A DNA stretch of 33,618 nt from Gemmatimonadota bacterium (lineage in GTDB: Bacteria; Gemmatimonadota; Gemmatimonadetes; Gemmatimonadales; Gemmatimonadaceae): NCBI GenBank assembly GCA_027622655.1, contig JAQBYI010000034.1, positions 1 through 33,618 of the forward strand, written 5' to 3'. This document shows, in pieces, positions 1 to 33,618 of this stretch. Numbering within the stretch: the stretch's first letter is position 1; each line of letters begins with the position of its first letter. Under the pieces are notes generated by a model. That model saw only the letters and a program-made list of their open reading frames with translations. It searched no databases and was not told the DNA's origin. The translations under genes were made by a program, and so were the position numbers.

Positions 1-107
1 ATTCAATGAAGGACTGGACCGGCCCCTTGTCACCTGGCGACGTCATCGCCAAGCCGTTCGATCTCGACGCACTGGCTGACAGAATCCGGACGAAGATCGG
101 TACGTAG
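1..107 (+). CDS. Response regulator receiver domain, C-terminal fragment
   Basis: An open frame enters from the left edge and ends at the TAG at 105-107. The last 34 residues can be read. They include DVIAKPFDLDALADRIR, the typical end of a CheY-like receiver domain: the conserved Lys-Pro-Phe switch motif after beta-5, followed by helix alpha-5. There is no output domain after it, so the protein is either a stand-alone receiver or a protein ending in a receiver, such as a hybrid kinase. It converges on the biotin carrier gene with a 19-bp gap and no visible terminator hairpin. The receiver call is firm; the full protein is unknown because its 5' part is outside the window. Confidence 0.8.
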   Translation, partial: SMKDWTGPLSPGDVIAKPFDLDALADRIRTKIGT

Positions 108-126
108 CGCAAAAGAAGATGATCGC

Positions 127-633
127 TCAGTCGAATTCGACGAGCATCTCGCCTTTCTCGACCGGCGTTCCCGCTTTGGCATGCACCGCGCGCACCGTCC
201 CGGCAGCCGGCGCCCGCAACTCGTTTTCCATTTTCATTGCTTCAATCGCCACGAGCGGATCGCCGGCCACAACCGTCTGCCCTGGCACTACGTGCACGCG
301 CACCACCAACCCCGGCATCGGGGCGACAAGCGGAACGGGACCGGCCGGCCCTCGCCCCGCGGCGGCCATCTCGCGGATCGCCCGCGTGCGCTCATCCAGC
401 GCGTCAACCGCATAGCGCCGGCCGTCGATTCGCAGCACATACCGCCCACGTTCGCCTTCGCGGCGCGCCGTCACCCGGTGCACAGCAGTGCCGACGGTTA
501 CCAACCGGACAGGCGTGCCCTCGACGTCCTCAAGATGAGTTGCCACCGCAGGGCCACCGTCCACCGACGCAGTTCCAGCGTCAAGCGTGACCACGAAGGA
601 CCGACCATCGAGATCAACGATGTAGCGCGTCAC
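127..633 (-). CDS. Biotin carrier protein (BCCP-like subunit) of an acyl-CoA carboxylase
   Basis: A 168-residue protein that would carry the biotin swinging arm of a biotin-dependent carboxylase. The C-terminal half (about residues 98-168) is a biotinyl domain with the EAMKMENE motif; Lys134 between the two Met residues is the predicted biotinylated lysine. The preceding PMPGLV turn is also typical. The N-terminal half resembles the linker domain found before the biotinyl domain in propionyl-CoA carboxylase alpha chains, so biotin carboxylase and carrier look split into two genes here. The GTG start shares a GTGA overlap with the stop of the RNA methyltransferase gene upstream, and the carboxylase genes lie further up the same operon. 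This is the last gene of the operon. Confidence 0.88.
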   Translation of the reverse strand: MTRYIVDLDGRSFVVTLDAGTASVDGGPAVATHLEDVEGTPVRLVTVGTAVHRVTARREGERGRYVLRIDGRRYAVDALDERTRAIREMAAAGRGPAGPVPLVAPMPGLVVRVHVVPGQTVVAGDPLVAIEAMKMENELRAPAAGTVRAVHAKAGTPVEKGEMLVEFD

Positions 634-1886
634 GACGTCCGATCCCTCGTCAGGACCACGACAGTTTCGACATGCGCCGTCTGCGGGAACATGTCAAACG
701 CGTCCATCGACGCGATGGACCACGACGGCAGGCGGGCCACGTCACGAGCCAACGTTGCCGGGTCGCATGACACGTAAATGATGGCCGTTGTGCCGGGGGC
801 CGCGTTCAGGGCCTGCGTCACGCCGGAATCAAGGCCGGCACGCGGCGGATTCACGACCACAACGTCGGCTGGAAGGACCCGTGCGATGACGTCCTCGACC
901 CGCGCGGCGATTGAGCGGGACGGCCGCGTCAGTCTGCCGGCCGCAAACGCCGAGGCCTCTTCGTCGAACTCGATCGCCGTCACCCGAATGCCTCGGGCGT
1001 AAAGGGCCGCTGCGAGTTCACCAGTTCCGGAGTAGGCATCGATCACGTGCACTGGCAAAGACAGAGCCACACGTGCCACGATCTGCTCCTCGACGAAGCT
1101 GAACATGGGCGTGGCAACTGCGGGATTGACTTGGCTGAACGAGGCGTCAGCCGACGCCGCCTCCGGCGAGCCAGCGGCCACTCCTACCCGCCGCCGTCGC
1201 CCAGCCTCGGCGGTCCACCACACCCCGTCGAACGAGGGCAACCGCTCAATGAACGCGTCTACGTCCGGCCACGTGCGCCCACCTTCGATCGTTAGAACGC
1301 CACGTGCTCCGATCAGTCGCACGGTGCCGCGTAGCGCGTCGGCCTGCGGGAACGAGTCGGCGGCCGCGAGAACTTCGCGCCAAAGGGCAAGCACACGCTC
1401 GTCGGTAATCCAGCAATCCTCCAGCGCGAAGACAGCCGCCGGATCGTCCCACTTGTGAAGCCCGCCGAACCACGCGCCTTCGGAGTTCTTTCGCAAGGCC
1501 AGACTAAGCCGTTGGCGATATCGCCAAGCCGACGGCGCGCGGTGAAACGCGGGAAGATCAGTCGTCCGGCGCCCGATCCGGCGCATCGTATCGCGCACGA
1601 TCGCCCGCTTGGCGTCACCCTGAGCCGTTTCGCCGAGGTGCTGCAACTGGCAGCCGCCACATCGCGACGGGCCATAGTGCGCGCAGCGCGGCTCGACTCT
1701 CGCAGGCGACTCTCGCTCGAACGCCTCCACCCTCCCGCGCGCAAAGCGACGTCCCTTTTCGACCTGCGCGAGCACACGGTCTCCCGGTGCCGTGCGCGGA
1801 ACGAACACGACAAGTCCGTCGTGACGGGCGACACCGTCGCCGCCGGCGGCGATCGAGTCGATCTCGAGGACGAGACGTTCGGTCAT
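630..1886 (-). CDS. TrmA/RlmD-family RNA (uracil-5-)-methyltransferase with TRAM domain and Fe-S cysteines
   Basis: A 418-residue SAM-dependent methyltransferase predicted to methylate C5 of a uridine in 23S rRNA or tRNA. Residues about 1-60 form a TRAM-like RNA-binding domain. Cys68, Cys76, Cys79 and Cys158 match the four ligands of the [4Fe-4S] cluster of RlmD (RumA). The Rossmann part has the SAM-binding AYSGTGEL segment (284-291) and NPPRAGLD (346-353). Cys374 in YVSCDPATLARD is the expected nucleophile and Glu407 in HVETVV the expected base. The ATG shares an ATGA overlap with the stop of the biotin carboxylase gene. Its place between two carboxylase subunits is unusual. The family is certain; the target uridine, and so the choice among RlmC, RlmD and TrmA-like functions, is not. 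Confidence 0.88.
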   Translation of the reverse strand: MTERLVLEIDSIAAGGDGVARHDGLVVFVPRTAPGDRVLAQVEKGRRFARGRVEAFERESPARVEPRCAHYGPSRCGGCQLQHLGETAQGDAKRAIVRDTMRRIGRRTTDLPAFHRAPSAWRYRQRLSLALRKNSEGAWFGGLHKWDDPAAVFALEDCWITDERVLALWREVLAAADSFPQADALRGTVRLIGARGVLTIEGGRTWPDVDAFIERLPSFDGVWWTAEAGRRRRVGVAAGSPEAASADASFSQVNPAVATPMFSFVEEQIVARVALSLPVHVIDAYSGTGELAAALYARGIRVTAIEFDEEASAFAAGRLTRPSRSIAARVEDVIARVLPADVVVVNPPRAGLDSGVTQALNAAPGTTAIIYVSCDPATLARDVARLPSWSIASMDAFDMFPQTAHVETVVVLTRDRTS

Positions 1887-3397
1887 GGGTTTCGAAGCGC
1901 TTCTGATCGCGCAAGATCGGCCCAGGCGGAGCCCGACCGTCCGTCCACCGGCGCGCCAGCCGAGGCGACGCGCCCAGCCGTGCGGTCGCGCTGAGCCACC
2001 AGCGCCGCCGCGATTGCGGCAGCGTGCAACTCGTCATCGCGCGGCGCATCCGCCAACAGCGACGGCAGCCGCCTCTCCAACCATTGAATGTCGATGCTGC
2101 CCGCCCGGAACTCAGGGTCAGCAATGACACGGAGGTGGAACTCACGAGATGATTCCACACCGTCGATTACGAGCTCCATGAGCGCGCGGCGCATTCGCGC
2201 GACCGCCTGTTCACGGTTCCGTCCCCAGACGATCAACTTGGCCAACATGGGATCGTAGTGCAGGCCGACGACTGAGCCTATCTCAATGCCGCCATCCCAG
2301 CGCACACCGGGACCGGTCGGAACGTGGAGATAGTCAATCCGTCCGGTTGATGGCAGAAAGCCGCTCGCCGGGTCTTCACTCGTAATACGGCACTCGATCG
2401 CCCAGCCGCGCGGCTCGATTGGGCCATCGAACGGCAGGCGCTCACCGGCGGCGATCCGCAGTTGCCACTGTACCAGATCAACGCCGGTGACGAGTTCCGT
2501 AACCGGATGTTCGACCTGTATGCGTGTGTTCATTTCAAGGAAGTAGAACGCGCCGTCGGGAGCGAGCAGGAACTCGCACGTTCCGGCATTGACGTAGCCG
2601 GCCGCACGCGCCGCGCGGATGGCAGCATCGCCCATTTGCTTCCTTAGCGCCGCATTCACGGCCGGACTCGGCGCTTCTTCGATCATCTTCTGATGCCGCC
2701 GCTGCACAGAACACTCACGCTCTCCGAGCGACAGGAAGTTGCCGTGCGTGTCAGCCAGAATCTGAATTTCGACGTGTCGCGGCCCGACGATGAATTTTTC
2801 GATGTACAACGCGTCATCTCCAAACGCGTTCATGGATTCGCGGCGCGCGGCATCCCAGGCGGCCGGCATTTCGTCCGCGGTTCGCACAAGGCGCATGCCC
2901 TTCCCGCCACCACCGGCGGCGGCCTTGAGCAACACCGGAAACCCGAACTCAGCGGCGATTGATTTCGCGGCCTCCACAGTTGCGATGGTCTCAGTCGTAC
3001 CCGGCACCACCGGAACGTCGTGTGCGACGGCGAGCTGTCGAGCCGCCGTCTTGGAACCAAGCGCGGCGATGGCTGCTGCGGGCGGTCCGATCCAGACGAG
3101 ACCAGCATCGTGCACGGCGCGCGCAAACCACTCCCGTTCAGAGAGAAAACCGTATCCCGGGTGAATCGCATCTGCGCCGGCAGCCTTGGCGGCAGCAATG
3201 ATTGCGTCGCCGCGCAGGTAACTCTCCGATGATGGCGCAGGGCCAATCCGCACGACCTCGTCCGCCTCGCGCGCATGCGGCGCATGTGCGTCGGCGTCCG
3301 AGCAGACGGCGACCGAACGGACACCCAGCTCCTGACAGGCACGCACGACGCGGAGCGCGATCTCGCCCCGGTTGGCCACCAAAACTTTGTTGAACAT
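1883..3397 (-). CDS. accC: Biotin carboxylase subunit of an acetyl/propionyl-CoA carboxylase
   Basis: A 504-residue ATP-grasp enzyme that carboxylates biotin on the carrier protein using ATP and bicarbonate. The start MFNKVLVANRGEIALRV is the classic biotin carboxylase N-terminus. The glycine-rich ATP loop AAGGGGKGM is at 160-168, and the active-site block EMNTRIQVEHPVTE at 288-301. At 504 residues it is about 50 longer than E. coli AccC; the extra residues are an alanine-rich C-terminal tail without a biotinyl motif, so biotin must come from the separate carrier gene downstream. The ATG follows the TAG of the carboxyltransferase gene with no gap. Partner gene order suggests a propionyl/acetyl-CoA carboxylase complex. 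Confidence 0.93.
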   Translation of the reverse strand: MFNKVLVANRGEIALRVVRACQELGVRSVAVCSDADAHAPHAREADEVVRIGPAPSSESYLRGDAIIAAAKAAGADAIHPGYGFLSEREWFARAVHDAGLVWIGPPAAAIAALGSKTAARQLAVAHDVPVVPGTTETIATVEAAKSIAAEFGFPVLLKAAAGGGGKGMRLVRTADEMPAAWDAARRESMNAFGDDALYIEKFIVGPRHVEIQILADTHGNFLSLGERECSVQRRHQKMIEEAPSPAVNAALRKQMGDAAIRAARAAGYVNAGTCEFLLAPDGAFYFLEMNTRIQVEHPVTELVTGVDLVQWQLRIAAGERLPFDGPIEPRGWAIECRITSEDPASGFLPSTGRIDYLHVPTGPGVRWDGGIEIGSVVGLHYDPMLAKLIVWGRNREQAVARMRRALMELVIDGVESSREFHLRVIADPEFRAGSIDIQWLERRLPSLLADAPRDDELHAAAIAAALVAQRDRTAGRVASAGAPVDGRSGSAWADLARSEALRNP

Positions 3398-4948
3398 CTA
3401 GAGCGGGATGTTTCCGTGTTTCTTGGGCGGATTCCGGTCGCGCTTGCCCTGTAGCGACTCGAGTGCATCAATCAACCGTGGACGCGTGTCGGCCGGGTCG
3501 ATGATGTCATCGACATATCCATGCGCCGCAGCGACATATGGATTCGCAAACTTCTCGGCATACTCCGCCACGCGCTGCTCGGCGGCCGCCGTTGGATCGT
3601 CGGCGTCCGCGATTTCCTTGCGGAACAGAATGTCGACCGCGCCCTTGGGCCCCATCACCGCGATCTCGGCGGTTGGCCACGCCACGTTGTAGTCACCGCG
3701 AATGTGCCGGGAGCTCATGACGTCGTACGCGCCGCCATATGCCTTGCGCGCGATGACCGTGAGCTTGGGAACCGTTGCCTCACAGTATGCGAAGAGAAGT
3801 TTGGCGCCGTGCCTGATGATGCCGCCGTGCTCCTGTGCGAGCCCCGGCATGAACCCGGGAACATCCTCGAACGTCACGATCGGCACGTTGAACGCGTCGC
3901 AGAACCGGATGAATCGCGCCGCCTTCGTGCTCGCCTGTATGTCGAGAACGCCGGCCAGCACTGCGGGCTGATTGGCCACCACGCCGACACTGAATCCGCC
4001 CAGATGGGCGAAGCCGCAGATGATATTCTGCGCGTAGTCGGCCTGCACTTCCAGAAAGTCGCCGTCGTCGACCACCCTGCGAAGTAGTTCATGCATATCG
4101 TACGGCTTGTTCGGACTGTCCGGAACGAGATCGCGCAGTCCCTCGTCGCGTCGGTCACGAGGGTCGGTACCGGCACCGCGCGGCGGCGCATCGACGTTGT
4201 TCGAAGGCAGGAACCGAAGAAGTTTCCGGATTCCGTCGAGGCACTCCAACTCGCTGCTGCAGGTGAAGTGCGAAACACCGCTGATCTCGGCGTGAGTCGC
4301 AGCCCCGCCCAGCTCCTCCATGGTGACTTCTTCGTGCGTCACCGTTTTCACGACGCTCGGGCCGGTCACGAACATGTAGCTGGTGCCACGAACCATATAA
4401 ACGAAATCGGTGATCGCCGGCGAATATACCGCCCCGCCTGCACACGGTCCGAGAATGGCCGAAATCTGCGGCACCACACCAGACGCCATGGTGTTGCGAA
4501 GAAATATTTCGGCGTAGCCGCCGAGTGAAACGACGCCCTCCTGAATGCGCGCACCCCCCGAGTCGTTCAATCCGATCATCGGAGCGCCGTTCCGAACTGC
4601 CAGGTCCATCACCTTGCAGATCTTTCGTGCGTGCGTTTCGGAAAGCGATCCACCGAACACGGTGAAGTCCTGCGAAAAGACGTACACGAGGCGACCGTCA
4701 ATGCGGCCAAAGCCGGTGACGACTCCGTCACCGTATGGCCGCTGCTCACCGAGCCCGAAATCCGTTGAGCGGTGTGTGACGAATCGGTCAAGTTCGACGA
4801 ACGAGCCTTCGTCGAGCAGAGCGTCGAGTCGTTCGCGCGCCGACAGCTTGCCCTTATCGTGTTGTGCCTTGAGGCGTGCGGCGCCGCCCCCCTGCTCCGA
4901 CTCTTCGCGACGCCGGGCGAGCAGATCGAGTTTCTCTTGCATGGACAT
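3398..4948 (-). CDS. pccB: Acyl-CoA carboxylase carboxyltransferase, propionyl-CoA carboxylase beta type
   Basis: A 516-residue carboxyltransferase that moves CO2 from carboxybiotin to an acyl-CoA, probably propionyl-CoA to give methylmalonyl-CoA. Two crotonase-like halves are visible. The first has GLNDSGGARIQEG (127-138) and a GPCAGGAVYSPA oxyanion turn (167-178); the second has DVPGFMPGLAQE (362-373) and RKAYGGAYDVMSSRH (401-415). Asp409 in GGAYDVM seems to match the Asp linked to propionyl-CoA preference in Streptomyces PccB. The C-terminus, ending KKHGNIPL, is typical of the family. The reading frame stays open to 5188, but that would overlap tyrA; homology starts at MSMQEKLDLLARR, so I use the ATG at 4948 (the ATG at 4942 is also possible). 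No clear Shine-Dalgarno is seen. The gap to tyrA is 58 nt. Confidence 0.92.
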   Translation of the reverse strand: MSMQEKLDLLARRREESEQGGGAARLKAQHDKGKLSARERLDALLDEGSFVELDRFVTHRSTDFGLGEQRPYGDGVVTGFGRIDGRLVYVFSQDFTVFGGSLSETHARKICKVMDLAVRNGAPMIGLNDSGGARIQEGVVSLGGYAEIFLRNTMASGVVPQISAILGPCAGGAVYSPAITDFVYMVRGTSYMFVTGPSVVKTVTHEEVTMEELGGAATHAEISGVSHFTCSSELECLDGIRKLLRFLPSNNVDAPPRGAGTDPRDRRDEGLRDLVPDSPNKPYDMHELLRRVVDDGDFLEVQADYAQNIICGFAHLGGFSVGVVANQPAVLAGVLDIQASTKAARFIRFCDAFNVPIVTFEDVPGFMPGLAQEHGGIIRHGAKLLFAYCEATVPKLTVIARKAYGGAYDVMSSRHIRGDYNVAWPTAEIAVMGPKGAVDILFRKEIADADDPTAAAEQRVAEYAEKFANPYVAAAHGYVDDIIDPADTRPRLIDALESLQGKRDRNPPKKHGNIPL

Positions 4949-5006
4949 GCGCGAAATCAACGCCCCGCGGAAAGGCGCGTCCAGTGGCGGCACGATTGCG
5001 GAATCC

Positions 5007-5831
5007 CTACGGTGCGGCGCTCCAGCGATGTCCTGCTTCGAAATGGCGTCGAATGGATTGCGCGCGACCCGAGGCGATTGCCGTACGCGCCCGCCTGATG
5101 GCGCGTTCATACATGGCGAGCAACGGAGCGAGCAGGTCGGCGTTGGCCATGGCAATGGCAGACCAGGCCGCCGGGTCGGAGCCGGCAAGCCGCGTCACGT
5201 CACGCCCGCCGGGACCCAGTTGGGCACGAGAGACGCCGGCTTCGGCCAGCACGCGGCCCAGCGCGGACGAAACGATCTGCGGCAGATGACTCGCTCGCGC
5301 GACGAACGCATCGTGAACGGCCGCTCCAATAGCCTCCGGAGCGGCGCCGACCATCCGCCACATTCGGCGTGCTCGCGCCATGGCGGCCGGCCGCGATATT
5401 CGCGTCGGCGACAGAAAGACGCGTTCACCGAGGAAGAGGCCCCGCCGCGAGGCGCGCCAGCCCGTCCGGTGGTCGCCGGTGAACGGGTGTGAACCGACAA
5501 ATCGCGCACCGAGCCCTGCGCGCAGTGCAGCGTCAATGATCGTCCGTTTCGTGCTCCCGACGTCGGTAATCAGCGGCACCGACAGAAGTCGGGGGGCCGC
5601 CTGTTCGATGAGCGCGACGGTGGCATCCACCGGCACGGCGATAACGCAGACGTCGCACCGCTCGACACCGGCAAGGTCGGCCCCGAGCGATTCCGATATC
5701 ACGCCGGTGCGGCGTGCCGCGCGGAGCGTCGCCGGCGTGCGATCGAATCCGACCACAGTTACGCCGAGGGCGGCCAGGTCGCGAGCAAGCGACCCGCCGA
5801 TCATTCCGAGGCCGACGATCGCGACCTTCAT
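5007..5831 (-). CDS. tyrA: Prephenate dehydrogenase
   Basis: A 274-residue NAD(P)-dependent enzyme for the tyrosine branch, oxidatively decarboxylating prephenate to 4-hydroxyphenylpyruvate. The dinucleotide-binding GLGMIGGS is at residues 7-14. GSHPFTGDHRTG (113-124) corresponds to the family GSHPMAG block; His115 in it is well conserved. SHLPQ (181-185) and GGRDVTRLAGSDPAAW (208-223) are the C-terminal helical signatures. There is no ACT domain, so inhibition through such a domain is not expected. The ATG shares an ATGA overlap with the chorismate mutase stop. An arogenate dehydrogenase role cannot be excluded from sequence alone. Confidence 0.92.
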   Translation of the reverse strand: MKVAIVGLGMIGGSLARDLAALGVTVVGFDRTPATLRAARRTGVISESLGADLAGVERCDVCVIAVPVDATVALIEQAAPRLLSVPLITDVGSTKRTIIDAALRAGLGARFVGSHPFTGDHRTGWRASRRGLFLGERVFLSPTRISRPAAMARARRMWRMVGAAPEAIGAAVHDAFVARASHLPQIVSSALGRVLAEAGVSRAQLGPGGRDVTRLAGSDPAAWSAIAMANADLLAPLLAMYERAIRRARTAIASGRAQSIRRHFEAGHRWSAAP

Positions 5832-6151
5832 TCCGAGGCCCGCGCCGCGGCATTCGTTCTCGCGTTGATCTGTTCACTTCGACAGAGCGCGATGATGCTC
5901 CAGAACAACGAGCGCACCTCTTCTGCGGGCATGCCGTGTTCGCGCGCGCTGGCAGCGATGCGGCGCACGACCCGCGCCTCTCGCGCCGGATCGAGCACCG
6001 GGGTGCCGGAAACCTGTTTGGCCTTTCCGATTGCCCGCGCGAGACGCATACGCCGCCGCAGGAGCACCAACATCGCGTCGTCGGTCCGCTCGATTCTCCG
6101 TCGCAACGACTCTATGGTCGCGGCTCCGGTCACGTCGCGTTTCTGTGTCAT
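5828..6151 (-). CDS. Chorismate mutase, AroQ class
   Basis: A 107-residue all-helical protein predicted to convert chorismate to prephenate, the substrate of the tyrA product encoded next. The pattern of E. coli AroQ active-site residues is present: the LRRRIERTDD start (16-25), Arg34, Lys43, the DPARE block (54-58) and Gln94 in the last helix. Its length matches a free-standing AroQ domain of about 90-110 residues. It overlaps aroF upstream and tyrA downstream by ATGA junctions, so DAHP synthase, mutase and dehydrogenase are probably made in fixed proportion. It contains no prephenate dehydratase, so the phenylalanine branch must be encoded elsewhere. Confidence 0.88.
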   Translation of the reverse strand: MTQKRDVTGAATIESLRRRIERTDDAMLVLLRRRMRLARAIGKAKQVSGTPVLDPAREARVVRRIAASAREHGMPAEEVRSLFWSIIALCRSEQINARTNAAARASE

Positions 6152-7221
6152 CCGCCTGCTCCTGAGCCGGGATCCACCGGCACGTTATCTGGAATTGCCG
6201 ACATCGTCCTCCCTGCAGCCCCTGCGAATGCCCGAAGACGACTCATGAGATCGCCGAACTCGCCGGGCGCGACCGATTGCTCCGCGTCCGACCGCGCCTC
6301 CGACGGCTTGGGATGCACTTCGATTATCAAGCCATCCGCTCCAGCAGCGACAGCCGCAAATGAAAGCGGCGCTACCAGCCAACTCTTACCGCCAGCATGG
6401 CTTGGATCGACGATCACCGGAAGGTGCGTTTCGCGTTTGAGCACCGGCACGGCACTCACGTCAAGCGTGTTGCGCGTGGCCGTTTTGAACGTGCGAATAC
6501 CGCGTTCGCAGAGCACCACCTGGTCATTCCCTCGCGCGAGGATGTATTCCGCCGCGAGAAGCAGTTCCTCGACGGTGGCCGACAGGCCGCGTTTGAGCAA
6601 CACGGGCCTGCGCAGATCACCCACGGCCGAGAGGAGCGGGAAGTTCTGCATGTTTCGCGCGCCGATTTGCAGCATGTCGGCATGCTCGGCGACAATTTCT
6701 ACCTGCCTCGTGTCCATCACCTCGGTAACCACCGGCAATCCGGATACGGCGCGCACCTCCGCGAGAAGCGCGAGCGCCTCCTCGCCGAGTCCGCGGAAGG
6801 CATACGGCGAACTGCGCGGCTTGAACGCGCCGCCGCGGAGCAGTGTTGCGCCTGCCGCCCGCACCGAAGCCGCCGCGCTGAACAACATCTCGCGCCCTTC
6901 GACGGAACACGGCCCGGCGATGACGGCGAGCTGATTGCCGCCGATCGAGGCTCCTTCACCCTCACCAACTACGACCACGGTCGGATCGGCCCTGAACTCG
7001 CGCGCGACTTGACGGTATGGCTTCAGCACGGGGATGACGCTCTCGACACCGGGAAGCGTGGAAAGCCCCACCTCCGCGAGCATACGTTCGTCGCCGATAC
7101 ACCCGACGATCGTGCGGTGTTCGCCGCGAGAGAGATGGGTTTGCAGCCCGGCACGTTCGACGACTTCGCGAATGGCGTCGAGTTCCGGGTCAGTGACGTG
7201 TGGGCGAGTCACGATTATCAT
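6148..7221 (-). CDS. aroF: 3-deoxy-7-phosphoheptulonate (DAHP) synthase, type I-beta with N-terminal regulatory domain
   Basis: A 357-residue enzyme joining phosphoenolpyruvate and erythrose 4-phosphate, the first step of the shikimate pathway. Residues about 1-85 form the ferredoxin-like regulatory domain of the Thermotoga type, known in that family to mediate feedback inhibition by tyrosine or phenylalanine. The barrel follows: IAGPCSVE (101-108, with metal ligand Cys105), GAFKPRSSPYAFRG (131-144), VDPSHAGGK (271-279) and EVHP (301-304). The ATG at 7221 is preceded by a weak AAGAG about 8 nt upstream. It is the first enzyme gene after the tyrosine leader and attenuator, so both transcription and enzyme activity are probably limited by aromatic amino acids. 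Confidence 0.94.
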   Translation of the reverse strand: MIIVTRPHVTDPELDAIREVVERAGLQTHLSRGEHRTIVGCIGDERMLAEVGLSTLPGVESVIPVLKPYRQVAREFRADPTVVVVGEGEGASIGGNQLAVIAGPCSVEGREMLFSAAASVRAAGATLLRGGAFKPRSSPYAFRGLGEEALALLAEVRAVSGLPVVTEVMDTRQVEIVAEHADMLQIGARNMQNFPLLSAVGDLRRPVLLKRGLSATVEELLLAAEYILARGNDQVVLCERGIRTFKTATRNTLDVSAVPVLKRETHLPVIVDPSHAGGKSWLVAPLSFAAVAAGADGLIIEVHPKPSEARSDAEQSVAPGEFGDLMSRLRAFAGAAGRTMSAIPDNVPVDPGSGAGG

Positions 7222-7251
7222 GTTGCGCTCTTGTTTGAGATGACAAACGAA

Positions 7252-7279
7252 ACGGGCCCGTGGAGTTCCACGGGCCCGT
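7252..7279 (-). terminator. Rho-independent terminator of the tyrosine attenuator, upstream of aroF
   Basis: On the minus strand, ACGGGCCCGTGGA (7279-7267) and TCCACGGGCCCGT (7264-7252) form a perfect 13-base inverted repeat, shortened to about 12 pairs by the small loop. It is followed by TTCGTTTGT, a T-rich run. It lies 30 nt upstream of the aroF ATG and 27 nt after the leader-peptide stop. The left arm (7276-7269) can instead pair with 7340-7333 in the leader, which would prevent the terminator from forming. This is what the sequence shows; use as a regulated terminator is inferred. Confidence 0.8.
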
Positions 7280-7306
7280 GAGGTATTCGCAAGACTGAAT
7301 CGCTAG

Positions 7307-7387
7307 CTAACCACGCCGCGCCCCAGCCGTGCGGCCCGTGTGGCGGCCGACGGCGTAGTAGTAATAGGAGGCGTAGAGTGTGCTCAT
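7307..7387 (-). CDS. Tyrosine-rich leader peptide of the aroF operon
   Basis: A 26-codon ORF with ATG at 7387-7385 and TAG at 7309-7307. Its product begins MSTLYASYYYYAVG: codon 5 and codons 8-11 are Tyr, with no Phe or Trp. A transcription attenuator follows. A ribosome stalled at codons 8-11 would cover 7354-7345, one arm of a 10-bp pause hairpin with 7337-7326. That frees 7340-7333 (CACGGGCC) to pair with 7276-7269 of the terminator. The downstream genes make tyrosine, which fits a tyrosine-starvation sensor. No Shine-Dalgarno precedes the ATG, so translation may be leaderless or nearly so. The ORF and pairings are seen directly; regulation is inferred from the trp and his attenuator models. 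Confidence 0.78.
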   Translation of the reverse strand: MSTLYASYYYYAVGRHTGRTAGARRG

Positions 7388-7398
7388 ATGCTGATGGG

Positions 7399-7427
7399 AG
7401 ACTCGCAGTCCGCGCGGCGGCTGTCAA
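7399..7427 (-). promoter_or_regulatory. Candidate promoter of the leader-aroF operon
   Basis: On the minus strand a perfect TTGACA (7427-7422) is followed after 17 nt by GAGTCT (7404-7399), a poor -10 match. Transcription would begin near 7391, only a few bases before the leader-peptide ATG at 7387. The position is sensible for an attenuated operon, but the weak -10 keeps confidence low. Confidence 0.4.
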
Positions 7428-7452
7428 TCCGCCGTGCGTGGCGAAATAGACC

Positions 7453-9285
7453 CTATAGCTCGTCGTCCGGAATCGCGTCCATATCCACCGGAATCATCTG
7501 ATCTGCTTCTTCGGTGAAGATCTTCGAAGGTTCCGCCGGGCGTTCCTGCCCTTCCGGAATGTCGATCACCCCGAGGACAATCCGGCGGTGGATCGGATCC
7601 ACTTCGAGAACCCGAACGTTCATGGCCATTCCTTCCCAAGCCACGTCGACCGGGCTGTCCACGTTGACGCCCGACACGCCGAGGTGTGAGAGCGGAACGA
7701 ACCCTTCGATATCGTTGCCAATGTCGACGACGACGCCCTTGTCCATCAAGCGAACAACCTTGCCCGGCAGTTCCGTACCGACCGGATACGTCTCGCCGAT
7801 CTTCAGCCACGGATCGTCTTCAGCCTGCTTGAGACCGAGTGAGATTCGCTTGTTGTCGGCGTCAATGTTGAGGATGACCACGTTGACATCGTCACCCTTC
7901 TTCACCACATCCGACGGGTGCTGTACGCGCTTGGTCCAGCTCATGTCGGATATATGAATCAACCCGTCGATCCCGGGTTCGATCTCGACGAACGCGCCGA
8001 ACGACGTCAGGTTCCGCACCTTGCCGGAGAGACGCGTACCGACCGGATACTTCTGCGGAAGCACCATCCACGGATCCTGCTCGGTCTGCTTCATGCCGAG
8101 CGAAATCTTCTCTTCCGTCGGATCGACCTTGAGCACGACCGCTTCGATGGCCTCACCGATGGACACCAGCTTTGAAGGATGGCGCACATTGCGCGTCCAG
8201 CTCATCTCGCTGATGTGCACGAGGCCTTCGATGCCGGGCTCGAGCTCGATGAACGCCCCGTAGTTCGTAATCGAGACGACCTTCCCTGAGACTCGCGTGC
8301 CCACCGGGTACTTGGCGGCAACGTCCTTCCACGGATAGCTCTGCAACTGCTTGAGGCCGAGCGAGATACGCTCGCGCTCCCAGTCGATGTCGAGCACCTT
8401 GACCTCAAGCTCGGCGCCGATGGCCACCATTTCCGTCGGGTGCTGGATGCGGCCCCACGACATGTCGGTGATGTGCAGCAGGCCGTCGACTCCGCCGAGG
8501 TCGATGAACGCCCCGAAGTCGGTGATGTTCTTGACGACGCCCTTCCGCACCTGGTCCTTCTGCAGCTCCTTCATGAGCTTCTCGCGCTTTCCGGCGCGCT
8601 CGGTTTCCAGAATCACGCGGCGCGAAACGACGATGTTCCGCCGGCGCTTATTGAGCTTGATGATCTTGAACTCGTATTTCTGTCCGAGCAGATCGTCGAT
8701 GTTCGGCACACGACGAAGCGCGATCTGGGAGCCGGGCAGGAACGCATCGACACCCATGAGATCGACCACAACTCCGCCCTTGATCTTCTTGATGAGCACG
8801 CCTTCGACGGGCTGATCACTTTCGTATGCGACGCGGATCTTCTCCCACACTCGCATGAAGTCGGCTTTCTTCTTGGACAGCACGACCGAGCCTTCCTGAT
8901 CCTCGAGATGCTCGAGGAGGACTTCGACCTCGTCGCCGGGCTTGAGGTCCGGCATGTCCTTGAACTCTTCGAGCGGGATCGAGCCTTCCGACTTGAACCC
9001 GATGTCGAGGACGACGAGGTTGTCGCGCATCTCCAGCACCTTCGCCTTGACGATCTCACCCTCTTCGATCGCGGCGAGCGTGCCGTTGTACATATCCATC
9101 ATCGCCTCGTAGTCGGCCGACGAATATTCGTCTTCCTCGTAGAGCTCGGGGCGGCGATTGTTCAGGGGGCGAAGCTGCGCCTTTTGCAGGTCGCGCTTCT
9201 CGCGGGGGGTCAGTGCGCCAGGAAAGGCGTTTGCGTCCGGATTGTCGACGGCGTCTGACGGCGCGACGGGCGTTTCAGTGGTCAC
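7453..9285 (-). CDS. rpsA: 30S ribosomal protein S1
   Basis: A protein of about 610 residues that binds mRNA and helps recruit it to the 30S subunit. Six S1 (OB-fold) repeats can be recognised. The first two are the diverged ribosome-binding type. The third to fifth are near-identical in style, with DFGAFIDLGGVDGLLHITD, NYGAFIELEPGIEGLVHISE and SFGAFVEIEPGIDGLIHISD, and the sixth contains GVVVDIGNDIEGFVPLSH. An acidic tail ends the protein. The frame is open to a GTG at 9378, but a good promoter sits across that stretch, so I choose the GTG at 9285 (MTTETPVAPSDAV). Neither start has a Shine-Dalgarno, which is common for S1 genes, known in enterobacteria to be autoregulated. It lies downstream of cmk in the same direction, the widespread cmk-rpsA order. 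Confidence 0.93.
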   Translation of the reverse strand: MTTETPVAPSDAVDNPDANAFPGALTPREKRDLQKAQLRPLNNRRPELYEEDEYSSADYEAMMDMYNGTLAAIEEGEIVKAKVLEMRDNLVVLDIGFKSEGSIPLEEFKDMPDLKPGDEVEVLLEHLEDQEGSVVLSKKKADFMRVWEKIRVAYESDQPVEGVLIKKIKGGVVVDLMGVDAFLPGSQIALRRVPNIDDLLGQKYEFKIIKLNKRRRNIVVSRRVILETERAGKREKLMKELQKDQVRKGVVKNITDFGAFIDLGGVDGLLHITDMSWGRIQHPTEMVAIGAELEVKVLDIDWERERISLGLKQLQSYPWKDVAAKYPVGTRVSGKVVSITNYGAFIELEPGIEGLVHISEMSWTRNVRHPSKLVSIGEAIEAVVLKVDPTEEKISLGMKQTEQDPWMVLPQKYPVGTRLSGKVRNLTSFGAFVEIEPGIDGLIHISDMSWTKRVQHPSDVVKKGDDVNVVILNIDADNKRISLGLKQAEDDPWLKIGETYPVGTELPGKVVRLMDKGVVVDIGNDIEGFVPLSHLGVSGVNVDSPVDVAWEGMAMNVRVLEVDPIHRRIVLGVIDIPEGQERPAEPSKIFTEEADQMIPVDMDAIPDDEL

Positions 9286-9366
9286 GTGAGTTGTTCGCGA
9301 AGGGTCCGGCTCGTCGCGACGAGGCGTGGGTTGGACGGAAGATCCGGAGATTTTCCGGAGCCTGTA

Positions 9367-9395
9367 AATATGGTCCACTCCACGAGTTAGGTCAA
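9367..9395 (-). promoter_or_regulatory. rpsA promoter
   Basis: On the minus strand TTGACC (9395-9390) and CATATT (9372-9367) are separated by 17 nt, matching the sigma-70 consensus at 5/6 and 4/6 positions. Transcription would start near 9360. The RNA would begin with a small hairpin made by CCGGA and TCCGG (9358-9344), then a leader of about 75 nt before the GTG at 9285. This argues against the upstream GTG at 9378 as the rpsA start. Confidence 0.5.
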
Positions 9396-9417
9396 CCGCA
9401 GAAGAGCATCACGACCC

Positions 9418-9440
9418 CTCGCTCGCTCGCTCGCTCGCTC
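9418..9440. repeat. CTCG tetranucleotide microsatellite
   Basis: Nearly six uninterrupted CTCG units (23 nt) on the plus strand, extended by a looser CT/CG run to about 9450. The repeat lies in the 86-nt stretch between the cmk stop and the rpsA promoter, about 22 nt upstream of the rpsA -35 element. Such repeats can change length by slippage; whether this one affects rpsA is unknown. Confidence 0.8.
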
Positions 9441-9464
9441 TCTCGCGCGCTGGCCCCGATCCCC

Positions 9465-10178
9465 CTATCGGCCGCCAGCGTCCGGGCTCGGCGCCGATCC
9501 AGATCTCTGAATGCGATCGCGGGCGAGGTCGACGATTCGCGCCACCTGCTCCGCCGGACTCAACCGTGTCGTGTCCACATGCACCGCATCGTCCGCCGGC
9601 TGTGTTTGTCTCGCGTCGCGGGCGTCGCGTGCCGTGAGCTCGCCCGTTTCGCGGGCGAGTTCATCATCCGACGGTATGCGGCCAAGTAACTCGATACTTC
9701 GACGATGGGCTCGCACCTCGGGGTCCGCCACCAGCCAGATCTTCAGCGCAGCGTCTGGGAATACCGCCGTCCCCATGTCGCGTCCGTCGACGACAATCGC
9801 GCCGATTTGGGCGCACTCGCGCATCTTCTCGTTCACCCACTCCCGTACGCTCTGCATCCGTGCAACGAGACTGACGTTCGCAGTGACCTCCTCGCCGCGG
9901 AGTTCGGCATCGGCAGCGGATCCATCAACCCACGCCTCGAAAACGCCGTCCGCCGGGTGAACCGTCACGCTTCGCGCGGCGTCGAGCACCGACTCTTCGC
10001 TCCAATCCGCGGAATCTCCGCCGACTCGAAGCCGTGCGGCGGTTGCTGCGCGGTATAGGGCGCCCGAATCCGCCTGCCGGAACCCCAGTGCCACCGCAAC
10101 CGCGCGCGCCGTGCTCGACTTTCCGGACGCCGCCGGGCCGTCGATGGCGATAACGAATCGAGATTCAGTCAGCGACAT
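9465..10178 (-). CDS. cmk: Cytidylate kinase
   Basis: A 237-residue kinase that phosphorylates CMP and dCMP with ATP. The P-loop AIDGPAASGKSSTARA follows the first few residues. DGRDMGTAVFPDA and the KIWLVADPEVRAHRR block are typical of Cmk. The length is near the usual 220-230 residues, with a short Ser/Pro-rich tail. The open frame extends further upstream, but homology starts at MSLTESRFVIAIDGP, so I use the ATG at 10178. This overlaps the aroA end by 14 nt and suggests coupling. aroA-cmk-rpsA is a known gene order. No hairpin terminator is seen after the stop. Confidence 0.93.
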   Translation of the reverse strand: MSLTESRFVIAIDGPAASGKSSTARAVAVALGFRQADSGALYRAATAARLRVGGDSADWSEESVLDAARSVTVHPADGVFEAWVDGSAADAELRGEEVTANVSLVARMQSVREWVNEKMRECAQIGAIVVDGRDMGTAVFPDAALKIWLVADPEVRAHRRSIELLGRIPSDDELARETGELTARDARDARQTQPADDAVHVDTTRLSPAEQVARIVDLARDRIQRSGSAPSPDAGGR

Positions 10179-11424
10179 ATGCCAAATCGGTCCAGAAGTT
10201 CGGATACGACACGGCCACGCAATTCGGGTCATCAATCGTGATACGTCCACCGGTCGCTGCGCCCAATACGCCGAACGCCATGGCGATACGGTGATCACCT
10301 CCTGTTTCCACTCGGCCAGCCAGGGGGCGGTCGGAACCGCGGACAACGAACCCATCTTCAAGTTCCTCGGCCTCCGCCCCGACGGCACGCAGGTTCCGGA
10401 CGACGAGTGCGATGCGATCACTCTCCTTCACCCGCAGTTCGGCCGCACCCGTGACGCGCGTCTCACCGTCTGCCCGCGCTGCCACGCACGCGAGCACGGG
10501 GAGCTCGTCAATCAGCGACGGAACTTCCGAACCGTCGATCGTTGTCGCCCGCAGTACCCGCGGCGCCACAACCAGCGTGGCCGTCGGTTCACCGCCGACG
10601 TCTTTCATGTCTTCCCAACCGATGCGCACTCCCATTCTCTCGAGCACACGCAGCGCGCCAGTGCGGGACGGGTTGGCACACACGCCAGCAAGCGTCACGT
10701 CGCCACCCGTGGCCATCGCAGCGAGTGCGGCGAAGAACACAGCCGACGACGGATCGCCTGGGACGTCCACGTCAAGCGCGGCAATCGGCGCCCCGGGGAT
10801 GAGCGTCGCCACTGTTCCTTCGCTCCGCACATCCACGCCTCGAAGCCGCATCATCCTTTCCGTGTGGTCGCGCGTCGGCACGGGTTCGTGGACTTCGACT
10901 GGCACACCGGCGGTGAATCCGGCGAGAAGAATCGCGCTTTTGACCTGCGCGCTGGCGGACTCGCTGAACCACGTGAGTCCCTGAAGCGCCGCACCGGTAA
11001 TCGACATTGGGAGTCCATCGTCGCCGTCGAACGAAAAACTCGCACCCATTGCGCCGAGCGGCTTGGCAACCCGTCTCATCGGCCGCGCGCTCAAGCTGGC
11101 ATCACCAACCACTCGTGAGGTAAACGGGAGTGCGGCGAGAACGCCGCTGATCAGCCGTGTTGTCGTCCCGCTGTTTCCTGCGTCAAGATCAGCAATCGGG
11201 GCCGATAGGGCGTGTGGCCCCGATCCGAGGACGAGAATGCTCCCGTCGTCCTGCGCAACCACACTGACACCGAGTCCGCGCAGCACGCCTGCCGTACTCT
11301 GGATGTCCGCCGAATTCAGAATACCGCGGATTCGCGACTGACCGTCGGCGAGCGCACTCAGAATCAGCGCACGGTGCGAAATGCTCTTGTCGCCCGGAAT
11401 TCGTACCCCACCGCGCACGAGCAT
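10165..11424 (-). CDS. aroA: 3-phosphoshikimate 1-carboxyvinyltransferase (EPSP synthase)
   Basis: A 419-residue enzyme of the shikimate pathway that transfers the enolpyruvyl group of phosphoenolpyruvate to shikimate 3-phosphate. Near the start is RIPGDKSISHRALILSAL, containing the conserved Lys (Lys13) of the PEP/S3P site. DAGNSGTTTRL is the second signature, and SLIDELPVLACVAA followed by RVKESDRI the third. The open frame extends to 11529 inside dapD; the ATG at 11424, two bases after the dapD stop, gives the canonical N-terminus and is chosen. It is expressed with diaminopimelate genes rather than with the other aromatic genes of the window. Confidence 0.94.
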   Translation of the reverse strand: MLVRGGVRIPGDKSISHRALILSALADGQSRIRGILNSADIQSTAGVLRGLGVSVVAQDDGSILVLGSGPHALSAPIADLDAGNSGTTTRLISGVLAALPFTSRVVGDASLSARPMRRVAKPLGAMGASFSFDGDDGLPMSITGAALQGLTWFSESASAQVKSAILLAGFTAGVPVEVHEPVPTRDHTERMMRLRGVDVRSEGTVATLIPGAPIAALDVDVPGDPSSAVFFAALAAMATGGDVTLAGVCANPSRTGALRVLERMGVRIGWEDMKDVGGEPTATLVVAPRVLRATTIDGSEVPSLIDELPVLACVAARADGETRVTGAAELRVKESDRIALVVRNLRAVGAEAEELEDGFVVRGSDRPLAGRVETGGDHRIAMAFGVLGAATGGRITIDDPNCVAVSYPNFWTDLAYVAD

Positions 11425-11426
11425 AG

Positions 11427-12290
11427 CTAGCGGAGCCAGGACTCGAGTGCGGTCGCCAAATCTGTCTTGTCGTCCCGGTATTTCACGATGACGGGCGTCT
11501 GTATGGATATCCCAAGCTCCGGATTCCATGGCGTCCTCACCGCGCGAGCGCCGGGCACAACGACAGCATCAGCGGGGATTTCGAGAGGCGCGTCGACCGT
11601 TCCACGATATGCGCACTCATTGACCAGATCGAACACCGGCGTCCCCCGCGTGAGCACGACGCCGGCACCGAGCACCGCACGAGCGCGAACGACTGTGCCT
11701 TCGTAAACGCCGCAGTTCCCGCCAACTATCACGTCGTCCTCGATGATCACTGGCGCGGCATTGACAGGCTCGAGGACGCCCCCGATCTGAGCAGCGGCAC
11801 TGAGATGCACTCGCGCCCCGACCTGCGCGCACGAACCCACGAGCGCGTGCGAGTCCACCATGGTGCCAGCTCCGATCCACGCGCCGACGTTCACATACAT
11901 CGGTGGCATGCAGACAACGCCGGCAGCCACATACGCGCCACGGCGAATGGTCGATCCGCCGGGAACGATGCGTACCCCCGCGCCGACGTCGAACCGTCGA
12001 GGCGGCACGGTGGCCTTGTCAACAAACGAGAACACGCCATCGGTTGGCGAAAGATCTGCGAGCGAACCAAACCGAAACGCCAGCAGGATGCCTTGCTTGA
12101 CCCACGGTACGGCACGCCAGACACCCGACGCTTCACGCTCTGCGGCGCGCAGCGTTCCCGATTCGAGCTGCGAGAGCAACGACTCAATGACGTCGAACGC
12201 GTCGGATGGGGCCGGACTTCCGGCCGGAAGAGCCGCCATCTCCGCGATTCGCTCGGAAAGCCGGGTCGCGTCGAAACTCACCGGCGTCAC
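11427..12290 (-). CDS. dapD: 2,3,4,5-tetrahydropyridine-2,6-dicarboxylate N-succinyltransferase
   Basis: A 287-residue acyltransferase that succinylates tetrahydrodipicolinate in the succinylase branch of diaminopimelate synthesis. After an N-terminal helical part (about 1-100) comes a left-handed parallel beta-helix of hexapeptide repeats. It contains GTMVDSHALVGSCAQVG and GGVLEPVNAAPVIIEDD, both close to E. coli DapD rather than to acetylase-type DapH. The GTG start shares a GTGA overlap with the dapA stop. A DapE-like desuccinylase lies in the same operon, which supports the succinyl route. The aminotransferase (dapC) and epimerase (dapF) are not in this window. Confidence 0.92.
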   Translation of the reverse strand: MTPVSFDATRLSERIAEMAALPAGSPAPSDAFDVIESLLSQLESGTLRAAEREASGVWRAVPWVKQGILLAFRFGSLADLSPTDGVFSFVDKATVPPRRFDVGAGVRIVPGGSTIRRGAYVAAGVVCMPPMYVNVGAWIGAGTMVDSHALVGSCAQVGARVHLSAAAQIGGVLEPVNAAPVIIEDDVIVGGNCGVYEGTVVRARAVLGAGVVLTRGTPVFDLVNECAYRGTVDAPLEIPADAVVVPGARAVRTPWNPELGISIQTPVIVKYRDDKTDLATALESWLR

Positions 12291-13180
12291 GCTGCGATCG
12301 CTCCGGCCGCGACGAGCGCGGCTCGGAGCAGGGCGTCGTTGCGCGGATCCATGGGCACGAGCGGAAGCCTCAGAGTGTTCCCAATTCGGCCCAGCATGGC
12401 CAGCGCAGCCTTGGCGGGAAGCGGATTGGATTCGACAAACGCCGCGCTGAAAATCGGCGTGAGGTTGAGGTGATGCTCGCGTGCACGAGCAAAGTCACCT
12501 CGGAGCGCCGCCTCGCAGAGTTGCGACATGGGCCGCGGCACGAGGTTGGAGACAACTGAGATGATCCCCTGCCCGCCTGCGGCAATCAGCCCGAGCGTGA
12601 GCGCGTCGTCGCCGGAGATCACGGCGAAGTTCGACGGTCGGCCCCGGATAATCTCCGACATCTGAGCGAGATCGCCCGAGGCCTCCTTGACGGCGATAAT
12701 GTTCGCATGCTCGGCGAGAGCCAGCGTTGTCTCGGCAGCCATGTTGCTCGCCGTCCGCCCTGGAACATTGTAGAGCACTATCGGCAACGGCGACGCGTCG
12801 GCGATCGCGCGAAAGTGTGCGATGATTCCGCGCTGGGGCGGCTTGCTGTACGCCGGCGATACATGCAGCAGGTGCGTTGCTCCCACGTTCGCCATCGCGC
12901 GAGATGTGGCAATTGCGAGCACTGTATCGTTGCCGCCGGCACCGGCAATCACCGGCACCCGGCCGGCGGCCTGGTCGACGCAAACCCGGACGACGCCGAC
13001 GCGTTCATCGAGCGACAAGGTTGCCGCCTCGCCTGTAGAACCTACCGGCACGAGGCCATTCACTCCCTCGGCGATCTGCCAATCAATGAGCGTACGGTAG
13101 GCGGCTTCATCGAATGAGCCATCGGGCGTGAACGGAGTCACGAGTGCCGTGTGGCAGCCGGTAAGGAGTGCCGTGGTCAT
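12287..13180 (-). CDS. dapA: 4-hydroxy-tetrahydrodipicolinate synthase
   Basis: A 297-residue TIM-barrel enzyme condensing pyruvate with aspartate semialdehyde, the committed step to diaminopimelate and lysine. LVPVGSTGEAATLS is the family GTTGE-type motif. YNVPGRTASN contains the catalytic Tyr, and IAVKEASGDL holds the Lys that forms the Schiff base with pyruvate. The length matches the usual 290-300 residues. The ATG shares an ATGA overlap with dapB upstream, and its stop overlaps dapD. Feedback by lysine is common in the family but cannot be read here. Confidence 0.94.
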   Translation of the reverse strand: MTTALLTGCHTALVTPFTPDGSFDEAAYRTLIDWQIAEGVNGLVPVGSTGEAATLSLDERVGVVRVCVDQAAGRVPVIAGAGGNDTVLAIATSRAMANVGATHLLHVSPAYSKPPQRGIIAHFRAIADASPLPIVLYNVPGRTASNMAAETTLALAEHANIIAVKEASGDLAQMSEIIRGRPSNFAVISGDDALTLGLIAAGGQGIISVVSNLVPRPMSQLCEAALRGDFARAREHHLNLTPIFSAAFVESNPLPAKAALAMLGRIGNTLRLPLVPMDPRNDALLRAALVAAGAIAA

Positions 13181-13878
13181 TTCGAGCCTCCGAGCAAGTC
13201 ATCCATCGTGAACACGCCCTTGCGTCCCACTATCCAGCGCGCCGCGGCGAGTGCCCCAGCAGCAAATACGCGACGGTCACGCGCTGTGTGGGTGAGTCGA
13301 ATCTGCTCGAACGCGCCATCGAAGATGATCTCGTGCGTTCCCGGCACGTGACCCGTTCGCACACTCGTGACCGGCACATCGGCGCCAAGGCCGTCTCGTG
13401 CCCGGCCGGCCAACAATCGTGCAGTGCCGGACGGCGCATCCTTTTTTGCCGCATGGTGCGTGTCAATGATGTGCGCATCGAATACTCCGGGCGTGCGGGC
13501 GAACTCGGCTGAAGCACACTCAACGATGCGGGCAAATATCTGCACGCCTAGCGAGAAGTTGGGGGACCAGAGCAGCGCTCCGTCACCTGCAGCGACAGCA
13601 GCAGACACGGCGGCGAGTTCGGCGTCCCAGCCGGTCGTTCCGCAGACGACTGCAACACCGGCACGAGCACACGCAGAAACGTTCGCCGCCGCCGCGGACG
13701 GTACGGTGAACTCGATCGCCACTTCCGCGCCGGCCAACTGAACATCCGTCGGGCCAGTGCGCGTGACCTCATGCTCGCCAAGGAACGCCACGACATCGAA
13801 CCCGGCGTCCGGCGCGAGCTCACGCACGGCGCGCCCCATTTTTCCATCGCCGATGACAGCGAGTTTCGTCGGCGTCAC
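13177..13878 (-). CDS. dapB: 4-hydroxy-tetrahydrodipicolinate reductase
   Basis: A 233-residue NAD(P)H-dependent reductase following DapA. The nucleotide-binding turn is VIGDGKMGRAV near the N-terminus. EFTVPSA, CGTTGW and the active-site block THHAAKKDAPSGTA follow in the usual order. The frame is open to 13920, but a GTG at 13878 makes a GTGA overlap with the lysC stop and gives the natural N-terminus (MTPTKLAVIGDG), so it is chosen. It is slightly shorter than E. coli DapB (273 residues), as in many bacteria. It belongs to the asd-lysC-dapB-dapA-dapD chain. Confidence 0.93.
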   Translation of the reverse strand: MTPTKLAVIGDGKMGRAVRELAPDAGFDVVAFLGEHEVTRTGPTDVQLAGAEVAIEFTVPSAAAANVSACARAGVAVVCGTTGWDAELAAVSAAVAAGDGALLWSPNFSLGVQIFARIVECASAEFARTPGVFDAHIIDTHHAAKKDAPSGTARLLAGRARDGLGADVPVTSVRTGHVPGTHEIIFDGAFEQIRLTHTARDRRVFAAGALAAARWIVGRKGVFTMDDLLGGSK

Positions 13879-15236
13879 GCGGCAGACCGCCGCGGGAAAA
13901 ACTCGTCGTGCAGTCGGCACATGATCGCTGACACCTCCGTGGCGTCGACGATCAGGGTGAGATTGATGCCCGTCGCGCTGAGCGAGAGCATGTGCAATCG
14001 TACGTCTCCGACGGCGGCGAGCGCGCGCGCCATGGTTGGGCTGCTCTCACCAAGCCCGGCGCCGACGAGTGCCACGATCCCGCGACCACGTTCCACACCA
14101 ACGTCTCCGAACACGCGGAGCTGAGCGACAACGTCGTCGAGATACTGATCATCGTCCACAGTCAGCGAAACCGACACCTCGGACGTCGCAACGACATCAA
14201 CCGACGTCTTGTTCCGTTCGAAAACCTCGAATATTCCGCGAAGGATTCCCGGTGCGGCGAGCATGCGATGAGATCGCACCTTTACGATGACGACGTTGCT
14301 CTTCCCCGCGATGGCTCGGACGGCGCTGCGCGGCGCATCGAAAGTGATCCGCGTGCCGTTCCCGGAAGGCCGGTGAGAATTGAAGATGAACACCGGAATC
14401 CCACGCCGAACGGCCGGCGCGATCGTGCTCGGATGGAGCACCTTCGCGCCGAATGTCGCGAGTTCTGCCGCCTCGTCGAATCGAATGTGCTCGATGAGAC
14501 GGGCGTCCTCGACCACCTTCGGGTCGGCCGTGAGCAATCCATCAACGTCAGTCCAGATTTCGATCGCTTCGGCTTCGAGCGCGGCGCCGACGAGCGCGGC
14601 ACTGAAATCCGATCCACCGCGGCCGAGCGTCGTGGTGATTCCGTCCTTCGTCGCACCGATGTAGCCGCCGAGGACCGGGACGCAACCGTCGCGAACCAGG
14701 GCCGCGACATGCTCGCGTGCGGCGAGCGCAATGAGTTCCTCCCGCGGCTCGGCACGGCCGAACGCCGCGTCCGTCACCATCACATCCCGAGCGTCAACAT
14801 GTCGCGCGACAACTCCAGCGCGAACGAGCGCAGCGACAACGATCGGTGCCGACGCCCGTTCGCCGACGGCAGCGAACGCGTCGAGTGACCTCGGGGTCAC
14901 GTGGCCCAGGACCGAAAGCGCCTCGCTCAAGTGGGCCAGTTCATCAAACAACGCGCTCTCATCGGCAGCAAGGTCGTTCGTTTCGGGACCGTCGCCGAGC
15001 AGTTCGTACAGCACGCGAAGATGGCGAGTGCGCAGTGACTCGACCTGTGCGATCGCCGACACGAGGTTCCCCGAGGCAGCCTGGGCCGCCATCGCGAGCA
15101 ATTCGCTTGTCGCGCCTCCAAGTGCGGACAAGACCACGACCGGCGCCCTCGGCGCTCGCCCCGCGATAATGTCCACGGTGCGCCGGATCGCGCTCGCGTC
15201 GCCGACGGACGTCCCGCCGAATTTCATGACGATCAT
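13875..15236 (-). CDS. lysC: Aspartate kinase
   Basis: A 453-residue monofunctional aspartokinase phosphorylating aspartate, the first step to lysine, threonine and methionine. The kinase start MIVMKFGGTSVGDASA is canonical. TLGRGGSDFSAAL and IWTDVDGLLTADPK are the substrate and nucleotide signatures. The last roughly 150 residues form two ACT domains, with VSLTVDDDQYLD in the first, and are the likely site of allosteric control by lysine or threonine. There is no homoserine dehydrogenase domain. The ATG shares an ATGA overlap with the asd stop. No lysine riboswitch is visible upstream; the operon starts at tRNA genes. Confidence 0.94.
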   Translation of the reverse strand: MIVMKFGGTSVGDASAIRRTVDIIAGRAPRAPVVVLSALGGATSELLAMAAQAASGNLVSAIAQVESLRTRHLRVLYELLGDGPETNDLAADESALFDELAHLSEALSVLGHVTPRSLDAFAAVGERASAPIVVAALVRAGVVARHVDARDVMVTDAAFGRAEPREELIALAAREHVAALVRDGCVPVLGGYIGATKDGITTTLGRGGSDFSAALVGAALEAEAIEIWTDVDGLLTADPKVVEDARLIEHIRFDEAAELATFGAKVLHPSTIAPAVRRGIPVFIFNSHRPSGNGTRITFDAPRSAVRAIAGKSNVVIVKVRSHRMLAAPGILRGIFEVFERNKTSVDVVATSEVSVSLTVDDDQYLDDVVAQLRVFGDVGVERGRGIVALVGAGLGESSPTMARALAAVGDVRLHMLSLSATGINLTLIVDATEVSAIMCRLHDEFFPRRSAA

Positions 15237-16303
15237 GCGGACCCGGGACGCGCCAGCATGCCGCGAGCGACCAGCAGCTCGGCGTTGAGAATCGAGCCGC
15301 CGGCCGCGCCGCGAATCGTATTGTGCCCCATCGCCACGAACTTGACGTGGAGTATCGGGTCGGCGCGCATCCGTCCGACCGAAACCGTCATTCCCCGTCC
15401 GAGCATCGCATCGCGCCGAGGCTGCGGGTGCGTAGGCTCGGTGAAGTAATGAAGTGGCACGTCAGGAGCCGATGGCAGTCCGCGCACGTCAGGCGCACCA
15501 CGCCACTCCCGCATGGCGGCGATTGCCTCCTCTGGACTCGGCTGCTTTTCAAAGCCGACGGACATCACCACAGTATGCCCGTTCTCCACGGGCACCCGAT
15601 TGGCGTGCGCGCTAACCACGAACGGCGCCGACTCGACGGACGCGCCGTTGAACCGCCCCAGCATCTTCTGCATTTCCCGCTCGATCTTCGGCTCTTCATC
15701 GCCGATGTACGGGATAACGTTGCCAAGAATATCTAGCGACGGCACACCCGGATAACCGGCACCTGAGACAGCCTGCATCGTTGCGGCAAACACCGTGCGC
15801 ACGCCGAATGCTTCGTGAAGCGGCGCCAGCGCGACGGTAGCCACGGTGGCCGCGCAATTCGCATTCGTCACGATGGCGCCCGTCCAGCCGCGCGCGCTGC
15901 GTTGCACGTCGATCAGATCGAGATGCCCGGCGTTTACCTCCGGGATCACAAGCGGCACGTCTGCATCCATGCGAAAGTTTTTCGCGTTGCTGAGTACGAA
16001 TCGTCCCGCGCGCGCGAAGGCCGGCTCGATTTCGCCGGCGACGGCGGCATCAAGCGCTGAAAAGACCAGTGGTGACCCCACCCGAGTTACGTCGCACGGA
16101 AGGACCGTCAATGCGGCAGCGGCGGCCGGAACGGAGCCCTCGAGCCAGTTGGCGGCTTCTGCGTACCGCTTGCCGGCCGACCGTTCTGACGCCGCTACTT
16201 CGGCGACCCTGAACCACGGATGACCGTCGAGCAGACGAATGAAAGTCTGACCGACTGCGCCGGTGGCGCCGAGAACGGCAATCGGTATGCGCGTGTCAGC
16301 CAT
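15233..16303 (-). CDS. asd: Aspartate-semialdehyde dehydrogenase
   Basis: A 356-residue NADPH-dependent enzyme reducing aspartyl phosphate to the semialdehyde. The nucleotide-binding turn VLGATGAVGQTF is at 10-21. The catalytic Cys is Cys150 in VTNANCAAT, and His243 in RVPVENGHTV is the likely acid/base. The stretch AVSGAGYPGVPSLDILGNVIPYIGDEEPKIE resembles the archaeal/fungal branch of the family more than E. coli Asd. The frame is open to 16564, but the ATG at 16303, two bases after the upstream stop, gives the true N-terminus (MADTRIPIAVLG). It feeds both LysC-derived branches and DapA in the same operon. Confidence 0.93.
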   Translation of the reverse strand: MADTRIPIAVLGATGAVGQTFIRLLDGHPWFRVAEVAASERSAGKRYAEAANWLEGSVPAAAAALTVLPCDVTRVGSPLVFSALDAAVAGEIEPAFARAGRFVLSNAKNFRMDADVPLVIPEVNAGHLDLIDVQRSARGWTGAIVTNANCAATVATVALAPLHEAFGVRTVFAATMQAVSGAGYPGVPSLDILGNVIPYIGDEEPKIEREMQKMLGRFNGASVESAPFVVSAHANRVPVENGHTVVMSVGFEKQPSPEEAIAAMREWRGAPDVRGLPSAPDVPLHYFTEPTHPQPRRDAMLGRGMTVSVGRMRADPILHVKFVAMGHNTIRGAAGGSILNAELLVARGMLARPGSA

Positions 16304-16305
16304 AG

Positions 16306-17301
16306 TCAGGCGTCGAGCAGTGCGCGGACGAGTCGAACGTAGTGACCGACCGCGGCGCGCAACTCGGCCGTATCGACGTACTCGTCCGGTGTGTGAGCGA
16401 CCGTGATTGACCCCGGGCCGAACAGCAGGGGCGTACCCCAGTTCGTGAGGAGCGGAACGTCGGTCGTATACGCGAACGGTTTGGACGGGAAGCCCGGGAC
16501 GTCGCGGAATCGTTGAGCCGGTGTGTATGACGGATACGAGACCTGAGCGCGACCGGCGACCCACTGCTCGATCGCTTTCTTGACGGGCTCGGGCTCGCCA
16601 ACGACGCGAACCATCAACTCAGCCTCGCACGCGCCGGGAACAATGTTGGCTCCGGTGCCACCGGCGATCGTGCCAATGTTGACCGTCGAGGGGCCCAGGA
16701 CCGGGTCGGAAGGAAGGACCAACGTGTCCAACTCGAGTAACATCCGCATCATCGGCGTGATAGCCGACGCCCCTAGTTCGGCGTACGCCGAATGCGCTTC
16801 GCGGCCGGCAGTGAGCAACGAAACGCGGAGCGCACCTTTGCAACCCGACGCGAGCATGCTCTCCGTGGGTTCCCCGTTGATGAGAAACCGGCTGGTCGCG
16901 GGAAGCTGGTTCGCCATCCGCGCGCCGTCCGATCCACGCTCTTCGCCAACGACGAAGAGCAGGTCCACACGCTCCTCGCCCTCGGCAACGAGCTGTTCCG
17001 CGGCCGCCATCATCGCCGCCGCGATTCCCTTGGCGTCGCACGCGCCGCGACCGTAGAGTCGATCGCCTTCGGCACGCACAGGAATGAAAGGCGGCACCGT
17101 ATCGAGGTGCGTGCTGAGCGTGACCCCTCCACCCTTTCGCGACGCCCAGACGTTACCGCGCCCCGGCGTGACCTCCTGTACGGTGACGTTCCAGCCACGA
17201 GCAACGAGCCATAGTGCGACGAATTCGACGACACGCGTTTCATCCTTCGTGACAGAAGGAATCGCGACGAGTTCGGCGGCGAGTGCGAGTGCGTCAATCA
17301 T
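16306..17301 (-). CDS. dapE: M20-family amidohydrolase, probable succinyl-diaminopimelate desuccinylase
   Basis: A 331-residue metallohydrolase of the ArgE/DapE/LysK group. Metal ligands expected for two zinc ions are visible: His65 and Asp67 in THLDTVPP, Asp89 in GRGACDAKG, and Glu120-Glu121 in VVGEERGSDG. A dimerisation (lid) domain is inserted in the middle, with GREAHSAY. The protein is about 40 residues shorter than E. coli DapE, so an ArgE- or LysK-like role is possible. The operon (asd, lysC, dapB, dapA, dapD) makes succinyl-diaminopimelate desuccinylation the best guess. The frame runs upstream through tRNA-Leu; the ATG at 17301 lies 19 nt past the tRNA and is chosen. No Shine-Dalgarno is seen. 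Confidence 0.8.
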   Translation of the reverse strand: MIDALALAAELVAIPSVTKDETRVVEFVALWLVARGWNVTVQEVTPGRGNVWASRKGGGVTLSTHLDTVPPFIPVRAEGDRLYGRGACDAKGIAAAMMAAAEQLVAEGEERVDLLFVVGEERGSDGARMANQLPATSRFLINGEPTESMLASGCKGALRVSLLTAGREAHSAYAELGASAITPMMRMLLELDTLVLPSDPVLGPSTVNIGTIAGGTGANIVPGACEAELMVRVVGEPEPVKKAIEQWVAGRAQVSYPSYTPAQRFRDVPGFPSKPFAYTTDVPLLTNWGTPLLFGPGSITVAHTPDEYVDTAELRAAVGHYVRLVRALLDA

Positions 17302-17320
17302 GCATGGGTCCGGAAAGGCA

Positions 17321-17406
17321 TGCCGGGGCTGGGAATCGAACCCAGATGGGCTTTCGCCCAAGGGATTTTAAGTCCCTCGCGTCTAACCAAGTTTCGCCAC
17401 CCCGGC
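17321..17406 (-). tRNA. tRNA-Leu (UAA anticodon)
   Basis: An 86-nt class II tRNA on the minus strand. The acceptor stem GCCGGGG/CCCCGGC closes fully, the D arm contains GGTTAGACGC, and the anticodon stem AGGGA/TCCCT holds loop CTTAAAA with anticodon TAA. A long variable arm (TTGGGCGAAAGCCCA) and a T arm with GGTTCGATTCC follow. The discriminator is A; CCA is not encoded. It lies 54 nt after tRNA-Gly and 19 nt before the DapE-like start. Confidence 0.97.
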
Positions 17407-17460
17407 GATGGATGGCCCGACGATCTGTGAACTGACGAGGGCGATGTGCGTGTGTGGCGA

Positions 17461-17533
17461 AGCGGGAAACGGGACTCGAACCCGCGACCCCAACCTTGGC
17501 AAGGTTGTGCTCTACCAACTGAGCTATTCCCGC
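17461..17533 (-). tRNA. tRNA-Gly (GCC anticodon)
   Basis: A 73-nt tRNA on the minus strand. The acceptor stem GCGGGAA/TTCCCGC is perfect, the D arm contains AGCTCAGTTGGTAGAGC, and the anticodon stem CAACC/GGTTG holds loop TTGCCAA with anticodon GCC. The T arm is GCGGGTTCGAGTCCCGT. The discriminator is T, usual for glycine; CCA is not encoded. It is the first gene of the tRNA-dap-aroA-cmk series. Confidence 0.97.
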
Positions 17534-17543
17534 AGTGGGCCGG

Positions 17544-17572
17544 AAGTTACCCGACGCGAGAAGGGCGAACAA
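17544..17572 (-). promoter_or_regulatory. Candidate promoter of the tRNA-Gly / tRNA-Leu / dap operon
   Basis: On the minus strand TTGTTC (17572-17567) and TAACTT (17549-17544) lie 17 nt apart. The -10 ends 10 nt before the mature tRNA-Gly 5' end, a usual geometry for a tRNA promoter. Each hexamer matches the consensus at only about half its positions. Confidence 0.35.
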
Positions 17573-17618
17573 GGAAGCCGTGTAGCGGAGCCGTCAGTTC
17601 AGTAACCGCGGGCGTGCT

Positions 17619-19388
17619 CTATGGACGAACTCCGAACGCATGCACGGCGTACCACGCGACGTAAGCCACCAGGCCAGAGAGCGCGGCGTCGCCACCGCCG
17701 CCGGTGGCGACACCTGCTTCGTCAACAAACTCTGCCGCGAACCCACGATCGAGCGGCGCCCTACGCAGCCATTCCAAAACTGACCCAGAGTCCGGTCCCA
17801 TGAGGCGCGCGAGTTGCTGCTCCAGACGAGGCGAGTCGCCGACGGCCTTTGCCGTTCGACGAAATACCGAATCAGTACGGTCAACGGCCTCCAACAGTGG
17901 CAGCCAGAGAGTCGATGCCGCAGCGTCGTCCTCTCGAATCGTGCGACCGCCCGGTTCGGCGGACGATGCAAACAGTGCCTTGCTCGAATCGCCGACCGAG
18001 AAGTGACGACGAATCGCGGCCCTCACGGCTTCGGGATCCTGCAGCGCCTTGGCCTCGGCTTCATCGAGCGTGCGCTTCAGGCAGTCGAGTGCGAACGCAA
18101 CGGCAGCGTTCGCATGAATCGAAAAGAGTTCCGATGGTTCGCCGCCAAGCCCAACGTCGGCGTGATACAGCGGATGGTGTTCGTCCCTGCGGTCGCTCAG
18201 GTCTTCCGCCGAGAGATAAAGCGTGTCCGCGAGGACCGGCTCCTCCACGATCTGGTCATCCCCGGAGTCGCGGATATAGCGGTCTGCGGCAATGGCGTAC
18301 GCGGACGCGCCTTCGAGGGTAAAGCCCGGCGAAAAGAGGGTACCGTCGAAGTAGTTAATGCCCCGCCCCGGCGCGTACCCATGCACTTCGCAGATTCGGA
18401 GTATCAACTCGCGCGCGAGCGCCGGGTCAGCCAGTTGCACCGCCGGCACTGTCCACATCAACGCTTCCCAGTCGCGAATCGTAACGCCACGCGACGACCA
18501 AGGCGCTCGACTGCGCACGACGTAGAAATGGGCATCGTCGAGCGCGCGCCCGACGGAGTAGAAATAGGCGAACATCAAATGCCGGTTGATCACGCCGTCG
18601 ATGGAATCGAAGCCGGACGTCTGCTCAAGACTCCGAAGCGCGTCTCGCGTGCCCTGCAGCAGCGCCTTCCATCCCCGCTGCTTCAGTACTCCGACGGTCG
18701 CGAGGGCGCCGTCGCGCTCTGGCCCCGCCCCGATGAAGAACGCCGCCTCGGCCCGTTGACCCGCGGGAACCAGCACCTGACGGTGGATTGCGTAGTGGGA
18801 GTCGGTAACTGCGACGGTTGCGCCATCGTCGCCAGCGATGGCCAGTGCGGCAAAGCCCGGCGTGTCGCCTCCGTCGAGAACGACGTGGCCGCCGCTGGTC
18901 TCGGTTGCGCGATGCTCGGCCTGAATCGGCCGCGGCGTGCGCACACGAAGTTGCCGATGGCCCAACGTCCCTTCGAGGCCAAAGATTACGTCCGCCGGTG
19001 CAGATCCCCGGTTTTCGACTGATAGAGCGTAAACCGCTCCGGGCACGTCAACGTCGCGGCCAAACGGAGCAAACAACGTTCCTCGTACCACGATGTCTCC
19101 GGCCGTGGCGGTGAACGTCGGAATCCAATGATGGCCGCGCTCCCACGCTATTCCCTGCCGCGCAAGCTCAAGAGGCGCTCCGTTCACGTGCAATACTGGT
19201 CGTGCGAGCGGTGCTCCTGTGCCCTCGAGAAAGTCAGCCGATCCGGCGAACTCGACGGCAGCCCGCGCACCGCGGTGGAGCAACCCTACGGCGTGAACTG
19301 CGCCGTCCACCGGATGCACGCATGGCAGCGCAAGCCAGTGATTGCCGGTAACCTGCCACGGCACACTTCCGATTTCGTTTTGTGTCAC
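17619..19388 (-). CDS. Glycoside-hydrolase-like protein with a probable (alpha/alpha)6 barrel
   Basis: A 589-residue protein with no signal peptide or membrane segment. The first roughly 240 residues look like a beta-sandwich domain (repeated short strands, e.g. VYALSVENRGSAPADVIFGLEG). The rest is helical and Trp/Asp rich, with TIRDWEALMWTVPAVQLAD and GRGINYFDGTLFSPGFTLEG. This layout resembles six-hairpin glycosidases, such as glycogen-debranching, GH63 and trehalase-like proteins. The substrate is unknown, and catalytic residues cannot be assigned with certainty; a non-catalytic or oligosaccharide-processing role is possible. The start is the GTG at 19388, close to the divergent outer-membrane protein gene. 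The stop lies 85 nt before tRNA-Gly. Confidence 0.65.
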   Translation of the reverse strand: MTQNEIGSVPWQVTGNHWLALPCVHPVDGAVHAVGLLHRGARAAVEFAGSADFLEGTGAPLARPVLHVNGAPLELARQGIAWERGHHWIPTFTATAGDIVVRGTLFAPFGRDVDVPGAVYALSVENRGSAPADVIFGLEGTLGHRQLRVRTPRPIQAEHRATETSGGHVVLDGGDTPGFAALAIAGDDGATVAVTDSHYAIHRQVLVPAGQRAEAAFFIGAGPERDGALATVGVLKQRGWKALLQGTRDALRSLEQTSGFDSIDGVINRHLMFAYFYSVGRALDDAHFYVVRSRAPWSSRGVTIRDWEALMWTVPAVQLADPALARELILRICEVHGYAPGRGINYFDGTLFSPGFTLEGASAYAIAADRYIRDSGDDQIVEEPVLADTLYLSAEDLSDRRDEHHPLYHADVGLGGEPSELFSIHANAAVAFALDCLKRTLDEAEAKALQDPEAVRAAIRRHFSVGDSSKALFASSAEPGGRTIREDDAAASTLWLPLLEAVDRTDSVFRRTAKAVGDSPRLEQQLARLMGPDSGSVLEWLRRAPLDRGFAAEFVDEAGVATGGGGDAALSGLVAYVAWYAVHAFGVRP

Positions 19389-19417
19389 CGCTTAGGATCC
19401 CCGTTATCTTGGCGCGG

Positions 19418-19430
19418 GTACGAAACGTAC
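19418..19430. promoter_or_regulatory. Palindrome in the divergent promoter region
   Basis: GTACGAAACGTAC is a perfect inverted repeat with 5-bp arms around AAA. It sits midway in the 83-nt gap between the GTG of the glycosidase-like gene (19388, minus) and the ATG of the outer-membrane protein gene (19472, plus). It could be an operator shared by both genes. No recognisable regulator gene is adjacent, so the role is speculative. Confidence 0.3.
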
Positions 19431-19471
19431 TCTGGAAACACGCCAATCGCCCTTTTATCCCTACCGCCACG

Positions 19472-21178
19472 ATGATCGCCTTCCGCGCCCAAGTCACGAA
19501 CCGAGCAGCGGCGTTCGTCGTGTTCGCGTTCGCTGCACTCGGGGCAGTCGCGCCTGCCGGCACCGCCCGCGCGCAGGGCCCGCGTGGTGCGGGCCCGGAC
19601 GCGAGAACGCCGGCTGCCGGCACGCTTCGCGCCGGCTTTGGAGCGACGTGGACTCGGAATGCCGAGCGGTATGAGGACGGAATCGTCCGCGAGCTGGGCG
19701 CTCGCTTTTCGTTCGCCGCGGTCGGCGCCGATGTCGTGCGGTCACTCGGTCCGGTCGAGGAAGCAACGCGTGTCGCCGCCGGGTCGCCGACATTTCTTGC
19801 ATCGCTCGGCAGCCTGGCAACGCAGGCACGATCGCGGTTCGAATCCACGCCAATCAGTGCCGAATACGGGATTACGAATCGCTTTGCCGTCGGGGTGATC
19901 GTTCCGTTCGCCACCAGCATCTCACGCGTGGACGTCGTTGCGAACGGAGTTGACGGCAGCGCCACGCTCGGGCTGAACCCCGCGCTCGTTTCGACCTCGA
20001 TTGTTGACGCGAACGGGCTGTTGCTGACCCAAATGGACGCCGCGGCGACCTTCCTGTCACAGAGAATCACGACGTGTGGCGCTGCTCCCGGAACGCCGGG
20101 TTGCGGAGCCATCGTGGCCTCCACGGCCTCAGCCCAGGCCCTGCTGACAGAGTCCGGTGCGTTCACCGCCGCCTTGGCCGCTCTCTACGGAGGCAGGGCT
20201 GGTTCGACCGGGGCGCTGTTCGTCCCGCTCGCGGGGAGCGCGGCGCAGGCAGCAATCGCGGCGCGGCTCACGGCAATGAAGGCACAGTTCGGTGCGTTCG
20301 GAGCCCCGGCGATCGTGGCCGGTGCTCCGGTCGGAGCGCCGGCGCCGCTCACGGGCGCGGAATTCCAGCGCGTGATTGCTGATTCGACATACGGGATCAT
20401 CGCCGCACCGCTGGCTTCCGTGGTTCGCCGCGGCGTCGGTGACGTCGATTTCAGCGCGCAGTACACGTGGCACGACTCGTATGCGCCGCCGCGCGCGGAC
20501 GCTGGGTTCGTGGATCGACTATGGTGGCGCAGCGCGCTGATTGGCGTCTTTCGGCTCGGCTCAGGTGCAGCTGCCGAAGCGGACGACCTGATACCGGTTG
20601 CCATCGGACAACACCAGAATGACATCGAGCTTCGGTCAATAACGGACGTTGGGCTCGGTGTGCACTTTTCGATCACCACCGCACTGCGCTACACGCGGCA
20701 GAACGCCACCGAGTTGTCCGTGCGCGTTCCAGCGATGCCTCAAGACGCGTTTCCGGAGGCGTTTCGGACAGTTACGGCTGCGCTCGATCTGGGCGATGAA
20801 CTCGCGCTGGAGCTCTTTCCCCGATGGTCGTTGAGTGAAGCGATGAGCGTGGCCGCGTACTACGGCTTCCGCCGAAAAGCCGAGGACTCGTGGTCCGGAA
20901 CGGCGACAGCGATCGGTCCGGACGGTGGTTCGGTGAGTCTCGACGCCGGCGTACTCAGTGCCGAAACGGGCGAACGCGAGCATCGTTTCGGGACGAGCAT
21001 AGCATACTCAACGTTGTCAGCATGGGAGCGAGGAGGCGCGCGCTGGCCTCTCGAGATTTCGTTCTCTCACTTCCAGACGTCGGCCGGCACAGGTGGCTAC
21101 GTACCCAAGGTCACCCACGACGCCGTGCAGATCCGGTGGTACTGGAGCCCTTTCGGCGGCGGCCCGCGCCGCCAGTAG
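19472..21178 (+). CDS. Secreted protein with predicted outer-membrane beta-barrel
   Basis: A 568-residue protein I cannot assign to a named family. The first 34 residues are a signal peptide (MIAFRAQVTNR, an Ala/Val/Phe core, then TARA before Gln35), so it is exported. The second half alternates polar and hydrophobic residues in short strands, for example SITDVGLGVHFSITTALRY, and the last strand AVQIRWYWSPF is the kind of aromatic C-terminal strand seen in barrels. An Ala/Gly-rich, low-complexity middle (about 200-310) may be a long loop. The frame opens at 19382, but the ATG at 19472 gives the signal peptide. It is the only long plus-strand gene here, and its end overlaps recN by 68 bp. Porin or transport function is a guess. 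Confidence 0.75.
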   Translation: MIAFRAQVTNRAAAFVVFAFAALGAVAPAGTARAQGPRGAGPDARTPAAGTLRAGFGATWTRNAERYEDGIVRELGARFSFAAVGADVVRSLGPVEEATRVAAGSPTFLASLGSLATQARSRFESTPISAEYGITNRFAVGVIVPFATSISRVDVVANGVDGSATLGLNPALVSTSIVDANGLLLTQMDAAATFLSQRITTCGAAPGTPGCGAIVASTASAQALLTESGAFTAALAALYGGRAGSTGALFVPLAGSAAQAAIAARLTAMKAQFGAFGAPAIVAGAPVGAPAPLTGAEFQRVIADSTYGIIAAPLASVVRRGVGDVDFSAQYTWHDSYAPPRADAGFVDRLWWRSALIGVFRLGSGAAAEADDLIPVAIGQHQNDIELRSITDVGLGVHFSITTALRYTRQNATELSVRVPAMPQDAFPEAFRTVTAALDLGDELALELFPRWSLSEAMSVAAYYGFRRKAEDSWSGTATAIGPDGGSVSLDAGVLSAETGEREHRFGTSIAYSTLSAWERGGARWPLEISFSHFQTSAGTGGYVPKVTHDAVQIRWYWSPFGGGPRRQ

Positions 21179-22880
21179 ATTCGACGGCGGCGGTCTCGGC
21201 TTCGCCCAGCGGCACGGCGGAGCCGCCGGCAAGCAACTCGCTCGCGTGCGCGCGACTGACCTCGCTCGACGGATCCCCGCCGAGCATTCGGGCAAGCTCT
21301 TCTATTCGCGCATCGCCCTCAACGACTGCGATGTCGGCCGACGTCACACCGCCGCGGGCGCCCTTCCGCACCACGACATGATGCGCCGCACGCGATGCGA
21401 TCTGAGCGAGATGCGTGATGGCGAACACCTGGTGCCGCTCGCCCACGCGCCGCATCGCATCGCCAACCATCAGTGCAACAGCGCCACCGATTCCTGCGTC
21501 GACTTCGTCGAAGATCAGCGTTGGTACGCGATCAACACCTGCGAGAATCGTCTTGAGCGCCAGCATGACGCGGGCCAACTCACCGCCAGAGGCAATGCGT
21601 GCAATGGGCCGTTCATCGTGACCGACATTGAGCGCCACACGGTATTCAATGTCTTCCGCGCCAGACGCACCGACCGCATCGCGCGGGCGCAGCGAAACAC
21701 TGAATCGCCCGTCCGGCATACCCAGTTCCGGCAGGAGTCGCTCGACAGCCTTGGCCAGGCGGGCCCCGCCAACCCGGCGTTTCTCGGTGAGCTTCGCGGC
21801 GCCAGCCTCGAGTTCTGAGTCGGCCGCAGCGAGCGCGGACTCGAGCGCGGCAACGTCGAAGGCAGCGCTGTCGAGCGCGTCGAGTTCCGTCCTGGCCGCG
21901 CGTCCAGCCTCAACGGCTTTTGCGACCGACCCACCGTGCTTCGCCGACAGTCGGTAAATCAGTTCGCGTCGCTGCTCGACGCTCGCAAGTCGCGCGGGAT
22001 CGTGCTCGATCGTTCCTGCGTAGGCCGCAACCTCGCGTGCCAGTTCGTCGACGGCGTAGAAAGCCGCGTCATACAGTCCCTGCAATCGCTCCGTGGCGGA
22101 ATCAATGCGCTGGAGCGCACCAAGCGCCCGCTGCAGGTGGCCCAGCCTCGGGCTTATCGTGTCGTCGCCATCGTCGAGTGCAGCACCAACCTCGCGGGTC
22201 AGGGCCGTCAACTCTTCCGCATGCGTCAGCCGCGCGGCCTCACTCGCCAGCACATCTTCTTCGCCGGGCCGCAACGCCGCGTTCTCAACCTCGTCGGCGA
22301 CGTGCCCCAGGTAGTCGGCCCGCCGCTGCGCGTCGTCGCGACGGGCGATTCTCCGCTCCAGCGCCGCTCGCGACTCCTGTGTCGCCGCATGAAGCTCCGC
22401 GACGTTCGAAGCCGCGTCAGCGGCAAGCGCAAATTGGTCGAGCATTTCGCGCTGCGATGTTTCATCAAGCAACGACTGCGCATCGTGCTGACCATGGATA
22501 TTCACGAGCAGTCGGCCGATAGACGCGAGCACACCCGCCGTCACCGGCGTGCCGTTGACCCATGCGCGCGTGCGCCCGGAGGCCGCGACCTCTCGCTTGA
22601 GGACTACGATGCCACCCTCCGCCTCGATGCCGTGCGCGTCGAGCGCACGCAAGACGTCAGCGCTGTCGTCGATGTGGAACTCCCCCTCGACGGTCGCCTT
22701 GTCCGACCCGGTACGGACGTCGTCGGAGGAGGCGCGCTCGCCCACCAATAGCCCCAGCGCGCCGACGATGATCGACTTGCCGGCGCCCGTTTCACCGCTG
22801 AGCACATTGAGTCCGGGCGCGAGCGGCAGCGCCACGGACTCAATGATGGCAACGTTCTTGATGCGAAGTTGGGCGAGCAC
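21111..22880 (-). CDS. recN: DNA repair protein RecN
   Basis: A 589-residue SMC-like ATPase that acts on DNA double-strand breaks. The Walker A motif GETGAGKS is at residues 29-36. A long coiled-coil region follows, rich in Ala, Glu and Arg heptads. The ABC signature IASGGELARVMLALK and Walker B TLIFDEVDAGIGG are near the C-terminus. The start GTG at 22880 has the best Shine-Dalgarno of the window (AAGGAG, 6 nt spacing), so the open frame up to 22928 is not used. The last roughly 35 residues are a Gly/Ser/Arg-rich tail beyond the usual RecN end, and they overlap the convergent outer-membrane gene. It is the last gene of the rny-recN operon. Confidence 0.93.
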   Translation of the reverse strand: MLAQLRIKNVAIIESVALPLAPGLNVLSGETGAGKSIIVGALGLLVGERASSDDVRTGSDKATVEGEFHIDDSADVLRALDAHGIEAEGGIVVLKREVAASGRTRAWVNGTPVTAGVLASIGRLLVNIHGQHDAQSLLDETSQREMLDQFALAADAASNVAELHAATQESRAALERRIARRDDAQRRADYLGHVADEVENAALRPGEEDVLASEAARLTHAEELTALTREVGAALDDGDDTISPRLGHLQRALGALQRIDSATERLQGLYDAAFYAVDELAREVAAYAGTIEHDPARLASVEQRRELIYRLSAKHGGSVAKAVEAGRAARTELDALDSAAFDVAALESALAAADSELEAGAAKLTEKRRVGGARLAKAVERLLPELGMPDGRFSVSLRPRDAVGASGAEDIEYRVALNVGHDERPIARIASGGELARVMLALKTILAGVDRVPTLIFDEVDAGIGGAVALMVGDAMRRVGERHQVFAITHLAQIASRAAHHVVVRKGARGGVTSADIAVVEGDARIEELARMLGGDPSSEVSRAHASELLAGGSAVPLGEAETAAVESTGGAGRRRKGSSTTGSARRRG

Positions 22881-22886
22881 TTGCGG

Positions 22887-22892
22887 CTCCTT
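22887..22892 (-). promoter_or_regulatory. Shine-Dalgarno deciding the recN start
   Basis: AAGGAG on the minus strand, 6 nt before the GTG at 22880. It supports this GTG over the longer open frame, which would begin inside nadK. Most other genes here lack so clear a site and rely on overlap with the preceding stop. Confidence 0.75.
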
Positions 22893-22897
22893 CGGTT

Positions 22898-23758
22898 CTA
22901 CGCGTCGCGGTCCGCCAGCCCACCCCATCCAAGCTTGCGCCGGACGCGACCGATGAAACTGGTGCCGTGAAAACGCACGATGCGCACTGGGTGCTCCGCG
23001 CGGCGTACAGTCACCGCGTGTCCACCCGACAAAGTCGCGCCGACCTGGCCATCGACCGTCACCAAAACTTCATCCGGCGCATCTTCCGGTTGCAGCGTGA
23101 CCACCGACGCCGGGTTCAGCACGAGCGGCCGAATGGCGAGCGTGTGTGCCGCGATCGGCGTGATGGTCAACGACTGAACGCCCGGCTCGACGATCGGTCC
23201 GCCGGCCGACATGGAGTACGCGGTCGTGCCGGTCGGCGTGGAAATCACTATGCCGTCGGCAGCGAGCACGCCGAGCGCCTCGCCATTGACGGAGAGGCGG
23301 AGCCGAAGCACGCGCGCGAATCCGCCTTTGTGCACGACCACGTCATTCACCGCGCGCATTCTTGGGCTCTGCGGGCCGCCGATCGGGCCAGTGGTGGCTT
23401 CGAGGGCCATGCGGACGTCGGAGGAGAAATTGCCCTTGGCGAGTTTCGGCAACATCCGCGGAAACTCGCGAACGGACGAACTCGCCAGATATCCCAGTTT
23501 CCCGAGGTTCACCCCAAGAATTGGCACATCGGCGCCGTCGAGGAATCGCGCGCAGCGCAGCAGCGTTCCGTCGCCACCCAGCGAAATAATCGCGTCAAGG
23601 TCCCCCGGCGCGGACACTGCGGATGCGCCCGGCGCCATCGCCAAGAGGTCGCTCTCTACGAACACCTCGAGTTTTAGTCGCGGCGCCTCGCGCACGATCA
23701 TGGCGACTATGTCCGGCAGCCCGTCGTACTCCGTGTGCCCGAATACGCCAACTCGCAT
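22898..23758 (-). CDS. nadK: NAD kinase
   Basis: A 286-residue kinase that phosphorylates NAD to NADP. The diagnostic GGDGT is at residues 61-65 in IISLGGDGTLLRCARFL. NDVVVHKGG (the NE/D motif) and TPTGTTAYSMSAGGPIV follow in the usual spacing. The frame is open to 23830, but the ATG at 23758 shares one base with the dxs stop (TGATG) and gives the natural N-terminus (MRVGVFGHTEYDG). It is followed by recN after 17 nt, the common nadK-recN pairing. Confidence 0.94.
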   Translation of the reverse strand: MRVGVFGHTEYDGLPDIVAMIVREAPRLKLEVFVESDLLAMAPGASAVSAPGDLDAIISLGGDGTLLRCARFLDGADVPILGVNLGKLGYLASSSVREFPRMLPKLAKGNFSSDVRMALEATTGPIGGPQSPRMRAVNDVVVHKGGFARVLRLRLSVNGEALGVLAADGIVISTPTGTTAYSMSAGGPIVEPGVQSLTITPIAAHTLAIRPLVLNPASVVTLQPEDAPDEVLVTVDGQVGATLSGGHAVTVRRAEHPVRIVRFHGTSFIGRVRRKLGWGGLADRDA

Positions 23759-25659
23759 CAGCCGGCCACCGCTTCGGTACCGTGCAGTGCGCGCACACGA
23801 TCGGCGATGCCGGCCTGATCGAGCCCGCAAGCCGCAAGCTGCCTCGCGCGCGGCGCCGCGTACACGATCCGATCCGGGACCCCGAGCGTCGCCACTCGCA
23901 CGCCGCCATCGAGGTCGCTGATCACACGAGCCATCGACGCACCGAATCCATTCACCACGGTCCCCTCCTCAACGACGAGAATCTGACGGTGTTCGGCCAC
24001 CACCGCGGCAAGCGTGACTGAATCGTACGGCTTCATGAAGCGGCAGTTCACCACGGTGACGTCAAAGCCTTCGTCCGACAACGCCTCTGCGGCCCGCAAC
24101 GACGGAAGGACCGTCGTGCCTACCGCGAGAATAGCGACCTCGCTCCCGCGCCGCAGCACCTCCCATGATCCATACGGCACGGCCTCGATATCGCTTATAT
24201 GCGGAACGATGTCCGGCGAAGCATCGCGCGGATACCGCAGCGAGAACGGGCCCGCTCCGTGAGCCACCGCGGTGCGCAACAGACCGAGCATTTCGCGGCC
24301 GTCCTTCGGTGCCGACACGGTCGCGTTCGGAACCGCCAGCATGTAGGCGATGTCGTACAGCCCGGCGTGAGTCTCTCCGTCCTCGCCGACCAGCCCGGCC
24401 CGGTCAAGGCAGAGCACGACTGGGAGATTCTGGATCGCGACGTCGTGGATGATGCTGTCGTAGGCGCGTTGGAGAAACGTCGAATAGATGGCCGCGACAG
24501 GACGAATCCCCTGAGTGGCCATTCCGGCTGCCATCGTGATGCCGTGCCCTTCCGCGATGCCGACATCAAAGAACCGTTCGGGGTGCGCCTTCGCAGCGGG
24601 CAACGTGCCAGTTCCGCTCGGCATGGCCGCCGTGATCACCGCTATCCGTTTGTCCTCATCCATCAGTTCCGACAGACCCTTGCCGAACACCGACGTCCAG
24701 TTGGCGTTCCCTGTTGACGCCGATCGCTGCTTGCCGGTTGCTGGATCGTGCCCGGGCGGCAGCGCGTGCCATTTCTCGCCGTGCTCGCCGGCCGGGAATC
24801 CGCGCCCCTTCTGCGTAATCACGTGGACCAGGATCGTCCCCTTCATTGCCCGCACTGCGCGGAACGTATCGGCCATCTGCTGAATATCGTGTCCGTCGAT
24901 TGGCCCGAAGTAGCGGAAACCGAGTTCCTCGAAGAGCACTCCGGGCGTGAGAAACGCCTTGAGGCTCTCTTCCCATTTGTGAAGCAGCTTTTCCGCGTCC
25001 TTGAACGGACCCGGCGCCTGGCGCGCGAGATCGCCGATCTTGGACCGAATTCGGTTGTAGAGGGAATTGCGCTGCACCGACGTGAGGTACTTGTGCATCG
25101 CGCCAACGTTCGGCGCGATGGACATTTCGTTGTCGTTCAGCACGACGATCATGTCACGGTGCGACGCACCTGCATTGTTGAGGCCTTCGTACGCCAGGCC
25201 GCTCCCGAGCGAGCCGTCGCCGATGATGGCCACGACACTGAACTTCTCGCCGTTGAGATCGCGGCCGACCGCCATACCGTACGCGGCAGATATAGAGGTC
25301 GCAGCGTGCCCCGCCCCAAACGTGTCATACGGGCTCTCGGAACGTTTCAGGAAGCCGGACAATCCATCTTCCTGGCGCAGGGTGTGCATTCGCCCGGCGC
25401 GTCCCGTCAGAACCTTGTGCGGATAGCCCTGATGTCCGACGTCCCACACCAGCTGGTCCCGGGGCGCGTCGAATACGTGGTGCAGTGCTACGGTGAGTTC
25501 GACCACTCCAAGCCCCGCGCCGATATGCCCGCCGGTGCGGGAGCAAGAGTCAATCAGGAACGCGCGCACCTCGGCCGACAACGCAACCAACTGGTCGACA
25601 GTGAGCGACTTGAGGTCCGCTGGCCCTGTGAGCGACGAAAGAATCGGGTTGTTCACCAT
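23758..25659 (-). CDS. dxs: 1-deoxy-D-xylulose-5-phosphate synthase
   Basis: A 633-residue thiamine-diphosphate enzyme condensing pyruvate and glyceraldehyde 3-phosphate, the first step of the MEP isoprenoid pathway. The start has the GGHIGAGLGVVELTVALH block, then WDVGHQGYPHKVLTGR. The ThDP motif is GDGSLGSGLAYEGLNNAG. The pyrimidine-binding part has GIAEGHGITMAAGMA with the conserved Glu. The length is as in E. coli Dxs (620). The ATG at 25659 lies 75 nt after the ispA stop. That gap contains a short tandem repeat and hairpin, so dxs may be less tightly coupled than its neighbours. A TACAAT just before the ATG could also act as a -10. Confidence 0.95.
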   Translation of the reverse strand: MVNNPILSSLTGPADLKSLTVDQLVALSAEVRAFLIDSCSRTGGHIGAGLGVVELTVALHHVFDAPRDQLVWDVGHQGYPHKVLTGRAGRMHTLRQEDGLSGFLKRSESPYDTFGAGHAATSISAAYGMAVGRDLNGEKFSVVAIIGDGSLGSGLAYEGLNNAGASHRDMIVVLNDNEMSIAPNVGAMHKYLTSVQRNSLYNRIRSKIGDLARQAPGPFKDAEKLLHKWEESLKAFLTPGVLFEELGFRYFGPIDGHDIQQMADTFRAVRAMKGTILVHVITQKGRGFPAGEHGEKWHALPPGHDPATGKQRSASTGNANWTSVFGKGLSELMDEDKRIAVITAAMPSGTGTLPAAKAHPERFFDVGIAEGHGITMAAGMATQGIRPVAAIYSTFLQRAYDSIIHDVAIQNLPVVLCLDRAGLVGEDGETHAGLYDIAYMLAVPNATVSAPKDGREMLGLLRTAVAHGAGPFSLRYPRDASPDIVPHISDIEAVPYGSWEVLRRGSEVAILAVGTTVLPSLRAAEALSDEGFDVTVVNCRFMKPYDSVTLAAVVAEHRQILVVEEGTVVNGFGASMARVISDLDGGVRVATLGVPDRIVYAAPRARQLAACGLDQAGIADRVRALHGTEAVAG

Positions 25660-25709
25660 ATTGTAGAGTACGGTAACCTCAGGAAGTTCGTGCGGAAACG
25701 TCTACGGCG

Positions 25710-25742
25710 GGCCTGCGACAGGCCTGCGGCAGGCCTACGACG
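25710..25742. repeat. Three 11-bp tandem repeats at the ispA 3' end
   Basis: On the plus strand three similar 11-mers follow one another: GGCCTGCGACA, GGCCTGCGGCA and GGCCTACGACG. They span the ispA stop codon (25735-25737). On the minus strand AGGCCTG and CAGGCCT can form a 7-bp hairpin with a 3-nt loop, without a U-tract, between ispA and dxs. Confidence 0.6.
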
Positions 25743-26664
25743 GGCGGGCGACGGCGAATCGGGCGAGGTAGTCGAGCTGGGCCGACCGGATTCCCGCATC
25801 GCTGAGTGCGCGACAGGCTTCGTCGGCCAGATCAACCGCCCGGGCTCGAGCCCCATCGACGCCCAGCACGGCTGGATACGTGCTCTTGCCATGCGCGGCG
25901 TCCTTGCCGGCAGTTTTTCCGAGTTGCGAAGTCGTCGCGGTAACGTCGAGCAGGTCGTCCGCAATCTGAAATGCAAGACCGACGGCCTCGCCATAGCGGC
26001 CGAGTGCCTCCATGATCGGCTCCGACGCGCCAGCGGCGAGACCGCCGATACGCACGGATGCGCAGATCAGAGCACCGGTTTTCAGGCGGTGCACATGTTC
26101 GAGGGCCGCCGCGTCGAGCGAGCGACCTTCAGCCAACAGGTCGAGAAGTTGACCGCCAATCATTCCGCCGGCGCCAGAAGCGCGCATCAGCGTACGCACG
26201 ATTTCGCCCTGCGTGTCCTCGCTCAGTCCGAGAGTGCGCGCTGCCTGAGCCGCCGCACGAGCGGCCAGTGGAACCATGGCAACGCCGGCCGCGGCAGCGG
26301 CGACGACACCGTGTTCCCGGTGTACCGTTGGTCGTCCGCGGCGGACGTCGTCATCGTCCATGCACGGGAGGTCATCGTGAACGAGTGAGTAGGCGTGCAC
26401 TACCTCGACGGCGGCCGCCAATGCGCTGGCATCGCCCTTACCGCCGCTGGCCCGGTACACAGCGATCAGCAGCACGGCGCGCAGGCGTTTCCCAGCTCCG
26501 AGCAACGCGTAGCCAACCGCGTTCGCGACGCGCGAGTCGAGTGCCGCCGCCGCCTCAGCGGCTATGCTCGCCAGCGCGACGGCAACCGATGCGCGTTCTT
26601 CATCGAACTGCATAGGAGCCGCCTGGACGGGTCCGGAGCCCTTGATAGCGTCAGTCGGCGTCAT
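25735..26664 (-). CDS. ispA: Polyprenyl (farnesyl/geranylgeranyl) diphosphate synthase
   Basis: A 309-residue trans-prenyltransferase elongating isoprenoid diphosphates. The first Asp-rich motif is DDLPCMDDDD (97-106), followed by RRGRPTVHR; the second is FQIADDLLD. The form DDxxCMD with two intervening extra residues is the bacterial IspA type. The ATG at 26664 overlaps xseB by 14 nt. A second ATG (residue 18, MQFDEERASVAV) has a weak AGGCGG before it and would give a protein closer to E. coli IspA in length. The xseB-ispA-dxs order is widespread. Product chain length cannot be decided from sequence. Confidence 0.92.
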   Translation of the reverse strand: MTPTDAIKGSGPVQAAPMQFDEERASVAVALASIAAEAAAALDSRVANAVGYALLGAGKRLRAVLLIAVYRASGGKGDASALAAAVEVVHAYSLVHDDLPCMDDDDVRRGRPTVHREHGVVAAAAAGVAMVPLAARAAAQAARTLGLSEDTQGEIVRTLMRASGAGGMIGGQLLDLLAEGRSLDAAALEHVHRLKTGALICASVRIGGLAAGASEPIMEALGRYGEAVGLAFQIADDLLDVTATTSQLGKTAGKDAAHGKSTYPAVLGVDGARARAVDLADEACRALSDAGIRSAQLDYLARFAVARPS

Positions 26665-26905
26665 CGGGACTTAGCGGGACGCCATCCGTCGGCTCGAGCG
26701 TTCCGTCAGCACGCTCTACGAGTTCACGAAGCCGCCCTTCCGCCACCGAGAGAGTTTCTGATGCTGCGCGAAGGCGCGTGATTCCTTCTTCGAACAGCTG
26801 CAGTGCACGATCGAGCGGCACATCGGCCCGGTCCAGCGCCGACGCGATATCCTCGAGCCGTCTGAGATGCTCGTCGAAGGTCGGCCCGGTCACGCGCCCG
26901 GTCAC
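26651..26905 (-). CDS. xseB: Exodeoxyribonuclease VII small subunit
   Basis: An 84-residue helical protein that partners XseA in degrading single-stranded DNA. TFDEHLRRLEDIASALDRADVPLDRALQLFEEGITRLR is, in pattern, the XseB signature: a FEE-containing helix after a conserved LExI region. The GTG at 26905 shares a GTGA overlap with the xseA stop. A second GTG four codons later (26893) arises from a 12-bp tandem duplication (GGTCACGCGCCC twice on the plus strand) at this junction, so either could be used. Confidence 0.88.
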   Translation of the reverse strand: MTGRVTGPTFDEHLRRLEDIASALDRADVPLDRALQLFEEGITRLRAASETLSVAEGRLRELVERADGTLEPTDGVPLSPDDAD

Positions 26906-28134
26906 GCGCCCGCTCCGGGTTCGCCAGATCGCACACCGTCGGCTGCAGCGTGCACGCTGCCGTCCTGCAGCAGTAATTCGAACCGCTGGCCCGGCGCGAA
27001 CTGCTCCACGCGCGACAGCGCCACGCCCTCATGCGTACGCGGGAGAGCGTAGCCACGGGCAAGCGTCGCGAGCGGCGACAGTGCTTCGATCCGCCCGGCG
27101 ACGCCACGCAAGGCATCGCGCCGACGTTCAATTGAACGGGAGGCGCGCCCACGGAGATCGCGCGATACGCGGCTCAAATCGCGTCGCCCCTGGCTCGCCC
27201 GTCGCTGCAGCGACGCGGCCATAGTCGCAGCGAGCCCGCGAAGATCGCGCCGGATGTCGTCGAGGACAGGCGCCACCAGCTCGGCCGCCGCGCTCGGCGT
27301 TGCCGCGCGCGCGTCGGCTACGAAATCAGCCAACGTTACGTCAACCTCGTGCCCGACAGCGCTCACGATCGGAATCGGCGACGCAGCGATCGCGCGAGCG
27401 ACGCGCTCATCGTTGAAACACCAGAGATCTTCGCGCGAACCGCCGCCGCGCCCCACAATGAGCACATCCGCCCCGCCCCATCGTGCGGCGCGCTCAAGCG
27501 CCCGAACCAGTGACTCCGGCGCCGTGTCGCCCTGCACGGCCGCGGGAATCACCACGACGTCGATCGTCGGGTTCCGACGCGCAATTACCGACACGATGTC
27601 GTGCATGGCGGCACCGTCTGCGCTGGTAATCACACCGACGCACTTCGGAAATCGTGGAATCGCACGCTTACGCGCCGGGTCGAACAGACCGTCGCGCTCG
27701 AGAGCCGCCTTGACCTTCTCGAACGCCTTGCGCCACAACCCTTCGCCTTCGGCCTCGATCGCACGAACGGCGAACTGCACTTTGGCGCGTGCGGCCCACA
27801 TGGTGAGTTGTCCATACGCGACTACCTGCATCCCCTCGTCCGGCGGAGCGGGAATCCGCGCCTGATCGCGCGACCAGACTACGCAGTCGATCGCCGCGTC
27901 AGAGTCCTTGAGCGTAAAGTACCAGTGACCGTTTCGATGCTTCGTAAACGCACCGACTTCGCCGGCAATCCAGATCGGTGGAAACGTCCCCTCGAGAACG
28001 TCCTTCGCCTGCGCGGTCAGCGCTGCAACGGAGACCGCCCGTTCCGGCGAGTCGCCGGGAACGCCGTCGCCGGGATGCGGGCGAATGCGGCCGCGTGCGG
28101 ACGCCGGCGCTCGCGGCGCGCCTCGCGGTGCCAT
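26902..28134 (-). CDS. xseA: Exodeoxyribonuclease VII large subunit
   Basis: A 410-residue catalytic subunit of exonuclease VII. After an Ala/Arg/Pro-rich start of about 30 residues comes the OB-fold DNA-binding domain (VSVAALTAQAKDVLEGTFPPIWIAGEV, in pattern, then GHWYFTLKD). The nuclease core has VGVITSADGAAMHDI, DVLIVGRGGGSREDLWCFND and VSAVGHEVDVTLADFVADARAATPSAAAE, all family signatures. It is somewhat shorter than E. coli XseA (456), with a reduced coiled-coil part. The ATG overlaps the folD stop by one base (TGATG). Confidence 0.93.
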   Translation of the reverse strand: MAPRGAPRAPASARGRIRPHPGDGVPGDSPERAVSVAALTAQAKDVLEGTFPPIWIAGEVGAFTKHRNGHWYFTLKDSDAAIDCVVWSRDQARIPAPPDEGMQVVAYGQLTMWAARAKVQFAVRAIEAEGEGLWRKAFEKVKAALERDGLFDPARKRAIPRFPKCVGVITSADGAAMHDIVSVIARRNPTIDVVVIPAAVQGDTAPESLVRALERAARWGGADVLIVGRGGGSREDLWCFNDERVARAIAASPIPIVSAVGHEVDVTLADFVADARAATPSAAAELVAPVLDDIRRDLRGLAATMAASLQRRASQGRRDLSRVSRDLRGRASRSIERRRDALRGVAGRIEALSPLATLARGYALPRTHEGVALSRVEQFAPGQRFELLLQDGSVHAAADGVRSGEPGAGA

Positions 28135-29015
28135 CAGGCCGTCTGCTCCGCCGCGCGCACCGTGTTTCGCAGCAGCATCGCGATTGTCATCGGGCCCACG
28201 CCGCCGGGAACCGGTGTCAGCTTCGAGGCTACTGCACTGACGGTGGCGAAATCCACATCGCCAAGAAGTCGCATCCCCGACTTCGTCGTGGGATCCGCCA
28301 CGCGAGAGGTCCCGACGTCGATAACCACGGCGCCGGGCCGGATCATGTCACCGGTGATCGTGCCGGGTCGACCGACGGCGGCGATAACTATGTCCGCGCG
28401 CTTTGTGTGCCAGGCAAGGTCGGGCGTACGCGAGTGACAAACGGTCACCGTCGCGTCACCACCGGCGCCCTGTTGGATCAACAGGGCCATCATCGGCTTA
28501 CCTACGATGTTGCTGCGGCCGACAATCACGACGTGCTTGCCCGCCGTCTCGACGCCGTATTCCTGCAACAGCACATGGACTCCCGCCGGTGTGCACGGCG
28601 CAAAGCCATCCCGTTCACCGATGAGCACCTTGCCGACGTTTACCGGATGAAATCCGTCCACATCCTTGGACGAAGCGATTCGCCGAATGACGGCCTGCGG
28701 ATCGATCTGCTTCGGGACCGGCATCTGCACGAGGATTCCGTGCACCGCGGGGTCGGCATTCAACCGATCGACCACCGCGAGCAGTTCGTCCTGCGTCGTT
28801 GTCGCGGGCATGCGAATCGTCTCGCCCCGCATCCCGACCTCAATACTCGCCTTTTCCTTGTTGCGCACGTACGCGGCGCTTCCGCCGTCATCACCGACGA
28901 GCACAACGCTGAGTCCCGGGACGATTCCGCGGGCAGCGAGTGCGGCGCAGCGCACCGCGACTTCGCCTCGAATCTTCTTTGCGACGGCCGCGCCGTCGAT
29001 GAGTTCAGCGGGCAA
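28134..29015 (-). CDS. folD: Bifunctional methylenetetrahydrofolate dehydrogenase / cyclohydrolase
   Basis: A 293-residue NADP-dependent enzyme interconverting 5,10-methylene-, methenyl- and 10-formyl-tetrahydrofolate. Signatures are [13 protein letters not shown] (with the catalytic Tyr and Lys), [28 protein letters not shown] and [16 protein letters not shown]. No ATG fits the N-terminus: homology to MAAKIIDGKTIA of E. coli begins exactly at a TTG (29015), giving [15 protein letters not shown] use that TTG; it overlaps the rny end by 11 nt. A purine stretch AAGAGAG lies 9 nt upstream. The open frame continues to 29138 but only within rny. Confidence 0.92.
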
Positions 29016-30594
29016 TGTCCATAGCTCTCTTTTCGCGGATGGCAACAACTTTGATCTGGCCCGGATACTGGAGCTCGGATTCGACGCGGCGCGCAATTTC
29101 TTCGGTGAGCGACTGCATGCGCGTATCATCGATGTCATCCGGGTTCACGATGACACGAATCTCACGGCCGGCCTGAATCGCGAACACGCGGTCTACACCC
29201 TTGTAGCTCGACGCAATCTTCTCGAGCCCCTCAAGCCGTTTGACGTACGTCTCGAACGCCTCACGACGCGCGCCGGGCCTCGACCCCGAAATCGCGTCCG
29301 CCGCCTGCACCAGCACACTCACCTCGCTCTCGTGCGGTACGTCGTCGTGATGGGCGGCGATGCAATTCACGACGAGCGGGTTTTCGCCGTACTTCGTGGC
29401 CACTTCGACGCCCAGCTGGACGTGCGTCCCTTCGTGCTCGTGCGTGAGCACCTTGCCGATGTCGTGCAGCAGCGCCCCGCGCCGAGCCATTACGGAGTCA
29501 AACCCGAGCTCTTCGCACATCATGCTCGCCAGCCACGCCACTTCCTTCGAGTGCTGCAGAATGTTCTGGCCGTAACTCGTGCGCCACTTCATCCGGCCGA
29601 TCAGCTTGATCAATTCCGGATCAAGCCCGTGAACGTTCGCATCGTATGCGGCGCGTTCACCGGTCTCAACGATTCCGGCATCAACTTCCTTGCGGGCCTT
29701 CTCAACAACTTCCTCGATGCGTCCGGGATGGATCCGCCCGTCGGCCACGAGTTTCTCGAGCGCAACGCGGGCGACTTCGCGGCGGACCGGATCGAAACAC
29801 GAAACCACCACAGTGTCAGGCGTATCATCGATGATCACGTCCACGCCCGTCGCCAGCTCGAACGCACGAATATTTCGTCCTTCGCGTCCGATGATGCGCC
29901 CCTTCATTTCGTCCTTGGGAAGCGCCACCGTACTCGCCGTGATTTCCGCGGTGTGCTCGGCCGCAATGCGCTGAACGGCAAGCGCGACGACCTTCTTGGC
30001 TTCGCGGTCGGCGTTTCGCTTGGCCGTCTCCCGGATCTCGCGCAGGCGACTCGCCGCGTCGGCGTGCGCTTCCTCTTCCATGCGGCGAATCAACTCAGCC
30101 TTGGCTTCCTGCGCGGAGAGTCCGGCGAGCTGTTCGAGGCGTCTCCGTTCGTCCGAAACGATCCGGTCGAGTTCGGCCTGCCCGTCCTCAATGGCCTTCT
30201 CCTTGCGTCCGATATCACTGGCGCGTCGGCCGAGATCTTTGTCCCGTGATTCGATTACGTCGAATTTCCGATCCAGGACGTTTTCCCTCTCCTGAAGCCG
30301 CTTTTCGTCGCGCTCGATCTCTTCGCGGCGGCGACGCGCTTCCGTCTCCCACTCCTCGCGGGATCGCATCGCCTCTTCCTTTCCGGTGAGGACGGCCTGC
30401 TTGCGGAGGCTGTCTGCTTCGCGCTCCGCGTCGCCGAGTATGCGCTTGGCGAGGTCCTCAGCAGTGTCGTGGGCGGCGCGGCGCGCGGTGAGTTCGGCGT
30501 CCCGGCCAGTTTTGCGGCCCGTCACGAAAGCGATCAGAGCGCCGCCAACACCCACGACGGCGAGCACGATCGCCAGAATCTCCATTCCGGTCAT
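29005..30594 (-). CDS. rny: Ribonuclease Y
   Basis: A 529-residue membrane-anchored endoribonuclease that initiates mRNA decay. A single N-terminal membrane helix (about residues 5-25) is followed by a long charged coiled coil (about 30-200). The KH domain has [16 protein letters not shown] (231-246), and the HD domain has His348 and the His-Asp pair at 377-378 in [17 protein letters not shown]. The domain order and length match Bacillus RNase Y (520). The ATG at 30594 or the one at 30585 could be used. It is the first gene of the run ending with recN. Confidence 0.95.
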
Positions 30595-30884
30595 CTTCAG
30601 TATGCCTCGGAGCGGAACGCGTGCCGCGAGGTTGCCGGCACCTGCACCGCCGATTCAGGAAAACGGCGCGTGACGGCCCAAGCCCGGCGCAACTTCGGAG
30701 GGAGGCAAAACCGCCCGGTCAGGCACCGTTGAGCGAGCTCAGATGGGTGCGCGGCGGGGTGGGCTAACTTCCTCTGACGCTTGAACCTATGGCTCTACCA
30801 GTCGACGCACAGGCAAGATACGCCCGGGAAACGGTGGCTGCAACGCCCGGAATTCGACCGGTAGCTCCGCTAGCGCTTTGCGGG
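30595..30884 (-). other. 290-nt intergenic region upstream of rny, possible structured RNA
   Basis: No convincing protein gene is seen. On the minus strand CTACCGGTCGA (30864-30854) and TCGACTGGTAG (30805-30795) can form an 11-bp helix with one G-U pair, enclosing 48 nt that can fold further (CGGGC/GCCTG). On the plus strand the same pair would be an A-C mismatch, which favours a minus-strand RNA. The position just upstream of rny recalls places where 6S RNA is found in some bacteria, but I cannot recognise 6S conserved bases. It must also hold the rny promoter, which I could not identify. Confidence 0.3.
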
Positions 30885-32828
30885 TCACGGAGCGCCCGAG
30901 CCCCGGAGGACGTTCGCTACTGCCGTCCCCAGCTCAGCTGGCACAAACGGCTTTCGCAGCAGCGCGCCGGGCAGGTCTTCAATCGCCCTATTGGTGTCTT
31001 CATCCACAGCGTATGCCGTCGTGAACAGGACGCGGAGCTCGGGCCAGCGTTCCCGCGCACGCCGCACGAGCTCGCGGCCGTTGAGCTTTGGCATAATGAC
31101 GTCCGTCACCAGCAACACCGGCGGTTCAGCCCGAGCGAGAATGATTTCGAGAGCGTCTTGGCCGTTCGTGGCCTCGGTAACGGCGTAGCCACGATCGCTC
31201 AGCGCTTTCACGACGATGCGTCGGACGTGCTCGTCGTCTTCGACGACCACGACGTCCCCGGTGCCAGCTTCGTCTCCACCGTCAACCGCCATTTCGGGTT
31301 CGGTGTCCGCACGACCAGCGTGCATTTTGGGGAAATACAGCTCAAACAACGTGCCCTCGCCCGGACGGCTCTGAAGACGGATGAATCCGCCACTTTGCTT
31401 CACGATCCCATAGGTCGTGGACAAGCCCAGGCCAGTGCCGCGACCCAGTCCCTTCGTCGTGAAGAATGGCTCAAAAACTTTCGCGGCCGTGGCTTCGTCC
31501 ATCCCGGCGCCCGTGTCACGGACACTCAGCAACACCATTTCCATCGGCCCGGGCAAATGCTCGCCCGTCCCTGAACGCGTCAATACGCGATCGTGCCTCA
31601 CCGTGGCGTTCGACGTTTGAATAGTGAGGTGGCCACCTGCTGGCATCGCGTCACGGGCGTTCATCACGAGGCTCATCAGCGCCTGCTCAATCTGACCCGA
31701 ATCGGCGTGAATGAGACCGAGCCCTTTCCCGGGCACCGTAGTGAACGTGATTTCCGCGGACAGTACGCGGCGTAGCATTTTTGCAAGCCCAACTACGACT
31801 TGATTGAGATCGAGCGGTCCGGCATCGAACAGCTGCCGTCGGCTGAAGGCGAGCAGCTGCCGCGTCAGCGTCGCCGCCCGCTTGGCGGCGCTGTGAATCT
31901 CGCCGAGATCTTCCTTCCGGGAATCCCCAGGCGGACACTCTTCGAGCATCAGGCTCGAATAAGTACCAATGACTGTCAGCAGGTTGTTGAAATCGTGAGC
32001 GACACCGCCCGCCAGTTGACCGACGGCTTCCATCTTCTGCGCGACGCGCAACTGCCGTTCGAGGTCGCGCTGTTCCGTCCTGTCGTCCATCATGAGCACG
32101 AGGTGCGGCCGATCGTGCAGCGTGATGGCAAGGCACTCGCAATTCAACGACACCCGCTTATTGGCTGTGGTGACCATGTCGAGATCGCGTGAAACCGGCT
32201 TCAGCTGTGCCAAAGCCGACTCGGCCGCGGCGAGCAGTCCGGCCGCCTTCCACGACTCGATTTCCCGAAATCGCTGGGCGAGCAACGTTTCGCGCGAAAC
32301 GCCCGTGATGACGGACGCAGCCTCATTGACCGAGACGCACGCGCCGCTCGTCGCGTCGTAGATGATGATTCCCAGCGTTGCGCCGCGTATGATTGCCTGG
32401 CTGAGTTCGCCGGCTTCCAGGGCGGATCGATGACCCTCATCGGCGTTACGTTCGGCCGCCCGCCGGGCTTCGTCATCAACAATGAAGGAGATGTGGCGCG
32501 GGCCTTCGGCCGTGAGCCACGGCGCGAAGTTGATAACGACGCCAATCCGCGTGCCGTCCTTCCGAACCGCTTCGAGCTTGCGTGACGAGTCGTGGCTACG
32601 AGCCAAGCGCGCGGCAGTTGCCTCCACGCGTAGCGCGACGTGCGCAGCGCGTGTTTCGCGAGGAACGAGGTCTTCGATGGACTTCGCAAGCAACTCGCCG
32701 GGGCCGTAACCCAAGAGACGCTCCGCCGCCGCGTTGACCTGAAGCACCCGACCGCGCTCGTCCGAGACGACGATCGCGTGCGGAGCCGCATTGATAAACC
32801 CGTCAATTGCGTCGCTCGTACCATCCAT
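30885..32828 (-). CDS. Soluble PAS-PAS hybrid sensor histidine kinase with C-terminal receiver
   Basis: A 647-residue signalling protein without membrane segments. Domains in order: PAS (about 8-118), a second PAS (about 142-250), HisKA with the H-box QLAGGVAHDFNN (phospho-acceptor His278), HATPase_c with N-box Asn390, DTGAGMD (438-444) and GTGLGLS (464-470), then a receiver (about 525-645) with acidic EDDE (530-533), phospho-acceptor Asp576 in LLVTDVIMP and Lys626. The HDFNN form is typical of kinases acting in multi-step relays. No output regulator is adjacent, so its target is unknown. Cytoplasmic PAS domains suggest redox, light or metabolite sensing. The ATG at 32828 lies inside a small upstream ORF. 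Confidence 0.9.
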   Translation of the reverse strand: MDGTSDAIDGFINAAPHAIVVSDERGRVLQVNAAAERLLGYGPGELLAKSIEDLVPRETRAAHVALRVEATAARLARSHDSSRKLEAVRKDGTRIGVVINFAPWLTAEGPRHISFIVDDEARRAAERNADEGHRSALEAGELSQAIIRGATLGIIIYDATSGACVSVNEAASVITGVSRETLLAQRFREIESWKAAGLLAAAESALAQLKPVSRDLDMVTTANKRVSLNCECLAITLHDRPHLVLMMDDRTEQRDLERQLRVAQKMEAVGQLAGGVAHDFNNLLTVIGTYSSLMLEECPPGDSRKEDLGEIHSAAKRAATLTRQLLAFSRRQLFDAGPLDLNQVVVGLAKMLRRVLSAEITFTTVPGKGLGLIHADSGQIEQALMSLVMNARDAMPAGGHLTIQTSNATVRHDRVLTRSGTGEHLPGPMEMVLLSVRDTGAGMDEATAAKVFEPFFTTKGLGRGTGLGLSTTYGIVKQSGGFIRLQSRPGEGTLFELYFPKMHAGRADTEPEMAVDGGDEAGTGDVVVVEDDEHVRRIVVKALSDRGYAVTEATNGQDALEIILARAEPPVLLVTDVIMPKLNGRELVRRARERWPELRVLFTTAYAVDEDTNRAIEDLPGALLRKPFVPAELGTAVANVLRGSGAP

Positions 32829-32934
32829 TCAGCCGGGCCCCGTTTCTGACGGCGAAAAACAGTGCACCCCAACCGACGAACGTCGCTGCGTACAGAATCA
32901 CGACCGGTGCGCCAGACCCATTGGGGTTGCCCAT
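32803..32934 (-). CDS. Possible 43-residue single-span membrane protein
   Basis: A short ORF from the ATG at 32934-32932 to the TGA at 32805-32803. The product starts MGNPNGSGAP, then has one hydrophobic helix of about 20 residues (VVILYAATFVGWGALFFAV), and ends with a basic tail (ARLNGWYERRN) that suggests an N-out, C-in orientation. It overlaps the histidine kinase start by 26 nt, so it may be translationally coupled to it. I do not recognise a family. AGTAGG just before the ATG is too close to be a good ribosome site. It could be a chance ORF; the clean membrane profile is the main argument. Confidence 0.4.
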   Translation of the reverse strand: MGNPNGSGAPVVILYAATFVGWGALFFAVRNGARLNGWYERRN

Positions 32935-33125
32935 AGCCTACTACGCTGCGGGAGCAGACGCCACGTGACAGGCGACAGGTGACTCGATTCGGGCCAGTTT
33001 CGGCTTGCCGGGTGCGCGCATGTCGGCTTATGCTGTTCATCAAGGGGTCTTATGTGACCGACCTATCTGGCAAGCCATTTGATCGCGCGCGGCGTGGCTG
33101 CAAACATTGAGGGGGTGGATGCTCG
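32935..33125. other. Intergenic region between the kinase and the insertion sequence
   Basis: About 190 nt with no gene. It contains a short direct repeat (GACAGGCGACAGG, near 32968-32980) next to partly palindromic bases GTGACAGG...CAGGTGAC, which could be a regulator site for the kinase. No convincing promoter was found. Confidence 0.3.
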
Positions 33126-33618
33126 GGTATGTCCCGTTTCTAGTTGAAAGTCAGGTGATGACTCGGGGGTCAACGGTCACGCAGCAACCTTCAGCTTCGA
33201 CTCCACGTTCGCACGGAGTACACGCACGAGCAAGGGCAGGTGGCGGAACCCTTTGATGCGACGGAACTGGGCTTCGAGCGCGAGGAGCGCCGCCGCGCAC
33301 CAGCGTTGCTTCTGATCGCTCGTCCGCCAGTACGTCACGCGCCGCCGCCGGGCTTCGACGCGCGCCATCACGGACTCGAGCAAGTTCGTCGTCTTGAAAC
33401 TGGTGCCCAGCTCGACGAAGACGCCGAGCCGGTGCAACGTCAGCGTCTCCTCGAGCCCCTCGGTGAGACTGCCGGCGGCGGAGAGGTTCGCCAGCCGGAG
33501 CTCCCGCTGGCATCGCGTGAGCGCGGCATGCGCCGCCGCGTAGGTGGGCTGCTCGTAGGCGGCCTGCAGCTTGCCGCGCCAGAGGGGCTGGAGCCGGAGC
33601 GGCAGGTGCCGCACGACG
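33126..33618 (-). mobile_element. 3' part of an IS256-family insertion sequence
   Basis: The transposase C-terminus reaches the right window edge. Past its stop, the sequence around 33126-33155 (GGTATGTCCCGTTT, then AGTTGAAAGTC) resembles IS256-type ends (TGTCC, then GTTGA). The exact boundary is uncertain, and the other end and target duplication are out of view. Confidence 0.55.
33177..33618 (-). CDS. IS256-family (Mutator-type) transposase, C-terminal part
   Basis: The last roughly 147 residues of a DDE transposase whose 5' part lies beyond the right edge. LGTSFKTTNLLESVMARVEARRRRVTYWRT, in pattern, matches the end of Mutator/IS256 transposases, where TTNxxES contains the catalytic Glu of the DDE triad. 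RWCAAALLALEAQFRRIKGFRHLP then matches the conserved C-terminal helix. The GTG at 33614 is an internal codon, not the start. The stop is TGA at 33179-33177. No frameshift is visible in this part, so the element could be intact. Confidence 0.85.
   Translation of the reverse strand, partial: VVRHLPLRLQPLWRGKLQAAYEQPTYAAAHAALTRCQRELRLANLSAAGSLTEGLEETLTLHRLGVFVELGTSFKTTNLLESVMARVEARRRRVTYWRTSDQKQRWCAAALLALEAQFRRIKGFRHLPLLVRVLRANVESKLKVAA

Follow-up and report, generated by a model that had tools for sequence, protein, structure and literature searches.

In Escherichia coli, the trpL, pheL, hisL and thrL leaders share with the attenuator described here a four-strand logic and an intrinsic terminator, the control codons lying ahead of strand 1; they differ in being proteobacterial and in serving other amino acids, and the strand 2 described here lies inside the leader open reading frame (ORF). 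Translation of the E. coli leaders starts by means of a Shine-Dalgarno sequence, whereas the start found here looks near-leaderless. By its description, aroR of Corynebacterium glutamicum is also similar, as a leader peptide and an attenuator precede a DAHP synthase gene (aroF), and leader peptides without a ribosome binding site occur in that organism. However, aroR contains Phe-Tyr-Phe and transcription responds to Phe limitation, Tyr being without effect (Neshat et al. 2014 via PMC11802643; PMC4046766), whereas the leader described here comes from outside the Actinobacteria, has five Tyr and no Phe codons, and is followed by genes for chorismate mutase and TyrA after the DAHP synthase gene. 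In Acholeplasma, the uORFC-13-1 motif likewise consists of an upstream ORF and a terminator stem before aroF, for which amino acid sensing has been proposed, but it is a different motif with Phe codons and is confined to Acholeplasma and environmental sequences (PMC8632094). Putative attenuators ahead of tyrA operons, e.g. Vibrio aroA-tyrA, have been compiled from the Merino database (PMC1173090, Table 7); like the attenuator described here, they combine terminator and antiterminator structures ahead of tyrA-containing operons, but in the accessible part of that work they are structure predictions only, with the leader peptide and the sensed amino acid unspecified and Gemmatimonadota absent. 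A survey of Actinobacteria gave no RNA element for tyrosine operons (PMC1262725), and our literature search, with most subscription journals outside it, returned nothing relevant on attenuators in Gemmatimonadota or on leaders with Tyr codons.

Here, we describe a locus in the window, that is, the whole 33,618-nucleotide stretch of Gemmatimonadota DNA that was analysed. The interval 7387-7244 on the minus strand, upstream of the genes for DAHP synthase, chorismate mutase and TyrA (Table 1), is predicted, with a probability of about 90%, to be a transcription attenuator of the ribosome-mediated type, through which the aroF-chorismate mutase-tyrA operon responds to charged tRNA-Tyr. This reading draws on the ORF, the pairings, their covariation, the match between leader codons and downstream genes, and the geometry, all of which can be read in the sequences themselves. 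The proposed mechanism is classical ribosome-mediated attenuation, which is known; new, within the literature searched, are the phylum, the Tyr specificity, a family spanning multiple pathways and the Tyr control of phenylalanine hydroxylase. The wider family is a more interesting result than the attenuator in the window itself.

Table 1. Coordinates of the attenuator, its operon and the second attenuator of the same genome (window positions unless a contig is given).
Feature	Position	Strand	Details
-35-like TTGACA	7427-7422	minus	read from sequence; presumed promoter activity
-10 position GAGTCT	7404-7399	minus	17-nt spacer from TTGACA; weak match
Leader ORF MSTLYASYYYYAVGRHTGRTAGARRG, then stop	7387-7307	minus	26 codons, Tyr at codons 5 and 8-11
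Sensing codons 8-11	7366-7355	minus	TAT TAC TAC TAC, Tyr x4
Strand 1, 5' arm of 1:2 hairpin	7354-7345	minus	GCCGTCGGCC
Strand 2	7340-7326	minus	7340-7333 pairs with strand 3 (antiterminator); 7336-7326 pairs with strand 1
Strand 3, terminator left arm	7279-7268	minus	7276-7269 is the antiterminator partner
Strand 4, terminator right arm	7263-7252	minus	followed by U-rich tail to 7244
aroF, DAHP synthase type I-beta with ferredoxin-like domain	7221-6148	minus	Pfam PF00793, PF18152
Chorismate mutase (CM_2), type II	6151-5828	minus	Pfam PF01817; 4-nt overlap with aroF
tyrA, prephenate dehydrogenase	5831-5007	minus	Pfam PF02153, PF20463; 4-nt overlap with mutase
Second attenuator match, L150	G000:C114:22000-28700, contig 28133-28271	minus	Phe codons FTSAFFFG

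The initial annotation had described a 26-codon ORF with its Tyr codons, three pairings, and DAHP synthase, chorismate mutase and prephenate dehydrogenase genes downstream. Reading of the minus strand bears out the ORF and Pfam domains bear out the genes; the 1:2 and 2:3 pairings stand as they were given, whereas the terminator, described as a 13-bp stem, has 12 bp, because a 13th pair would leave a loop of 2 nt. In the 1:2 hairpin, strand 1 pairs with GGCCG(C)ACGGC over 10 bp with one bulge, and in the antiterminator CACGGGCC pairs with GGCCCGTG over 8 bp. The predicted intrinsic terminator, with arms ACGGGCCCGTGG and CCACGGGCCCGT and a 4-nt loop, lies between the leader ORF and aroF and is followed by the U-rich tail TTCGTTTG, in which the U-tract is interrupted by CG. 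No other YYYY run occurs in any of the window's six reading frames (33.6 kb), in which 1.2% of residues are Tyr.

This arrangement is conserved among relatives. Of 19 whose DAHP synthase is orthologous (60-89% identity), 18 carry both a leader ORF with aromatic codons and a GC-rich terminator upstream of that gene, L018 being the exception, and the search for relatives without the Tyr run or the terminator, which had been suggested as a check, thus brought no refutation. No such leader is found upstream of the DAHP synthase paralogues of about 50% identity (L021-L030) or of the third DAHP synthase gene of the window's genome (C15). A covariance model was built from 21 aroF leaders, and within the window's genus its strong matches go with the TyrA C-terminal domain: all nine sampled genomes with the domain have one (E 2.6e-15 or better), as against none of the six sampled genomes without it, where no match is stronger than 1.4e-4.

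At an E-value of 0.1, the model matches 214 of 395 Gemmatimonadota genomes and 94 of 138 genera; together with the first set, the top matches (to about E 7e-10) make up 112 distinct leaders. In the 21-leader alignment, the 3:4 helix is 96.7% paired, both partners vary in 7 of its 10 pairs, and none of 500 shuffles reaches the combined 1:2 and 3:4 structure on any measure. The 1:2 helix is poor in a column alignment (72% paired), yet every leader folds its own version. RNAalifold returned the terminator alone from this alignment because the register of strand 1 differs between leaders, and swap tests were used instead. Across the 112 leaders, own duplex energies (kcal/mol) are -19.0 vs -17.75 (sd 0.15) for permuted partners in 2:3, -14.0 vs -12.3 (sd 0.20) for swapped partners in 1:2, and -24.4 vs -18.1 (sd 0.21) for permuted partners in 3:4, with the proviso that partner permutations remove relatedness between leaders incompletely. 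For 2:3, the signal stays when the leaders are thinned by similarity to 46 (-18.5 vs -16.9, sd 0.30), and it is found in the 39 leaders that deviate from the majority in their terminator core (-17.8 vs -15.7 for permuted partners, sd 0.31; 0 of 200 permutations as low), examples being L227 (CGGGAGCT with AGCTCCCG), L246, L019 and L009. Judged from these alignments and energies, compensatory changes preserve 2:3 and 3:4, and the covariation, another check proposed in the initial annotation, backs the pairings in both the 21- and the 112-leader set.

The position of the leader start relative to the promoter-like signals bears on how translation of the predicted peptide would begin. An exact TTGAC occupies the -35-like position in 96 of the 112 leaders. 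Counted from its first T, the leader ATG follows after 35-39 nt in 97 of 106 leaders (mode 36; 40 nt in the window), which places the likely transcription start at or adjoining the ATG. Shine-Dalgarno-like pairing is seen at 4% of leader starts vs 46% of DAHP synthase starts, and the window leader is without it. The promoter spacing points to a start that is leaderless or nearly so, and in the window leader probably no more than about 5 nt separate the start codon from the transcription start. Actinobacteria are known to have leaderless leader peptides (PMC8079986).

The geometry of the leaders fits ribosome stalling at the sensing codons. In silico, a ribosome with an assumed leading edge of 12 nt was placed on the window leader, with the transcript extended as far as the terminator loop: strand 2 pairs with strand 3 when any of codons 8-13 is in the A site, the 1:2 hairpin forms at codon 5, and from codon 16 onward there is no 2:3 pairing. 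With all leaders taken together, positions that yield the antiterminator hold 512 of 586 sensing codons, vs 854 of 2303 other codons, bearing in mind that codons within one leader are non-independent and the counts partly reflect the shared layout. The median distance is 12 nt from the last sensing codon to strand 2, and the end of the stop codon and the start of the terminator lie a median of 24 nt and 49 nt past strand 2, which is itself within the leader ORF. From these features we infer termination, stalling, and the direction and size of the response. In the proposed model, transcription would start a few bases from the leader start codon and a ribosome would load onto the nearly leaderless transcript. 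When Tyr-tRNA is short, it would stall at codons 8-11 and cover strand 1, leaving strand 2 to pair with strand 3, so that the terminator would be blocked and the operon transcribed. When Tyr-tRNA is plentiful, the ribosome would reach the stop codon, located 24 nt past strand 2 in a typical leader, 1:2 would re-pair behind it, 3:4 would form and transcription would end near 7244.

What such leaders would sense can be read from the match between their codons and the first downstream gene, which was assigned by tblastn, with Pfam for representatives (aspartokinase-homoserine dehydrogenase and a mutase-TyrA fusion were named by reading the sequence, not by Pfam). The first gene encodes DAHP synthase in 65 leaders, phenylalanine hydroxylase (Biopterin_H) in 26, prephenate dehydratase in 8, HisG in 5, chorismate mutase in 4, aspartokinase-homoserine dehydrogenase in 3 and the mutase-TyrA fusion in 1. 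Tyr codons outnumber Phe codons in all 26 phenylalanine hydroxylase leaders and the reverse holds for all eight prephenate dehydratase leaders, whereas the HisG leaders are His-rich (5/5, e.g. HHHVHHH) and the aspartokinase-homoserine dehydrogenase leaders Thr-rich (3/3, e.g. TTTTTTT). DAHP synthase operons without TyrA in view are mixed, with 27 Tyr leaders, 9 Phe leaders and 6 ties. Conservation, covariation and this codon-gene match together support the Tyr-sensing reading put forward initially.

It could be argued that an attenuator of the same build senses aromatic amino acids in general and not Tyr alone, as several relatives (L007, L009, L014, L019 and L020) mix Phe or Trp with Tyr before the orthologous aroF, for example in FFTYFFSYGY, FYGFRYWF and YSWYWY, and as C. 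glutamicum aroR, despite its Phe-Tyr-Phe, responds to Phe only (PMC11802643). These mixtures mean that sensing may not be strictly Tyr in every relative, and the drift towards Phe and Trp occurs for the most part in operons with no TyrA in view. For the window we nevertheless regard general aromatic sensing as quite unlikely: its leader has 5 Tyr among 26 codons with zero Phe and zero Trp, Tyr exceeds Phe in 24 of 24 leaders of DAHP synthase operons in which TyrA is seen, and a separate, Phe-coded attenuator precedes a second DAHP synthase gene in the same genome (C114, L150). This second leader, MSRRALFTSAFFFGPHTGPERSFVRA, is followed by genes for DAHP synthase, a mutase-like segment, prephenate dehydratase, dihydroxy-acid dehydratase (ilvD) and an acetolactate synthase-like protein, so that the cell appears to have one Tyr-coded and one Phe-coded DAHP synthase operon. 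Among the relatives with mixed codons, the leader of L014 (G032:C1) has its aromatic run reduced to FSY next to a strong terminator and is possibly decaying.

We give very little weight to the idea that the hairpin terminates transcription of rpsA, with the Tyr-rich ORF being fortuitous. The gene for ribosomal protein S1 does end upstream on the same strand (at 7453, ~175 nt before the hairpin), and the weaker model matches of the window's genome (C59, C83 and C14), rejected as attenuators since they have no convincing leader, are plain intergenic terminators. However, more distant relatives keep the leader and the terminator in other upstream gene contexts, and an rpsA terminator would leave the residue-gene match and the 2:3 covariation unexplained. 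In addition, an ORF that starts with ATG and has four Tyr within five codons arose in none of 3000 dinucleotide-preserving shuffles of the intergenic region, 69 of which gave a 10-bp hairpin. A conserved Arg/Gly-rich small peptide that is functional in itself seems similarly far-fetched: TGRxxRRxR-like residues end many leaders, but the HisG, Thr, Phe and Tyr versions share this tail and not the N-terminal part, and the scaffold similarity between leaders of different genes is only about 51%. The Arg/Gly-rich stretch is encoded by strand 2 and its flank, and would therefore be constrained by RNA pairing. Finally, a Tyr T-box or other ligand-binding riboswitch with an incidental ORF is highly improbable. 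T-boxes do control tyrosine genes in other bacteria (PMC1262725), but an Rfam search of the window at gathering thresholds matched two tRNAs only and no leader family, what is conserved is a reading frame with codons suited to the pathway encoded downstream, and the room between promoter and terminator is taken up by the ORF and a short spacer. The two tRNA genes (RF00005) lie at 17321-17533 on the minus strand.

The Tyr-sensing attenuator of the window belongs with a larger set of Tyr, Phe, His and Thr operons, and is therefore less isolated than first thought. We consider it fairly likely that these leaders are one phylum-wide, near-leaderless attenuator family that acts as a main control of several amino acid pathways, with interchangeable Tyr, Phe, His or Thr codons on a shared scaffold (strand 2 near CACGGGCCG, stop codon ~24 nt later, terminator ~49 nt after strand 2). 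In such a family, the two DAHP synthase isozymes of a cell would be assigned to Tyr and Phe through the codons of their leaders, and phenylalanine hydroxylase would be Tyr-controlled and biosynthetic, replacing TyrA in many species. Whether the scaffold is shared through recent duplication was tested by comparing attenuators within genomes, and pairs from one genome resemble each other no more than other pairs do (0.524 vs 0.512, p 0.33), with G297 as the sole exception. Tyr-coded attenuators stand directly before phenylalanine hydroxylase genes in L159, L174, L180, L197, L199 and 21 further loci. These codons suggest that the enzyme makes tyrosine in those genomes, which fits the failure to detect a TyrA C-terminal domain in 16 of the 26 (Fisher p 0.002). 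For Dyella, Legionella and Echinicola, phenylalanine hydroxylase has been proposed to act in biosynthesis (PMC7311316), and no report of Tyr attenuation or a leader peptide for this enzyme was found in our search, outside which most subscription journals lay. Leader-peptide attenuation would extend to a phylum without prior report in the literature searched, with a clear Tyr-specific case, whereas the reported aroF leaders sense Phe. The family also lets gene function be read from leader codons, and its naturally occurring exchanges of sensing codons on a common scaffold are useful for studying attenuator evolution.

Several further loci were noted in passing. His-coded attenuators stand before hisG in L157, L162, L243, L245, L247, L264 and L270, and Thr-coded ones before a gene for an aspartokinase-homoserine dehydrogenase-like protein in L168, L218, L238 and L254. 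Outside the phylum, aromatic-rich short ORFs with terminator-like hairpins behind them lie upstream of DAHP synthase genes in L046, L110, L093 and L106, whose hosts are Calditrichota (HFFGFYFGYYYWTQ), Planctomycetaceae, Fusobacteria and a Provencibacterium record, and similar attenuators may occur in other phyla. The weak match L267 (G228:C220:3794-3960, minus strand; E 7.5e-6) has a Cys/Met-rich leader that begins MNPSACYCCRMMMALPPGRR, and the gene that follows looks, by eye, like one for an ATP-grasp protein.
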